The notes under the pieces are model-generated. The model was not told where the DNA came from. It was given only the letters and a program-made list of their open reading frames with translations, and did not search any database. This document shows, piece after piece, positions 1 through 64,000 of a stretch of DNA of 64,000 bases; position 1 is the first letter of the stretch, and each line of letters starts with the position of its first letter. The DNA comes from a bacterium (GTDB taxonomy: Bacteria; Pseudomonadota; Alphaproteobacteria; Acetobacterales; Acetobacteraceae). The stretch spans positions 26,880 to 90,879 of the forward strand of contig JAMFRO010000092.1 in NCBI GenBank assembly GCA_026224825.1. Direction: 5' to 3'. The position numbers and the translations under genes are program-made.

Positions 1-927
1 GTCTTCTTGAGCCGCGCTAACGATCGCACTGAATGTGCCATCACCCGGCACCGGCGCCTCGTTAAGCGGCTCGCCAAACCACCGGTCGAGTATCTCCGTT
101 GACACATTATGCCGCCCACCGTGGTGAGGAACCTGGAACCTGTGCACGCCTCCTGGCAAAGACAAACCGACGGACGGGGCATAGTCCGCTGCTTCAGCAA
201 GACCATCTCGTCCTGCGTCTGCGGTCAGCACAATCGCCTTGCCACAGATCCGGGCAAACTGGATTACGCTCATCTCGTTTTCGTTGCTGGTTCCGCTGGA
301 CGGGAATGTTTCTTCTCCCCACAAAGCTTTGATAAAAGTTGCGGCTTTTCTTGCCGCCGTGAGAAGCACAGTTTCCGCCTTAACGAAAAAGCTATCTTCC
401 GTGACATGATCCGGGGTTTTGGCGGACGTAACAACCATATCGAGATACCTGGGCAACGACGGCGCAAGTACTGTGAACGCCCCGATTTTTGCCCCCTGCA
501 GAGGGGCGCGGATAGGTATTCCGTTCTTCTTCGCGAGATCTTCCAGTTCAGCAATGTAGGGATATGCTTCCTGGAGCCGTTTCTTTAGGTTCTCGGGGTT
601 GGTGTACCGCTCAAAGCGGTCAATAATGGTCTCAACGTAATTCCACGGAATAAGCATCCAGAGGCAACCGACCGTAAAATTCTCGATGACCGCTTGAAGT
701 CCTGCGGCATGATCTTGATCGGGATGCGTGAGGACGACGTGATCGATATAAGACGGATCATCGTAGTATTCGTTGATATGTTGCACCATATCCTCGCCAG
801 TCGTCCTATAGCCGCCATCGACGACATGTATATACGTGGCGCCCCCAATTTCGTACCGGACACCGATGGCGTCGCCGCTTTTCTTGGTCTTAACTTCCAA
901 AAAGTCGATCTCAAAATAATCAGACAT
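1..927 (-). CDS. MBL-fold (ComEC/Rec2-like) metallo-hydrolase, partial (runs off left edge)
   Basis: Minus-strand reading from ATG at 927 is open to position 1 (309 codons); absent from the ORF track because it has no stop in the window. Translation begins MSDYFEIDFLEVKTKKSGDAIGVRYEIGGATYIHVVDGGY and contains the MBL motif HPDQDHAAGL and a downstream PHHGGRHN. Confidence 0.85.
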   Translation of the reverse strand, partial: MSDYFEIDFLEVKTKKSGDAIGVRYEIGGATYIHVVDGGYRTTGEDMVQHINEYYDDPSYIDHVVLTHPDQDHAAGLQAVIENFTVGCLWMLIPWNYVETIIDRFERYTNPENLKKRLQEAYPYIAELEDLAKKNGIPIRAPLQGAKIGAFTVLAPSLPRYLDMVVTSAKTPDHVTEDSFFVKAETVLLTAARKAATFIKALWGEETFPSSGTSNENEMSVIQFARICGKAIVLTADAGRDGLAEAADYAPSVGLSLPGGVHRFQVPHHGGRHNVSTEILDRWFGEPLNEAPVPGDGTFSAIVSAAQED

Positions 928-1019
928 AAGAGCTCCTTGTCCCGTGCGGGGTGTCCGCCCAGTCATTGTGGGTGCCCCAAGGCAGTATTCATTGACCTGG
1001 AAGCAGGTTCATGAGATGA

Positions 1020-1095
1020 TGCCAGCAAATTTGATGGCAGCAAAACTGATGGTTCATATATCACGTCCAAAAAATAATGCCAGCAAAAACGATGG
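1020..1095. repeat. Three 17-bp direct repeats GNCAGCAAANNNGATGG in the divergent intergenic region
   Basis: gccagcaaatttgatgg (1021-1037), ggcagcaaaactgatgg (1036-1052), gccagcaaaaacgatgg (1079-1095). Confidence 0.7.
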
Positions 1096-1155
1096 TAAGA
1101 CAAAAGAAAATAAAATTGCGTTGATTTGCCCCATGTTCGTGAAAGGTTCTGCACG

Positions 1156-4100
1156 ATGACGGCGTCAGGTACAACTTCTGGTTATAAATTTAATCCAAGT
1201 TTTCAGACGGATTCCGAGGCAATTGAGGGCTTCGTAGTTCGCCAGGCCGAGTTCGAGGCGATTGTGGAGACATTGCGCGCGAATTCGCATGCCCCCCGGA
1301 ACCGCAACATCCTAATCACCGCTCCGCGAGGGGCGGGGAAGACTACGCTCGTCCGACGGATTTTGGCTGAAATTCGCACCATACCTGAGCTGGCGAATTC
1401 CTGGCATCCGGTGTTTTTAGGAGAAGAGAGCTATACAATCACGACACCAGGTGAGTTTTTCTTGGAGTGTTTGTTCCATCTTCAGGATCACTTGCAGGAC
1501 GATCGGTGGCGGCTGATCTACGAAGAAGTTGAGGCGCAGCGAGACGATGCAACGCTGATGTCAGCAGCGATAGTTGCTCTAAAGGAATTTGCGGCTGAAC
1601 AAGGAAAGCGGATGCTGCTTATTGTAGAGAACGTGCATATGTTAATGTGCGAGCAGATCGGCACAGGCATAGAGGTGTTGCGCCGCACGCTCAACGACGA
1701 CCCGGATTTTATGATGCTCGCCACCTCCGTGAAGGACCTGGCCGACGAAAACGACGAAGAGAATTATCTCGCATTTGTAAATGAGTACGAACTCCTTCAA
1801 CTCCGGCCGCTGAAACTATCAGAATGTCAAAAGTTATGGGAAGCTCTAACGCGGCAAGAAGTAAAACGAGAGAGAATTCGCCCATTGCAGATATTGACTG
1901 GTGGGAGTCCTCGTTTGCTTAGAATAATGGCTGAATTTGCCGTCGCGCCATCTCTTCATAACTTGATGGAAAATCTGAACCTCCTAATTGACCAAAATAC
2001 AGAATACTTCAAAAGCCAATTGGATAGCCTTCCGCCAATAGAAAGAAAAGTTTTCGCTGCTCTTTTGGACATCTGGGATCCATGCACGGCGAAGCAGGTT
2101 AGCGATAGCGCTCGCGTGAATGTCAATGTGGCTTCGGCTATGCTAGGGCGTTTAGCCGAGCGTGGCGCGGTCATTAAGCTTCCTGGGAAGGGGCGTGCCG
2201 TAACTTACCATGCGGCGGAACGCCTATTTAATATTTATTACCTAATGCGGAGGCGCAGCCACCCGTCCAGCCGTGTACGAGCATTGGTAGCGTTTATGAC
2301 GCAATATTATCGCGGAGACGAATTGATCGATACCACCGCGAAGTTAGTTGCTGAGGCGTGCTCGCTGGATCCTTTAAGCAGAGAAGAATATCATTCCACT
2401 TTCAGGGCGATCATTGCCCAATCGAGTCAGGAAGACCGGCAGAGAATTCTGGCTCAAACTCCGAGTGATTTTCTCTCTTCGATTAATGTTGGTTCTGAAT
2501 TGCAGATTGCCAATTCACACGATCCGTCAAACGTGGGCGAAGAAGCAATGTCTAAAAAACGGGGGAATCGAAAAGAGAAGACGAAATCCAGTGGGGCCGC
2601 CTCAACTCGCTCCGATAAAGGAATTTCGGCTCTGTTTAAAAGGGTCACAGCGGCTACCGATGCAGAGGATTACGGGGAAGCAGAAAGTTTATTGCGCGCT
2701 GCTATTGCAGATGATGGGTCAGATGGATTGCTCTGGCTCCAATTGACTTCAGTTCTAAATAGTGCGGGCAAGGGTGAGTTCGAGATTTTGGAGTCCGCGG
2801 AAAAAGCAGTTGAATTATTGCCGGACAATTCGGCCTCTCACGCGATTTACGGCGCTACATTATTCCGGTACAATAAGGATAATGCGCAAATAGAAAGTCA
2901 TTTGACGCAAGCGATTGAGCTGGATCCCACTAATGTTATGGCGTTATCGATCTACGGTGACGTGAAACACGTGTCACGGGATCTTGATGCTGCCCTCGAT
3001 TACTACCGTCGTGCTTGGGCTGAGGTGCCCGACAGTGAGTTTGCTCTTAGTGATGTCGTCTCGGTTCTCGGGCCGCATCTTGGCAAGTATGACGAGGCAG
3101 AGGAGTTGCTAAAGGAGGCGTTAAAAAGGCACCCCGAATGGCGTTTGGCCCGAAATGCACTGGTCGACAGTTTGGCTCGTCGGCATAGCTATTCGGAGGC
3201 GGAAAAAGCACTTCGAGATGGTATAAAGATAGACAAAAAATCGTCGAAGCGTTGGGCGGATCTTGGTCGTTTTCTTTTTTTCAAGCAACAACGATACGAT
3301 GATGCAAAAAGAGCGCTTGAACAGTCGCTGAAATTGGATCGTAAAGCCCCCAACGTTTGGATCACGTACGCGCGTGTATTAGAGCAAGTCGATAATTCAT
3401 TTGAGGAGGCGCTTAAGGCCGCCAATAGTGCAATTGAACTAGAGCCAGAATCGACCGAAGGCTGGCTCACATTGGGCAATATTTCCGGCAAAGGTGGAAA
3501 AGTATCGGAGGCCGAGGATGCGTTCCGAAGGGCAATTGCTCTAAACAGTGAGTCGGCGCGACTGTGGTATTATTTTGGTATGTTTCTAAAGAGGCAACCT
3601 GAAAGGATCGCAGAAGCGGAAGATGCATTTCGAAATGCGATGAAAGTCGAGGATGACTATCCGTGTACGGTACCGAATGAATTAGCGGCACTTTTAATCC
3701 ATCGCGGCGAAGACAAAGAAGCTGAACCGTATTTGACGCGGGCCATGGAGGTTAATAGCGAGTGCTCCTGCAGCCTAAATTTGTTGGGGGGCATCGCTGG
3801 TCGAGCGAGGGAAACTGCCAAAGCCAAAAATTATTTCGAGAAAGCCTTAGAGGTGGATCCGGACGGAATTGCCGCTATGACCGGGCTTGCCCAGCTCAGT
3901 TTGGAGAACGACGTAGATATTGGATTGGCCGAGTCATTAATAACCAAGGCCATGGGTATAAGGCCAAGAGACCCCCAGGTTCTATTGGCGCGAGCGTTTT
4001 TGAAGCGACATCAAAACGCAATGAATGAGTGTTTAGATGATCTGCGATCCGCACTCGACGAGGAAGCTGATTTTGTGGAAGCGAAGGTCGTGTTGGCGTC

Positions 4101-4419
4101 GGTTGAAGCTCAGCACGGTGACAGTGATAAGGCGCTGATTTATTTAACCGAACTAATGCGGAACCTGAAGTACAGGCGAGATCTTCTCCCGACGCTTGTG
4201 GAGACGTCCACAGCTTTGATGGTTCGCGGTTACGGCGCAGCCGTATTCCAGGCGATACAAGACACTGATACTGCCGAGTATCTGGAGCCTCTTTGTGTCG
4301 CTTTGCAACTGCTCCAGGGAGAAACGCCACTTGTTGCTAAAGAGGTAGAAGAAGTCGCCAATGACATCTTACGGCAAGTTCGTAGCAGAGGCGGCAGTGA
4401 GATGATCGATGAAGATTAA
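1156..4419 (+). CDS. STAND/SWACOS-like P-loop NTPase with winged helix and long C-terminal TPR array
   Basis: Walker A APRGAGKTTLV; Walker B-like RMLLIVENVHM; GGSPRLL (GxP-like) motif; wHTH-like VFAALLDIWDPCTAKQVSDSARVNVNVASAMLGRLAERGAV; many TPR-like repeats in the C-terminal half. Start taken at MTASGTTSGY. Confidence 0.8.
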   Translation: MTASGTTSGYKFNPSFQTDSEAIEGFVVRQAEFEAIVETLRANSHAPRNRNILITAPRGAGKTTLVRRILAEIRTIPELANSWHPVFLGEESYTITTPGEFFLECLFHLQDHLQDDRWRLIYEEVEAQRDDATLMSAAIVALKEFAAEQGKRMLLIVENVHMLMCEQIGTGIEVLRRTLNDDPDFMMLATSVKDLADENDEENYLAFVNEYELLQLRPLKLSECQKLWEALTRQEVKRERIRPLQILTGGSPRLLRIMAEFAVAPSLHNLMENLNLLIDQNTEYFKSQLDSLPPIERKVFAALLDIWDPCTAKQVSDSARVNVNVASAMLGRLAERGAVIKLPGKGRAVTYHAAERLFNIYYLMRRRSHPSSRVRALVAFMTQYYRGDELIDTTAKLVAEACSLDPLSREEYHSTFRAIIAQSSQEDRQRILAQTPSDFLSSINVGSELQIANSHDPSNVGEEAMSKKRGNRKEKTKSSGAASTRSDKGISALFKRVTAATDAEDYGEAESLLRAAIADDGSDGLLWLQLTSVLNSAGKGEFEILESAEKAVELLPDNSASHAIYGATLFRYNKDNAQIESHLTQAIELDPTNVMALSIYGDVKHVSRDLDAALDYYRRAWAEVPDSEFALSDVVSVLGPHLGKYDEAEELLKEALKRHPEWRLARNALVDSLARRHSYSEAEKALRDGIKIDKKSSKRWADLGRFLFFKQQRYDDAKRALEQSLKLDRKAPNVWITYARVLEQVDNSFEEALKAANSAIELEPESTEGWLTLGNISGKGGKVSEAEDAFRRAIALNSESARLWYYFGMFLKRQPERIAEAEDAFRNAMKVEDDYPCTVPNELAALLIHRGEDKEAEPYLTRAMEVNSECSCSLNLLGGIAGRARETAKAKNYFEKALEVDPDGIAAMTGLAQLSLENDVDIGLAESLITKAMGIRPRDPQVLLARAFLKRHQNAMNECLDDLRSALDEEADFVEAKVVLASVEAQHGDSDKALIYLTELMRNLKYRRDLLPTLVETSTALMVRGYGAAVFQAIQDTDTAEYLEPLCVALQLLQGETPLVAKEVEEVANDILRQVRSRGGSEMIDED

Positions 4420-4838
4420 CGCCGAAACGCATGCCGCTCTGCAACGGTGGCGAGGCTGCGACACCCTGACGCATGGTGCTTTATGCGGATCGGGGCCCAG
4501 TTCTGCTGTATTGTCTTGTCTACGCCGAAGCCGGCTGAAGGCGTGCTCTCGCGCAGCGGCGTCCGTACAAGCGCCGGAAAGTGAGGAGCGTGCGTGGGCG
4601 GATTTGTCTCCCGGTCATCATCCTGACTGGAGCCTAGGCTAGCGTGCCTTTTGGATGATCTCCTGCGGCCGCTGCCAGGATCAATTCCCGGACTATGACG
4701 CCTTTGTAGGGGGCTGGTCCGCCTATGCCATCAACCCCGCAAGGGGGTTCCCCACGCTGCGCTCGGTGACGGCGGCGTCCCGCCTCCTTCTTTGGCGTCA
4801 CCGGGGAATGATCCCCGAGCAACCGAAGGAGACAGACC

Positions 4839-5162
4839 ATGGCGACCATTGCTACCCTGACCCAGAAGGCCGACGGCACGTTCGAAGGCCAGCTCTCACC
4901 ACCCTCAACGTCACCGCCCCGATCGCGCTGGTGAAGAATGGCCGCAAGACGAAGCACAACGAGCCCGACTACCGGATCGTCAGCCGTAAGAACGGTTTCG
5001 GAACTCGGCGGGGGCTGGAACCGCATCTCGAAGGCCAGCAACGAGGAATACATCTACGTTTCCCTCTCCGCCCCGGAATTCGGCACTATATACGGCAACG
5101 TTGCTCCGGCTCCCGGCGACGATCCGACCAAGAAGGTCATCATCTGGAACCCGGCGAGCTGA
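4839..5162 (+). pseudogene. DUF736 family protein, two frameshifts
   Basis: MATIATLTQKADGTFEGQL in frame 0, TLNVTAPIALVKNGRKTKHNEPDYRIVSRKNGF in frame 2, then ELGGGWNRISKASNEEYIYVSLSAPEFGTIYGNVAPAPGDDPTKKVIIWNPAS back in frame 0. Confidence 0.8.
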
Positions 5163-5212
5163 CCATCTGAACCGGCCTCGCCCCGCGAGGCCGGTTCTTT
5201 TCGTGCATTCGA

Positions 5213-5527
5213 TTATTCGCCATCAATCTGGCGGTAGCACGAGAAGGGGTCACGTACGGCCACGCCGAGCGGCTTAAAATGCCGGAGATTGCGTGACAGG
5301 GTTGTCAGGCCATGGCGTCGAGCTGTTGCCGCGATCATCACGTCGGCGAAGCCTGGTGCAAGGCTTTTTTCACGCGGGAGGTCCGATAGTGTGGCGGCGA
5401 TTCGTGCCGTCTCCAAATCGAAGGGAAGGATAGCGATGTCACAATGCAGTAGCATTTCCAGATCCCGCGGTTGCTGGGTTAACATTTTTTGGATACTCTC
5501 GGAGTTGTTCGTTATATTCAAAGACAT
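5213..5527 (-). pseudogene. Truncated VapC/FitB-like PIN-domain toxin (N-terminal catalytic half missing)
   Basis: ILPFDLETARIAATLSDLPREKSLAPGFADVMIAATARRHGLTTLSRNLRHFKPLGV matches the C-terminal half of PIN toxins; the residues before it do not. Confidence 0.65.
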
Positions 5528-5774
5528 GTTTAATTAGGAATAAATTATCAATCTCTGAACGAATCGATACAAAAAACTGTTTCGGACATATCTTAAGAAA
5601 ATCGCAACCCACTGAAGGTCGCGAGGGCAAGAAAAATTTGCAAAGTCTTGATTGCGTAGGTGCCGCGCCGAAAGCCGCGCCAACATGACGATAGCGCTAC
5701 TTCCCACTTTTTCAAATCGTACGTGCTCAACCTGCGTCTTTTTCAAGTTTCGGAAAAAGAAGCGTAACGCGTGT

Positions 5775-5868
5775 TATTTCGGCGTATATAAAGTAGATTT
5801 CTCCGTTCGCCATTTTGTACGATTCTTGTCTCCTAGTTCGAGCGGAGTTTGGTCCGGCGGAGATGCAA
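5775..5868 (+). promoter_or_regulatory. Putative traG promoter/leader region, partly duplicated at ~16.3 kb
   Basis: ttatttcggcgtatataaagtagatttctccgttcgccattttgtacgattcttgtctcctag is matched by a similar stretch at ~16317-16376. Confidence 0.45.
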
Positions 5869-5869
5869 A

Positions 5870-7915
5870 ATGACCCCCACGAAGCTGCTCATGGGCCAAA
5901 TTCTACTGGTGTTCGCCATTGTCATCGCTGGTTCCTGTTTTGCGACAGAGTGGTGCGCCTCCCAGCTTGGGTTCCAGTCCCGCTTGGGTATCCCATGGTT
6001 TTCGATTGCGGGCACGCCATTCTATCCGCCATGGCGGCTGTTCGAATGGTGGTATTCCTATGACGCCTATGCGCCGGTGCTGTTCAACGAGGCGGGCGGA
6101 ATCGCGGCATCAAGCGGAATCGCTGGCTGCGCGGTTGCGGTCATCGGCTCTTTATGGAGAGCTCGGCAGAACCGTCTAGTAACTACTTACGGCTCCTCAC
6201 GCTGGGCGACAAAATTGGAAGTCGAGGCTGCTGGTTTATGTCGGCCCGCCGGTGTTTTCTTGGGCCGATTGGGCCATCAGTATCTACGTCATGACGGACC
6301 AGAACATGTCTTGGCCTTTGCGCCGACCCGTTCTGGCAAAGGCGTAGGCCTGGTTGTCCCGACGCTGTTGGCCTGGACGGGCAGCGCAGTTATCCACGAC
6401 ATTAAGGGCGAGAATTGGCAGCTAACCGCCGGTTGGCGGGCAAAGTTCTCGCACTGTCTGCTCTTCAATCCAACCGATCCGCGGTCCGCGCGCTATAACC
6501 CGCTACTAGAAGTGCGCAAGGGCGCGGACGAGGTCCGTGACGTCCAGAATATTGCCGATATTCTGGTTGATCCGGAAGGGGCGCTTGAGCGCCGGTCACA
6601 TTGGGAGAAGACCAGCCACAGTCTGCTCGTTGGCGCGATCCTGCACGTCCTATACGCAGAAGAAGAGAAAACGCTCGCCCATGTCGCGACCTTTCTTTCC
6701 GACCCACAGCGGAGTTTTGCGCAGACGCTGCGCCGCATGATGGACACAAACCACCTTGGCACGCCGGAGCGCCCCTGTGTTCATCCTGTCGTCGCCAGTG
6801 CCGCCCGCGAGGTACTGAACAAATCCGAAAACGAACGCTCGGGCGTACTCAGCACCGCGATGTCATTCTTGGGGCTATACCGTGATCCCACGGTGGCAGC
6901 GGCAACATCCGCCTGTGACTGGCGTATTAGCGATCTGGTCGATACCGAGCGCCCGATCTCGCTTTATCTGGTCATCCCGCCCTCCGACATTTCGCGCACG
7001 AAGCCGCTAGTGCGTCTGGTGCTAAACCAAATCGGTCGCCGCCTGACCGAACGCCTCGAAGGCGACCCCGCCAAGAGCAGCAAGCATCAACTCCTGATGA
7101 TGCTTGACGAATTTCCGGCATTAGGGCGCCTCGACTTCTTCGAGACGGCGCTTGCCTTCATGGCTGGCTACGGCATCCGTGCTTATCTCATTGCCCAGTC
7201 CCTGAATCAGATTTCAAAAGCCTATGGCGAAAACAATGCGATTCTCGACAATTGTCACGTCCGCGTCGCCTTTTCTTCGAATGACGAACGCACGGCCAAA
7301 CGGATTTCTGACGCGCTGGGCACCGCGACCGAATTCAGGGCGATGCGCAACTACGCCGGCCACCGGCTGGCGCCCTGGCTGTCGCACGTAATGGTTTCGC
7401 GCCAGGAGACTGCCCGCCCGCTATTGACGCCAGGCGAGGTGATGCAACTGCCACCCACCGACGAACTGGTGCTCATCTCCGGCCTATCACCGATCCACGC
7501 CAAAAAAATTCGCTACTATGAAGACTCCAATTTCTCGACGCGTTTATTTCCAGCACCGGTGTTGGCGGAGGGCGTCTATCGCGACTGCCCTGCACCGCGC
7601 CCCGATGAGTGGGGCGGGCAGGTGCGGGGTCCCCATATGCGCCTGACCGCGGCAGTCGACGAGGAGGCGGGCGTTTCAGAAGAGGAAGGCGGTCTGCAGC
7701 AACAGCGCCATCCCGGCCTGCCCGAAGAGGATGTCGCCAGGCAGAACGCAGCCGAACATGTCACCGACCTCGGCATTGATGATGACGTAGATGCCGCAGT
7801 CGATGCGCAGGTGATGAAGCGAGCCCCCGGCCTCGGTGCAATCGGGCGTGCCCATGCCATCAACGAGGCAGACCCGCATCGGAATGCCGATCGCGATCTC
7901 TTGCCGGATTTCTGA
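5870..7915 (+). CDS. traG: Type IV coupling protein, conjugal transfer TraG/VirD4 family
   Basis: HVLAFAPTRSGKGVGLVVPTLLAW Walker A; LLMMLDEFPALGRLDFFETALAFMAGYGIRAYLIAQSLNQI. Confidence 0.95.
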   Translation: MTPTKLLMGQILLVFAIVIAGSCFATEWCASQLGFQSRLGIPWFSIAGTPFYPPWRLFEWWYSYDAYAPVLFNEAGGIAASSGIAGCAVAVIGSLWRARQNRLVTTYGSSRWATKLEVEAAGLCRPAGVFLGRLGHQYLRHDGPEHVLAFAPTRSGKGVGLVVPTLLAWTGSAVIHDIKGENWQLTAGWRAKFSHCLLFNPTDPRSARYNPLLEVRKGADEVRDVQNIADILVDPEGALERRSHWEKTSHSLLVGAILHVLYAEEEKTLAHVATFLSDPQRSFAQTLRRMMDTNHLGTPERPCVHPVVASAAREVLNKSENERSGVLSTAMSFLGLYRDPTVAAATSACDWRISDLVDTERPISLYLVIPPSDISRTKPLVRLVLNQIGRRLTERLEGDPAKSSKHQLLMMLDEFPALGRLDFFETALAFMAGYGIRAYLIAQSLNQISKAYGENNAILDNCHVRVAFSSNDERTAKRISDALGTATEFRAMRNYAGHRLAPWLSHVMVSRQETARPLLTPGEVMQLPPTDELVLISGLSPIHAKKIRYYEDSNFSTRLFPAPVLAEGVYRDCPAPRPDEWGGQVRGPHMRLTAAVDEEAGVSEEEGGLQQQRHPGLPEEDVARQNAAEHVTDLGIDDDVDAAVDAQVMKRAPGLGAIGRAHAINEADPHRNADRDLLPDF

Positions 7916-7926
7916 GGGAGCATGCC

Positions 7927-8370
7927 ATGACAAAGCAAACCAGATGCCGGAACCAGCTCTATCTCGCGGAAGACATCAGCGCGAAGTTGGAGCAACTGGC
8001 AGCCAAACCCGGCGCATCCAAATCGGCAATCCTCTCTGATGCCGTAAAAGCCTGGCTGGCCCGGCGCGGCACCCAGGAACTCGACGATCGCTTCGGCCTC
8101 CGGTTGGACCGGATCACCACGCAGCTTGGCCGCGTCGAGCGCGACCAGCAAATCGTGATGGAAAGCCTTGCCCTCTTTGTCCGCTATTACCTCACCACCA
8201 ACGCACCGCTTCCGGAGCCGGACCAGGCTGCTCGCGCGGTCGGCCGGGATCGCTTCCAGGCATTCATCGATCAGGTCGGGCGCCAGATCGCCGGCGGTGG
8301 CCGCACACTCGGGCGAGCCGACGTTCCGGACGTTCGCCCCAATGCTGCCGGTGCTGGAGCAAGATCATGA
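7927..8370 (+). CDS. CopG-family ribbon-helix-helix protein of the trb cluster
   Basis: NQLYLAEDISAKLEQLAAKPGASKSAILSDAVKAWLARRG; located between traG and trbB. Confidence 0.8.
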   Translation: MTKQTRCRNQLYLAEDISAKLEQLAAKPGASKSAILSDAVKAWLARRGTQELDDRFGLRLDRITTQLGRVERDQQIVMESLALFVRYYLTTNAPLPEPDQAARAVGRDRFQAFIDQVGRQIAGGGRTLGRADVPDVRPNAAGAGARS

Positions 8371-9359
8371 GCAGCCAGTCCCATCCTGAAGCGCAAGGCC
8401 GGCGCCGCACGATGCTTCGCACTGCCATGGGGCCGGATATTGCAGCGGCTTTGGCTGATCCCACGATCATAGAAGTCATGGTGAATCCCGACGGCGGCCT
8501 ACGCTTAGACCGCCTCGGCGAAGGACGAATCAATACAACTATAAAATTCGGCGCCGCCGAGGTCGAGCGGATTATCCGCCTCGTTGCCTCGCATGTCCGG
8601 ATCGAGGTCCACGCGGGCAATCCTATCGTCAGCGCCGAATTGCCGCCCCGCGATGAAGGTGTCGCAGGGGAACGCTTCGAGGGCATTTTACCACCGGTGT
8701 CTTTGGCACCATGCTTTACGATCCGTAAGCCCGGAGCACGGGTCTATACGCTCAGCGATTACGTCGCCGACCGCATCATGCTGCCGGATCAGGCGCGCAT
8801 TTTGAGCCAAGCGGTCCTTGATCGCCGCAACCTGCTGATCGTAGGTGGGACCAGCTCTGGCAAGACCACGCTTGCCAACGCCCTGCTTGCCGAAATGGCG
8901 GAGCTTGATGAGCGAGTCATACTGCTGGAAGACACGCGCGAACTACAATGTACCGCGCCCGATTGTGTGGCGCTGCGCACCAAGCCCGGCGTCGTATCGC
9001 TCGCCGATCTGGTGCGCTCGACACTGCGCTTCCGACCGGACCGCATCATCGTCGGCGAAGTCCGTGGGGCCGAAGCTCTCGACATGCTGAAGGCGTGGAA
9101 CACCGGCCACCCCGGCGGAATCGCCACCGTGCACGCCAATTCCGGCCGGGCCGCGCTGTATCGGCTGGAACAGCTGATCCAGGAAGCCGTGGTCACGGTG
9201 CCGCGCCGGCTGATTGCCGAGGCAATCGACATCATTGTCTTCATCCAAGGCCGCGGCGTTGCCCGGCGCATCGACAGCATCAGCGAAGTCACCGGCCTCA
9301 ATGCCGATGGCGATTACGCCGTCACCGATCTCAATCCCCACCGACTCCACACCCCCTAG
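8367..9359 (+). CDS. trbB: TrbB, VirB11-type conjugation ATPase
   Basis: LIVGGTSSGKTTLANALLAEM, PDRIIVGEVRGAEALDMLKAWNTGHPGGIATVHANS. Confidence 0.95.
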   Translation: MSSQSHPEAQGRRRTMLRTAMGPDIAAALADPTIIEVMVNPDGGLRLDRLGEGRINTTIKFGAAEVERIIRLVASHVRIEVHAGNPIVSAELPPRDEGVAGERFEGILPPVSLAPCFTIRKPGARVYTLSDYVADRIMLPDQARILSQAVLDRRNLLIVGGTSSGKTTLANALLAEMAELDERVILLEDTRELQCTAPDCVALRTKPGVVSLADLVRSTLRFRPDRIIVGEVRGAEALDMLKAWNTGHPGGIATVHANSGRAALYRLEQLIQEAVVTVPRRLIAEAIDIIVFIQGRGVARRIDSISEVTGLNADGDYAVTDLNPHRLHTP

Positions 9360-9387
9360 AATCTCTGACCATCAGAAAGGACACGCC

Positions 9388-9726
9388 ATGCCTTTTTCTT
9401 CATCCCGTTTGCCCCGCCGCATCCTGCGCCGTCTCGCGCCGAGTGCCGCGATGCTGCCTCTGTTCTGCGGCACCGCCTATGCCGCAGGCTCGAACATGCC
9501 GTGGGAACAGCCCCTGCAGCAGATCCTCGATTCCGTGCAGGGGCCGGTCGCCAAGATCGTCGCCGTGCTGATCATCATCGTCACCGGCCTGTCGCTCGCC
9601 TTTGGCGAAACCAGCGGCGGCTTCCGTCGCCTGATCCAGATCGTCTTCGGCCTCAGCATCGCTTTTGCCGCTTCCAGCTTCTTTCTATCATTCTTCAGTT
9701 TCGGCGGCGGAGCGCTCGTCCAGTGA
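9388..9726 (+). CDS. trbC: TrbC/VirB2-type pilin
   Basis: Signal peptide and two TM segments: PWEQPLQQILDSVQGPVAKIVAVLIIIVTGLSLAFGETSGGFRRLIQIVFGLSIAFAASSFFLSF; position in operon. Confidence 0.9.
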   Translation: MPFSSSRLPRRILRRLAPSAAMLPLFCGTAYAAGSNMPWEQPLQQILDSVQGPVAKIVAVLIIIVTGLSLAFGETSGGFRRLIQIVFGLSIAFAASSFFLSFFSFGGGALVQ

Positions 9727-9986
9727 GCGTCCATATCGAAGGCTTCGAAGCGCCGCTACATCGCGCCCTGACCGAGCCCATTTTGCTGGGCGGTTCGCCA
9801 CGCGGCATCGCCATCGTCAACGGTACGCTGGCCGCGGCGCTCGGGCTGGGTTTGCAGATGTGGCTGGCCGGACTTTTATTCTGGGTCATCGGTCACACGC
9901 TCAGCGTCTTCGCGGCAAAGCGTGAGCCCGATTTTGCGCCGGTGCTGGCCCGACATCTCCGCCAACGAGGATGGCTCGCATGCTGA
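9723..9986 (+). CDS. trbD: TrbD/VirB3-like (GTG start overlapping trbC stop)
   Basis: MSVHIEGFEAPLHRALTEPILLGGSPRGIAIVNGTLAAALGLGLQMWLAGLLFWVIGHTLSVFAAKREPDFAPVLARHLRQRGWLAC; the ORF track shows it in frame from 9501. Confidence 0.9.
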   Translation: MSVHIEGFEAPLHRALTEPILLGGSPRGIAIVNGTLAAALGLGLQMWLAGLLFWVIGHTLSVFAAKREPDFAPVLARHLRQRGWLAC

Positions 9987-12451
9987 ATCTCTCCGAATAT
10001 CGTGCGACCGCCGACCGGCTGGCTGATCATCTGCCCTGGGCGGCACTCGTCGCCCCCGGCGTTGTTTTGAACAAGGACGGCAGTTTCCAGCGCACATTGC
10101 GTTTCCGCGGACCCGATCTGGAAAGTGCCACCGAAGCCGAGCTGGTAAGTGCCTGTGCCCGACTCAACAACGTGCTGCGCCGCTTCGGCTCCGGCTGGGC
10201 GTTGTTTTTCGAAGCCGAACGCTTTGAAGCGCCAGGTTATCCCAAATCGGCGTTCCCGGACGCAGCGTCATGGCTGGTGGATGAGGAACGGCGTTCGAGT
10301 TTCGAGCATCACCAGGCGAACGGGAAGAGTTCCGTTTGGCAGAGCCCACAGGGTGCGGCCGCAGCACAAGTTTATTTCGAGAGCGCGTATTACCTCACTC
10401 TTTTATATATGTCGCCGGGCGATCAGGTCGCCCGCGCGGAACAGGCGCTACTCGAACGGGCCGAGGCTGAGAAGGGCAGGGACTGGCGGCAAGACCTCGC
10501 GGCCTTCGTCGCTGAATCGGAACGGGTGCGCGATCTGCTGACCGGCTTCATGCCCGAGGTCGAGGCGCTCGACGATACCGGGACGCTGACCTATCTGCAC
10601 GGCACGATCTCGGGCCAGCGGCATAGGATCGAAGCACCTGAGACACCGCTCTATCTTGACGCCATCCTGGCCGACACGCCGTTGAGCGGCGGTATTGAGC
10701 CCATGCTTGGTGACCAGCATCTGCGCAGCGTCACCGTACTGGGTTTCCCGAATTTCACGCAACCAGGGATTCTCGACACCCTCAACCATCAGGATTTCGC
10801 CTATCGTTGGATGACCCGTTTTATCGCGCTGGATAAAACCGAGGCGACGAGAACGCTGACAAAACTCCGGCGCCAATGGTTTAACAAACGCAAATCCATC
10901 ACGGCGCTGCTGCGCGAGGTGATGTATAGTCAGCCCGTCCAACTTCTCGATTCCGATGCTGACAATAAAATGCTGGATGCGGATCTGGCACTCCAGGCGC
11001 TCGGTGGCGATCACGTGGCCTTTGGCTACCTCACCACCACCATCACGGTCATGGATTCAGACCGACTCCGCGCCGAGGAAAAGCGCCGGGCTGTCGAACG
11101 TGTCGTCAATAGTGCGGGCTTCACCTGTATTCGTGAAAGCATCAATGCGGTTGAGGCATGGCTAGGCTCGTTGCCTGGCCATGCCTACGCGAACGTCCGC
11201 CAGCCCATCGTCCACACGCTGAACCTCGCCCATCTCGTCCCGCTCTCTTCGGTCTGGGCCGGGCCCGCGCGCAATGATCATCTGAACGGCCCGCCTCTGC
11301 TTTACGGCCAGACCAGCGGCTCTACCCCGTTCCGCTTCTCGACCCATGTTGGGGATGTCGGACACATGCTGATCGTCGGCCCAACGGGTGCTGGAAAATC
11401 GGTGCTGCTGGCGCTGCTCGCGCTGCAATTCCGCCGCTACACCGGGTCGCAAATCTACATCTTCGACAAGGGTTTCTCGGCCCGCGCCGCGGTTCTGGCG
11501 ATGGGTGGAGAACACCATGCCCTTGGCGCGGATGGCTCGCTCGCCTTCCAACCATTGCGAGGCATTGATGATCCGGCTGAACGCAGCTGGGCAGCCGAAT
11601 GGATTTCTGCGCTGCTGGCGCACGAGAAGGTCGACGTCACACCGGAGGTGAAGGAGGCGGTCTGGTCAGCACTGAGCAGCCTCGCCTCCGCACCGCCTGA
11701 AGAGCGGACGCTGACCGGCCTGTCCGTTCTGCTGCAATCGAACGCCATCAAAACGGCATTGATGCCATACACATTGGACGGCCCTTTTGGCCGCCTGCTC
11801 GATGCTGCAGAGAACCGCCTCGACCTGGCAGACATGCAATGCTTCGAGACCGAGGAGCTGATGCACGAAGCCAGCGCGGTCCCGCCGGTGCTGACCTATC
11901 TCTTCCATCGGCTTGAGGAGCGGTTCACCGGACGGCCGACCCTCCTGATCCTCGACGAGGCCTGGGTGTTCCTTGACAACCCGCTCTTCGCCGCGCGCAT
12001 CCGCGAATGGCTGAAAGTCTTGCGCAAGAAAAATGTCGCGGTGGTGTTTGCCACACAATCTCTCGCCGACATCGCCGATAGCACCATTGCACCGGCTATC
12101 ATAGAGTCCTGCCCGCAACGCATTTTCCTGCCGAACGACCGTGCGATCGAACCACAAGCCCGCGCCGCCTATGAGCGCTTCGGGCTGAATGAGCGCCAGA
12201 TCGAGCTGATCGCGCGCGCCACCCCCAAGCGGCAGTATTATCTGCAATCCCGCCGTGGCAACCGCCTGCTCGAGTTGGGGCTCGGACCCATCGCGCTCGC
12301 CCTTTGCGGCGCGTCATCTCCAGCCGATCAGCAGCGCATCGATACGGCTCTCGCGGAATACGGTGCCGGCGGATTTCTCGCGGGCCTGCTTGATGGCGCT
12401 GGTCTGGAATGGGCTGCGGATCTGCTCGCTTTTTATCACAGCAAGGAATAG
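9971..12451 (+). CDS. trbE: TrbE, VirB4-type conjugation ATPase
   Basis: HMLIVGPTGAGKSVLLALLALQFRRY; TLLILDEAWVFLDNPLFAARIREWLKVLRKKNVAVVFATQSLADI. Confidence 0.95.
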   Translation: MARMLNLSEYRATADRLADHLPWAALVAPGVVLNKDGSFQRTLRFRGPDLESATEAELVSACARLNNVLRRFGSGWALFFEAERFEAPGYPKSAFPDAASWLVDEERRSSFEHHQANGKSSVWQSPQGAAAAQVYFESAYYLTLLYMSPGDQVARAEQALLERAEAEKGRDWRQDLAAFVAESERVRDLLTGFMPEVEALDDTGTLTYLHGTISGQRHRIEAPETPLYLDAILADTPLSGGIEPMLGDQHLRSVTVLGFPNFTQPGILDTLNHQDFAYRWMTRFIALDKTEATRTLTKLRRQWFNKRKSITALLREVMYSQPVQLLDSDADNKMLDADLALQALGGDHVAFGYLTTTITVMDSDRLRAEEKRRAVERVVNSAGFTCIRESINAVEAWLGSLPGHAYANVRQPIVHTLNLAHLVPLSSVWAGPARNDHLNGPPLLYGQTSGSTPFRFSTHVGDVGHMLIVGPTGAGKSVLLALLALQFRRYTGSQIYIFDKGFSARAAVLAMGGEHHALGADGSLAFQPLRGIDDPAERSWAAEWISALLAHEKVDVTPEVKEAVWSALSSLASAPPEERTLTGLSVLLQSNAIKTALMPYTLDGPFGRLLDAAENRLDLADMQCFETEELMHEASAVPPVLTYLFHRLEERFTGRPTLLILDEAWVFLDNPLFAARIREWLKVLRKKNVAVVFATQSLADIADSTIAPAIIESCPQRIFLPNDRAIEPQARAAYERFGLNERQIELIARATPKRQYYLQSRRGNRLLELGLGPIALALCGASSPADQQRIDTALAEYGAGGFLAGLLDGAGLEWAADLLAFYHSKE

Positions 12452-12455
12452 CTCC

Positions 12456-13181
12456 ATGAAACTTCAAACGCGCAGGGCGGCCCTGACCGCCATCGCTATT
12501 ATTATCGCTGCTCCACTTGTCATGCCCTGGCATGCTGATGCGCAGGTTGCAGTCATTGATGCCGCAAATCTAACCCAGAATATTTTGACGGCGGCGAGGG
12601 AGCTTCAGCAGATCAACAACGAGGTCCAGTCGCTGCAAAATCAGGCGACAATGCTGGAGAACCAGGCAAAGAACCTGACCAGCCTGAACTTCTCGTCGCT
12701 CGATGGCATCACAAACGATCTCCAGCAGATCAGCAATCTGATGAACCAGGCACAGGGAATAGATTTCGATGTTCAATCGGTTGAGACAGCCTTTCAACAA
12801 GCTTATCCCCAACAATACGCCGCAGGCACAAGTTTTCCACAACTCCTGACGGACGCCCAAACGCGCTGGCAGAATTCACGGGATGCGTTTCAGCAGACCA
12901 TGACTGTGCAGTCGCAGATCGCGCAAACGGTGCAGACCGACACCGGCAAGCTCGCCGATCTCGTCGATGCCAGCCAGAGCGCGGTTGGCAACCTGCAAGC
13001 CCAACAGGCAACGAACCAGCTTCTCGCCCTTTCGATCAAGCAGCAGCTTCAAATCCAGACGATGATGGCAACGCAGGGTCGCGCCGAGGCGTTGAACGAC
13101 GCCAACAACGCCGAGTCCGAGGCGGAAGGCAGTGCTGCTTTCTCCACCTTCCTCGGCAGCAGCAACGCTTACGCCCCTTAA
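12456..13181 (+). CDS. trbJ: TrbJ, P-type conjugative transfer protein
   Basis: Signal peptide, coiled-coil QLQQINNEVQSLQNQATMLENQAKNL, C-terminus GRAEALNDANNAESEAEGSAAFSTFLGSSNAYAP. Confidence 0.92.
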   Translation: MKLQTRRAALTAIAIIIAAPLVMPWHADAQVAVIDAANLTQNILTAARELQQINNEVQSLQNQATMLENQAKNLTSLNFSSLDGITNDLQQISNLMNQAQGIDFDVQSVETAFQQAYPQQYAAGTSFPQLLTDAQTRWQNSRDAFQQTMTVQSQIAQTVQTDTGKLADLVDASQSAVGNLQAQQATNQLLALSIKQQLQIQTMMATQGRAEALNDANNAESEAEGSAAFSTFLGSSNAYAP

Positions 13182-13248
13182 CAATAGCACCAACCATCAT
13201 CTCCAGTTCCGTCTCGACTAAAGGAAATGCGGATCGTCGAGCGCGAGA

Positions 13249-14130
13249 TCAGGCTTTGACATTAAGCGATAGCATCCAATTTTCTGAGTATATTGGGGCG
13301 TATGGATTCTCAGGGTCGAGTTTTTGTGAGCTGCCACGCTGCGCGAATTTGCGCCAATCTAATACTCGTTCGTCTGTAACACCCAAAACTTCGTCCAAAA
13401 TATACCCCGCGCGGACCTTTGGAAGTTTTGCCTCGTGCTCATTTACGGCATCGATGATTTCATCGAGGTAGTCGTTGGCCTTTCTCCGCCAGACTTTGAG
13501 AACATTAGAAATACCACCGCACCAAGATGGGCGCACAACCATATCCAAAAAAATTTGTCCGGGTGTTGCTACCCGGCCGTATGGGGCCATGGTGCCCCAC
13601 TTGCCAGGATAAATCGTGTCATGGACAAGTATCGATCTTAATCGAACCTTTTCGGGAAAACGATATCTTGGGCGCTGGTAAGGGGCGGGCTCAATTGGAG
13701 TAGGTGTCTTGCTTTCTCTTAGATGCCACATTTCCCTCCACAGCTTGGATGCCGGGCGTGTGAGCATTAAGGTTTTGGAGCTTTGCTCGGTAAGACCCCT
13801 GAAGCGCATTGCAGACAAGTGCGAGATATATACAAATGGATCGGCTAAACAGCAGGTTGCTTCGGCATCTTGCTCAAAAACGCCGAGAACCTCATAATGT
13901 GTAGAACAGAAATCGCGATCTGGGCGAACGATCTTCGCCGCTTGGAGGCGTTTAATGACTCTCGAGATGTCTTGATCGACGACTGGTTTTGAGGCGGACG
14001 GCTTTCTGCTGGATTTTGAATGCTCTCCCGCGAGCACTCTTCGTACGAGGCGTTCCAAATCGCTCGCTGCGATAATTGAGGCATTTTGTTGTGTCAGGAT
14101 TTGACGAATAAGCGTCTTGGTCATTTGCAA
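13249..14130 (-). CDS. AbiEi-like (type IV antitoxin-like) winged-helix protein
   Basis: ISRVIKRLQAAKIVRPDRDFCSTHYEVLGVFEQ followed by LADPFVYISHLSAMRFRGLTEQSSKTLMLTRP, an AbiEi-type pattern. Confidence 0.55.
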   Translation of the reverse strand: MQMTKTLIRQILTQQNASIIAASDLERLVRRVLAGEHSKSSRKPSASKPVVDQDISRVIKRLQAAKIVRPDRDFCSTHYEVLGVFEQDAEATCCLADPFVYISHLSAMRFRGLTEQSSKTLMLTRPASKLWREMWHLRESKTPTPIEPAPYQRPRYRFPEKVRLRSILVHDTIYPGKWGTMAPYGRVATPGQIFLDMVVRPSWCGGISNVLKVWRRKANDYLDEIIDAVNEHEAKLPKVRAGYILDEVLGVTDERVLDWRKFAQRGSSQKLDPENPYAPIYSENWMLSLNVKA

Positions 14131-14175
14131 CCCGCATTTTCATGGTTTGAGGGAGAACCAATGCAATATTTGGGA

Positions 14176-14222
14176 GCATAGGATAGATTTAATGTCCTAA
14201 GGACATTAAATCTATCCTATGC
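14176..14222. repeat. Perfect 47-bp palindrome (23-bp arms, 1-nt centre)
   Basis: gcataggatagatttaatgtcct a aggacattaaatctatcctatgc, 45 bp upstream of the 14130 start codon. Confidence 0.95.
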
Positions 14223-14305
14223 GTATGTCTATAGGCGAAGCGTTCTTTTTAAAAATTCTTTATTTATCAACAAGTTGAATTTGATGCAGGCAAGGAAAAC
14301 GGCCC

Positions 14306-14350
14306 AAAATATAACTATCCCGTACTTCAAGTGCGGGATAGTTATATTTT
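14306..14350. promoter_or_regulatory. 45-bp palindrome upstream of the HipA-like gene (22-bp arms, one mismatch)
   Basis: aaaatataactatcccgtactt c aagtgcgggatagttatatttt. Confidence 0.85.
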
Positions 14351-14375
14351 TCTTGAATTTGGTGCCACATAATAC

Positions 14376-14408
14376 TAACTATCCCGTACTTCAGGTACGG
14401 AAAAGTTA
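14376..14408. promoter_or_regulatory. Second, imperfect copy of the same operator-like palindrome, abutting the TTG start
   Basis: taactatcccgtactt c aggtacggaaaagtta; left half identical to that of the 14306-14350 palindrome; centres 64 bp apart. Confidence 0.8.
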
Positions 14409-14410
14409 GA

Positions 14411-16249
14411 TTGGCACTTCACTTGATCGGCGACACGCTGGATAAGACCCGCAGTCATTATCGTGCTGGGACGGGGCAATTAATCCAGCTTATGCGCGGA
14501 ATTTATGTGGACTCAGACGACGATATTGACGCCGTCATCATGAAGCATGCTGTGCGCATTGCCAAATATCTTTATCCGCAAGCGTATCTCTCGGCAGCTT
14601 CAGCTGTGTTGCTTGGCCCGACCCAGGACGGTCGGTTATTTTTGAGTGCGAGACGCAAGCAGCGTACCCGCATTCGTTCCCTGGAAATTATCCAGAATCA
14701 AGCGCCGCTACATCCATCGGTGGGTGCAGCTATTGTTGATGATGGCATGGGTGAGTTCCGCATAAATGCTTCATCGATCCGCCAGCGCTTCCTGGAGGCG
14801 TTCCGAATTCGCAGTGAACATGCGGCGGCTATTGATGAAGAAATGCGAAAGGCGATCGCAATTCGCTTGAGCGAGGAATATGGGAGTCCGCACGCGGCAG
14901 CCGACGCTATTTGGGTCCTGGCTCGAGAGAACGAATGGTACCGCGAAGGAGAAGCCGCTGAGCGTTATTTACGCCGCACTCCCACTGTAGGATTGGTAAA
15001 AAACCGGGCTGCTTTCGATTTGATCGTCGCGTGGCACGGAAGACCGATCGGCCAGCTAAATCATGATGGCTTCGAATGGCGGTGGAACGCTATCAAAGAA
15101 AATGGCCCGGCACTCATAAGGCAAACCACCCCCGGAAAGCTTCCTCCGTTCATAGTATCGCTAATGCCGGAGGGGTGGCTGGAATCTGTGCTAAAAAATG
15201 CAGACGAGCGTACCCAACTCAAATCGGGTAAGCGCTATATGTCAAACGTCACGATTGTTGAGCAGCAAAGCGAGCTTGCGACTTTACCAGAAGATATATT
15301 GATCACGCGCCTTCTAGACTACGATAAAGATGGCACGTTCACGGGTCGTTACGCGGGGCCAGGTCGAGATCTTATGGATCATAATTTCGAGCGTAATCTT
15401 GCGAGCATTTATCAAAATGCAGAGACACCAAGGCTATCTGGCATTCAAATCAAAGCGCCCATGTACCTGGATGTCCACGGAGTGCTATCCCCAAGCACAG
15501 ATAAGCCTTTCACGCACATCCTAAAGCCAGCTGGTACGAGTGGATTCGATTTTCTTCCCATTATAGAATGGTTGGACATGTCGCTAGGGCGGGCCATCGG
15601 TTTCGATGTGCCGGCAGCCGTTCTCATTAAAATGCCCGATGGAATGCCCCCAGCATTGCTGGTAGAACGCTTTGATATACGTGAAGGACGTAATGACAAG
15701 CGTATGCTGGCATTGGAAGATTTTTGCTCAGTTCTCGATCTCTCAACGGCCGAAAAATACACTGGAACGATGGAACGTGTCGCGCGTGCGGTAAGATCAC
15801 TTTCGACCTCACCGGAAGAAGATTTGCTGATCCTCGTGAAACGGGCGCTTTTCGCTTGGTTGGTTGCGGATGGCGACATGCATCTCAAGAATATGGCTCT
15901 TCTGAAAACTGCTGAACCAGGCGACAAGACGTTTCGAACTGTCCGAGTGGCGCCTCTTTATGACTCGGTCACGACACGCGTATTTCCGGGACTGCAGCAT
16001 GATCGAATGGCTCTAAAATTGAATGGAAAAGATGAAAGACTACGTCGAGCGGATTTTCGGGCCCTCGCCAAAATCGCCGGTTTAAGTGTGACGGATACGG
16101 ATAACGCTATTGACGAGATGCTTGAGCGCATGAGGGCAGCGGTTGATGAGATCGTGCTTCCGCCAGACCTAGACTATGCAGACGAGGCCGCAAGACAAGT
16201 TGAACGGGTACTCGAAATCTGCCGTAACAGGCTAAATTCATTTAAGTAA
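14411..16249 (+). CDS. HipA-type Ser/Thr kinase with fused AbiEi-like N-terminal region
   Basis: N-term LMRGIYVDSDDDIDAVIMKHAVRIAKYLYPQAYLSAASAVLLGPTQDGRLFLSARRKQRTRIRSLEII is AbiEi-like; C-term has HipA motifs SLMPEGWLESVL, FTHILKP, LLVERFDIREG, LEDFCSVL, ADGDMHLKNMALL, APLYDSVTTRVFPG. Confidence 0.8.
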   Translation: MALHLIGDTLDKTRSHYRAGTGQLIQLMRGIYVDSDDDIDAVIMKHAVRIAKYLYPQAYLSAASAVLLGPTQDGRLFLSARRKQRTRIRSLEIIQNQAPLHPSVGAAIVDDGMGEFRINASSIRQRFLEAFRIRSEHAAAIDEEMRKAIAIRLSEEYGSPHAAADAIWVLARENEWYREGEAAERYLRRTPTVGLVKNRAAFDLIVAWHGRPIGQLNHDGFEWRWNAIKENGPALIRQTTPGKLPPFIVSLMPEGWLESVLKNADERTQLKSGKRYMSNVTIVEQQSELATLPEDILITRLLDYDKDGTFTGRYAGPGRDLMDHNFERNLASIYQNAETPRLSGIQIKAPMYLDVHGVLSPSTDKPFTHILKPAGTSGFDFLPIIEWLDMSLGRAIGFDVPAAVLIKMPDGMPPALLVERFDIREGRNDKRMLALEDFCSVLDLSTAEKYTGTMERVARAVRSLSTSPEEDLLILVKRALFAWLVADGDMHLKNMALLKTAEPGDKTFRTVRVAPLYDSVTTRVFPGLQHDRMALKLNGKDERLRRADFRALAKIAGLSVTDTDNAIDEMLERMRAAVDEIVLPPDLDYADEAARQVERVLEICRNRLNSFK

Positions 16250-16299
16250 TTGGGAACTTGTCGAGACCTGCTCACCTTAAATAGCGGTCCGGCTGTTCG

Positions 16300-16740
16300 A
16301 GCGTAGACCCGCTTGTTTCAGCGTAGATAAAGTGACTGTTTCTTTTGGCCATTTTGCACGAGTCCTGTCTCCTAGAGTGCGCGCGCCATTCGCGCCTTTT
16401 CGGAGAGCGGTAGATGATCCCCACCCGTTTGCTAGAGGCAGCCTTGCAACGGCCTTGTCCCAAACACTGCGCTGAGGTGGGGAGTTTTCGACAGCTGCCG
16501 ATCGATATCGCAGCTACCGACAGAACACGAGGGGCAGCTTTCAGCAAACCGTGTCCAGCCCAGCAGGGGACGCACCAACTCGTCGCCCTCTCGATCAAGC
16601 AACAGCGCCTGATCCAGACGATGATGGCAACGCAGGGCCGCGCAGAGGCGCTGAACGATGCCAACAACGCAGAGTCTAAAGCGGAAGGCGGTGCCGCCTT
16701 TTCGACCTTCCTCGGTAGTAGCAACGCCTACACCCCTTAG
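16300..16740 (+). pseudogene. Chimeric remnant: traG leader/start-like sequence joined to a trbJ 3'-end copy
   Basis: 16317-16437 resembles the traG leader and start (cagcgtagataaagt...ccattttgcacgagtcctgtctcctag...atgatccccac); 16567-16740 encodes LVALSIKQQRLIQTMMATQGRAEALNDANNAESKAEGGAAFSTFLGSSNAYTP, near-identical to the TrbJ C-terminus. Confidence 0.85.
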
Positions 16741-16790
16741 CATAGCGGCGAACGTCAACCGGGCCACCACGAGAAGGACGCGAGGACGAT

Positions 16791-18110
16791 ATGGATAATC
16801 TCAATATCATTGACCAGTTCATGCAGATTTTCAGCCGCTATATCGACAGCGGATTCGGCCTGCTGAACGGTGACGTGGTTGGTCTCACCTCGATCCTCAT
16901 CGGTATCGACATCACGTTGGCCGGCCTGTTCTGGGCGCTAGACCACGAGGGCGATGTACTCGCCCGCCTGATTAAGAAAGTGCTCTACGTCGGCGTCTTC
17001 GCCTACATTATCGATAACTTCCAGAACCTCGCCACCATCATCTTTAACTCCTTTTCGACCATGGGGCTGAACGCCACCGCAACGGGGCTGACAGCCGCCG
17101 ATCTGCTGTTGCCGGGCAAACTCGCCAGCACTGGGTTCACAGCGGCCTATCCGCTGTTGCAGCAAGCCGGCTCACTGATCGGTTTGACCACCTTCGTCAC
17201 ACATTTCGTGACCATCGTGGTGCTGCTCATCGCCTGGTTCATCGTCATCATCTCATTCTTCATCCTGGCGGTGCAGCTTTTCATCACCGTGCTCGAATAC
17301 AAGCTGACGACACTTGCGGGCTTCGTGCTGGTGCCCTTCGCCCTGTGGAACAAGACCTCATTCCTGGCTGAGCGTGTGCTCGGCAATGTCGTGTCCTCGG
17401 GTGTGAAGGTGATGGTGCTGGCCGTCATCATCGGGATCGGCAGCACATTGTTCAGCACATTTACCGGTGCCGCCCAGGGGCAGGAGCCCAGCCTGGCCGA
17501 AGCCATGTCGTTGGTACTCGCGGCAATAACCCTGCTGGGGCTTGGCATCTTTGGCCCTGCCATCGCCACTGGACTCGTCGCTGGGGCGCCGCAGCTTGGC
17601 GCAGGTGCGGCGATCGGCACGGTAGGTGCTGCGGCCGGCGCCATGATGCTGACCGGTGCCGCCGCCGTGGGCGGCGCACGCTTGCTCGGAGGCGCCGGTG
17701 CCGGCGGCCTCGCCGCGATCCGCGCCGGCACCGCGATGGGTACGGCCACATCGACTGCCTATGGGCAGGGGCAGGCGTCCTCTGGCGCCTCCGGAATGGC
17801 AGGTGTTGCCGCAGGACTTGGAGGTGTGGCGCGTGCTGGCGGAGGCGCCGTTATGCAAGGTGCTCGTTCCGTTGGTCAGCGCGCCGGCAGCTCTCTTGCA
17901 GGGAGCTCTCAGTCTGCACGGCATGCCGCAGGTGGTGGCACGCCATCGGCTGCTCAGCCGGACGGCAACGGCGCAGCACCCGCCTGGGCGCGCCAGCTGC
18001 AAACCGCGCAGCGCGCACGTCATCAGCGCCAGGCCACGGCCCAGGCCGTCAAGGAAGGCGACCGTCCCGGCGCGCCGGCCAATCCCGAACTCGACGGAGG
18101 GGAGACATAA
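16791..18110 (+). CDS. trbL: TrbL, P-type conjugative transfer membrane protein
   Basis: Polytopic protein with Gly/Ala-rich C-terminus; IIDQFMQIFSRYIDSGFGLLNGDVVGLTSILIGIDITLAGLFWAL; operon position. Confidence 0.92.
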   Translation: MDNLNIIDQFMQIFSRYIDSGFGLLNGDVVGLTSILIGIDITLAGLFWALDHEGDVLARLIKKVLYVGVFAYIIDNFQNLATIIFNSFSTMGLNATATGLTAADLLLPGKLASTGFTAAYPLLQQAGSLIGLTTFVTHFVTIVVLLIAWFIVIISFFILAVQLFITVLEYKLTTLAGFVLVPFALWNKTSFLAERVLGNVVSSGVKVMVLAVIIGIGSTLFSTFTGAAQGQEPSLAEAMSLVLAAITLLGLGIFGPAIATGLVAGAPQLGAGAAIGTVGAAAGAMMLTGAAAVGGARLLGGAGAGGLAAIRAGTAMGTATSTAYGQGQASSGASGMAGVAAGLGGVARAGGGAVMQGARSVGQRAGSSLAGSSQSARHAAGGGTPSAAQPDGNGAAPAWARQLQTAQRARHQRQATAQAVKEGDRPGAPANPELDGGET

Positions 18111-18115
18111 TCACC

Positions 18116-18814
18116 ATGATTTTCAAACGTACTCTGCAACGCTACGGCCGCACGCCGGAGCCGACCACGCCGTACCAGCGTGCTGGGCAGCTTTGGGACG
18201 AGCGCATCGGCTCCGCCCGCGTCCAGGCGCGGAACTGGCGCCTCATGGCATTTGGCTGCCTGATGTTATCGGGCGGGTTGGTCACCGGCCTCATCTGGCA
18301 ATCGGCGAAAAGCCGCGTCATCCCCTTTGTCGTAGAGGTGAATAGCCTTGGTCAGGCCCAGGCGGTCGCGCCTGCGGTCCAAGACTACCAGCCAACAGAC
18401 GCACAGATCGCCTGGTTCCTGGCGCATTTCATCACCGATGTGCGGGCACTTCCCACGGACCCCGTGCTGGTGCGCAAGAATTGGCTGGAGGCATATGAGT
18501 TCGCGACGAGTCACGGGGCTGTTTTCCTCGATGGCTACGCCGGCACCAACGATCCGTTCAAAGCAATCGGTGACCGCAGCGTCTCGGTGGATGTCACCAG
18601 CGTCGTGCGTGCGTCAGACAGCTCCTTCCAGGTCAAATGGACCGAACAGGCCTACCGGCAGGACAGCCTTGTCTCGACCGAGAACTGGACCGCTATCCTC
18701 ACCATCGCGATCAAGCCACCAGCAACGGCGGAGGTCCTGCGGGAGAACCCGCTCGGCCTCTACGTCGATGGCATTGCCTGGTCGCGCGAATTTGACCCCG
18801 GTTCCACCCCATAA
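18116..18814 (+). CDS. trbF: TrbF, VirB8-like conjugal transfer protein
   Basis: FKRTLQRYGRTPEPTTPYQRAGQLWDERIGSARVQARNWRLMAFG. Confidence 0.92.
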   Translation: MIFKRTLQRYGRTPEPTTPYQRAGQLWDERIGSARVQARNWRLMAFGCLMLSGGLVTGLIWQSAKSRVIPFVVEVNSLGQAQAVAPAVQDYQPTDAQIAWFLAHFITDVRALPTDPVLVRKNWLEAYEFATSHGAVFLDGYAGTNDPFKAIGDRSVSVDVTSVVRASDSSFQVKWTEQAYRQDSLVSTENWTAILTIAIKPPATAEVLRENPLGLYVDGIAWSREFDPGSTP

Positions 18815-18826
18815 AAGGAGACCGTC

Positions 18827-19822
18827 ATGCGTAATATCCGAAGCATTTTACTCATATCCTTTCCCGCTCTGGCATTGGCCGCTTGCGGGGGCAACACGCC
18901 GCCACCTGCCATCACCTATGACAGTGGCGATTTTAAGCCGGCGGTTGTTCAGCCCGCCCCGCCGAAACCGGTGCAGATCGTCACCGTGCCAGAGCCGTTA
19001 CCGCTCCCCGGCCAGCTCATGCCTCCGCCGTCTACGATGGGCGCCCAGGATAATTCCTCCCCGACACAGCGCGTCGATACGGCCAACCACGTGGCGCTGC
19101 AGGAGCCGACCAAGTACGGCTACGTGAACGCCATCCAAGTCTACCCCTTTACCGAAGGTGCGCTGTATCGGCTCTATGCCGCACCAGAGCAGGTGACGGA
19201 CGTTGCCTTGCAGCCCGGCGAAAAACTTCTTTCTGTCGCGGCCGGCGATACCGTCCGCTGGGTGGTCGGCAATACCACGAGCGGAACCGCCATCGCGGCG
19301 CAGGTGCACATCCTGGTCAAACCCTTCGCGCCGGGCCTCACCACCAACCTGGTCATCATGACCGACCGGCGCAGCTATCATCTTGAACTGGACAGCACAG
19401 ATCATACCTCGATGGCAGCCATCTCCTGGACCTATCCCGACGATCAGCTCCTTGTGCTGCAGCAACAAAATAGCGAGGCCGATGCCGCTGCGCCGATCGC
19501 CGACAATCTCGCGCTCGGAGACCTGCATTTCCGCTACGCGATCACTGGTGATGATCCGGCATGGCGACCGGTGCGCGCCTTCGATGACGGCAGCAAGGTC
19601 TACATAGAATTTCCCGATCGCATCAATCAGGGCGAAGCGCCTCCGCTCTTCGTGGTCGGGCCGCAAGGCGACGATCAACTCGTCAACTACCGCGTCCGCG
19701 ACAACTACTACGTTGTCGACACGCTTTTCGCGGCGGCAGAGTTGCGGCTCGGAGAGAAACCGCAGCAGGTCGTGCGCATCAACCGTACTGATACGGCATC
19801 TGCAACCGGCACCGGCGGGTAG
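18827..19822 (+). CDS. trbG: TrbG/VirB9, lipoprotein signal
   Basis: LALAACGG lipobox; VNAIQVYPFTEGALYRLYAAPEQVTDVALQPGEKL. Confidence 0.93.
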   Translation: MRNIRSILLISFPALALAACGGNTPPPAITYDSGDFKPAVVQPAPPKPVQIVTVPEPLPLPGQLMPPPSTMGAQDNSSPTQRVDTANHVALQEPTKYGYVNAIQVYPFTEGALYRLYAAPEQVTDVALQPGEKLLSVAAGDTVRWVVGNTTSGTAIAAQVHILVKPFAPGLTTNLVIMTDRRSYHLELDSTDHTSMAAISWTYPDDQLLVLQQQNSEADAAAPIADNLALGDLHFRYAITGDDPAWRPVRAFDDGSKVYIEFPDRINQGEAPPLFVVGPQGDDQLVNYRVRDNYYVVDTLFAAAELRLGEKPQQVVRINRTDTASATGTGG

Positions 19823-19833
19823 GGGGGAGTCCC

Positions 19834-21069
19834 ATGAGTGGTTCTATCCCTCCGAAACTCGATCCGGAAACCCTGGTACTGAAGGGCACCCCGCGCCGCG
19901 TTGTCAGGTTCAAGCGTAACCTTCTCATTGCCATTGCGGCCATCGGCTGCGTCTCAGTAGCAGGAATCACTTGGGTGGCGCTTAAGAGTTCGAATTTGCA
20001 TGCCAATATCGGCGGCGACAATCTCTACAACACCAGTAATAACCCCACGCCGGACGGCCTTGCCGGCTTGCCCAGCAATTACGGCCAGATCCCTCAACCC
20101 AAGGCCGTGCCGCAACTGGGGCCGCCATTGCCAGGCGACCTCGGGCCGCCAATTGTGGAACGTGAGAAGGAGCTCGGGCTTAACCCGGCCGGACCCAGTA
20201 CAGAGGATGAAGCCGCCCGTGCCGAGCGGCTTCGTATCGCTCAGCAGGCGCAGCAGGCGAGCGAAGCCGGCGTATTCTTCCAGCTCAACCAGCAGGGCGG
20301 CGGTGCGTCGACCATATCTGCGCTGGCCGGAAGCGCTGCGTCCGACGTGTCAGCATCCGCAGCATCGAAAGTCGGAGATGCCGCTCATCTCGGTCTTGAT
20401 TTGGCAAATGATCAGAATGACCAGCAGCGCAAACTTGATGTCGTCAACCAAGCATCGGCCGATGGCACCTACAACGACCATGCGCTTGAAACGCCGGCTT
20501 CACCTGATGAAGTGCTCGCCGGTACAGTCATCGCCGCCAGCCTGATCACAGGCTTGAATTCCGACCTGCCCGGCGAGGTGACCGCCCAGGTGACGGAAAA
20601 TATCTACGACACCGTTACTGGTAGGGTTTTGCTTATCCCGCAGGGATCGCGGCTGATCGGCAGCTACGACAGCGTCGTCGCCTTCGGCCAAAGCCGCGCA
20701 TTGCTCGTCTGGCAGCGCATCGTCATGCCGGACGGCTCGTCGATTCAGATCGACAACCTGCCAGCAACCGACGCCGCGGGTTATACCGGACTGAAAGACC
20801 ATGTCGATTACCACACCTGGACGCTGCTCAAGGGCATCGCGATGTCCACACTCCTTGGTGTCGGCACCGAGACTACGTTCGGTAGCAGCCAGAGCGACCT
20901 CGTGCAGGCGATCGAGCAGTCTGCCCAACAAAGCACAGACCAAGCCGGGCAACGGATCGTCGAAAAGGACCTCAACATCCAGCCGACCATCACCGTCCGT
21001 CCCGGTTGGCCGCTACGCGTTATCGTTTCCAAGGATCTCGTGCTTCGGCCCTACCAAGGGCAGGATTGA
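19834..21069 (+). CDS. trbI: TrbI/VirB10
   Basis: GTVIAASLITGLNSDLPGEVTAQVTENIYDTVTGRVLLIPQGSRLIGSYDS. Confidence 0.95.
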   Translation: MSGSIPPKLDPETLVLKGTPRRVVRFKRNLLIAIAAIGCVSVAGITWVALKSSNLHANIGGDNLYNTSNNPTPDGLAGLPSNYGQIPQPKAVPQLGPPLPGDLGPPIVEREKELGLNPAGPSTEDEAARAERLRIAQQAQQASEAGVFFQLNQQGGGASTISALAGSAASDVSASAASKVGDAAHLGLDLANDQNDQQRKLDVVNQASADGTYNDHALETPASPDEVLAGTVIAASLITGLNSDLPGEVTAQVTENIYDTVTGRVLLIPQGSRLIGSYDSVVAFGQSRALLVWQRIVMPDGSSIQIDNLPATDAAGYTGLKDHVDYHTWTLLKGIAMSTLLGVGTETTFGSSQSDLVQAIEQSAQQSTDQAGQRIVEKDLNIQPTITVRPGWPLRVIVSKDLVLRPYQGQD

Positions 21070-21083
21070 GGGGGGGATGTACC

Positions 21084-21392
21084 ATGCCGGAATTGAAGCT
21101 GTCGAAGCTACCTGACCGGACGCCGGTGAAGATCACGATCACTGTCATGCCCGAGTTGTATCAGGCGCTACAACAATATGCAGGCGTCTATCGGGCCACG
21201 TATGGAGAGGCCGAATCCATATCCGAGCTGATTCCATTCATGCTTGGGTCTTTTCTCGAAAGCGACCGCGGCTTTGCCAAAGCTCGCAAGGATGGCTTGC
21301 CCGAGCCTACTAGCCCTTTCCCCAGTGAGCCAGTGCGGCGGGGTCGCCGTGCGAGCGAGGCGCCTCTATCTACTGTGAACGAGGAGGCATAA
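21084..21392 (+). CDS. DUF2274 family protein
   Basis: MPELKLSKLPDRTPVKITITVMPELYQALQQYAGVYRATYGEAESISELIPFMLGSFLESDRGFAKARK; conserved neighbour of trbI in this element type. Confidence 0.88.
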   Translation: MPELKLSKLPDRTPVKITITVMPELYQALQQYAGVYRATYGEAESISELIPFMLGSFLESDRGFAKARKDGLPEPTSPFPSEPVRRGRRASEAPLSTVNEEA

Positions 21393-21394
21393 AG

Positions 21395-21619
21395 ATGTCC
21401 GAGAACGCGGTTCCCTTCGCGCAGCGCCTCACGTGCACTGTTGACGAGGCTTGCTCTGCAACAGGCCTTGGTCGCACGAAGCTTTACGAGCTCATTGGAG
21501 ACGGGAGCCTCACCACAACCACGATTGGGCGGAGGCGATTGGTCTTCGTGGATTCGCTTCGGACCCTGCTTGAAACCAGGCCACAGGAGTTGGCTAAGCG
21601 GTTCCAAACGATGGGGTGA
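21395..21619 (+). CDS. Excisionase/MerR-like helix-turn-helix protein
   Basis: LTCTVDEACSATGLGRTKLYELIGDGSLTTTTIGRRRLVFVDSLRTLL. Confidence 0.75.
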   Translation: MSENAVPFAQRLTCTVDEACSATGLGRTKLYELIGDGSLTTTTIGRRRLVFVDSLRTLLETRPQELAKRFQTMG

Positions 21620-21649
21620 AGCCGACGCTGTGGTATAGGGGACAATTTT

Positions 21650-21690
21650 TCTTCACTTCACAGTTAATCTTCACTTCGTCTATAATCGGG
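21650..21690 (+). promoter_or_regulatory. Direct repeat tcttcacttc (x2, 18-bp spacing) and tataat box upstream of the TA pair
   Basis: tcttcacttc at 21650-21659 and 21668-21677, then tataat at 21681-21686. Confidence 0.5.
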
Positions 21691-21692
21691 AT

Positions 21693-21866
21693 ATGGAAGA
21701 CTTGGATCTACCCGGATTGCCGACCGAAACTGAGATCAACGCTGCTCTCGATGAGAGTGAGCGCGACCTGGCGGCTGGGCGCGTCACCTCGTTGAACGAC
21801 TACATCCGGCGAGCGCGGGCGAGAATCGTGACTCGCGACACAGCCAAACGTCCGGAACAGCATTAA
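21693..21866 (+). CDS. Small antitoxin-like protein (57 aa)
   Basis: MEDLDLPGLPTETEINAALDESERDLAAGRVTSLNDYIRRARARIVTRDTAKRPEQH; immediately upstream of a RelE/ParE-like gene. Confidence 0.6.
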   Translation: MEDLDLPGLPTETEINAALDESERDLAAGRVTSLNDYIRRARARIVTRDTAKRPEQH

Positions 21867-21872
21867 ACCTGC

Positions 21873-22202
21873 ATGCTTGCCCTAACCAGGACGGCAGAGA
21901 TCCTGCTCGACAGCCTGTTGGCCGACTACGAACGCAAAAATCGAGTCGAGGCCCAGCTTAAGCTTCTGAAAATTTTGGAAGAAGTAAGCGAAGAGGTACT
22001 TTATGGGAGCCCCCGGTATCTTCCGGCACCCCGGCCGTTCCCGCGTCTGGCTGCCCACGGCTATAATTGGATACTCTACGAGGACTACTGGTTTGCCTTC
22101 ACAAAAGACGCGATACCGGCGATCGTCTACGTGTTCTACGCAAGTGCGAGGGTGCCCGGCCTGATCAAGATGGCCGAGAGGAAACTCGCCCAAACGAAGT
22201 AA
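21873..22202 (+). CDS. RelE/ParE-superfamily toxin-like protein
   Basis: GYNWILYEDYWFAFTKDAIPAIVYVFYASARVPGLI has a RelE/ParE C-terminal strand pattern; coupled to a short upstream ORF. Confidence 0.55.
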   Translation: MLALTRTAEILLDSLLADYERKNRVEAQLKLLKILEEVSEEVLYGSPRYLPAPRPFPRLAAHGYNWILYEDYWFAFTKDAIPAIVYVFYASARVPGLIKMAERKLAQTK

Positions 22203-22435
22203 TTGTCGTGCTATTCGAATTAATCCTCTCTCTGGCTATCAGGGATGGTATGATGGGGGGCGAATCTGATCTCAGTGCCATTTGGCACGCATGAGGAGGG
22301 TGCGGGAGCACCCCGGTTCCGCGGAATAGAACCGAACCAGTGGGAAATTGCAACGAATTATTTTGGGGGCCTTATCGGGGGCCTTGCCGAAAATCGAATT
22401 CGAAAAAACCGTTGTAATTGAATTGATTAGTAGGT

Positions 22436-22475
22436 GTTATTCGATTCCCGCTACCGCTCCAGATTTTGCGCCGGC
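22436..22475. other. Candidate att site: tRNA 3'-end-like sequence
   Basis: gttattcgattcccgctaccgctccag contains T-loop-like ttcgattccc and ...ccgctcca. The 5' side of the T-stem does not pair, so it is not an intact tRNA. Confidence 0.4.
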
Positions 22476-22554
22476 GATACCCGCCGGGCGTTAAAAACCC
22501 TTTATTTTCAGATGATTTAGGTCAGTCTCGGGCTGTCAGTACGAGCCCCCCAAG

Positions 22555-22629
22555 GTGGCCCTGGCCGATACAGCCGTCCGTAATGCCAAACCCAAGGACC
22601 AGATGACCGTGCAGGGATGCTTTAAGTAA
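22555..22629 (+). pseudogene. Vestigial N-terminus of a P4-type (DUF4102) tyrosine integrase
   Basis: GTG start: (M)ALADTAVRNAKPKDQMTVQGCFK*, the canonical LTDTAIRNAKPK start of DUF4102 integrases, then stop. Confidence 0.7.
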
Positions 22630-22749
22630 GCGCCGGCCGGTTTGCCGCGGGGCGTCTGCGCGCACCATCGACAGGGGCGACAGTGTGTCATATAAAAATA
22701 CGAAGTGTCCACAAAAACATGGTGGCGGTGAGGACAAGGGGAGCAGAAC

Positions 22750-23595
22750 ATGGCGCGGATCACCATAAAAAACCTTGAAATCGACTACGAGCTTTTCGGG
22801 CCCAAAGGTGCCCCGGCAATCGCGCTCACACCCGGCGGGCGTTTCCCGAAAGAGATCGCCGGCTTGCCGCAACTGGCGCAAGCCCTGGCCGATGCCGGGC
22901 GCCGCGTGCTGCTGTGGGACCGGCCGAATTGCGGCGCCTCGGATATCACCTTCGATACCGATAGCGAATCCGGAACTCAAGGGCGCATTTTGGCCGCTTT
23001 GATCCGCGAGTTAGAGCTCGGCCCGACAGCGCTTGCCGCAGGCTCCGGCGGCTCGCGCGTCTCGCTCATCGCAGCGGCAACCGATCCTGATGCCATTTCC
23101 CATCTCGTGCTGTGGTGGATCAGCGGCGGCACGTTGGGCATGATCCAGCTCGCCTATTATTACTGTGTCGAGATGGCCATCGCCGCCAGCAAGGGCGGCA
23201 TGCAGGCTGTGGCCGCCATGCCCGGCTGGGCGGTGCAGATCGAGCGCAATCCGCGCAACCGCGAGATCATCCTGGCCCAGGATCCGGCGCGGTTCATCAA
23301 AACCATGGAACGCTGGGCGGCGTTTTATTTTCCGTCAGAAACCTCGCCGGTACCGGGGCTGACCCCGGCGGATTTCACCCGGCTGCGCATGCCTTCCCTC
23401 ATCTACCGCAGCGGGGCGAGCGACCTCAGCCACACGCGGCGCACCAGCGAATGGGTGCATGAACTGATCACGCAATCCGAACTGCGCGAGCCGCCCTGGG
23501 CGGATGACGAATGGAACCGCCGCTCCGGCACACCGGGCATTTTCGCCGGCTGGCCGGCCCTTGCCTCGGCGATATTGGAATTTACGGGGCGGTAG
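22750..23595 (+). CDS. alpha/beta-fold hydrolase
   Basis: YELFGPKGAPAIALTPGG...VLLWDRPNCGASDI...ALAAGSGGSRVSLIAA. Confidence 0.85.
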   Translation: MARITIKNLEIDYELFGPKGAPAIALTPGGRFPKEIAGLPQLAQALADAGRRVLLWDRPNCGASDITFDTDSESGTQGRILAALIRELELGPTALAAGSGGSRVSLIAAATDPDAISHLVLWWISGGTLGMIQLAYYYCVEMAIAASKGGMQAVAAMPGWAVQIERNPRNREIILAQDPARFIKTMERWAAFYFPSETSPVPGLTPADFTRLRMPSLIYRSGASDLSHTRRTSEWVHELITQSELREPPWADDEWNRRSGTPGIFAGWPALASAILEFTGR

Positions 23596-23645
23596 GGCCG
23601 AAGACCCGGCGCAACGCCGGTATATCCGGTGCAGCGGGCGCGGCA

Positions 23646-25259
<1,614 letters not shown>

Positions 25260-25317
25260 GGCCGATCTCCCCTTGCTCTATCCGCCCCGGCAGTCTGCCT
25301 GGCGCTGTTTTCGTATA

Positions 25318-25343
25318 TTGACACGCTGTCTATTATGTTGACG
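25318..25343. promoter_or_regulatory. TetR-type operator candidate, site A
   Basis: TTGACA-CGC-TGTC-TATTATGTT-GACG, between divergent BVMO and SDR genes. Confidence 0.65.
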
Positions 25344-25393
25344 AATACGCATCTAGATCCAGAATAGTCAAATCCGATATGAATGGGGCGAAC

Positions 25394-26173
25394 ATGAGCG
25401 CCAGGCTGAAAGATAAAATCATCTGCATCACCGGTGCCGCGAGCGGCATCGGGCGCGCTACGGCGCTGCTTATGGCGCGTGAGGGCGCGCTGGTGGTGGC
25501 CACCGACCTCCAGGCGGATACAGGTGCCGCCCTCGCCGGGGAGATAACGCAAACCGGTGGGCGGGCAATATTCTTGCAGCATGACGTAACCGATGAGGAC
25601 GGTTGGCGTGAGGTCATCGCCATCATCCGCGCCCGCCACGGCCGGTTGGATGTGCTGGTGAACAACGCCGGCATCGGCCTCTCTGGCCCGGTGGTGGAGA
25701 TGAGCCTGGCGGATTGGCGGCGCCAGACGGCGGTCAATCTGGACGGCGTGTTTCTGGGCGTGAAACATGGCTTGCCGCTGCTGCGCCAGAGCGGCGGCGG
25801 CAGCGTGGTAAATGTCTCCTCCATCGCCGGGATAAAGGCCTCGGCCAACGCCGCCGGCTATTGCGCCACCAAGGCGGCGGTGCGCCAGTTTACCAAGGCC
25901 GTGGCGTTGGAATGCGCCGCCGCAAAGGACAATGTGCGGGTCAACTCCATCCACCCCGGCATCGTGGAAACCGCCATCTGGGACAGTCTCATCGGCACCA
26001 CGCAAGGCGCGCGCGGAACGCGGCTGGAGGCGCTGACAGCCCCCAGTATCCCGCTCGGGCGCACCGGCACGGTGGAGGAGATCGCCGCCGGTATTCTCTG
26101 GCTGGCGAGCGATGAGAGCCGCTACGTGACTGGCACTGAACTGGTGATTGACGGTGGACGCTCGATTGCCTGA
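25394..26173 (+). CDS. Short-chain dehydrogenase/reductase
   Basis: ITGAASGIGRATALLM, VNNAGIG, YCATKAAVRQFTKAVALE. Confidence 0.93.
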   Translation: MSARLKDKIICITGAASGIGRATALLMAREGALVVATDLQADTGAALAGEITQTGGRAIFLQHDVTDEDGWREVIAIIRARHGRLDVLVNNAGIGLSGPVVEMSLADWRRQTAVNLDGVFLGVKHGLPLLRQSGGGSVVNVSSIAGIKASANAAGYCATKAAVRQFTKAVALECAAAKDNVRVNSIHPGIVETAIWDSLIGTTQGARGTRLEALTAPSIPLGRTGTVEEIAAGILWLASDESRYVTGTELVIDGGRSIA

Positions 26174-26199
26174 GGCGCAACGCTCAAGCGAAATGTGAA

Positions 26200-26225
26200 T
26201 TGACACAGTGTCCTTTATAGAGACA
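26200..26225. promoter_or_regulatory. TetR-type operator candidate, site B
   Basis: TTGACA-CAG-TGTC-CTTTATAGA-GACA. Confidence 0.7.
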
Positions 26226-26357
26226 ATTAGTACAACACATGGGGTGATCGCCATTCCGCCTGATGAGCCGGTACGGCCACAAGCGGAAGCGGCATCGGGG
26301 AAACAATAATGCGCTCCCATAAGCCAGCTTTTTCCACGGCACGCAGACGGTGGCGCG

Positions 26358-26825
26358 ATGAATATGCAGCATAAGAAGATCGGTGAAAAATTCAGAAGAT
26401 TTCTGGGTGAGGCGTTTAAGTGCCAGGATGCCGCCGAATCCGACACGCTGGAATTATACGACGATGACGCTCTGTGCAGCGATCCGGCGCAGTATGCGTG
26501 GCGCTATGCGGGCACCCAGGAGATGCTGGTGCCGTCCAACTGCATCGTCATGCATAGCGGGGCGCCGGGCGAGGCCGGGTCCTGCGCATCCCTGAACACC
26601 CAGCCCATCCGCTGGGCAAATCACCAGGTGCTGATCGTCGAGGGCATGCTGCGCCGGGGCGAAAGCAATATCCTGCCGCGCCGCGTTTTCTATATCGACG
26701 CGCAGTCCCATCTGGTGGTGCTGGGCGAAGCCTATGACATCGGGGGCGCGATGCAGAAAATTTATCTGCTTGATACCTATCTTTCCGGCCAACCCCGCCC
26801 CTTGGGGCGCTGGTACCATCTGTAA
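26358..26825 (+). CDS. Stand-alone homologue of the DUF1329 C-terminal region
   Basis: QYAWRYAGTQEMLVPSNCIVMHS...IRWANHQVLIVEGMLRRGESNILPRRVFYIDAQSHLVVLGEAYD resembles KYDWKLIGKKEMLVPYNCNGV...VRWEKHRMWVVEATLHPGQFNTTARRVCYMDEDTWQILQSDCYD of the DUF1329 protein at 27.5 kb. Confidence 0.75.
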   Translation: MNMQHKKIGEKFRRFLGEAFKCQDAAESDTLELYDDDALCSDPAQYAWRYAGTQEMLVPSNCIVMHSGAPGEAGSCASLNTQPIRWANHQVLIVEGMLRRGESNILPRRVFYIDAQSHLVVLGEAYDIGGAMQKIYLLDTYLSGQPRPLGRWYHL

Positions 26826-26843
26826 CCTGTGCAAGAGAGAGCC

Positions 26844-27239
26844 ATGAAATTCCTGGAACATCCAAATGCCATCGTGAAGCAAGAGTTTGTGGCCGCCGTG
26901 TTTGCCGGTGACTTTGATACGATCAGACGCCTGGCGCATCCCGATTTTGAATTGCATGAAGGCTCGGGCATGCCGTTTGCCGGCATCTATCGCGGCGCCG
27001 ATGGATTTATCAAATTTCTCGGCATTTTTGCAGCAACTTTCGATATCAAAAAGCTTGAAGAGGCAGGCGCCTACGCCTCAAATCATCCCGACCACATGGC
27101 ATTTTCGTTCGAGCTGGAGGCGGTTTTGCGCAGCTCCGGTGCGGCATTTTCGTCATCTCTCGTCGAAACCTGGGTGTTCAGGGACGGTCTGGTCGCAAAA
27201 ATCTCAGCGCATTACTTCAACGCGCCGTTCCGATCCTAG
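26844..27239 (+). CDS. SnoaL-like/NTF2-fold protein
   Basis: Ketosteroid-isomerase-like pattern VFAGDFDTIRRLAHPDFELHEGSGMPFAGIYRGADGFIKFL. Confidence 0.75.
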   Translation: MKFLEHPNAIVKQEFVAAVFAGDFDTIRRLAHPDFELHEGSGMPFAGIYRGADGFIKFLGIFAATFDIKKLEEAGAYASNHPDHMAFSFELEAVLRSSGAAFSSSLVETWVFRDGLVAKISAHYFNAPFRS

Positions 27240-27250
27240 GCTGACGGGGA

Positions 27251-27276
27251 TTGACATTGTGTCCTATAATAGGACA
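27251..27276. promoter_or_regulatory. TetR-type operator candidate, site C (perfect 17-bp palindrome core)
   Basis: TTGACA-TTG-TGTC-CTATAATAG-GACA; core tgtcctat-a-ataggaca at 27260-27276. Confidence 0.75.
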
Positions 27277-27501
27277 ACCTGACAAAAATAACATAGAGAG
27301 CGGCAGCGCTGGTTGCGGGCGTGGCATCGCCGGGGACGGAACGGAAAACACGTAGGAACAGCAACAAATTTTTGAATAAGTAAGACGCCGGAAGCACGGC
27401 AAAGGATACGCGTCTGGGAGACGCGAGGCCGGATATGAGCCGTGGCGGGGCCCGAACCGCGATACGCGACATAAAAAGATGAACAAGAATTGTTGGAAGG
27501 A

Positions 27502-28893
27502 ATGAGCAGGATGAAGAGGCGTGAATTTAACCTTTTGCTGGGCACCACCGCCGCGGCCGCGAGCCTTGCGCGCGCGGCGCCGGCGCAACCGGCCGCGCCC
27601 GATGCCACGCTGTTGACGACGACACTGACGCCGATCGGGGCCGAGCGCGCCGGCAATGCGGATGGCTCAATCCCGGCCTGGACGGGTGGCCTCGTATCGC
27701 CCCCGCTGCCGGTGGACCAATCCATCGTCGTGCCGATGTTTGCAGATGAGCAGCCGCTCTATACCATCGACGCCGGTAACATGGCGCAATATGCGGGCAT
27801 GCTCTCGGAGGGTACGCAGACCCTGATGCAAAAATCCGGCTTCAAGGTCAAAGTCTATCAAACCCACCGTACCGCATCCGCGCCACAATATGTTTACGAT
27901 AACATTGCCAAGAATCTGACACGCTCACAACTGGAGCCAAGCGGCGGCCGGTTTGGCTTCACCGGCGGCTATGGCGGCGTGCCCTTTCCCATCCCCGACA
28001 CGGCCGATGCGAATACCGCCGGCGTGCAGATCATCTGGAATCATCTCGTCGCCTGGCCCGGCTATTCCTACAAGTCGGATTCGACCGCCTGGGTCGTCGT
28101 CAGGGGAAAACCCAATCTGGCATTTGGCGGCTACCAGCGTTTTCTCGCACCGTATTATGACCCGGATGGCACGGCTGAAAACTATCAGGGCTATTACGGC
28201 TACGTGCATCAGGTTGCCACATCACCGGCCGGGATTGCCGGTCAGGAGTTTCTGATCTGGCATACCAGCAACTCCCTGGAGAAGCCCGATATCGTCTGGG
28301 AACTTCTTACCGGGCAGGGGCGGGTGCGCAAGGCGCCCAACGAGGCTTTCGACACACCGAACTCGCAGTCCAACGGCATCAACAATCTCGACGATGCCAC
28401 GGGTTTTTACGGTAGCCCGCAGAAATACGACTGGAAACTCATCGGCAAGAAGGAGATGCTCGTACCCTATAACTGCAATGGCGTCGCGGAAAGCGAGGCG
28501 CTGGATTTCCTCCAGCCGGCATTCCCCAATCCCGAGATCGTGCGCTGGGAAAAACACCGCATGTGGGTGGTTGAAGCGACGCTGCATCCGGGCCAGTTCA
28601 ACACCACGGCGCGGCGCGTATGCTATATGGACGAAGACACCTGGCAGATCCTGCAGTCCGATTGTTACGATGCGCAGAATCAACTGGTCAAAACCCTGGT
28701 GGTGCACAACCGCGTCGTCCCTTCGCTGCCGGGCACGGTTTTTGTCGGCTTTGGCTGCTGGAACCTGCTGTCGGGCGATTACTCCTGGGTGGGCGGCATC
28801 AAGGCCCCATCCAACGACGGTAAGGAATGGGAACTCTCGCAACCGGCCAGTTTCTTCAATGCGGAGCAGATGGCGGCACAGGCGAGCTTCTGA
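27502..28893 (+). CDS. DUF1329 family exported protein
   Basis: Signal-like KRREFNLLLGTTAAAASLARA; GNADGSIPAWTGG, GGYGGVPFPIP, KYDWKLIGKKEMLVPYNCNG. Confidence 0.88.
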   Translation: MSRMKRREFNLLLGTTAAAASLARAAPAQPAAPDATLLTTTLTPIGAERAGNADGSIPAWTGGLVSPPLPVDQSIVVPMFADEQPLYTIDAGNMAQYAGMLSEGTQTLMQKSGFKVKVYQTHRTASAPQYVYDNIAKNLTRSQLEPSGGRFGFTGGYGGVPFPIPDTADANTAGVQIIWNHLVAWPGYSYKSDSTAWVVVRGKPNLAFGGYQRFLAPYYDPDGTAENYQGYYGYVHQVATSPAGIAGQEFLIWHTSNSLEKPDIVWELLTGQGRVRKAPNEAFDTPNSQSNGINNLDDATGFYGSPQKYDWKLIGKKEMLVPYNCNGVAESEALDFLQPAFPNPEIVRWEKHRMWVVEATLHPGQFNTTARRVCYMDEDTWQILQSDCYDAQNQLVKTLVVHNRVVPSLPGTVFVGFGCWNLLSGDYSWVGGIKAPSNDGKEWELSQPASFFNAEQMAAQASF

Positions 28894-28940
28894 GCGGGCG
28901 GACAGAAGGATGTGGACAAAATGTCGGCCTGTATGACATG

Positions 28941-28989
28941 GTGCCCGCACCCGCCTGGGTGCCATTGTGCCCGCACCCGCCTGGGTGCC
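28941..28989. repeat. Tandem 23-bp repeat, 26-bp period
   Basis: gtgcccgcacccgcctgggtgcc at 28941-28963 and 28967-28989, exact. Confidence 0.95.
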
Positions 28990-29037
28990 GTGGCATCCCA
29001 TGGCGCCAATAAAAACGGAAACGGGAGAGATCGCAAC

Positions 29038-30435
29038 TTGGATCAGATCACAATTTTGCCCCAGCCGGCGGCACTTTTCCCGGTCGAGAATCCACAGCTC
29101 ATCCCGGCCCGGCGCTATTACGACGAAGCGTTCTTCCAGGCCGAGGCCGAGCATCTGTGGCCGCATGTGTGGCAGATGGCCTGCCGGCTGGAAGAGATCC
29201 CCGAGATCGGCGATTATGTCGAGTATAAAATCCTCACCCAGTCTGTCATCGTGGTCCGCACCAGGTCAGGCGTAAAAGCCTTCCACAACGCCTGCCGGCA
29301 TCGCGGTGTGCGGCTCGTCGGCGGCCAGGGCAATTGCAAAACCTCCGGCTTCATCTGCCCCTTCCACGGCTGGCGCTGGAACATGGAGGGGGAGAACACC
29401 TTCGTCTTCGGCCGCCAGATATTCGACGAATCCGTACTCGCCCAGGCCGAGATCAACCTGGTGCCAGCCCGTGTCGAAACCTGGGGCGGCTGCGCCTTCA
29501 TCAATTTCGACGATGATGCCCCGGCCCTGCTCGATTGCATCGCCCCCGTGGCCAAGGTGATGGATGTCCGCAATGTCGAGAACATGCGCGTGGAATGGTG
29601 GACCTCCACCGTGCTGCCGACCAATTGGAAGCTCGCCATGGAAGCCTTCATGGAAGGCTACCACGTCATGCGCACGCATCCGCAATTGCACGAGGTTACG
29701 GTGCATGACGGGCATGAATTCGGCATGGATCACGCCGAATCAAGCCCCGGCCCCAAGCGCCACATAAATGGCAAGGAGGCCGTGGATGTCACGGTCGAAC
29801 ATTTTCGCCGCTTAAGCGATGGCATGGGCGGCATGATCCACGCCAATGACGTTGCGATCGCGGAGGATGTCGCCGCATCCATGGAATTTGCCGAGGACCC
29901 GCGCGCCGCCATGGGTGCCTGGATGCAAGGCGTCAACGCCGAGATCACCAGCCGCGCCCGCGCCCGTGGCATAGCGATGCCGGATATGAACGACCTCATG
30001 GTCAACCATCCCGCCTCCGCCGTGCAATTCGTCTTCCCGCATTATTTCATGCTGCCGATGTTCGGCAACATGTCATCCTACCGCATCCGCCCGCTCACGC
30101 CGGAAACCTGCCTGTTCGAACTCTGGTCGCTGACCCTCTACCCGGACAACATCACCGGCGCGCGCCCGCAGCCGCCGGAGCCCGTGCCGCATGACAGCAC
30201 TTCATTCCCCGCCATTCCGCAGCAGGATTATTCAAACCTGCCGCTGCAGCAGCTCGGCCTGCATGCCAAAGGCTTCGAGCACATGCGCCTCTCGGCCAAG
30301 GTTGAAGGCCTCATCAGCAATTATCAACGCCTCATCGATGGTTACTTGCAAGGTCTGGCCTCAGAGAAACTGCTGACAGCAATGCAATCGGTCAACGGCC
30401 CTTATGATTCGCCGATCCAAGACCTCGGCTTCTGA
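29038..30435 (+). CDS. Rieske aromatic ring-hydroxylating oxygenase alpha subunit
   Basis: CRHRGVRLVGGQGNCKTSGFICPFHGWRW Rieske ligands; EAFMEGYHVMRTHPQ. Start uncertain (upstream ATG/GTG in frame from 28912). Confidence 0.9.
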   Translation: MDQITILPQPAALFPVENPQLIPARRYYDEAFFQAEAEHLWPHVWQMACRLEEIPEIGDYVEYKILTQSVIVVRTRSGVKAFHNACRHRGVRLVGGQGNCKTSGFICPFHGWRWNMEGENTFVFGRQIFDESVLAQAEINLVPARVETWGGCAFINFDDDAPALLDCIAPVAKVMDVRNVENMRVEWWTSTVLPTNWKLAMEAFMEGYHVMRTHPQLHEVTVHDGHEFGMDHAESSPGPKRHINGKEAVDVTVEHFRRLSDGMGGMIHANDVAIAEDVAASMEFAEDPRAAMGAWMQGVNAEITSRARARGIAMPDMNDLMVNHPASAVQFVFPHYFMLPMFGNMSSYRIRPLTPETCLFELWSLTLYPDNITGARPQPPEPVPHDSTSFPAIPQQDYSNLPLQQLGLHAKGFEHMRLSAKVEGLISNYQRLIDGYLQGLASEKLLTAMQSVNGPYDSPIQDLGF

Positions 30436-30444
30436 AAGCGTGCG

Positions 30445-30936
30445 ATGACCCAGGAAGAGCGCCTCGAAAATCTCGAACGCCGGCTGCAAGCGGCGGAGGA
30501 TCAGCTCGCCATACTGAACCTGCTGAACAGCTACGGCCCGCTGGTGGACAGCGGCGCGGCGCGGGAAGCGGCCGCGCTATGGCTTGAGGGCGGCGGCTAT
30601 AATTACAGCGGCGGCAACAGCAATGGCACCAGGCTGGAAGCCCCCGCGGCGCTGGTGAATGTTTACGAAGGTGCCGGGCACAGGAGCCTCGTCGAAACAG
30701 GCTGCTCGCATCTCACCGCCACGCCGGTCATCACATTGCAGGGCGATAGCGCCACGGCCCTAGGCTACACCTACGTCATCCTGAAGGAAGGCGAGCGCTG
30801 GATATTGCTCCGCGCCGCGATCAATGAATGGAAGCTCACGCGCACACCATCCGGCTGGCGCATCGCCGAGCGCTTCAACCGCATCATCAGCGGCAATGAG
30901 GATAGTCACGAGGTCATGCGCCGCATCGCGGCATGA
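30445..30936 (+). CDS. SnoaL-like/NTF2-fold protein
   Basis: LAILNLLNSYGPLVDSGAAREAAALWLEGGGY typical of SnoaL_4-like subunits next to Rieske oxygenases. Confidence 0.75.
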   Translation: MTQEERLENLERRLQAAEDQLAILNLLNSYGPLVDSGAAREAAALWLEGGGYNYSGGNSNGTRLEAPAALVNVYEGAGHRSLVETGCSHLTATPVITLQGDSATALGYTYVILKEGERWILLRAAINEWKLTRTPSGWRIAERFNRIISGNEDSHEVMRRIAA

Positions 30937-31036
30937 GTTCCTCATCGCCATCCACTTTCGAAACAAAGCCCCAAGGAAACCGAACATGGCCGATTTGAAG
31001 TCAGCCGGCTTCCTGAAGCACAGCATCTGCGCCGAC

Positions 31037-31108
31037 GCCATTCCGGAGCCCATCGAAAGCGATGTCGGCAAATACCGCATGAACGGTTTCGATGGGCTCC
31101 GGGATGGC
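31037..31108. terminator. Long inverted repeat between convergent genes (possible bidirectional terminator)
   Basis: ccattccggagcccatcgaaa ... tttcgatgggctccgggatgg. Confidence 0.5.
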
Positions 31109-31165
31109 ATTGGCAACCAGCCATAGCCATTGCTTCAGGGGCGGGGGAGGTTCCGCGAAGCCTGC

Positions 31166-32128
31166 TTATCGGGATATGGTCTTGATGAAATCGCTGATCT
31201 CCCCCATCGCCACCCCCGCCGCACCGGCAAAGAATGGCTCCAGCGTGAGAAACCCATGGATCATCCCGGCATGCTGGCTGAACCGCACAGGCACACCCTC
31301 TGCCGCCAGCTTGCGCCCATAGTCCACAGCCTGCGCCGTAATCAGATCATGCTCAGCCGTGATGATGAAGTTCGGCGGCAACAGGCCAAGGTCTCGCGCC
31401 AGCGCCGGCGCGAAATCCGGCAGCTCACGCGCCGCCGCATCCGGCAGATATTGCTCAAAACACCACAGCACCTCCGCCGCCTTTAAAAATGGCGGCTCGA
31501 ATGCGCGCAGCGACGGCGCCAGATGGTTTTCCGTGCACGGATAGGCGAGCACATTCGCGGCAATCGCTGCCTCCCGCGTCGCATGCAGCTTGCGTGTCGC
31601 CACGGTCGCCAGATTCGCCCCGGCGCTATCGCCGGCCAGCACCAGCGGCACCTCAGCCCCCGCCAGTTCCACCCGCCGCGCCGCCACCCATAATGTTGCG
31701 GCGATCACATCATCCAGCGGCACCGGGAATTTATGTTCCGGCGCCAGCCGGTAATCCACGGCGGCCACGGCGCAGCCGGTCGCCAGCGCCAGCGCGCGCG
31801 TATACGCATCGGATTCATCCACGCTGCCCAGCGCGAACCCACCGCCATGCACCCAGATGATAATGGCATGCGGCTGTGCAACCGGCCGGTACAGCCGCAG
31901 GTCGATCTCTCCGCCCGCAACCGGCACAGACAAATCTTCCACATGCGCCACCGGGCGCGGCTCACCCGGCGGCGTGGCTGCTTTCAGGGCCGCGCGCGTC
32001 TCGGCGGCGGGGCGCGTGGTCAGCCCCCGCCACACCGGGTCCATTGCATAATACGCCGCGAACTGCGCCGCCAGCGGATCAAGCGGCCCCAAAGCTTTGG
32101 CATCATCGGTCATCGGCATGTCATCCAA
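31166..32128 (-). CDS. alpha/beta hydrolase, acetyl-esterase (HSL/Aes) family
   Basis: IIWVHGGGFALGSVDE, DYRLAPEHKFPVPLDD, LAGDSAGANLA. Confidence 0.93.
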   Translation of the reverse strand: MDDMPMTDDAKALGPLDPLAAQFAAYYAMDPVWRGLTTRPAAETRAALKAATPPGEPRPVAHVEDLSVPVAGGEIDLRLYRPVAQPHAIIIWVHGGGFALGSVDESDAYTRALALATGCAVAAVDYRLAPEHKFPVPLDDVIAATLWVAARRVELAGAEVPLVLAGDSAGANLATVATRKLHATREAAIAANVLAYPCTENHLAPSLRAFEPPFLKAAEVLWCFEQYLPDAAARELPDFAPALARDLGLLPPNFIITAEHDLITAQAVDYGRKLAAEGVPVRFSQHAGMIHGFLTLEPFFAGAAGVAMGEISDFIKTISR

Positions 32129-32144
32129 TCCTGCAAACCAAAAA

Positions 32145-33011
32145 TCAACGCGAAATCACACCGCGCGCACGCCACACGGCGCGGTGCCCGCCATCCACCA
32201 CAAGGTCGATGCCGTTGATAAAACTCGCCGCATCGGAGGCGAGAAAATCAAGCACGGCAACGATCTCCTGCAGCGAACCCTCGCGCCGCAACGGTATCTC
32301 ATCCTTTTTTTCATCGCGCGGCACTTCGCGGTCGTCATTGCCATGGCTCGGCAAAGTCGCACCCTGGGCGCGCGCCATCGGCGAATCGATCATGCCGGGT
32401 GAGATGGAAATCGCCCGCACATTCATGGCCCCCCACGCCATGGCGCGTGTCTCGGCCAGGCGCATCATGCCGAGCTTGGCATAGGCGTAGGTGTCGATCC
32501 ATTTGGGATCATCGCCGAGCACAGCCTCCAGCGCATCCATAAACCCCGGCTGCAGCGGCGCATCCAGCAGCGCGTCGATGCGCGGATCGAGCGGCGGCAG
32601 ATAGCCCGCGAGCGAGCCGATGAACAGCGCCACCCCGCCCGGCACCAGATACGGCTCCACAACATCGGCCACCAGATGCGGCCCCAGCAGATCCACCGCC
32701 ATCATCACCCGCCAGTCCACAATCCCGCCCACCGCCGCGATATGCGCCAGCACCCGCACACCCTGGCCCAGGCTTTGGCCAAGTCCCGCCACCTGCGCCG
32801 GGTCGGTCACATCGCACTGCCGGCCGGACACCGTATAACCCTCAAGATGCAGGGCCTCCGCCGCCGCCGCCAGTCGCTCGGCGTCAATATCGACGATCAG
32901 CAGCGGGTGCCGCTTGCCCAGCGCCCGCGCCGTTCCCATGCCCATGCCGCCGCAACCGATGATCAGCGCCAGCGGCGCATTCGCAAAAAGCGGATTGCTC
33001 ATAGGCCGCAC
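32145..33011 (-). CDS. Short-chain dehydrogenase/reductase
   Basis: LIIGCGGMGMGTARALGKRH, YAYAKLGMMRLAETRAMAWGAMNVRAISISPGMIDSPMA, NGIDLVVDGGH. Confidence 0.88.
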   Translation of the reverse strand: MRPMSNPLFANAPLALIIGCGGMGMGTARALGKRHPLLIVDIDAERLAAAAEALHLEGYTVSGRQCDVTDPAQVAGLGQSLGQGVRVLAHIAAVGGIVDWRVMMAVDLLGPHLVADVVEPYLVPGGVALFIGSLAGYLPPLDPRIDALLDAPLQPGFMDALEAVLGDDPKWIDTYAYAKLGMMRLAETRAMAWGAMNVRAISISPGMIDSPMARAQGATLPSHGNDDREVPRDEKKDEIPLRREGSLQEIVAVLDFLASDAASFINGIDLVVDGGHRAVWRARGVISR

Positions 33012-33116
33012 ACCAGATGATCCCCATAACCCGAAGTCTCTTGTTGCACGTGGCTCTCCCCGCCGGCACCGCCGGGCCCGTTATTTTGTTGCTCGATGCG
33101 TGATTATCGTACATTG

Positions 33117-33142
33117 TGTCTTATTGAAGGACAGTATGTCAA
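33117..33142. promoter_or_regulatory. TetR-type operator candidate, site D (reverse orientation)
   Basis: Reverse complement TTGACA-TAC-TGTC-CTTCAATAA-GACA; between an SDR (-) and tetR (+). Confidence 0.72.
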
Positions 33143-33259
33143 TATCCTCGGCCGCACCTCCGCTTTGTCACAAAATATGCCGGGTGGCATCCTATTTTCG
33201 TAAATCCTGTTAAGCTTGTCCGTACGCGACCGATGTAACGCCTTTTGGTGAGATGATTT

Positions 33260-33919
33260 ATGGCTGTTGAACGCTCCGCACCCGCGAAAAACCCCACATC
33301 GCTGAGGGAAGCCCATCGCGACCTGACCCGTGGCCGGATCAGAACCGCCGCCCGCGACCTGTTCTACGAGCATCATTACGACTCCACGACAATGGACGAG
33401 ATCGCCCTGGCCGCCGGCCTGCGGCGGCAGACTTTGTACCTGCATTACAAGGACAAATCCGAGATCCTGACGGACATCATCGCCGACTGGATCCCCCGCG
33501 CCAAAACCTTCATGGCGACACTGCCCGGCCCCAAACCCTCGCTGAAGCAGTTACAAAAATGGATCGAAGAGGTCACGAAATTCGTGGCGACGGAACGTGC
33601 CCCGCTCTCGATCATCCTCGAAGTCCGGCGCACCAGCCGCAACCACATGCTCACGCTGGAAACCCTCACCGGCGAGCTGCTGGCGGGCCTCGGCGAACAT
33701 AACCCGCCCTTCCGGGACGCAGCGGCGGGCAAAAGTGCCGTAACCACGCGGGCCCGCGCCATTCTGCTGCTGCGTGCCCTCATCTATTCCTGCGATTTGT
33801 ATCTGGACGACCCCGCCAAGGAATATACCAAGGCCCTGCTACAGGTCACGGCCGAGGATTTTTACGCTTTCCTCGGCCAGGATGAAGCGCCCCGGCCAAA
33901 GAGCCGCACCAAAAACTGA
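33260..33919 (+). CDS. TetR/AcrR family transcriptional regulator
   Basis: RIRTAARDLFYEHHYDSTTMDEIALAAGLRRQTLYLHYKDKSEIL. Confidence 0.93.
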   Translation: MAVERSAPAKNPTSLREAHRDLTRGRIRTAARDLFYEHHYDSTTMDEIALAAGLRRQTLYLHYKDKSEILTDIIADWIPRAKTFMATLPGPKPSLKQLQKWIEEVTKFVATERAPLSIILEVRRTSRNHMLTLETLTGELLAGLGEHNPPFRDAAAGKSAVTTRARAILLLRALIYSCDLYLDDPAKEYTKALLQVTAEDFYAFLGQDEAPRPKSRTKN

Positions 33920-34003
33920 CCAGCCGCGGGTAACGCCAGCGCCGCAGCACCTGTAACCACGCCGCTTCACCGCCGGCCTGCCGGGAATCTGGCGGGCGGT
34001 GTA

Positions 34004-34029
34004 TTGACATCGTGTCGTCCAATAAGACA
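34004..34029. promoter_or_regulatory. TetR-type operator candidate, site E
   Basis: TTGACA-TCG-TGTC-GTCCAATAA-GACA, upstream of the second BVMO. Confidence 0.72.
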
Positions 34030-34120
34030 TGTTGACGCCAACGGCGGGAGGGCCGGCCACCAGGAGACCGGGACGTGCTGACGGACCGGCCCTGATCTCA
34101 CAAAGCACGGATGAAACGCG

Positions 34121-35974
34121 ATGACCTGTGAACCGACATCGACCCCGGATATCGACCTGCCGCGCTTACGCGAGAAATACCGCCAGCAGGCAGACAAGCG
34201 CCGCCGCCCCGAAGGCTTCGCGCAATACCGGGAAGTCACCGAAGACCTCGAGGAATTCCTTGAATTCGAACCCTACGAGCCGCTCCCCGCCCGCGCCCCG
34301 CTGGCGGATGAAACCGATGTTGTGGTGCTGGGCGGCGGCTTCGCCGGGCTCATCGCCGCCGGCCGGCTCAAGGCCGCCGGTGTCGGCTCCATCCGCATCA
34401 TCGACCGCAGCGGCGATTTCGGCGGCGTCTGGTACTGGAACCGCTATCCTGGCGTGCAATGCGATGTCGAATCCTACACCTACCTCCCGCTGCTTGAAGA
34501 GCTGGGCTACATGCCCAAGGACCGCTATTCCTACGGCAGCGAAATCTTCGCCTATTGCCAGCAGATGGGCCGCCATTTCGACCTCTACAAACACGCCCTC
34601 TTCGGCACCATCGTAAAATCCATCCGCTGGGACGAATCCCTCCAGCGCTGGCGCATCGGCACCAACCAGGGCGATGACGTCCGCGCCCGCTACATCGTCA
34701 TGGCACCCGGCCCGCTCAACCGGCCGAAACTCCCCGGTGTTCCCGGCATCGAGCGCTTCAAGGGCCACAGTTTCCACACCACCCGCTGGGATTACGATTA
34801 TACCGGCGGCGCATGGACCAGTCCGGAACTCACCAAACTCGCGGGCAAAAAACTAGCCATCATCGGCACCGGCGCCACCGCCGTGCAATGCGTTCCCCAT
34901 CTCGCCAAATATGCTGAACATCTCACCGTGTTTCAGCGCACCCCCTCGTATATCGACGACCGCGGCAACCGCCCGACGGACGCCGCATGGGCGGAGCGCC
35001 AAAAGCCCGGCTGGCAGGCCGCGCGCATGCGCAATTTCCACATCGCCATCAACGAGGTTTTCGACAAAAACGATACCGATCTGATCTGCGACGGCTGGAG
35101 CGAACTCAACCGCAACATCCAGGCCGCGCGCAAGGCCGCCGGCTGGCCGGAACTTACGTTCGAACAATTGATGGCGCTACGCGAGGTGGAAGACTACCGC
35201 GCCATGGAACGCATCCGCCAGCGCGTCGATACCATCGTGCAGGACCCCGCAACGGCGGAGATCCTGAAACCCTGGTACCGCTTCCTCTGCAAACGCCCCT
35301 GCTTCAACGATGATTACCTCCCCACCTTCAACCGCCCCAATGTCACATTGGTCGATGTCGCCGACGAAAAAGGCATCACCGGCATCACGGAGGGCGGCAT
35401 CATCGCCAACGGCCGTGAATACGAAGTCGATTGTATCATCTACGCCAGCGGCTTCGAAACCACCACCGATTTGCGCCGCCGCTATGGCATAGACATCGTC
35501 GAAGGCCGCAACGGACTCTCCCTCTACGACCACTGGTCCGACGGCTTCCGCACATTGCACGGCATGGCTGTACATAACTTCCCCGGAATGTTCTTCACCG
35601 GTTATCTGCAAGGCGGCGTCTCAGGCAGCATCACGCAAATGTACGACCAGCAAGGCAGCCACATCGCGCATATCGTCGCAGCGGCCATCGCACGCAATGC
35701 CGCAACGGTCGAGCCAAGCCACGAAGCCGAAGCCGCCTGGGTCGACACCATCCGCGCCAATCTCATGTACGACACCAGCTTCTGGGAGGGCTGTACCCCC
35801 GGCTACAATAATAACGAAGGTCTGGAGACCAAGCGCTACACCATCTTCGGCGAACCCTACGGCCCGGGCTTCCACGCCTTCGACGATCTGCTCCGCCAAT
35901 GGCGCGCGGCCGGCGATTTCGCAGGGCTGGTGTTCACCCCGCCCGGCCCGGCGCCAACTAATTCTGGAGAATAG
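34121..35974 (+). CDS. Flavin-containing Baeyer-Villiger monooxygenase
   Basis: [41 protein letters not shown] fingerprint, [10 protein letters not shown]. Confidence 0.93.
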
Positions 35975-35977
35975 AGA

Positions 35978-36829
35978 ATGTCCTACACCACCGTCGACCT
36001 GACCCCGCGCATCGGCACCGAAGTGAAGACGGATCTTGCAACGCTCACCAACGGTTCCATCGCCCGCGAGCTGCGCGCGCTGCTCGAACAGCGCGGCGTA
36101 TTATTGTTCCGTGGCCTCAACATCACCGATGCGGACCAGATCAAATTCGCAGCCTCGCTGGGCACCATCCGCCTCGAGCACGGGCTGCAAATCACCAAAA
36201 TCACACCGGATGAAGCCAAAAGCCCGATCTTTGCCGATTACACCAAAGGCACATATTACTTCCATATAGATGGCACCTACACGGACATGCCGGGCCTCGC
36301 CTCCATCCTGCACGCCCGCGCCGTGGCCCCCACCGGCGGCCAGACCGAATTCGGCAACACCTACGCCATGTATGACGATCTGACTTCGGAACAACAGGAA
36401 TATCTCGACGGCCTGGAAGTGATCCACTCCGCCGAAAAAGTTCAGCGCATGGCCTTCCCCAACCCCACACCGAAACAGCTCGCGGCATGGGGCGAATCCG
36501 TCAACCCGCCAAAACGCCACCCCATGGTCTGGCACCACCGCAACGGCCGCAAATCCCTCATCCTGGCACACACCATCAAATCCATCATCGGCAAAAACCA
36601 GGCGGAAAGCGACGAACTTCTGGCCAAGCTCATGGCCTGGGCCGAAAAACCAGAATATATCTACAGCCACAACTGGCAGGTCGGCGATCTGCTGATCTGG
36701 GACAATACCGGCACCATGCACCGCGTCGTTCCCTTCGACCTCGCCTGCGGCCGCGAGCTGGACCGCGTAACACTCCTCGGCGAAGAACCCATCACCGGCC
36801 CCTTCAAATACCAAAGCGCCCAGCAATAA
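35978..36829 (+). CDS. TauD/TfdA family Fe(II)/2-oxoglutarate dioxygenase
   Basis: VLLFRGLNITDADQIKFAASLG; HIDGTYTDMP; DLLIWDNTGTMHRVVPFD. Confidence 0.93.
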   Translation: MSYTTVDLTPRIGTEVKTDLATLTNGSIARELRALLEQRGVLLFRGLNITDADQIKFAASLGTIRLEHGLQITKITPDEAKSPIFADYTKGTYYFHIDGTYTDMPGLASILHARAVAPTGGQTEFGNTYAMYDDLTSEQQEYLDGLEVIHSAEKVQRMAFPNPTPKQLAAWGESVNPPKRHPMVWHHRNGRKSLILAHTIKSIIGKNQAESDELLAKLMAWAEKPEYIYSHNWQVGDLLIWDNTGTMHRVVPFDLACGRELDRVTLLGEEPITGPFKYQSAQQ

Positions 36830-36844
36830 AAGCGAGCCAGACAC

Positions 36845-37228
36845 ATGATAAAAATAATATGGCTGCTGCGGCGCAAACCAGGCATCACATTCGAAGCATT
36901 CCAAGAACATTACGAGCGCAGCCACGCCGAACTCGGCAAAAAATACTTCGGGCACCTCATCAAACACTACCGCCGCAACTATAACGACCGCCAGATTCTA
37001 AACACCACCCCCGCCAACCTCGCGGGCCTGATGGCAGCCAAATCCTGGGATTACGACTGCATCACCGAATGGGAGCTGGAAGACGAAACAGCCATGGCCG
37101 AAATCGTCCGCCTACTGAGCGACCCCGCCATCCACAAAATCTTCCACGACGACGAAGAATACTTCCTGGACCGCACCTCCGTCCGCTACCTCCGCTGCGA
37201 CACCCACGACACCGGGGTGCAGCCGTAG
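36845..37228 (+). CDS. EthD-domain protein
   Basis: IKIIWLLRRKPGITFEAFQEHYERSHAELGKKYFGHLIKHYRRNY. Confidence 0.88.
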   Translation: MIKIIWLLRRKPGITFEAFQEHYERSHAELGKKYFGHLIKHYRRNYNDRQILNTTPANLAGLMAAKSWDYDCITEWELEDETAMAEIVRLLSDPAIHKIFHDDEEYFLDRTSVRYLRCDTHDTGVQP

Positions 37229-37266
37229 GAGTTGTTCCAGGAGTGGGTTCTGGGGAGGGGGTATTG

Positions 37267-37305
37267 CACGGAAAAGGCCAGGGCAGAGCCCTGGCCTTTT
37301 CCGTG
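37267..37305. terminator. Perfect 39-bp hairpin; minimal relative of the long palindromic repeat family
   Basis: cacggaaaaggccagggc aga gccctggccttttccgtg. Confidence 0.8.
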
Positions 37306-37380
37306 GAACACCCCCACCCTCAGGCTTCAACTGCGCAAGCTCTGCACCGCGGCCTGGGAGAAAACTGGTATATTGCGGTC

Positions 37381-38205
37381 ATGAGGTCTAATACTGAACG
37401 CGATTATTACCGGCGGATTGCCCGCGTCATCGAGGTGATTCTGCTTGACCCTGGGGCAGCGCATACGGTGGATAGCCTGGCGTCGGTGGCGCATCTTTCG
37501 CCGTTTCATTTTCATCGCATTTATCGCGCGCTTACCGGGGAGAGCATTGCGGGCACTGTGCAGCGTCTGCGCCTGGCGCAGGCCGCGCACAGGCTTACCG
37601 GTACAGGTGATTCGGTAATTTCCATCGCGCTTGAGGCAGGTTACGAAAGCCCGCAAGCTTTTGCGCGCGCCTTTCGCGGGCTTACCGGCGTCAGCCCCAG
37701 CGCCTTCCAGGCGCGGCAACGGCATCTCACAGGCCCGCGCACGCCGCTCATCGAGCCCATGCAGGTGCCCGCCACCAACGCGCTCTGCCTGCGGCATGAG
37801 GGGCCGATTGCCGCCATTGGCCAGACCTTCCGCAAGCTCCTGCGGATGCTGTGCTCGGATGGCGCCCCCGCAATCCCTCCGCGCATGATCGGCATCTGCA
37901 CCGGTGATCCGGAGGAGAGCGACGGTTTCTGCTATCACGCCGGACTAGTACCGGAGACGCCGACCGAACCCATGGCCGGTGTCGAATCCCTCCGCATCGA
38001 AGGCGGGCTCTATGCCGCGCATCGCCTGGTCGGTCCCTACGGACTGATCGCGCCGACATTCAGGGCCTTGTTCGGTGGCTGGCTGCCGGGCAGCGGTTAT
38101 GTGCCGGACGACCGGCCGGCTTTGGAATTCTACCACACCCCGCCTTCACCCGGCGCGCAAAAGGATTGCGTGACCGATCTCCTGATCCCCATCCGAAAGG
38201 CATAA
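37381..38205 (+). CDS. AraC-family regulator with GyrI-like effector domain
   Basis: VDSLASVAHLSPFHFHRIYRALTGESIAGTVQRLRLAQAAHRL...VISIALEAGYESPQAFARAFRGLTGVSPSAF. Confidence 0.92.
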   Translation: MRSNTERDYYRRIARVIEVILLDPGAAHTVDSLASVAHLSPFHFHRIYRALTGESIAGTVQRLRLAQAAHRLTGTGDSVISIALEAGYESPQAFARAFRGLTGVSPSAFQARQRHLTGPRTPLIEPMQVPATNALCLRHEGPIAAIGQTFRKLLRMLCSDGAPAIPPRMIGICTGDPEESDGFCYHAGLVPETPTEPMAGVESLRIEGGLYAAHRLVGPYGLIAPTFRALFGGWLPGSGYVPDDRPALEFYHTPPSPGAQKDCVTDLLIPIRKA

Positions 38206-38207
38206 AC

Positions 38208-39299
38208 ATGTTCCGCCGCTGCCTTGCCGCCGGTGTTTTTCTGGCGATTTTTCTGACGCCTGGGTTAACGGATGCCGCCACGCTCTACCACGTAGGGGAA
38301 AGCACGCGCCTGTTTCACCCCCATGCCGTGCGCGATTGGCGTGGTGCGGCGACGCAAGGGCTTGTGACCAGGATCTGGTACCCCGCCGATGCATCCGCAC
38401 CCGAAACGGCGCATGACATAGGAGTGCCCGGCCATCCGATCTTTCAGGGGAATCCGGTGGCCATCGATGCCCCGTTATCGCCGGTACGGCATCAATACCC
38501 GCTGCTGCTGCTGTCGCATGGCACCGGTGGCAGCGCCGATAGTCTCGACTGGCTGGGGGCTGCCCTTGCGGCGCAGGGTTACATCGTCGTCGGTGTCAAT
38601 CATCCCGGCAATAATACGCTGGAGCCGCTAACCCGCGCAGGCTTCATGCTGTGGTGGGAAAGGGCCACGGATCTGAGCGAAGCGCTCGACGGTGTGCTGG
38701 CTGACCCGGTCCTGGGCGCCCATATCGACCAGAACCGGATCGGCGCCATGGGGTTCTCGCTCGGCGGCTATACCGTGCTGGAACTGGCGGGCGCGCGCAC
38801 GGATCTGCAAGCCTTCGCGGATTTTTGCCATTCGCCCGCTGCCGATACCGTCTGCCACCCGCCTGAGATGGGCGCTCTCAAGGGCGGCGCGGACGCGTCT
38901 GCCGCTTTGGCACCGGAGACGCAGGAGTCCTTGGTGCGTTCCGGCGCGTCGTATCAAGACAAGCGGATCAAAGCCGTTTTCGCCATCGCACCGGCTTTGG
39001 GGGAGGCTTTTGCACCCGCATCCTTTGCCGATATCACCATCCCCTTGTGGCTGGTTGGCGGTACAGCGGATGTCACTGTCCCGCCCGGCACGAATATCAA
39101 GCGCATAGCCGGCTTCCTGCCCAAGGCGGGCCTGACCATGATGCCGGGTGCAACCCATTACACCTTCCTGGATATATGTGTGCCGGCCGTGGCCGATCAC
39201 CTCCCGTCCCTTTGCAAGGACAACCCCGGGGTCGATCGTGGCGCGGTCCACGCCCAGACAATCGCATTGGCACGAGCCTTCTTCGCCAAGGCGCTGTAG
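38208..39299 (+). CDS. Exported alpha/beta hydrolase (dienelactone hydrolase/PAF-AH-like)
   Basis: Signal peptide; PLLLLSHGTGGSADSLDWLGAALAAQGYIVVGVNHPGN; IGAMGFSLGGYTVLELAGA. Confidence 0.88.
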   Translation: MFRRCLAAGVFLAIFLTPGLTDAATLYHVGESTRLFHPHAVRDWRGAATQGLVTRIWYPADASAPETAHDIGVPGHPIFQGNPVAIDAPLSPVRHQYPLLLLSHGTGGSADSLDWLGAALAAQGYIVVGVNHPGNNTLEPLTRAGFMLWWERATDLSEALDGVLADPVLGAHIDQNRIGAMGFSLGGYTVLELAGARTDLQAFADFCHSPAADTVCHPPEMGALKGGADASAALAPETQESLVRSGASYQDKRIKAVFAIAPALGEAFAPASFADITIPLWLVGGTADVTVPPGTNIKRIAGFLPKAGLTMMPGATHYTFLDICVPAVADHLPSLCKDNPGVDRGAVHAQTIALARAFFAKAL

Positions 39300-39335
39300 C
39301 CGCCTCATGCTTGCGCCTCATGCTGGATTGCAGTC

Positions 39336-41723
39336 TCACCCCTTCCAGGGCTCCTCCGGCCAGTCATGCCTTGGGTAGCGCCCGCGCATGTCCTTGCGGG
39401 CATCGGCCCAGCCGCCGCGCCAGAAGGCGGCGAGGTCCGCGGTGATGGCGATGGGGCGTTGGGCGGGGGAGAGCAGTGCGAGTTGCAGCGGGATTTTTCC
39501 ACCTGCCAGTTTCGGTGTGGCATCCGTGCCGTAAAACGCTTTTGCCCGGGCGGAGGCGACGGGCACGGGGCCGGAATAATCGATGCGTATGGTACCGTTT
39601 TTCAGATGCAGCTCGGCCGGCAGCTCGCGGTCCAGACGCGTGGCCTGCTCATGCGATAAAATACCGCGCAGGAGTGAATAGACATCGACGGTTTTCGCCT
39701 CACGCAGATTGGTCATGCCCGCGAGATAAGGTGCCAGCCACTCCTGCACCGATGCTGCCAGGGCAGGGCGGGAGAGGTCTGGAAATTCCGGATCGATGGT
39801 TCGCATCACGGCGGCGCGGGCGGAAAAATTTTCCGCAGCCTCGGTCCAGTCGAGCTGGTCCATTCTTGTGGCGAGGGCCTGTGCCAGTGCGGCCTGGGTC
39901 TCCTCAGGGTTGGCGGGGGCATTGCGGTCGGCCAGCACCAGATTCCCCAGCCGCACCCGCTCGCGGAGCAAAACGCTGCCGGAGCTGGGGTCGAACCCGG
40001 TTTCCCGGGTGGTCTGCAGCCGTGCGTGCAGAAAATCTGGTAAATCATCGGCATCCAGCGCCGCCCCTAAGCGGATCACCTTACCCTTGGCATCGAGCGA
40101 GGCGGCAACCAGCAGCCGGGCGCGGGAGAGCGGATCGGCCGGGGCGAGATTGCCGGAGCCGCCGCCCGCCAACCGGTAGGAACCGGCCGCCCCCCGTGCC
40201 TGGCCGATGCGGTCTGGAAACCCCGCCGCGAGCAAGGCGCCGGGATGGCCGATAGCGGGGATACTCCCCACCCCCAGCCGGTTACGATAGATTTTCGCCG
40301 CCTGCCGTACCCGCGAGATGATGGCGCGATCCCCTTCGCCCTTGCCGGCCAAAGCGTCCAGCCGGAGCTGGATATCGGCCGAGGCGCCACGGGATAAAAA
40401 ATCCTTATCTTCCAGTATGGCGGCGATCTCGGCGGCCAAAGCGCGTTCGGGTTTTGCAGCACTCGCCAGCATCATGGCGGCCAGGCGCGGTTCAGCGCGC
40501 AGCCGCGCCATCTCCCGCCCGAAAACGGTGATGCGTCCAGCGCCGTCCAGCGCGCCAAGATCGGTGAGGAGTGCCACAGCGGCCTTCACCGCCCCCTCGG
40601 GTGGCTGGTCGATGAAGGGCAGGGCGGCGGGTGCCTCGCCCCAGGAGGCGCAGGTAAGCACCAGCCCGGACAGCTCCGCCGCGAGAATTTCCGGGGTTTC
40701 GAACAATGGCAAACCACGATGCAGCGCCTCGGACCACAGGCGGATGGCCACCCCCGGCCCAAGCCGCCCCGCGCGCCCGGCCCGCTGCGTGGCGGCGGCG
40801 CGAGAGATGCGTTGCGTCGCCAGCCTTGTAAGGCCCGAGGCGGAATCCAGCACCGGCGCCCGGCGGTACCCGCCATCGATGACGATACGCACGCCGGGCA
40901 CGGTGAGAGAGGTCTCCGCAATGGAGGTGGCCAGCACCACGCGCCGCTCGGCATGTTCCCGCAGCGCGGTGTCTTGGGATTCGCGGGACAAATCGCCATG
41001 TAAAGGCAGTATGAGGGCCGGGCATCTATCCAGCGCGGCCTGGGTGCGGCGGATTTCCCCCATGCCGGGCAGAAAGACCAGAATATCGCCGGGATGGGCG
41101 ATCAGCGCCTCACGCACCGCTTTGGCGGCAGCCTCCGGCAGGTCGCGGGGAGCAGAAATATCCCGCTTGCTGTGCTGGATTTCGATCGGGAAAATTTTTC
41201 CAGCACTCTCCAGCACCGGGGCGTCGAGGAGGCGCGCGAATTTTTCCGCCTCGGCGGTGGCGGACATGGCCAGGATGCGCAGTTCCGGGCGCAGGGTGCG
41301 TTGCAGGTCGAGCACGAGTGCCAAAGCCTGGTCGGCCTCCAGGCTGCGCTCGTGGATTTCGTCGAAAATGACCAAGTTTACGCCGGTGAGCCCCTGGTCG
41401 GTGAGCAGACGCGAGGTGAGCAGACCTTCGGTGATGACCTCCACTTGCGTGGCCGCACTCACGGCACTCTCCAGCCGGGTGCGGAAGCCGATGCGTTGGC
41501 CCACGCTCTCGCCCAGCAGATCCGCCATGCGCATGGCGGCGGCGCGGGCGGCGAGGCGGCGCGGCTCCAGGAGCAGAATTTTGCCAAAACCCGCTTGCAG
41601 AGCCGCGAGCGGCACCAACGTGGTCTTGCCGGCACCCGGCGGGGCGACGAGCACGGCGTTCTGCCCCGCCTGCAATGTGCGGATGAGGTCGGGCAGGATT
41701 TCGGCGACGGGCAGGTCGAGCAT
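39336..41723 (-). CDS. hrpB: ATP-dependent helicase HrpB
   Basis: VLVAPPGAGKTTLVPLAALQ, IFDEIHERSLEADQALAL, LATSIAETSLTVPGVRIVIDGGYRR, QRAGRAGRLGPG. Confidence 0.95.
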   Translation of the reverse strand: MLDLPVAEILPDLIRTLQAGQNAVLVAPPGAGKTTLVPLAALQAGFGKILLLEPRRLAARAAAMRMADLLGESVGQRIGFRTRLESAVSAATQVEVITEGLLTSRLLTDQGLTGVNLVIFDEIHERSLEADQALALVLDLQRTLRPELRILAMSATAEAEKFARLLDAPVLESAGKIFPIEIQHSKRDISAPRDLPEAAAKAVREALIAHPGDILVFLPGMGEIRRTQAALDRCPALILPLHGDLSRESQDTALREHAERRVVLATSIAETSLTVPGVRIVIDGGYRRAPVLDSASGLTRLATQRISRAAATQRAGRAGRLGPGVAIRLWSEALHRGLPLFETPEILAAELSGLVLTCASWGEAPAALPFIDQPPEGAVKAAVALLTDLGALDGAGRITVFGREMARLRAEPRLAAMMLASAAKPERALAAEIAAILEDKDFLSRGASADIQLRLDALAGKGEGDRAIISRVRQAAKIYRNRLGVGSIPAIGHPGALLAAGFPDRIGQARGAAGSYRLAGGGSGNLAPADPLSRARLLVAASLDAKGKVIRLGAALDADDLPDFLHARLQTTRETGFDPSSGSVLLRERVRLGNLVLADRNAPANPEETQAALAQALATRMDQLDWTEAAENFSARAAVMRTIDPEFPDLSRPALAASVQEWLAPYLAGMTNLREAKTVDVYSLLRGILSHEQATRLDRELPAELHLKNGTIRIDYSGPVPVASARAKAFYGTDATPKLAGGKIPLQLALLSPAQRPIAITADLAAFWRGGWADARKDMRGRYPRHDWPEEPWKG

Positions 41724-41767
41724 CGCGCCCGGATACCAGAGCAAGGCGGCTCGTGCGATAGGAGGCC

Positions 41768-43633
41768 ATGCGCTGGTTTCTGCTCCTCCTGCTCGTGCCT
41801 CATCTGGCCTTTGCGGCGGCGAGTAATGTGTTCTCCTCGCCGCGCGATACAGTGCGGCTGGTCTCGGCCAGTAATGACGCGCCGGGCGGACAGGTGCGGC
41901 TGGCATTGGCGTTTTTTCTCCAGCCCGGCTGGCATATTTACTGGCAGAACCCTGGCGATGCCGGGTTTGCGCCGGTGGTTTCCGGGCCGGCGACGTTAGG
42001 GGCACTCGAATTTCCACCACCGGAATTACTGGTCCAGGGCGGTATCGGCGCCTATGTGCTCTCCGGCCATGTGGTGCTGCCGTTCACGGCGCAAAACGTG
42101 ACGAACCCTGTGCAGCTACGGGCGCGTTGGTTGGTGTGCGCCGATATATGCGTGCCGGAACACGCCGATTTTACGCTGGCTCTGCCTGGTGGGGCCTCGG
42201 CGGAGGCAGGGTTGTTTGCCCCTTCCGCCATCGTGCCCTCGCCCTTTGCCGCCACTCTGGCGCCGGATGGCACGCTGGCCGTAACCGGGCCGGGAAGGGC
42301 GCAGGTGGCGGCGGCGCGGTTCTTTCCACTGGCGCCGGAGGGCATTGTGAACGCGGCACCGCAGCCGCTCTCCTTCACCGCCACCGGGCTGGTGCTGCGG
42401 TTGAACCTGGCCCAGCCCGGCGCGGCTTTGCCGGGAGTTTTGGAGCTGACCGACCCCTCCGGGCAGATGCAGGCGCTCTCCTTAACACCCACGCCAGCAC
42501 CATTACCCGGCCATGCGCCGTATTGGGCGCTGGCTTTGCTGGGCGGGCTTATTTTGAACCTGATGCCCTGCGTGTTCCCGATCCTGGCGATGAAGGCCTG
42601 TGCCTTCGCCCGGCTGGGTGGGGCAGGGCATGGGCATATACGGCGCGAGGCGCTGGGCTATGGCGCGGGCGTATTGGTCTCGATGCTGGCACTCGCCGGG
42701 CTGCTGCTGGCCTTGCGCGCCGGCGGGGCGGCGGCGTTCTGGGGGTTTCAGTTCCAATCGCCGGTATTTGTGGCGCTGGCCGGCTGGGTGGTATTTGCCG
42801 CGGCGCTCAACCTGGCCGGGCTGTTCCATTTTAACCCGCCGGGCTTCCTCCGCCATGTCCCGGCGCAAAATAGCTTTTTCACCGGGCTGCTGGCGGTGGT
42901 GCTGGCAACACCTTGCACCGCCCCCTTCATGGCCCCGGCCGTGGCAGCGGCGTTAACACTCCCCACACTACCGGCGCTGGAGATTTTTGCCGCCCTCGGG
43001 CTGGGGCTGGCGGCACCCGTGCTGGTCCTGGCCTTCGTGCCCCAGCTCGCGGCGAAGCTACCCCGGCCCGGCGCCTGGATGTTGACCCTCCAGCGGGTGC
43101 TGGCCGTGCCGATGTTCGCCACCTTCGTCTGGCTGGGCTGGGTGCTGCTGCGCCAATCCGGCACCACCGGGGTATTTCTGCTCCTCCTGGGCGCGGTGTT
43201 TTTGCTCCTGGCCCTATGGCGCCGCCCGGTAGCGGCGCTGGCGGTGTTACTGCTGCTGCCGTTTCTGCACAGCGCCCCCATCGCCGCGCTGAACCTGCCC
43301 GGCGCACAGCCTTACAGCGCCGCAAGGCTGGCCGCCTTACAGGCCCAAAACCGCCCGGTGTTCATCGATTTAACCGCCGCCTGGTGCGTCACCTGCCTGG
43401 TGAATGAGCATGGCACATTGCTCTCGCCAGGGGTGCAGCGGGCATTCGCGGCCCGCGATATGGCGGTGCTGGTAGGGGATTGGACGGACCGCGACCCCGC
43501 CATCTCGGCCCTGCTGGCGGCCAACCACCGGGCCGGTGTGCCGCTGTATCTGTACTATCCGCCGGGCGGGGGCGTAAAAATATTGCCGCAGATATTATCG
43601 CCTGAAATGGTGGAACGCATTACCGCAGATTAA
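41768..43633 (+). CDS. DsbD-family thiol:disulfide interchange protein
   Basis: N-terminal DsbC-like domain; LNLMPCVFPILAMKA; ATPCTAPFMAPAVAAAL; VFIDLTAAWCVTCLVNE. Confidence 0.92.
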   Translation: MRWFLLLLLVPHLAFAAASNVFSSPRDTVRLVSASNDAPGGQVRLALAFFLQPGWHIYWQNPGDAGFAPVVSGPATLGALEFPPPELLVQGGIGAYVLSGHVVLPFTAQNVTNPVQLRARWLVCADICVPEHADFTLALPGGASAEAGLFAPSAIVPSPFAATLAPDGTLAVTGPGRAQVAAARFFPLAPEGIVNAAPQPLSFTATGLVLRLNLAQPGAALPGVLELTDPSGQMQALSLTPTPAPLPGHAPYWALALLGGLILNLMPCVFPILAMKACAFARLGGAGHGHIRREALGYGAGVLVSMLALAGLLLALRAGGAAAFWGFQFQSPVFVALAGWVVFAAALNLAGLFHFNPPGFLRHVPAQNSFFTGLLAVVLATPCTAPFMAPAVAAALTLPTLPALEIFAALGLGLAAPVLVLAFVPQLAAKLPRPGAWMLTLQRVLAVPMFATFVWLGWVLLRQSGTTGVFLLLLGAVFLLLALWRRPVAALAVLLLLPFLHSAPIAALNLPGAQPYSAARLAALQAQNRPVFIDLTAAWCVTCLVNEHGTLLSPGVQRAFAARDMAVLVGDWTDRDPAISALLAANHRAGVPLYLYYPPGGGVKILPQILSPEMVERITAD

Positions 43634-43721
43634 AAAAATCAGCGGATTCGCCCATTGCCTCGGCACGAGGTTCCGCGCAATGCTGTGCGGCAGTAAAATG
43701 ACAGCGGGCCAAGGAGCAAAA

Positions 43722-44381
43722 ATGGTGGATTCATACGGCGCGGCACTGCGCGGTCCCCGAGTCAGGTTGGACGCCGATGCTATCCGTACCGCCTATGGCC
43801 GCTACGCCAACTCCTACGACAGTTGGTTCGGCATGGTCTCGCACCCCGCGCGGCGGGCGGCGGTGGCGGCGGTGAACCAGTTGCCGGGCACCCAGGTGCT
43901 AGAGGTCGGCGTGGGCACTGGGCTGGCTTTGCCGCTCTATGCGCCGGAAAAGCGGATTACCGGCATCGATCTCTCACGCGCCATGCTGGCCCGCGCCCGC
44001 ACCCGTGCGACTGAGCTGGGGCTGCGGCATGTCGAGGATCTGCTGGAGATGGATGCGCAGGCAACCTCCTTCGAGGCCGGCAGTTTCGACGTGGCGGTGG
44101 CGATGTTCGTGGCCTCCGTGGTGCCGGACCCGCAGGCGATGGTGGCGGAATTGCGCCGCGTGGTGCGGCCGGGCGGCAAAATCCTCATCGTGAACCATTT
44201 TGCGCGCGACCGCGGGCCGATGTGGTGGGTGGAACGCGCCATGGCCCCGGCCTCGCGGCTGCTGGGCTGGCACCCGGATATCCGCATGGAGCATGTGTTC
44301 TGCGCCGCCGACCGGGAGGGCGCGAAAATTACCGATATGCGGCCGTTGGGCCTGTTCCGGCTGGTGGAGCTGTCCAACTAG
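43722..44381 (+). CDS. Class I SAM-dependent methyltransferase, PmtA-like
   Basis: VLEVGVGTGLALPLYAPEKRITGIDLSRAMLARARTRA. Confidence 0.9.
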   Translation: MVDSYGAALRGPRVRLDADAIRTAYGRYANSYDSWFGMVSHPARRAAVAAVNQLPGTQVLEVGVGTGLALPLYAPEKRITGIDLSRAMLARARTRATELGLRHVEDLLEMDAQATSFEAGSFDVAVAMFVASVVPDPQAMVAELRRVVRPGGKILIVNHFARDRGPMWWVERAMAPASRLLGWHPDIRMEHVFCAADREGAKITDMRPLGLFRLVELSN

Positions 44382-44432
44382 GTTGACGTAACCGGAGGCG
44401 CGGCTACCCTTAGAGCCATAAGGGGACCGGTA

Positions 44433-45275
<843 letters not shown>

Positions 45276-45276
45276 G

Positions 45277-46470
45277 ATGTTCCTCGCCTTCTTCCTGGCC
45301 TTGCGCGCGGCGGGGATAAAAACATCGTTGCGCGAGTTCCTCACCTTGCAGGAGGCAATGGTGCAGGGCCTGTCGGGGTTCGATGCCGAGCATTTCTACT
45401 ATCTGGCGCGCGTGATTCTGGTGAAGGATGAGCGGCACCTGGACCGGTTCGACGTGGTTTTCGCAGAGCATTTCAAGGGAATTCTCAATCCCGCCCCTGA
45501 GGCGCCGGGCGAGGTGGCGATGCGCGAGCTGCCGGCGGAATGGCTGGAGAAGCTCGCGGAAAAGCACCTGACCGAGGAGGAAAAAGCGCTCATCGAGGCC
45601 ACGGGCGGGTTCGAGGCGTTGATGGAACGGCTGCGCCAGCGGCTGGAGGAGCAGAAGCAGCGGCACCAGGGCGGGAGCAAATGGATCGGCACGGCCGGAA
45701 CCTCGCCCTTCGGCGCGCAAGGCGCCAATCCGGAGGGCGTGCGCATAGGCCAGGAGAAGGGGCGCAACCGCACGGGCGTGAAAGTCTGGGACAAGCGTAA
45801 TTTTAAAAACCTCGCAGGCGACGCCGAACTTGGTACCCGCAATATGAAAATCGCCTTGCGCCGCCTACGCCGTTTTGCCCGCGAGGGGGCGGCGCAGGAG
45901 CTGGACCTGAACGGCACGATCCGCTCGACCGCGCGCAATGCCGGGTATCTGGATTTGCAGATGGTGCCGGAGCGGCATAACGCGGTGAAGATTTTACTCC
46001 TCCTGGATATCGGCGGTTCGATGGATGAGCATGTGCAATTATGCGAGCAATTGTTCACCGCCACCAAGACGGAATTCAAGCATTTGAAGCATCTGTATTT
46101 CCACAACTGCCCCTACGACTCACTCTATACCGATGCGCGGATGCGCCGCACCGATGCGATAGAGACCAATGACGTGCTGCATAAATACGACCATACATGG
46201 AAGCTGATCTTCGTAGGCGACGCCTCGATGAGTCCGTATGAGCTGACGCAGGCCGGCGGTGCGGCGACCTCGTGGAATGCCGAGAGCGGGCAGGTTTGGC
46301 TGCAACGGCTGACCACCGCTTACCCCAAATCCGTATGGCTCAACCCGACGGCGGAGACATATTGGAAACACACCCAGACCATCAGCGTCATCCGTAAAAT
46401 CATGGAGGAGCGTATGTATGGTCTCACACTGGCCGGGCTCGATACCGCCATGCGGAAGCTGATGCATTGA
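45277..46470 (+). CDS. VWA/CoxE-like protein
   Basis: KILLLLDIGGSMDEHVQLCEQLF MIDAS-like motif; directly downstream of MoxR. Confidence 0.9.
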   Translation: MFLAFFLALRAAGIKTSLREFLTLQEAMVQGLSGFDAEHFYYLARVILVKDERHLDRFDVVFAEHFKGILNPAPEAPGEVAMRELPAEWLEKLAEKHLTEEEKALIEATGGFEALMERLRQRLEEQKQRHQGGSKWIGTAGTSPFGAQGANPEGVRIGQEKGRNRTGVKVWDKRNFKNLAGDAELGTRNMKIALRRLRRFAREGAAQELDLNGTIRSTARNAGYLDLQMVPERHNAVKILLLLDIGGSMDEHVQLCEQLFTATKTEFKHLKHLYFHNCPYDSLYTDARMRRTDAIETNDVLHKYDHTWKLIFVGDASMSPYELTQAGGAATSWNAESGQVWLQRLTTAYPKSVWLNPTAETYWKHTQTISVIRKIMEERMYGLTLAGLDTAMRKLMH

Positions 46471-48029
46471 GCGAGATCGTGCCGCCGAAGGATGGAAGCG
46501 AAATGATTTTTTCGCTCCTGCCCATGGGCAATGTCGGCAACCGCATGCTGGTGTACATGGTGGCGCAGGCGCTGGCGCATAAGCTCGGGCGAGCCGCCGT
46601 GTTCAATGCCGATCTGCCGGAATGGGGGCTGAGTTTCGACCAGGCGCTGCATCGCCGGCTGATGGCGAACAGGGAACACACCTGCCTTTTTGACGATAGG
46701 GACGGCACCACGCTGGATGAGATGGCGGCGCGCGTGCGGGCCAAAAATGCGAAATCCGTGGTGTTTCGTGGTTTTTTCCAGCGCCACTGGCTGCTGCGGG
46801 AGGTGGAATTCTACCGCGAACTATTCCCGCGCCAGCCGCTGGATGTAGAGACCTTCGCGGAGGATGAGCTGGTCATCAATATCCGTGCGGGCGAGCTGCT
46901 GCACGGTGGAACCTCCTGGTATCCGCTGGTGCCGCCCCACTTCTATCAAACATTGGTAAACCGTACCGGATTGCGCCCGGTGCTGCTCGGCCAGCTCGAT
47001 AACAGCCTGTATGTGGGGGAGATCATGCGCCTGCTGCCCGGCGCGCGGCTTTTGCCCAGCGCCGGGCCGATGGTGGATTTCAACCGGCTGCGTCACGCCA
47101 GGCATTTATGCGCCGCGGTCAGTACCTTCTCCTGGGCCGCGGCCTGGCTCTCAGAGGCGGCGCAGATCCATTACCCGCTGCTGGGTTTCATGCACCCGCT
47201 CTGCATGCCCCGCGGCTGGGAGAAGGGCGGCGGGGTGGACCTCACCCCGGCTGGCGATGAACGATATTCATACCATCTGTTCCCCATTCTCAACGCGGCG
47301 CCGGAGCTGGAATATCTGCAGCATGCCGTCTCCATCAGCCCTATCTCGGTGGCTGTCGGCGCGGATGTCGCGGCAAAGCTCTCGGCCCAGGCGCTGCAGC
47401 AGGAAGGGAATATCAATAATACCGCCGGCACCTCTTCCTGGTATCTGCGGCGCTACCCGGACGCGGCCTGGAGCGTGGCCATGGGGCAGTACGGCACGGC
47501 CCGCGCGCATTACGAGCAGTTCGGCCGGCAGAATGGCTATGAGTTCTGGCCGATGGAGCGGCTGGCCTGGCGGCACAACCGGCCGAATCTGGCCTATGGC
47601 AAGCCCGCACTGCAAAGCTCTGTCTCGCAATGGTCGAACAAACCCACCCCGGCGCAAGATGCGGCCGGGGCCGTGAACGGCGAGGTGGGGATGAGCCAAG
47701 GTTTCCACACGGAGCTGGAGGATGAGCCCTGGTGGCGGGTGGATCTGGGCATGATGTGCAGCATCACCGAAATCTGGCTGTTCAACCGCCTCGATAACGT
47801 AGCGGTGGCAAAACGCGCCTGCAAACTCGCGGTGGAAATCGCCGGTAAGCAAGCAGCCTACACAGAAATATGCCGCTACGACTCCCCCCAACACTTCGGT
47901 GGCGCAGACGGAGAGCCGCTGACCATCCGCTTTGACCCCGGCAAGGAAGGCCGCTTCATCCGCATCCGCCTGCTCGCCCGCGACTATCTCCACCTCAACC
48001 AAGTCGAAGTGTACGGAACGCCGCTTTGA
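46467..48029 (+). CDS. Hypothetical protein with C-terminal discoidin (F5/8 type C)-like domain
   Basis: NLAYGKPALQSSVSQWSNKPTPAQDAAGAVNGEVGMSQGFHTELEDEPWWRVDLGMMCSITEIWLFNRLDN. Alternative ATG at 46503. Confidence 0.75.
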   Translation: MSEIVPPKDGSEMIFSLLPMGNVGNRMLVYMVAQALAHKLGRAAVFNADLPEWGLSFDQALHRRLMANREHTCLFDDRDGTTLDEMAARVRAKNAKSVVFRGFFQRHWLLREVEFYRELFPRQPLDVETFAEDELVINIRAGELLHGGTSWYPLVPPHFYQTLVNRTGLRPVLLGQLDNSLYVGEIMRLLPGARLLPSAGPMVDFNRLRHARHLCAAVSTFSWAAAWLSEAAQIHYPLLGFMHPLCMPRGWEKGGGVDLTPAGDERYSYHLFPILNAAPELEYLQHAVSISPISVAVGADVAAKLSAQALQQEGNINNTAGTSSWYLRRYPDAAWSVAMGQYGTARAHYEQFGRQNGYEFWPMERLAWRHNRPNLAYGKPALQSSVSQWSNKPTPAQDAAGAVNGEVGMSQGFHTELEDEPWWRVDLGMMCSITEIWLFNRLDNVAVAKRACKLAVEIAGKQAAYTEICRYDSPQHFGGADGEPLTIRFDPGKEGRFIRIRLLARDYLHLNQVEVYGTPL

Positions 48030-48258
48030 GGGTGGGTTTTAGGGGAAAAAGGCTGGGGCTCTGCCCTGGACCCGCTGGGGCCTGAGGCCCCAGACCCCCG
48101 CTACTTAAGACTTAAAAAAGAGGCCTGCGACTATGCTGTTTGAAACAGCACGGAGGCAGGCCTCTTTTTTAAGTCTTCAACTAATGGGGTCTGGGCCTCA
48201 GGCCCAGCGGGGTCAGGGGCGGAGCCCCAGCCTTTTTCCCTTAAAACCCACCCTCAAA
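48025..48258. repeat. Long nested palindrome, copy 1 (outer arms 37 bp, inner arms 22 bp)
   Basis: Outer tttgagggtgggttttaggggaaaaaggctggggctc / gagccccagcctttttcccttaaaacccaccctcaaa; inner aagacttaaaaaagaggcctgc / gcaggcctcttttttaagtctt (48107-48177). Confidence 0.95.
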
Positions 48259-48825
48259 CACGAATTCCGACACTGGCTTGCGTGGGCTGGGGAATTCGCG
48301 GGCGGCGAGGGCTTCGGGTAGTTGGGTGGCGGGGGCTTGTTTGCCTATGGCGATGGCGGCGTGGACTTCGTGGCCTTCGGGGATGTTGAGTTCTTTGTAC
48401 ACGCGGTCCCATTCGATGCCGACCATGCCGTGTGCCTGCCAGCCGAGGAATGTGGCCTGCAAAGCGAGGTAGCCCCAGGCGGCGCCGGCATCCAGCGCGT
48501 GGGCCGGTGCGGGCACGGGGCCGTCCTTACCGGGCATGGATTTGGTGGAGACGATGAAGGCGAGGGCGGAGGCGGTTTTGGCCCAGCTCTGGTTGAAGGG
48601 GATGAGCAGGCTGAGGAGCTTGTCCCAATAGGCGTTGTCGCGGCGGGCGTAGACGAAGCGCCAGGGCTGGGAGTTGTAGGAGGAGGGGGCCCAGCGGGCG
48701 GCTTCGAACAGGGTGCGGAGTTCGCCTTCGGAGATGGCTTCGCCGGTGAAGGCGCGGGGCGACCAGCGTTCGAGGAAGATGGGGTTGATGTCGTGGTCGG
48801 CGGTGCGGGAGTTGGCGGTGGTCAT
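48241..48825 (-). CDS. Nitroreductase family protein
   Basis: RWSPRAFTGEAISEGELRTLFEAARWAPSSYNSQPWRFVYARR. Confidence 0.93.
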   Translation of the reverse strand: MTTANSRTADHDINPIFLERWSPRAFTGEAISEGELRTLFEAARWAPSSYNSQPWRFVYARRDNAYWDKLLSLLIPFNQSWAKTASALAFIVSTKSMPGKDGPVPAPAHALDAGAAWGYLALQATFLGWQAHGMVGIEWDRVYKELNIPEGHEVHAAIAIGKQAPATQLPEALAAREFPSPRKPVSEFVFEGGF

Positions 48826-48904
48826 GCGGGGCTCCTTGAATTGGCGATACCAAAGTATGGGCCGGAGCTAAGCATGGCGATGCGCTGCGGCCAAATTTAC
48901 ACAT

Positions 48905-48934
48905 AAAAAAACCGGCCTTCAGGCCGGTTTTTTT
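48905..48934. terminator. Bidirectional rho-independent terminator
   Basis: aaaaaaaccggccttcaggccggttttttt. Confidence 0.85.
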
Positions 48935-48949
48935 GAATTTGGCTATGGC

Positions 48950-49729
48950 CTATTGCAGGTTGCGGTTGGGGGCGTCGTCGCTCACCTGGGTTACCGCCGG
49001 GGCTTCGGCCACTTCATTGCCCTGGCCATTGGCGGCGATGATGGTGCCGGTATCGGCCCGGTTATAGATGAAGCCGTAGGTGGGGTAGGACGCGCCCGAG
49101 GTGGCGGTGTCGCCGAGTTCGACCTTTACCTGGGTCCAGTCGTTATTAGGCGAGACGTCCTGAATGGTGACGTCGTTGGTGATGGTGCCGCGGACCCAGT
49201 TGGCCTGGGTGACGAGGATGGTGCGGTCATCCAGCACGGCGGTGACGACGGCGACATGGCCGAGCGGCATACGGCCGATGGCGCGGAAGTTGAGCACCGC
49301 ATTTTGCTCGGGCGCATTGCCGCGGGCGTAGCGGCCGGAGGCCTCAGCCCACCACAGGAAGGCGTTGCCGGAGAGGGAGATGTGCGAGATCTCGCGTGCA
49401 TAGGGTACGCATTGCAGGCCGGAATGGCGATACTGGGCGCGCGCATGGCGGTAGTGACGGTAATGCGGCGTGGCGTGCAGCCCGGCGGCATTGCCGTAAT
49501 AGGCCGTGTTAGTGAGGCGGGACGTGCCGTAATGGTGCAGCGTATGATGATAGGCGGTGTGGTGATAGCTGCCCGCGACAGCATGGCCGGTGTGGTGCCA
49601 GTTATGCACCGTCTCGGCGGAAACCGGTTTGGCGGTGAATACACAAAGGGCCAGGGAGGCGCCCAGAAGCATGGTGCGGGCGGTGGCCCGGATCATCCTT
49701 GTCGTCATAAAGGCCATTTTTTGCCTCAC
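48950..49729 (-). CDS. Exported CHAP-domain amidase-like protein
   Basis: LQCVPYAREISHISLSGNAFLWWAEASGRYARGNAPEQNAVLNFRAIGRMPLGHVAVVTAVLDDRTILVTQANW; signal peptide. Confidence 0.85.
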   Translation of the reverse strand: MRQKMAFMTTRMIRATARTMLLGASLALCVFTAKPVSAETVHNWHHTGHAVAGSYHHTAYHHTLHHYGTSRLTNTAYYGNAAGLHATPHYRHYRHARAQYRHSGLQCVPYAREISHISLSGNAFLWWAEASGRYARGNAPEQNAVLNFRAIGRMPLGHVAVVTAVLDDRTILVTQANWVRGTITNDVTIQDVSPNNDWTQVKVELGDTATSGASYPTYGFIYNRADTGTIIAANGQGNEVAEAPAVTQVSDDAPNRNLQ

Positions 49730-49894
49730 CCTGTTACAGCCAGTTCACGTTCAACCATGCTGTATCGCTACGGGTGGATTGCGTGGGGTGCAATACAAAG
49801 CTGCGACAAAATTGCCACATCTCTGACAAATTCGTAATTCGCACCCCGGCCATGCGGGCAAGTTATGACAAATTTCCTATCCGACTGGTGGCGT

Positions 49895-49922
49895 AAAAAA
49901 GGGGGCGCCGATTGGCGCCCCC
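49895..49922 (-). terminator. Rho-independent terminator
   Basis: On the minus strand gggggcgccaatcggcgccccc then tttttt. Confidence 0.75.
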
Positions 49923-50009
49923 GAGTCGGATGCTGCGAACAATCACGAACCCGTGATATGTAAGCCCCTAATTCTTAACCATTAATGAATCGGACAGATT
50001 TCACTTTGA

Positions 50010-50360
50010 CTACCGGCAGGCGGTGATCATGATCTCCACCAGGTAGCGCGGGTCGGCCAGCTCGGCCTGCACACAGGCGCGCACGGGGGCGGCACCCTCC
50101 GGCAGCCACTTGGTCCAGACCTCGTTCAGCGCCGCGCGGTCCGATATATTCTTGAGCCAGATATGCGCCTGGAGCAGGCGGGTGTTATCCGTGCCATGCG
50201 TTTCCAGCAATGCGTCTATTTGCGAAAGTACATCCTTGGTCTGGGCGGTGACATCGCCCTCCGGGTCCAACGCGACCACGCCCATGGTGTAGACGAAGCC
50301 GTGATATTCGAGCGCCTTGGACAGGACGGGGCTGGGATCGGTGCGGATGATGCGGCTCAT
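50010..50360 (-). CDS. RidA family protein
   Basis: GFVYTMGVVALDPEGDVTAQTKDVLSQIDALLETHGTDNTRLLQAHIWLKNISDRAALNEVWTKWLPEGAAPVRACVQAELADPRYLVEIMITA. Confidence 0.9.
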   Translation of the reverse strand: MSRIIRTDPSPVLSKALEYHGFVYTMGVVALDPEGDVTAQTKDVLSQIDALLETHGTDNTRLLQAHIWLKNISDRAALNEVWTKWLPEGAAPVRACVQAELADPRYLVEIMITACR

Positions 50361-50371
50361 GGTAAACTCCC

Positions 50372-50695
50372 TTAGTTCGGTAGGATGTGCGGGGTGACCG
50401 CCGGTCCGTTAGTGGGGACGGGCTGGCCGTTGTTATTGCCGGTGTCCTCGCAATCCTGGATCAGATGGCCGCGCTGGCTTTGCGCGCCCATGGTCTCGGC
50501 ATCGAAGACATGGTTGGGCATGGCGGAATAGCGCTGGCCGACCTGCGCGGTGCGGGCTTGCTGGTCCACCGTGTCCTGCTGGTATTGCGTATCGCCCTGT
50601 GCGGTGCAGGCGGCGTTTTCGGCCTGCTGGGCGGGGGTGGTGGGGCTGGCGCAGCCGGCGAGGATAAGGCAGGCGGCGAGGATGATGGGTTTCAT
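50372..50695 (-). CDS. Small lipoprotein
   Basis: MKPIILAACLILAGCASPT lipobox. Confidence 0.75.
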   Translation of the reverse strand: MKPIILAACLILAGCASPTTPAQQAENAACTAQGDTQYQQDTVDQQARTAQVGQRYSAMPNHVFDAETMGAQSQRGHLIQDCEDTGNNNGQPVPTNGPAVTPHILPN

Positions 50696-50752
50696 GAATT
50701 GCGTTCCCGGCGTCATGGCGGTGGCAATAGACTGAATCGCGCAAAACTCAAC

Positions 50753-51751
50753 CTAATCGGCCACACGCAGCATGATTTTGCCGATATGGGCGCTGGATTC
50801 CATCAGCGTGTGGGCGCTCGCGGCATCTTCCAGGGCGAAAACCTTGTCGATAACCGGGGCGATAATGCCCTTTTCCAACAACGGCCAGACCTTATGCTTG
50901 AGAGCGGCGGCGATGGCGGCTTTTTCTTGCCCGCTGCGAGGGCGCATGGTGGAGCCGGTGATGGTGAGGCGTTTGGTCATCACGCTCATCAGGTCCAGCT
51001 CGGCCTTGGAGCCCTGCATGAAGGCGACCTGCACCAGACGGCCGCGCTGGGCCAAAGCGCGGATGTTCTTCTGGATGTACGGGCCGCCGACCATGTCGAG
51101 AATGACATCCACCCCGCGCTTCTCGGTCTGCTCATGGATGATGGCGGCGAAATCCTGCTCTTTATAATTGATGGCGGTGACACCGTAGCGCTCGATGAAG
51201 GCGCATTTTTCAGCGCTTCCGGCGGTGGCGAAGACGCGCGAGCCGAAGGTGCTGGCAAGCTGCAAAGCGGTAAGGCCGATGCCGGAGGTGCCGCCATGCA
51301 CCAGCAGGCTCTCCTCGGGTTTTAACCCGGCGATGTCGAACACATTGGCCCAGACCGTGAAGAAATTTTCGGGGAGTGCTGCGGCGCGGATGGCGTCGTA
51401 GCCCTCCGGCCAGGGCAGGCATTGGCCGGCGGACACCGCCACATATTCAGCGTAACCCCCGCCATTGCAAAGGGCGGTCACCTTATGGCCGGGGAAAAAC
51501 CCGCTCGCCATGGCGCCGAGCGCCACCACCTCACCGGCGACTTCAAGCCCGAGCAGCGGGCTGGCGCCGGGCGGGGGCGGGTAGAGGCCTTTGCGCTGCT
51601 GCACATCCGGCCGGTTGACGCCTGCGGCCTGCACGCGAATGAGAATTTCATCGTCCCGCAGCACCGGGAGCGGGGCGGTGGTCAGTTTCATGGACTCCGG
51701 GCCGCCGGGTTCGGGCACCGTGATGCAGCGCATGGTCTCGGGAAGTTTCAT
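50753..51751 (-). CDS. NAD(P)H-quinone oxidoreductase (zinc-less MDR/QOR family)
   Basis: MKLPETMRCITVPEPGGPESMKL; GVNRPDVQQRKGLYPPPPGASPLLGLEVAGEV; LLVHGGTSGIGLTALQLA. Confidence 0.93.
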   Translation of the reverse strand: MKLPETMRCITVPEPGGPESMKLTTAPLPVLRDDEILIRVQAAGVNRPDVQQRKGLYPPPPGASPLLGLEVAGEVVALGAMASGFFPGHKVTALCNGGGYAEYVAVSAGQCLPWPEGYDAIRAAALPENFFTVWANVFDIAGLKPEESLLVHGGTSGIGLTALQLASTFGSRVFATAGSAEKCAFIERYGVTAINYKEQDFAAIIHEQTEKRGVDVILDMVGGPYIQKNIRALAQRGRLVQVAFMQGSKAELDLMSVMTKRLTITGSTMRPRSGQEKAAIAAALKHKVWPLLEKGIIAPVIDKVFALEDAASAHTLMESSAHIGKIMLRVAD

Positions 51752-51800
51752 GGCGCGCAGAGTCCTCCTGCTAAGGGTAGCGGTCAAGCCTCGCCGCGTT

Positions 51801-51848
51801 TTGTTTGTGCGGCTTGCCGCAATGCTTTGTTTGTGCGGCTTGCCGCAA
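51801..51848. repeat. Tandem 22-bp hairpin repeat, 26-bp period
   Basis: ttgtttgtgcggcttgccgcaa at 51801-51822 and 51827-51848, each with tgcggcttgccgca hairpin. Confidence 0.9.
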
Positions 51849-51875
51849 CGCGGCACAGATGCGAGTGAAACGGGC

Positions 51876-52994
51876 ATGATCTTGTCCCGCCGTTCGGCGC
51901 TGGGGTTGGCGGGGGCGGCACTTCTTGCCCCGGCCGCCCGTGCCGCCACTGCTTTAACCTGCGGTGCAGCGCTGCCGCTCTCCGGTGGTGCCGCGCTGCC
52001 GGGCAATGAAGTTTTGCGCGGCATTCAATTGGCGGCGGATGCGGTGAACGCGGCCGGCGGCATTGCCGGCAGGCCGGTGGCGGTGGTGTTCGCGGATATG
52101 CCCGCCCCCGCCGATGCCACGGGGGCGGTGAATGGGCTGATCACGGGCAGCCATGCCGGGGTGATGTTCGGCAGCGGCGATTCGGCTTTGTCCTTCCCCG
52201 CTTCGGCGGCGGCGGAGCTGGCGCAGATTCCCTTTATCGAGCTGACGGCCCCGGCCGATGGGCTGCTCACCCGTGGTTTCAAATTTTTACTCCGTACCGG
52301 GCCATCGTCGCAGATGGCGGCGGATTTGGCGGTGCAGACGCTGCAGGCGCGCTTCGCCGGGCGCAACCTCGGCCTCTTATATAATAGTGGCGTGACCGCC
52401 AGCGGCTTTGCCGGGGCGGTAAGTGCCGCGCTGGCGGCGGCAAAACTGCCCGTGACGCTGGCGGTGGGCTACCCCGAGGGGGTGGAGGATCTGCACGACG
52501 AGGCCGGGCGGCTGATGCGCGCGAAAGTGGATGTGCTGCTGCATGTCGCCGGGCCGGATGACGCTTCCGGGCTGGCTCTGGCTTGCGCCGCCCAGGGCTG
52601 GCAGCCGAAAACACTCATCGGCTATGGCGCGGGCTATGGCTACCGGCAGAGTGCGGCCGCCGTGCCGGGAGGGTTGTCCGGGGCTTATGTCATCGCAGCA
52701 CCCTTTTACCCGGCCGCCGCTGCCGCCGTGCAGGCCGCCTATCTCGCCCGCTTCGGCACCGCCCCCCGCGCGGCGGACAGCCTGACGGCATATGCTGGCG
52801 CAAAACTGGTATTCGACACGCTGAGCGGGGTGGATGGCGATCCGGCGAAGCTGCTGGCCGGTTTGCGCGCGGCTGCCCTGCCGCATGGTGCCCTGGCCAA
52901 CGGGTTTGGCGTGCAATTCGACCGCAACGGGCAGAATACCGGGGCCTATGTGACCCTGCAGCAATGGCATGACGGTGTTTTGACACCGCTTTGA
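51876..52994 (+). CDS. Periplasmic ABC substrate-binding protein (branched-chain amino acid type)
   Basis: SRRSALGLAGAALLAPAARA signal; GAALPLSGGAALPGNEVLRGIQLAADAVNAAGGIAGRPVAVVFAD. Confidence 0.88.
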   Translation: MILSRRSALGLAGAALLAPAARAATALTCGAALPLSGGAALPGNEVLRGIQLAADAVNAAGGIAGRPVAVVFADMPAPADATGAVNGLITGSHAGVMFGSGDSALSFPASAAAELAQIPFIELTAPADGLLTRGFKFLLRTGPSSQMAADLAVQTLQARFAGRNLGLLYNSGVTASGFAGAVSAALAAAKLPVTLAVGYPEGVEDLHDEAGRLMRAKVDVLLHVAGPDDASGLALACAAQGWQPKTLIGYGAGYGYRQSAAAVPGGLSGAYVIAAPFYPAAAAAVQAAYLARFGTAPRAADSLTAYAGAKLVFDTLSGVDGDPAKLLAGLRAAALPHGALANGFGVQFDRNGQNTGAYVTLQQWHDGVLTPL

Positions 52995-53100
52995 AGCATA
53001 GTGGCGCGGGCGGCTTGATCTCACAGCTCCCGGCTTATATCACTGGCCCGCAGATAAGGGCCGATCGCACGGTTCGACAGTTAAGCGGGAAACCAGAGGC

Positions 53101-53994
53101 ATGAAGCGGAGTTTTGTAGCGGTTTTGGGCGCGGCCAGTGTACTTGTCCTGATAGGGCATGTCGCATTGGCGCAGGCGACGGCGCCAGACCCGACGGCGG
53201 CGGCGAATGCCTATGTCAACGCGCCGGTTAACTGGCAGTTGTGGTTTCCCAAATCGGGCTCGCCGATGCAGGCGAAGATCGACTGGCTGATGCAGTATGT
53301 GCTGTGGATCATGACCGCGGTGGTCGTGTTCACCGGTGGGCTGATGGTCTATGTGTTCATCCGCTTCAACGCCAAGGCCAATCCGAAGCCGGGGACGCTG
53401 ACGCATAATACGCTGATCGAGGTGATCTGGATCGTCGTTCCCGTGCTGATCCTGGCCGTGGTGATCATCCCTTCGCTCAACCTGATCTATTACGAGGCGG
53501 ATGACAGCAACCCGTATATGACCGTCACCGTGACCGGGCATCAGTGGTACTGGGAATATAACTATAATTCCGTGCCGGGGCTGGACTATACCAGCTATAT
53601 GATCCCCGATGACAAGATCCAGCCGGGCGAGATCCGCCGCCTCTCGGTCGACCATCCGATGGTCCTGCCTGTTGGCGAGAAGATCAAATTCATCATCACC
53701 TCGGGCGATGTGCTGCATGGCTTCTATCTGCCCTCGCTCGGTGTGCAGAAATACGCGATTCCCGGCACCAGCCAGACGAGCTGGACCATCATCAACCAGG
53801 CCGGCACGTATTATGGCCAGTGCAACCAGATTTGCGGGTTGAACCATGATGCGATGCCGCTTGAGATAAAGGCCGTGCCGCTGGCCGATTACCTGGCCTG
53901 GACCAAGGATGCGCTCGCCAATTACACGGATAACACCGTGGTGGCGCCGTTCTCTTCTCCTCTGCCCCATAACCAGCTCGCGCTGAGGGATTAA
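53101..53994 (+). CDS. ctaC: Cytochrome c oxidase subunit II
   Basis: [60 protein letters not shown] (CuA ligands). Confidence 0.97.
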
Positions 53995-53999
53995 GACCA

Positions 54000-55597
54000 T
54001 GTCCACCACACACGACACGCGTGCTCACGCGGACCACGGCCACCATAAGCAGAGTTTTGTTCAACGCTGGCTGATGAGCACCAACCATAAAGACATCGGC
54101 ACGCTCTATATCACCATGGCGTTCATTGGCGCCTGTGTGGGCGGCACGCTCTCGATGATCATGCGCCAGCAGTTGATGTACCCGCATAACGACTGGGTGA
54201 CGAACGGCAACACCTGGAATGCGATCATCACAGCACACGGGCTGCTGATGATCTTCTGGTTCGTGATGCCCGCACTCATCGGCGGCATGGGCAACTGGTT
54301 TGTGCCCTTGATGCTGGGCGCGCCGGATATGGCGTTCCCGCGCCTCAACAATATGAGCTTCTGGTTCCTGGCCTGCGGCTTCGTGTTCGTGATGCTGGGC
54401 CTGTTCATGGGCACCGGCACCGGCGCCGGCTGGACCCTCTATCCGCCTCTGGACAATGCGCAGTATTCGCCCGGCATGGCGACGGATTTCTCGCTCTTCT
54501 CACTGCATCTGGCGGGTATTTCCTCGCTGCTGGGCGCGATCAACTTCATCGCCACCATCCTGAACATGCGTGCCCCCGGCATGACCATGCATAAGATGCC
54601 GCTGTTCTGCTGGTCGATCCTGGTCACCGCCTTCCTGCTGGTGCTGGCCATCCCGGTGCTGGCCGGCGCCGTGACCATGCTGATCATGGACCGCAATTTC
54701 GGCACCTCGTTCTTCGAACCCTCCGGCGGCGGCGATCCGGTGCTGTTCCAGCATCTGTTCTGGTTCTTCGGCCACCCGGAAGTCTACATCATGATTCTGC
54801 CGGCCTTCGGCATCATCTCCCATGTGGTCTCCACCTTCTCCAAAAAGCCGGTGTTCGGTTATCTCGGCATGGCCTATGCCATGGTCATCATCGGCTTCGT
54901 CGGCTTCGTGGTCTGGGCGCATCACATGTTCGTCTCCGCCATCGGCACCGACTCCAAGATTTACTTCGAGGTCGCGACACTGGTGATCGCGGTCCCCACG
55001 GGCATCAAGGTTTTCTCCTGGATTGCCACCATGTGGGGCGGCTCCATCGAGTTCAAAACCCCGATGCTCTGGGCCATGGGCTTCATCTTCCTGTTCGTGC
55101 TGGGCGGGGCCACAGGCATCGTGCTGGCCAATGCCGCACTCGATCAGGAACTGCATAACGACTACTTCCTGATCGCGCATTTCCATTATGTGCTGAGCAT
55201 GGGTGCCGCCTTCGGCATCTTCGCCGGGTTCTACTACTGGATCGGCAAGATGACCGGGCATCAATACCCCGAGTTCTGGGGCAAGGTGCATTTCTGGTCC
55301 TTCTTCATCGGCGTGAACCTCACCTTCTTCCCGCAGCATTTCCTGGGGCTCGCCGGCATGCCGCGCCGCTACCCGGATTATGCCGATGCCTACGCCGGTT
55401 GGAACTATGTCTCCTCCGTCGGGTCGATGATCTCGGGCCTGTCCACTTTGGTGTTCTTCTACGTGTTGTACCGCGTGTTCACCGGCAAGGATAAGCTGGC
55501 CGACAACTACTGGGGCGAAGGTGCGACGACGCTGGAATGGGCCGTGCCATCGCCGGCACCGCAGCACACTTTCCTCGATGTTCCGGTGATCCGTTAA
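54000..55597 (+). CDS. ctaD: Cytochrome c oxidase subunit I
   Basis: [58 protein letters not shown]. Confidence 0.98.
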
Positions 55598-55601
55598 AAT
55601 C

Positions 55602-56519
55602 ATGACCACACAGGCCACCACATTCACGCCGCATCTGGGTGCCGATCCGGGAGACTGGATCGCACTCCTCAAGCCGCGCGTGATCAGCCTGGTGGTGTTC
55701 ACCGGCGCCATCGGCTTGATCATCGCCCCCGGGCATATCAATCCGATGATGGCGGCGATTGCGATTTTTGCCATCGCACTCGGTGCGGGCGCGGCCGGTG
55801 CCATCAACATGTGGTACGATGCCGATATCGATGCGCTGATGCGCCGCACCAGCGACCGGCCGATCCCGGCCGGGCGGATAGAGGCCGGCGGCGTGCTGGG
55901 CTACGGCATCGTGCTGGCCATTATTTCAGTCCTGCTGATGGGCATGGCGGGCAACCTTTGTGCCGCCGGTGTGCTGGCGTTCTCAATCTTCTACTACGCC
56001 GTGATTTATACCATGTGGCTGAAGCGCCGCACGCCGCAGAACATCGTCATCGGCGGCGGGGCAGGGGCGTTTCCCGCCGTCATCGGCTGGGCGGCGGTAA
56101 CCGGGCATATCAGCCTGTTGCCGATGCTGCTGTTCGCCATTGTGTTTTTCTGGACACCGCCGCATTTCTGGTCGCTCTCGCTCTACGCCGCCAAGGATTA
56201 CGAGAAGGCCGGCATACCGATGCTGCCCGTGGTGAAGGGCGCCAAACACACGCGGCTGAACGTGCTGGTTTACGCGCTGCTGCTGCTGCCGATCTCGATC
56301 TCGCCCTGGGTGCTCGGGCTGACCGGGCGGATTTACGGGATTACCGCGCTGGTGATGAGCTTGGCTTTTGCGGCACTTTGCTGGGGCGTTTATGCCGACC
56401 GCCAGGATGCCGCTGGCGTGAGCCTGAACAACGACAAACCAGCGCGTACGGCGTTCAAATTTTCGCTGCTGTATCTCTTCGTGCTGTTTGCGGCCTGCGC
56501 CGTGGATCGGCTGGTATGA
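55602..56519 (+). CDS. ctaB: Protoheme IX farnesyltransferase
   Basis: LKPRVISLVVFTGAIG; NMWYDADIDALMRRTSDRPIPAGRI. Confidence 0.97.
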   Translation: MTTQATTFTPHLGADPGDWIALLKPRVISLVVFTGAIGLIIAPGHINPMMAAIAIFAIALGAGAAGAINMWYDADIDALMRRTSDRPIPAGRIEAGGVLGYGIVLAIISVLLMGMAGNLCAAGVLAFSIFYYAVIYTMWLKRRTPQNIVIGGGAGAFPAVIGWAAVTGHISLLPMLLFAIVFFWTPPHFWSLSLYAAKDYEKAGIPMLPVVKGAKHTRLNVLVYALLLLPISISPWVLGLTGRIYGITALVMSLAFAALCWGVYADRQDAAGVSLNNDKPARTAFKFSLLYLFVLFAACAVDRLV

Positions 56520-56713
56520 TGGCAAAAGATGATTTCGACCGCATGCCACGCACGGAGCTTCGGGAGTCCAACTGGACACCCGAGGAGCGCGCGGAATTCA
56601 TCCGCCGCCGGCGTGGCCGCAACTGGCTGCTGCTGGCAGCACTCGGCGTGTTCAGCATGATGATCTACGGCATCGCCGTGGTGAAGCTGCATGAATACGG
56701 GCAGATGTGGTGA
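56516..56713 (+). CDS. Small single-TM protein of the cox operon (CoxF-like position)
   Basis: MMAKDDFDRMPRTELRESNWTPEERAEFIRRRRGRNWLLLAALGVFSMMIYGIAVVKLHEYGQMW; ATG overlaps ctaB stop. Confidence 0.8.
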   Translation: MMAKDDFDRMPRTELRESNWTPEERAEFIRRRRGRNWLLLAALGVFSMMIYGIAVVKLHEYGQMW

Positions 56714-56763
56714 GCGCCGATGCTGAATAATACGATAGATTTTAAGGCGATGAGGGAGCAAAC

Positions 56764-57615
56764 ATGAGCGGCACAGTTCATACCGCGACGGACCAGATCA
56801 AGGCCGAGGTCCCGCATCCGTACCATCTGGTGGACCCCAGCATCTGGCCGCTGCTTGGCGCCGTGGCGGCGATGACCACCTTCGCCGGCATCATCCTGGC
56901 CGCGCATTTGCATTTCTATTACCTGCTCGGCGCCGGGCTCATCTTCGACGGCACCATCATGTATGTGTGGTGGCGCGATGTTGTGCGCGAGGCGCGTACG
57001 CCTGGCATGCACCAGATCGTCACGCAGGTCGGCCTGCGTTACGGCATGGCGTTGTTCATCTCCTCGGAAGTGATGTTCTTCGTCTCCTTCTTCTGGAATT
57101 ACTTCAACTACTTCTTCTACCCGGATAAAATGGGCACGGCCTTCGCCGCCGTGTGGCCGCCGCAGGGCATCACCACCATCGATCCATTCGCGATCCCGCT
57201 GTTCAACACCATGGTGCTGCTGCTCTCGGGCACGACGGTTACCTGGGCGCATCATTGCCTGCTGGAGAATGACCAGAAGAATCTCGTGCGCGGCCTGGGC
57301 ATCACCGTCATCCTCGGCCTGATGTTTCTCTGTGGCCAGGCCTGGGAATATACGCATTCGCCGTTCCCGTTCTATCACGGCGGGATTTTCGCCTCGTCCT
57401 TTTTCATCGCCACCGGCTTCCATGGTCTGCATGTCATCATCGGCACCATCTTCCTCATCGTGTGCTACTTCCGCGCCAAGAGCGGGCAGTTCTCACCCGA
57501 GCGGCATTTCGGCTTCGAGGCCGCGGCCTGGTACTGGCACTTCGTGGACGTGGTGTGGCTGTTCCTGTTCGTCTGCATCTACTTCCTCGGCCGTTCGGCG
57601 ATCGTGGCTGGATAA
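56764..57615 (+). CDS. ctaE: Cytochrome c oxidase subunit III
   Basis: HPYHLVDPSIWPLLGAVAAMTTFAG; FISSEVMFFVSFFWNYF; GFHGLHVIIGTIFLIVCYFR; WYWHFVDVVWLFLFVCIYF. Confidence 0.97.
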   Translation: MSGTVHTATDQIKAEVPHPYHLVDPSIWPLLGAVAAMTTFAGIILAAHLHFYYLLGAGLIFDGTIMYVWWRDVVREARTPGMHQIVTQVGLRYGMALFISSEVMFFVSFFWNYFNYFFYPDKMGTAFAAVWPPQGITTIDPFAIPLFNTMVLLLSGTTVTWAHHCLLENDQKNLVRGLGITVILGLMFLCGQAWEYTHSPFPFYHGGIFASSFFIATGFHGLHVIIGTIFLIVCYFRAKSGQFSPERHFGFEAAAWYWHFVDVVWLFLFVCIYFLGRSAIVAG

Positions 57616-57813
57616 GGAAAAAGGCCAGGGCTCTGCCCTGGACCCGCTGGGGCCTGAGGCCCCAGACCCCCGATACTACGGGAGTGAGGTGGGACGGTGT
57701 ACGGCCTAAGCGGGCCGTACACCGTCCCACCTCACTCCCGTAAAAGTAATGGGGGTTTGGGGCCTCAGGCCCCAATGGGGTCAAGGGGCAAAACCCCTTG
57801 GTCTTTCTTCCTT
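57614..57813. repeat. Long nested palindrome, copy 2 (inner arms 30 bp, perfect)
   Basis: Outer aaggaaaaaggccagggctctgccctggacccgctggggcctgaggccccagaccccc; inner tacgggagtgaggtgggacggtgtacggcc / ggccgtacaccgtcccacctcactcccgta (57677-57742). Confidence 0.95.
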
Positions 57814-57917
57814 GTCCGGCCCCAACGGCAGCGAAACTGACGGCGGGGTAAATGGCACAAGCTCGCAGAGAGCCGCACAGATTGCCGCCCCGGGGGACCC
57901 CACCTAAGATGCCCCCC

Positions 57918-58610
57918 ATGAGTAAATGGCGCCGCCTAATCGCCCCAGGCATCACCGCATTCGTGGTCTTCTGGCTGCTCATAGGCATGGGTGTGTGGCA
58001 GATACATCGCCTCGCCTGGAAAGAAGCCATTGTCGCTACCATCCGCCAGGCGCAGGCCGCTGCCCCCATAGCCCTGCCTGCAAACCCAACACCATTCGAG
58101 AAGGTCATCGTCACCGGCACCTGGGTGCCCGGCAAGGCCGCCCTCTACGGCGACGAAGTGCATGACTCACCGCATGGCCCAATTCCGGGCGCCGAGCTGA
58201 TCATGCCGCTACAACGCCCGGACGGCATAATCGTGCTGGTCAACCTGGGCTGGGTGCCGGAGCAGACACCAACGCCTCTGGCCAACCCGCCTCCCGCAGC
58301 CGTGGGCTATATCCACGCCCCCATCCGCGCCAACTGGCTTTCCCCGCCCGATGATCCCGTCCATGGGCTGTATTACACGCTCGACCCGCAGAGAATCGGC
58401 GCCGGGCTGGGGGAGCAAAATATCGCCCCCTATATTCTCATCGTGCTGGGCCCGTTGCCGCCGCCGGGGAGTGCGCAACCCCAGCCAGAGCAGGACCTGC
58501 CCACGCCGCCGAATAATCATTATGAATACGCCCTCACCTGGTTCGGCTTTGCCGGGGTATTGGTGTTTCAGTTCATTTTCTTCGCACGCAAAAGGTTGGC
58601 AGAGCCATGA
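57918..58610 (+). CDS. SURF1 family cytochrome oxidase biogenesis protein
   Basis: MGVWQIHRLAWKEAIVATIRQ; VIVTGTWVPGKAALYGDEVHDSPHGPIPGAELIMPLQRPDGIIVLVNLGWVP. Confidence 0.93.
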   Translation: MSKWRRLIAPGITAFVVFWLLIGMGVWQIHRLAWKEAIVATIRQAQAAAPIALPANPTPFEKVIVTGTWVPGKAALYGDEVHDSPHGPIPGAELIMPLQRPDGIIVLVNLGWVPEQTPTPLANPPPAAVGYIHAPIRANWLSPPDDPVHGLYYTLDPQRIGAGLGEQNIAPYILIVLGPLPPPGSAQPQPEQDLPTPPNNHYEYALTWFGFAGVLVFQFIFFARKRLAEP

Positions 58611-60076
58611 ATGCATACGCTGCTTTGGAGCAAAAATTCGCCCGTATCGCCTGTCTTAATGAGGCATCCTCGATGCTGGGCTGGGATGCCTCGGCGATGA
58701 TGCCGGAGGGCGGCGCCGAGGCGCGGGGCGAGCAGCTCGCCACCCTGGCCGGGCTGGCGCATGAATTCCTCTCCGCCCCCGACATTGGCGAGGCGCTGGC
58801 GGCGGCCAGGCCCGAGACGGATTGGCAGGAGGCGAATGTCGGGCTGATGCGCGAGGCGCATATCCGCGCCACGGCGCTGCCGCGCGAGCTGGTGGAGGCC
58901 AGCGTGCGGGCCGGGCGGGCGTGCGAGAGCATCTGGCGCCAGGCGCGCAAAGATGGGGATTTTGCAGCCGTGCGGGTGGCGCTGGGCGAGGTGGTGGCGC
59001 TGACGCGGGAGTCGGCCGGGATACTGGGCAAGGCTTTGGATCTGGCACCGTATGATGCGCTGATGAGCCAGTATCAGCGCGGTATAACGGCTGCCGATGC
59101 CGAGGCGATTTTTACCCGCTATGAAGGCTTCCTGAAGGATGCGTTGCCGCGCGCGGAAGCGCTGCAGGCCGCGCGGACGAAGGAGGAGCTACCGCCCGGC
59201 CCGTACCCCGAAGCCGTGCAGGAAGCTCTGGCGCGCAAACTCGCCGCCGCCGCCGGGCTGAAATTTTCATCCGCCAGGTTGGACCGTTCGGCGCATCCGT
59301 TCTGCGGCGGCACGCCGACGGATATCCGCATAACAACCCGCTATGACGAAGCGGATTTCGCCTCGGCGCTGATGGGCGTGCTGCACGAAACCGGCCACGC
59401 CCTCTACGAGCAGAACCTGCCCGCGGCTTTCCGCCGCCAGCCCGTGGGCGAAGCCGCCGGCATGGCGGTGCACGAGAGCCAATCGCTTATCGTGGAGATG
59501 CAAGCCGTGCGCTCGGATGCGTTCCTCGGCCACCTCGCCCCGCTCCTCACCGAGGCTTTCGGCAAGACCATCACCCTGGGCGGATTAAAAAACCGGCTGC
59601 GGCGGGTGCAGCGCAGTTTTATCCGCGTGGAAGCGGATGAGATGACCTACCCCGCGCATGTGCTGCTCCGCTTCCGGCTGGAGCAGGCGTTGCTCTCGGG
59701 CGATCTCGCGGTGGCCGACCTGCCCGGCGCCTGGAATGACGGTTTACACAGCCTGCTGGGGATTACGCCGCCGGATGACCGCCAGGGCTGCCTGCAGGAC
59801 ATCCATTGGTATGACGGCGCCATCGGCTATTTCCCCTCCTATACTTTGGGCGCCATGGCCGCGGCGCAGTTGATGGCAGCGGCAAGGCGCGCTCTGCCGG
59901 ATCTGGACGACGGGTTTGCGCGCGGCGATTTCTCGGGGCTGTCCGGTTGGCTGGCGCGGCATGTGCACGGGCTGGGCAGTTCGCTGGGGTATAATGAGAT
60001 TCTCGCCGCCGCCACCGGCGAGGCACTCAACCCGGCGCATTTCGAGGCGCATCTCACGGCGCGTTATCTGACGTGA
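58607..60076 (+). CDS. M32 (Taq) metallocarboxypeptidase
   Basis: GVLHETGHALYEQNLP (HExxH); HPFCGGTPTDIRITTRYDEADF; VHESQSLIVEMQA. Confidence 0.96.
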   Translation: MNAYAALEQKFARIACLNEASSMLGWDASAMMPEGGAEARGEQLATLAGLAHEFLSAPDIGEALAAARPETDWQEANVGLMREAHIRATALPRELVEASVRAGRACESIWRQARKDGDFAAVRVALGEVVALTRESAGILGKALDLAPYDALMSQYQRGITAADAEAIFTRYEGFLKDALPRAEALQAARTKEELPPGPYPEAVQEALARKLAAAAGLKFSSARLDRSAHPFCGGTPTDIRITTRYDEADFASALMGVLHETGHALYEQNLPAAFRRQPVGEAAGMAVHESQSLIVEMQAVRSDAFLGHLAPLLTEAFGKTITLGGLKNRLRRVQRSFIRVEADEMTYPAHVLLRFRLEQALLSGDLAVADLPGAWNDGLHSLLGITPPDDRQGCLQDIHWYDGAIGYFPSYTLGAMAAAQLMAAARRALPDLDDGFARGDFSGLSGWLARHVHGLGSSLGYNEILAAATGEALNPAHFEAHLTARYLT

Positions 60077-61332
60077 CGGTGATTTTTGCGCCCATCACCG
60101 GGCGCGGCGGGGCGGTCACGGTGCTCCGCCTGTCCGGCCCGGGTTCATTGGCGATTGTGGCAAAACTGGCGGGGACACTGCCCGCACCACGCCGTGCCAG
60201 CCTGCGCAAATTGCACCATGCCGGCAAAATGCTGGATGAGGCGCTGCTCGTGACCTTCCCGGCACCGCATAGTTTTACCGGCGAGGATTGCGCCGAAATC
60301 TCGCTCCATGGCGGCCGCGCGGTGCTGGCGGCGGTGAGTGCGGCGTTGCTCGATCTGGGCGCGCGCCCGGCCGAGCCGGGAGAGTTTTCGCGCCGCGCCT
60401 TCGAGAATGGCAAATTCGATCTGTTGCAGGCCGAGGCAATGGCGGATTTGATCGCCGCCGAGACCGAGGCGCAACGGCAGCAGGCACTGGCCGGCGCCGA
60501 TGTGCTGCATGGCGCCTGCACGGCATGGCGCGAGCGGTTGCGGAACATCATGGCGCAGCAGGAGGCGCTCATCGATTTTCCCGATGAGGATCTGCCGCCC
60601 GAGGTGGAGGCGGCACTGCTCGCCGGGATAGAGGATTTGCGCGATGAGATGCGCGCGGCACTCCACGCCGCCCCGGCGGCTGAGCGGCTGCGCGAAGGGC
60701 TGGAATTCGTCATCCTCGGCCCGCCCAATGCGGGTAAATCCACTTTGCTTAACGCGCTGGCGGGGGAGGAGGTGGCGATCGTCTCCGACACGCCCGGCAC
60801 GACGCGCGATGCGGTGGGGGTGCGGCTCGATTTGGGCGGTGTGCCCGTGCATGTCACCGATACGGCGGGGTTGCGCGACACGGCGGATAGCATCGAGGCC
60901 GAAGGCGTACGGCGCGCCCAGGCGCGGGCGGCGAAGGCGGATTTTGTGATTCTCGTGGCCGGGCCGGGCGAGGATTTCGCGCCGGCACCGGAGAACGTGC
61001 CCGGGATGCAGTTGCGCACCAAGGCGGATCTGGGCGGTGATGGCGTTTCCGCCCGCACCGGGGCGGGCATGGCGGCGCTGCGGGCGCGGCTGGCGGAAAC
61101 CGCGCAAGCCCTGACCGACACCAAAGGCGTTGCCACCTTGGCCCGGCCGCGCCAGATTGCCTGTGTACGCGATACCGCCGAGGCGCTGAGCCGCGCCCTG
61201 GCGCTGCCCGAGCCGGAATTGCGCGGCGAGGAATTGCGGCTGGCGGCGGGCGCACTGGCCAGGCTGGTGGGTGGCATCGCCGTGGAGGAAGTGCTGGACG
61301 CCGTGTTCTCGGGGTTCTGCATAGGTAAATAA
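60073..61332 (+). CDS. mnmE: tRNA modification GTPase MnmE (GTG start)
   Basis: FTGEDCAEISLHGGRAVLAAV; GPPNAGKSTLLNALAGEEVAIVSDTPGTTRDAV; DTAGLRDT; C-terminal FCIGK. Confidence 0.97.
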   Translation: MTVIFAPITGRGGAVTVLRLSGPGSLAIVAKLAGTLPAPRRASLRKLHHAGKMLDEALLVTFPAPHSFTGEDCAEISLHGGRAVLAAVSAALLDLGARPAEPGEFSRRAFENGKFDLLQAEAMADLIAAETEAQRQQALAGADVLHGACTAWRERLRNIMAQQEALIDFPDEDLPPEVEAALLAGIEDLRDEMRAALHAAPAAERLREGLEFVILGPPNAGKSTLLNALAGEEVAIVSDTPGTTRDAVGVRLDLGGVPVHVTDTAGLRDTADSIEAEGVRRAQARAAKADFVILVAGPGEDFAPAPENVPGMQLRTKADLGGDGVSARTGAGMAALRARLAETAQALTDTKGVATLARPRQIACVRDTAEALSRALALPEPELRGEELRLAAGALARLVGGIAVEEVLDAVFSGFCIGK

Positions 61333-61361
61333 GCCGGGGGCAAATAAGCCGGGGGGCAAAA

Positions 61362-62114
61362 ATGTTCGATTTGGCCGTGCGTCCGTTATACGTTGTGGTG
61401 GTGGCACTGCTGCTCCAGGGCCTCGCCGTGTTTGCCGGGGACTGGCTGCGCCGGCGGCGCAGCGAGGTTGAGGATACCGAGCGCAAGGATCTGGCGATCA
61501 TTCTGCCCGCGACCCTCACGCTGCTCACGCTGCTCATCGGCTTCAGCTTCTCCATGGCGGCCAACCGCTACGACCAGCGCAAGACGATGGAAGAGGATGA
61601 GGCAAATGCCATAGGCACGGAATACGCGCGGGCCGAGCTGATGCCGGCGCAGACGGCACATATACGCGGCCTGCTGAGCCAATATACCGACCAGCGGATT
61701 TTATTCTACAAGGTGACGGACAGCGCCCAGCGCCAGGCGGTGGATGCCGCCACTGCCAGGTTGCAGACCGCGCTCTGGGACAGCGTGACCCCCACGGCCC
61801 TCGCCACCCCCACGCCCATGACGGCGCTGGCCGTGTCCGGCATGAATGATGTGCTGAATGCGCAAGGCTATACCCAGGCCATGTTCTGGAACCGCCTGCC
61901 GCCCGGGGCCTGGTTTCTGATGATCTTGGTGGCCGGATTTTGCAGCTTCCTGTTCGGCTATAGCGAATATCGCACCTCCCGCCTGCGGTTGTGGGTATTG
62001 CCGGTGATCGTGGCCCTGCCGCTCGGGCTGATCGCCGATATGGACAGCCCGCGCTACGGGCTGATCCATGTGGTGCCGCAGAACCTCCTGGTGTTGCAGG
62101 CCACGCTAAAATAG
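61362..62114 (+). CDS. DUF4239-like (bestrophin-like) membrane protein
   Basis: Four TM pattern; LLIGFSFSMAANRYDQRKTMEEDEANAIGTEYARAELMP. Confidence 0.7.
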   Translation: MFDLAVRPLYVVVVALLLQGLAVFAGDWLRRRRSEVEDTERKDLAIILPATLTLLTLLIGFSFSMAANRYDQRKTMEEDEANAIGTEYARAELMPAQTAHIRGLLSQYTDQRILFYKVTDSAQRQAVDAATARLQTALWDSVTPTALATPTPMTALAVSGMNDVLNAQGYTQAMFWNRLPPGAWFLMILVAGFCSFLFGYSEYRTSRLRLWVLPVIVALPLGLIADMDSPRYGLIHVVPQNLLVLQATLK

Positions 62115-62254
62115 CCGGTTAGGTGCAAAAATCTGTCCGAAAGTTAATGAACTCAACTGGGCCTTAACGCGGAAATGATTGGTTTCTTGCGGTGAGGGCC
62201 CCAAATATGTTGGATATATGTGATCATGGGGCCGGGAAGGTAGAGGACACAGCA

Positions 62255-62590
62255 ATGCTCAGCATCCTCCGGCGCAAAACGGCGGCCAAAGTTATCCTGC
62301 ATGTGGTGGCGGGCAGTGTGCTGCTCATGGGGTGCAGCGCGCCGAAGCCCGTTGTAACCGCCCCGCCCAAACCCGGCTTCAGCGTGGACACACCGCTCGA
62401 TGTCATCGCCGCCGATGCGCGCGGCAAGGCGGTGCTGATGCAGGATGTGCCAGGCGTGATGAACAACGCCAAATACCCGCTGTTCGAGGATATGAGCCTG
62501 GCGCAGATCGCCATCATCTCCAACGGGCGGGTGACGCAGGCGCAACTGGATGCGGTGCGGGCGGATTTGGGCAGGCTGGCGGGTCAGTAG
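62255..62590 (+). CDS. Hypothetical lipoprotein
   Basis: VVAGSVLLMGCSAPKP lipobox; no family recognised. Confidence 0.6.
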   Translation: MLSILRRKTAAKVILHVVAGSVLLMGCSAPKPVVTAPPKPGFSVDTPLDVIAADARGKAVLMQDVPGVMNNAKYPLFEDMSLAQIAIISNGRVTQAQLDAVRADLGRLAGQ

Positions 62591-63768
62591 GTGCTGTTGA
62601 TGGCGGCACGTGTTTTGGGCGGCGCCAGCGGGTTGATGCCGCGTTCCGCCAGACCGGCCCAGCTCGTGGCGCTCAGGCAAGGGCGGCGGTAGTAATTGAA
62701 GGGCAGTTCCGGTGTATTTTTTTGCAGCGCCGGACCCACGGTGAGCCCGGTGGAAAGGCTGGGCGCGACGGTGGCGTAGACGTAACCCTCAGGCGAAACA
62801 TTTTTGCCGATCGTTGCCATGAAAGACTCCGCGCGCTTGTCACCCATCTGCCGCAACGCCAGTGCCGCGAAGGCCGTGCCCTCCAGCCAGATGCCGGTGC
62901 CAGCATTCGAAAAACTGATGCCGTCGCCTTGCTGTAATGCTTTTATGGCCACCAGTGCGGTGGCATCATCGCCCAGCCCGGCGAGGTAGGGCCATATGCC
63001 AGCATCAGCCGCGAGTAAGTGATTTACGCTTCCATCGGGACCACATCCAGAATCGAAACGAGCGGAGGATACGTCGAGCATCGTGCTCACGAAATCCGTG
63101 GCGTGGCGCGCATCCTCATCACGGCCCAAAGCACGGAAAGCCGCTACCAGATCGAGATTCTGCTCCGTGCTCTGCCATAAAAGCCGTTGTTGAGACGGAT
63201 CGAAACCGTAAAACCCGCCGTAATAGCCGCGCGGCGCACGCAAGGCGGCGTCGATGAAATCCCCCGCCGCATCAGCCGGCGCACGCATGCCCAAAGCCGA
63301 CCATAACAGCATTGCCCAGGCCACCGGGCCGGTATCGGTTCCCACCTGGTATGGGTCTTCAGCCCAGTGCCCGGCCGCAGCATCCCAAAACCCGGCAAGC
63401 TTGGCGGGCGCACTCATCACCCCGGCCGCATAACAATTCCTCAAGCGCCCATCAGCAAACTTTCGGTCATGCGCCTGCGCGATCTCCAATGCCTGACCAA
63501 TCCGCAACGCCGCCGCACGCTCACCAGCGGCCAATAAAAACAGCCCAGCCAGCGCATTGTCATAAACATAGGCCGCATTCGCCTGGGTAAGATCAAAATC
63601 CCCCCCGCCGGGCTGCACCAGATAGGAATTCAACAACACCGGACCATCCCCCAGCGCCGCCATCTGCCCCAACACGGCCTGCACGTAGCCCGAAGCCGCC
63701 TGCGCACTACCGGCCGCCACAGCGGCAACCCCCACGCCGAAAGCCCTGCGGGTGAGGGTTATGGGCAT
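62584..63768 (-). CDS. Exported hypothetical protein, possible (alpha/alpha)6-barrel fold, Tat-like signal
   Basis: MPITLTRRAFGVGVAAVAAGSAQAAS; repeated helical segments with AYVYDNALAGLFLLA. Confidence 0.6.
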   Translation of the reverse strand: MPITLTRRAFGVGVAAVAAGSAQAASGYVQAVLGQMAALGDGPVLLNSYLVQPGGGDFDLTQANAAYVYDNALAGLFLLAAGERAAALRIGQALEIAQAHDRKFADGRLRNCYAAGVMSAPAKLAGFWDAAAGHWAEDPYQVGTDTGPVAWAMLLWSALGMRAPADAAGDFIDAALRAPRGYYGGFYGFDPSQQRLLWQSTEQNLDLVAAFRALGRDEDARHATDFVSTMLDVSSARFDSGCGPDGSVNHLLAADAGIWPYLAGLGDDATALVAIKALQQGDGISFSNAGTGIWLEGTAFAALALRQMGDKRAESFMATIGKNVSPEGYVYATVAPSLSTGLTVGPALQKNTPELPFNYYRRPCLSATSWAGLAERGINPLAPPKTRAAINSTY

Positions 63769-63786
63769 GGGGTGGTGTTTGGGGGG

Positions 63787-64000
63787 AGAAAAAAGGCCAG
63801 GGCTCCGCCCCTCGACCCCGCTGGGGCCGTCGTGCGCAGCACGCCTCCGGCGTGACGGCCCCAGACCCCCACTACTTCGGGTCTTGGAAAGGGATGCCCT
63901 GCACGGGCTATCCAACTACGTGATCTCGAGGGCATCCCTTTCCAAGACCCGGGTGGGATCCAAGGGCCTTTCGGCCCTTGGCGGGTCCAGGGCAGAGCCC
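63787..64000. repeat. Long nested palindrome, copy 3 (inner arms 22 bp), runs to the window edge
   Basis: aaaaggccagggctccgcccctcgaccccgctggggcc...ccccagacccccactac; inner gggtcttggaaagggatgccct / agggcatccctttccaagaccc (63879-63950). Confidence 0.92.

Follow-up and report, generated by a model that had tools for sequence, protein, structure and literature searches.

The analysed stretch of DNA (the window, 64,000 nucleotides) carries a gene whose 612-aa product is a predicted fusion of an AbiEi-fold domain, a HipS-like domain, and a HipT-like kinase in a single chain. The reading that we consider probable is that of a one-gene, self-regulated HipT-type kinase, in which the AbiEi fold represses the gene, the HipS-like domain inhibits the kinase, and the divergent abiEi gene next to it is a separate relict. 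The initial annotation, which had described the two genes as an AbiEi-like/AbiEi-HipA fusion cassette, was right about both genes, including the coordinates, strands, and lengths of their ORFs (Table 1); it had, however, noted neither the HipS-like domain in the middle of the protein, nor the operators, nor where the insertion begins and ends. For the comparisons below ~89 homologue loci were read, with 88 scored for operators, 63 for residue conservation, and 33 scanned with PADLOC.

Table 1. Coordinates of the fusion kinase gene, its predicted operators and domains, and the surrounding features (positions in the window).
Feature	Position	Strand	Remarks
trbJ 3' end, left copy of direct repeat	12998..13183	+	
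Vestigial abiEii start	13218..13262	-	14-codon ORF MSKPDLALDDPHFL; overlaps abiEi at its end
AbiEi antitoxin gene without AbiEii	13249..14130	-	293 aa; PADLOC; ATG at 14124 is the likelier start
AbiEi-type perfect palindrome	14176..14222	.	47 bp, core ATGTCCTAAGGACAT
Operator O1, predicted	14311..14345	.	palindrome, 23/30 vs family consensus
Promoter, predicted	14353..14381	+	-35 TTGAAT (14353-14358), 17-bp spacer, -10 TAACTA (14376-14381)
Operator O2, predicted	14375..14409	.	26/30; ends 1 bp before start codon
AbiEi-HipS-HipT fusion kinase gene	14411..16249	+	612 aa, TTG start; ORF, HipA_C match
AbiEi-fold domain, predicted DNA-binding	14411..14980	+	residues 1-190; AF2, Foldseek, PADLOC
Candidate recognition helix	residues 12-20 of AbiEi-like domain		residue 12 covaries with operator
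HipS-like domain (HipA N-subdomain 1)	15014..15415	+	residues ~202-335
P253-E254-G255-W256-L257	15167..15181	+	aligned with HipS Glu63/Trp65 motif
HipT-like kinase core	15431..16240	+	residues 341-610
Catalytic motif G488-D489-M-H-L-K-N494	15872..15892	+	residue conservation in homologues
Partial trbJ 3' copy	16557..16742	+	83% identical; 48 bp before trbL (16791)

The HipA kinase claimed initially is confirmed by the HipA_C profile, which matches residues 342-577 (E = 6e-39), and the kinase extends to the C-terminus of the protein. Features of the HipA-like superfamily are all present, namely the HipA_C core, the Gly-rich loop, the catalytic Asp motif, and the Mg-binding Asp. Among the 63 homologues the invariant residues include S343, G344, Q346, and K348, as well as D489, H491, L492, K493, and N494 of the catalytic motif and D518 in APLYD. 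The best sequence matches of the kinase core are to HipT(Lp) (8ezr/7vkb, E = 4e-28), and Foldseek with the full-length model also reports HipT 7vkb (E = 2.5e-16). As for the Gly-rich loop, it reads RLSG: according to the alignment, there is no Ser at the place of HipA S150/HipT S57, and the invariant S343 falls at the place of HipT S59. This placement is our reading of the alignments, the residue conservation, and the HipBST paper.

Regarding the N-terminus, in which the initial annotation had seen AbiEi, the AlphaFold/Foldseek check proposed there and the PADLOC scan both agree with the claim. PADLOC AbiEi matches the single kinase sequence weakly (E = 0.015), and 33/33 scanned homologues match one or another of the PADLOC AbiEi models, with a best E of 2.3e-5. 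The AF2 model of residues 1-200 (pLDDT 90.6) has the S. agalactiae AbiEi 6y8q as its top PDB match in Foldseek (E = 2.2e-6, prob 1.00, full length), and the full-length model again retrieves 6y8q (E = 1.2e-4). TM-scores against 6y8q are only 0.48-0.49, and the first AbiEi wHTH helices are absent from the model, which has a short wHTH of one helix plus wing. Since direct profile comparison with the family of the window's AbiEi gave no significant match, hmmsearch of the N-terminus against PDB sequences returned nothing relevant, and the Pfam AbiEi models stayed below threshold for the kinase and its homologues, the link is visible only via the PADLOC AbiEi models and fold comparison. Judging from these profiles and models, the AbiEi likeness of the first ~200 residues is real at the level of the family.

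Similar N-terminal regions were also observed in other proteins. The kinase N-terminus matches the N-terminal region of a Fic protein (L142, G030:C15) at E = 5e-4, and that of another Fic protein (L111:2462-3922) resembles PADLOC AbiEi more weakly (E = 0.005). In addition, stand-alone proteins of ~206-217 aa that resemble the kinase N-terminal domain are located on Pseudomonas and Xanthomonas MPF_I plasmids (L108:2977-3597 and L109:2896-3549). It is a tentative idea, and somewhat doubtful, that the AbiEi-like domain is a portable module turning unrelated toxins into one-gene, self-repressing, self-inhibited systems. If so, the toxin would be the HipS-HipT kinase here and Fic elsewhere (L142 and, more weakly, L111), and a separate antitoxin would be unneeded, unlike in HipBA or AbiE.

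The operators O1 and O2 are imperfect ~35-bp palindromes (consensus CTAACTTTCnCGTATnTnAnATACGnGAAAGTTAG) with a spacing of 64 bp in the window. When a pair is counted only if both palindromes score at least 17 of 30 positions, it is found upstream of the start in 83/88 homologues, whereas shuffling of the upstream regions gives it in 0.06%. Most homologues have the two palindromes 62-65 bp apart, O2 begins 34-40 bp before codon 1, and the start codon lies at the same place or within two codons in the family alignment; operator-like sequence persists at 46% protein identity. Between the operators, TTGnnn stands 16-18 bp before TAACTT in 72/83 homologues, and the left arm of O2 doubles as the -10 hexamer, so that a protein bound to O2 would block RNA polymerase. 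Operator base 5 varies together with residue 12, which lies in the helix that precedes the wing: K12 occurs with C in both O2 halves (79/83), and A12 with T in both halves (5/5). On the kinase-only tree the A12/TT state needs two changes, both forced by well-supported branches, and the covariation rests on these two origins.

This covariation is strong but indirect support for the binding of the operators by the AbiEi-like domain, and, together with operator conservation, it suggests that the domain very probably binds DNA and autorepresses its own gene. AbiEi proteins are known to autoregulate via inverted repeats, and Rv2827c does so via two sets (PMC7319586). A different explanation is that O1 and O2 are RNA hairpins or sites of another host regulator, the AbiEi-like domain serving for dimerisation or kinase inhibition. 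O2 does lie at the position expected for a 5' leader, no ribosome site is obvious there, and the wHTH is short. The palindrome arms, however, are conserved in sequence beyond pairing and covary with residue 12, and in the host genome (4.27 Mb) O1 and O2, both at the kinase gene, are the only two sites with three mismatches allowed. This explanation thus appears improbable.

As for the middle of the protein, profile comparison of residues ~194-350 with PDB gives as best matches HipS of E. coli HipBST (7ab4_B/7ab3_B), albeit weakly (E = 0.0025), and HI_0666 (7czo). The P253-L257 stretch, invariant in 63 homologues, aligns with the HipS stretch SLAPEGWL, with E254 and W256 opposite Glu63 and Trp65. 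In HipBST these two HipS residues point into the HipT active site, and the W65A substitution abolishes neutralisation of HipT (PMC10627512). Of 63 homologues, 43 match Couple_hipA, with E values of up to 1; the model has a confidence below 50 near W256, and ordinary HipA proteins may likewise have a Trp at this position. Judging from sequence, the HipS-like domain within the kinase is a better candidate for the inhibitor than the AbiEi-like modules.

According to the preferred reading, the AbiEi-fold N-terminus would replace HipB and repress transcription by binding O1 and O2, which bracket the predicted promoter of its own gene. The HipS-like domain, perhaps with Trp256, would hold the kinase Gly-rich loop open and the kinase off; release of the protein or closure of the loop would let the kinase phosphorylate its target and stop growth, as for HipA and HipT. 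Toxicity of the kinase and its inhibition in cis are what we infer.

The divergent neighbour, which the initial annotation took to be AbiEi-like, is by sequence an ordinary AbiEi: its product matches PADLOC PDLC02237 at E = 3.8e-81 over profile positions 2-285 of 285. As had been stated, neither a HipB-type gene nor AbiEii is adjacent; moreover, no AbiEii is found in the window, nor in the genome (94% complete assembly) at the Pfam threshold. Relatives of this AbiEi directly precede AbiEii in 15/15 loci examined (L101-L107, L127, L128, and L143-L148), one of which, near recombinase genes, has AbiEii truncated by a stop after 57 codons (L145). The ATGTC overlap that starts the vestigial abiEii is the same as in relatives L102-L104, L106, and L107. 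A scan of viral contigs found no relatives of this AbiEi.

The initial annotation suggested a hybrid of two genes, with the divergent AbiEi repressing and neutralising the kinase. Indeed, the genes are adjacent and divergent with a common 280-bp intergenic region, AbiEi is intact despite the loss of AbiEii, and a Rhizobium locus (L005) also has an abiEi-abiEii pair divergent from a kinase homologue, although of a different AbiEi kind. The recurrence across genomes that had been proposed as a check is not observed, however, as a relative of the window's AbiEi occurs in 0 of ~89 kinase loci. Furthermore, the AbiEi palindrome, whose core is found once in the host genome, is unrelated to the kinase operators, and each type lies upstream of its own gene's relatives; profile similarity to the kinase N-terminus is, as noted above, undetectable. 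The two palindrome types, the missing AbiEi relatives at kinase loci, and the pairing of AbiEi relatives with AbiEii point to abutting, independent autoregulated units, and make the hybrid highly improbable. Thus, the earlier proposal that AbiEi-like modules act as DNA binders and neutralisers holds up for DNA binding by the kinase N-terminus, but not for the divergent AbiEi as a partner. Judging from these sequences, the simplest view is that an abiEi-abiEii operon lost its AbiEii and left the divergent AbiEi behind as a relict or orphan antitoxin, which might still serve in that role or as a repressor. The neighbourhood alone is misleading here, as the adjoining AbiEi is probably a relict.

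Perfect palindromes of 39-57 bp with the core GTCCTnAGGAC are located upstream of abiEi in 15/15 relatives and in the window. Among the first 14 palindromes compared, similarity in the outer arms (positions 9-21) is no more than 30%, which is near chance, and the arms differ even between two palindromes at one promoter, yet they are fully self-complementary. AbiEi palindromes therefore seem to keep complementarity rather than sequence, which suggests selection for a hairpin or cruciform, or a templated repair process, behind the arms.

The cassette sits between trbJ (ends at 13181) and trbL. In genus relatives these two genes are direct neighbours, with ~45-50 bp between them in three of the four, and in the window a partial trbJ copy flanks the cassette; the insertion thus either brought about a partial duplication of trbJ or occurred along with it, and the flanking 3' duplication marks the entry of the cassette into the conjugation operon. 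No plasmid match was found for the 16240-16760 stretch. Upstream of the conjugation genes, positions 1126-4419 of the window encode a 1097-aa P-loop ATPase with TPR-like repeats, which has a weak match to MADS mad8 (2.5e-5).

Homologues of the kinase are found in Alpha-, Beta-, and Gammaproteobacteria and in a few Acidobacteriota, Myxococcota, and Fibrobacterota bins. Plasmid records matching the kinase number 580, with 72 matching over at least 80% of the protein; species genomes gave 193 candidate stretches with a relative, of which the best 80 were read. Full-length homologues have 611-632 aa (nearly all 611-619), and NCBI names them only HipA domain-containing protein or type II HipA family toxin. 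More distant colinear relatives have 45-46% (G102 and G222) and 28% identity, the last one, from Thalassospira (L110), being without the Trp. The homologue in a relative from the same genus (G009) belongs to the other operator class (A12/TT), so the window's copy, as far as sequence tells, was probably acquired separately.

The gene is solo in annotated plasmid loci, and homologues are mostly solo overall. Clustering of flanking ORFs revealed no neighbour common across loci, giving only groups tied to particular sites (prfC in Betaproteobacteria and a single site in Mesorhizobium) and, in nine loci, an HTH gene. This small HipB-like HTH gene is near the kinase in L014, L026, L028, L032, L033, L037, L038, L041, and L063, several of them at the prfC site; a second hipA, of the ordinary kind, comes after it in L026, L037, and L063, while in others it is convergent to the kinase. 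By its sequence distribution, the kinase is a widespread, mobile, mostly solo module. It may have a role in plasmid/ICE maintenance or phage defence; for the latter, no evidence was found beyond family resemblance, and the full-length kinase was not found in phage records.

That most loci are solo, with no separate antitoxin, is also what would be expected of a self-regulated signalling kinase or transcription regulator, which acts on its own domain or a housekeeping target and causes no growth arrest. The apparently strong autoregulation and the chromosomal copies near prfC in several Betaproteobacteria fit this alternative as well. In contrast, the kinase core is closest to HipT toxins, the distribution on plasmids is mobile, and overproduction of HipH/YjjJ, another solo kinase that has an N-terminal HTH, inhibits growth, according to the Hip kinase survey (PMC8262856). 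A non-toxin role is therefore regarded as rather unlikely.

An AbiEi-Hip kinase fusion was not found described in the searchable literature, where a search for HipBST with AbiEi gave only unrelated work, and the AbiEi-HipS-HipT fusion thus appears undescribed there. The survey, by Gerdes et al., lists solo HipH (N-terminal HTH) and HipL (HipS plus HIRAN domains) among Hip kinase families, and its text does not mention AbiE (PMC8262856). Its authors also state that, to be kept, a kinase should have a putative antitoxin gene next to it (PMC8262856), a rule that may explain the absence of the AbiEi-fused family from their set. The known Hip kinases belong to systems of two or three genes or are fused to DNA-binding domains of other kinds. 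A predicted repressor, inhibitor, and kinase in a single chain, together with the two conserved operators and the covariation of residue and base, would make toxin control without a labile separate antitoxin, and its release, directly testable.

Among known systems, HipH/YjjJ resembles the window's protein in being a solo gene with an N-terminal DNA-binding domain fused to a Hip kinase. HipH (clade X), however, has a ~100-aa HTH and ~443 aa in total, aligning with HipT from the core, whereas the window's protein has a 190-aa AbiEi fold plus a HipS-like domain; its score with the YjjJ NCBIfam model is 13, against a cut-off of 401. HipL (kinase-HipS-HIRAN) is likewise a solo Hip kinase of three domains, one of them HipS-like and one DNA-binding, but it differs in domain order and has a C-terminal HIRAN as the DNA-binding domain; a domain profile search found no HIRAN match in the window's kinase. 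HipBST (E. coli O127, Legionella) has the same order of HipS-like and HipT-like domains, the PEGWL motif of HipS, and, in HipT(Lp), the closest kinase core by both sequence and fold. It consists, however, of three separate genes (hipB, hipS, and hipT) and binds DNA via the HipB HTH, in contrast to the single ORF and the predicted AbiEi fold here, and the two also differ in the serine positions of the Gly-rich loop described above. Finally, AbiEi of the AbiE type IV systems (6y8q, Rv2827c) shares with the window's kinase a similar fold, as predicted for residues 1-190, and inverted repeats at the promoter, here probably autoregulatory, while the kinase N-terminus has a shortened wHTH, no AbiEii partner, and a fused kinase. 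The fusion would link AbiE (type IV) and Hip (type II) systems through domain swapping.
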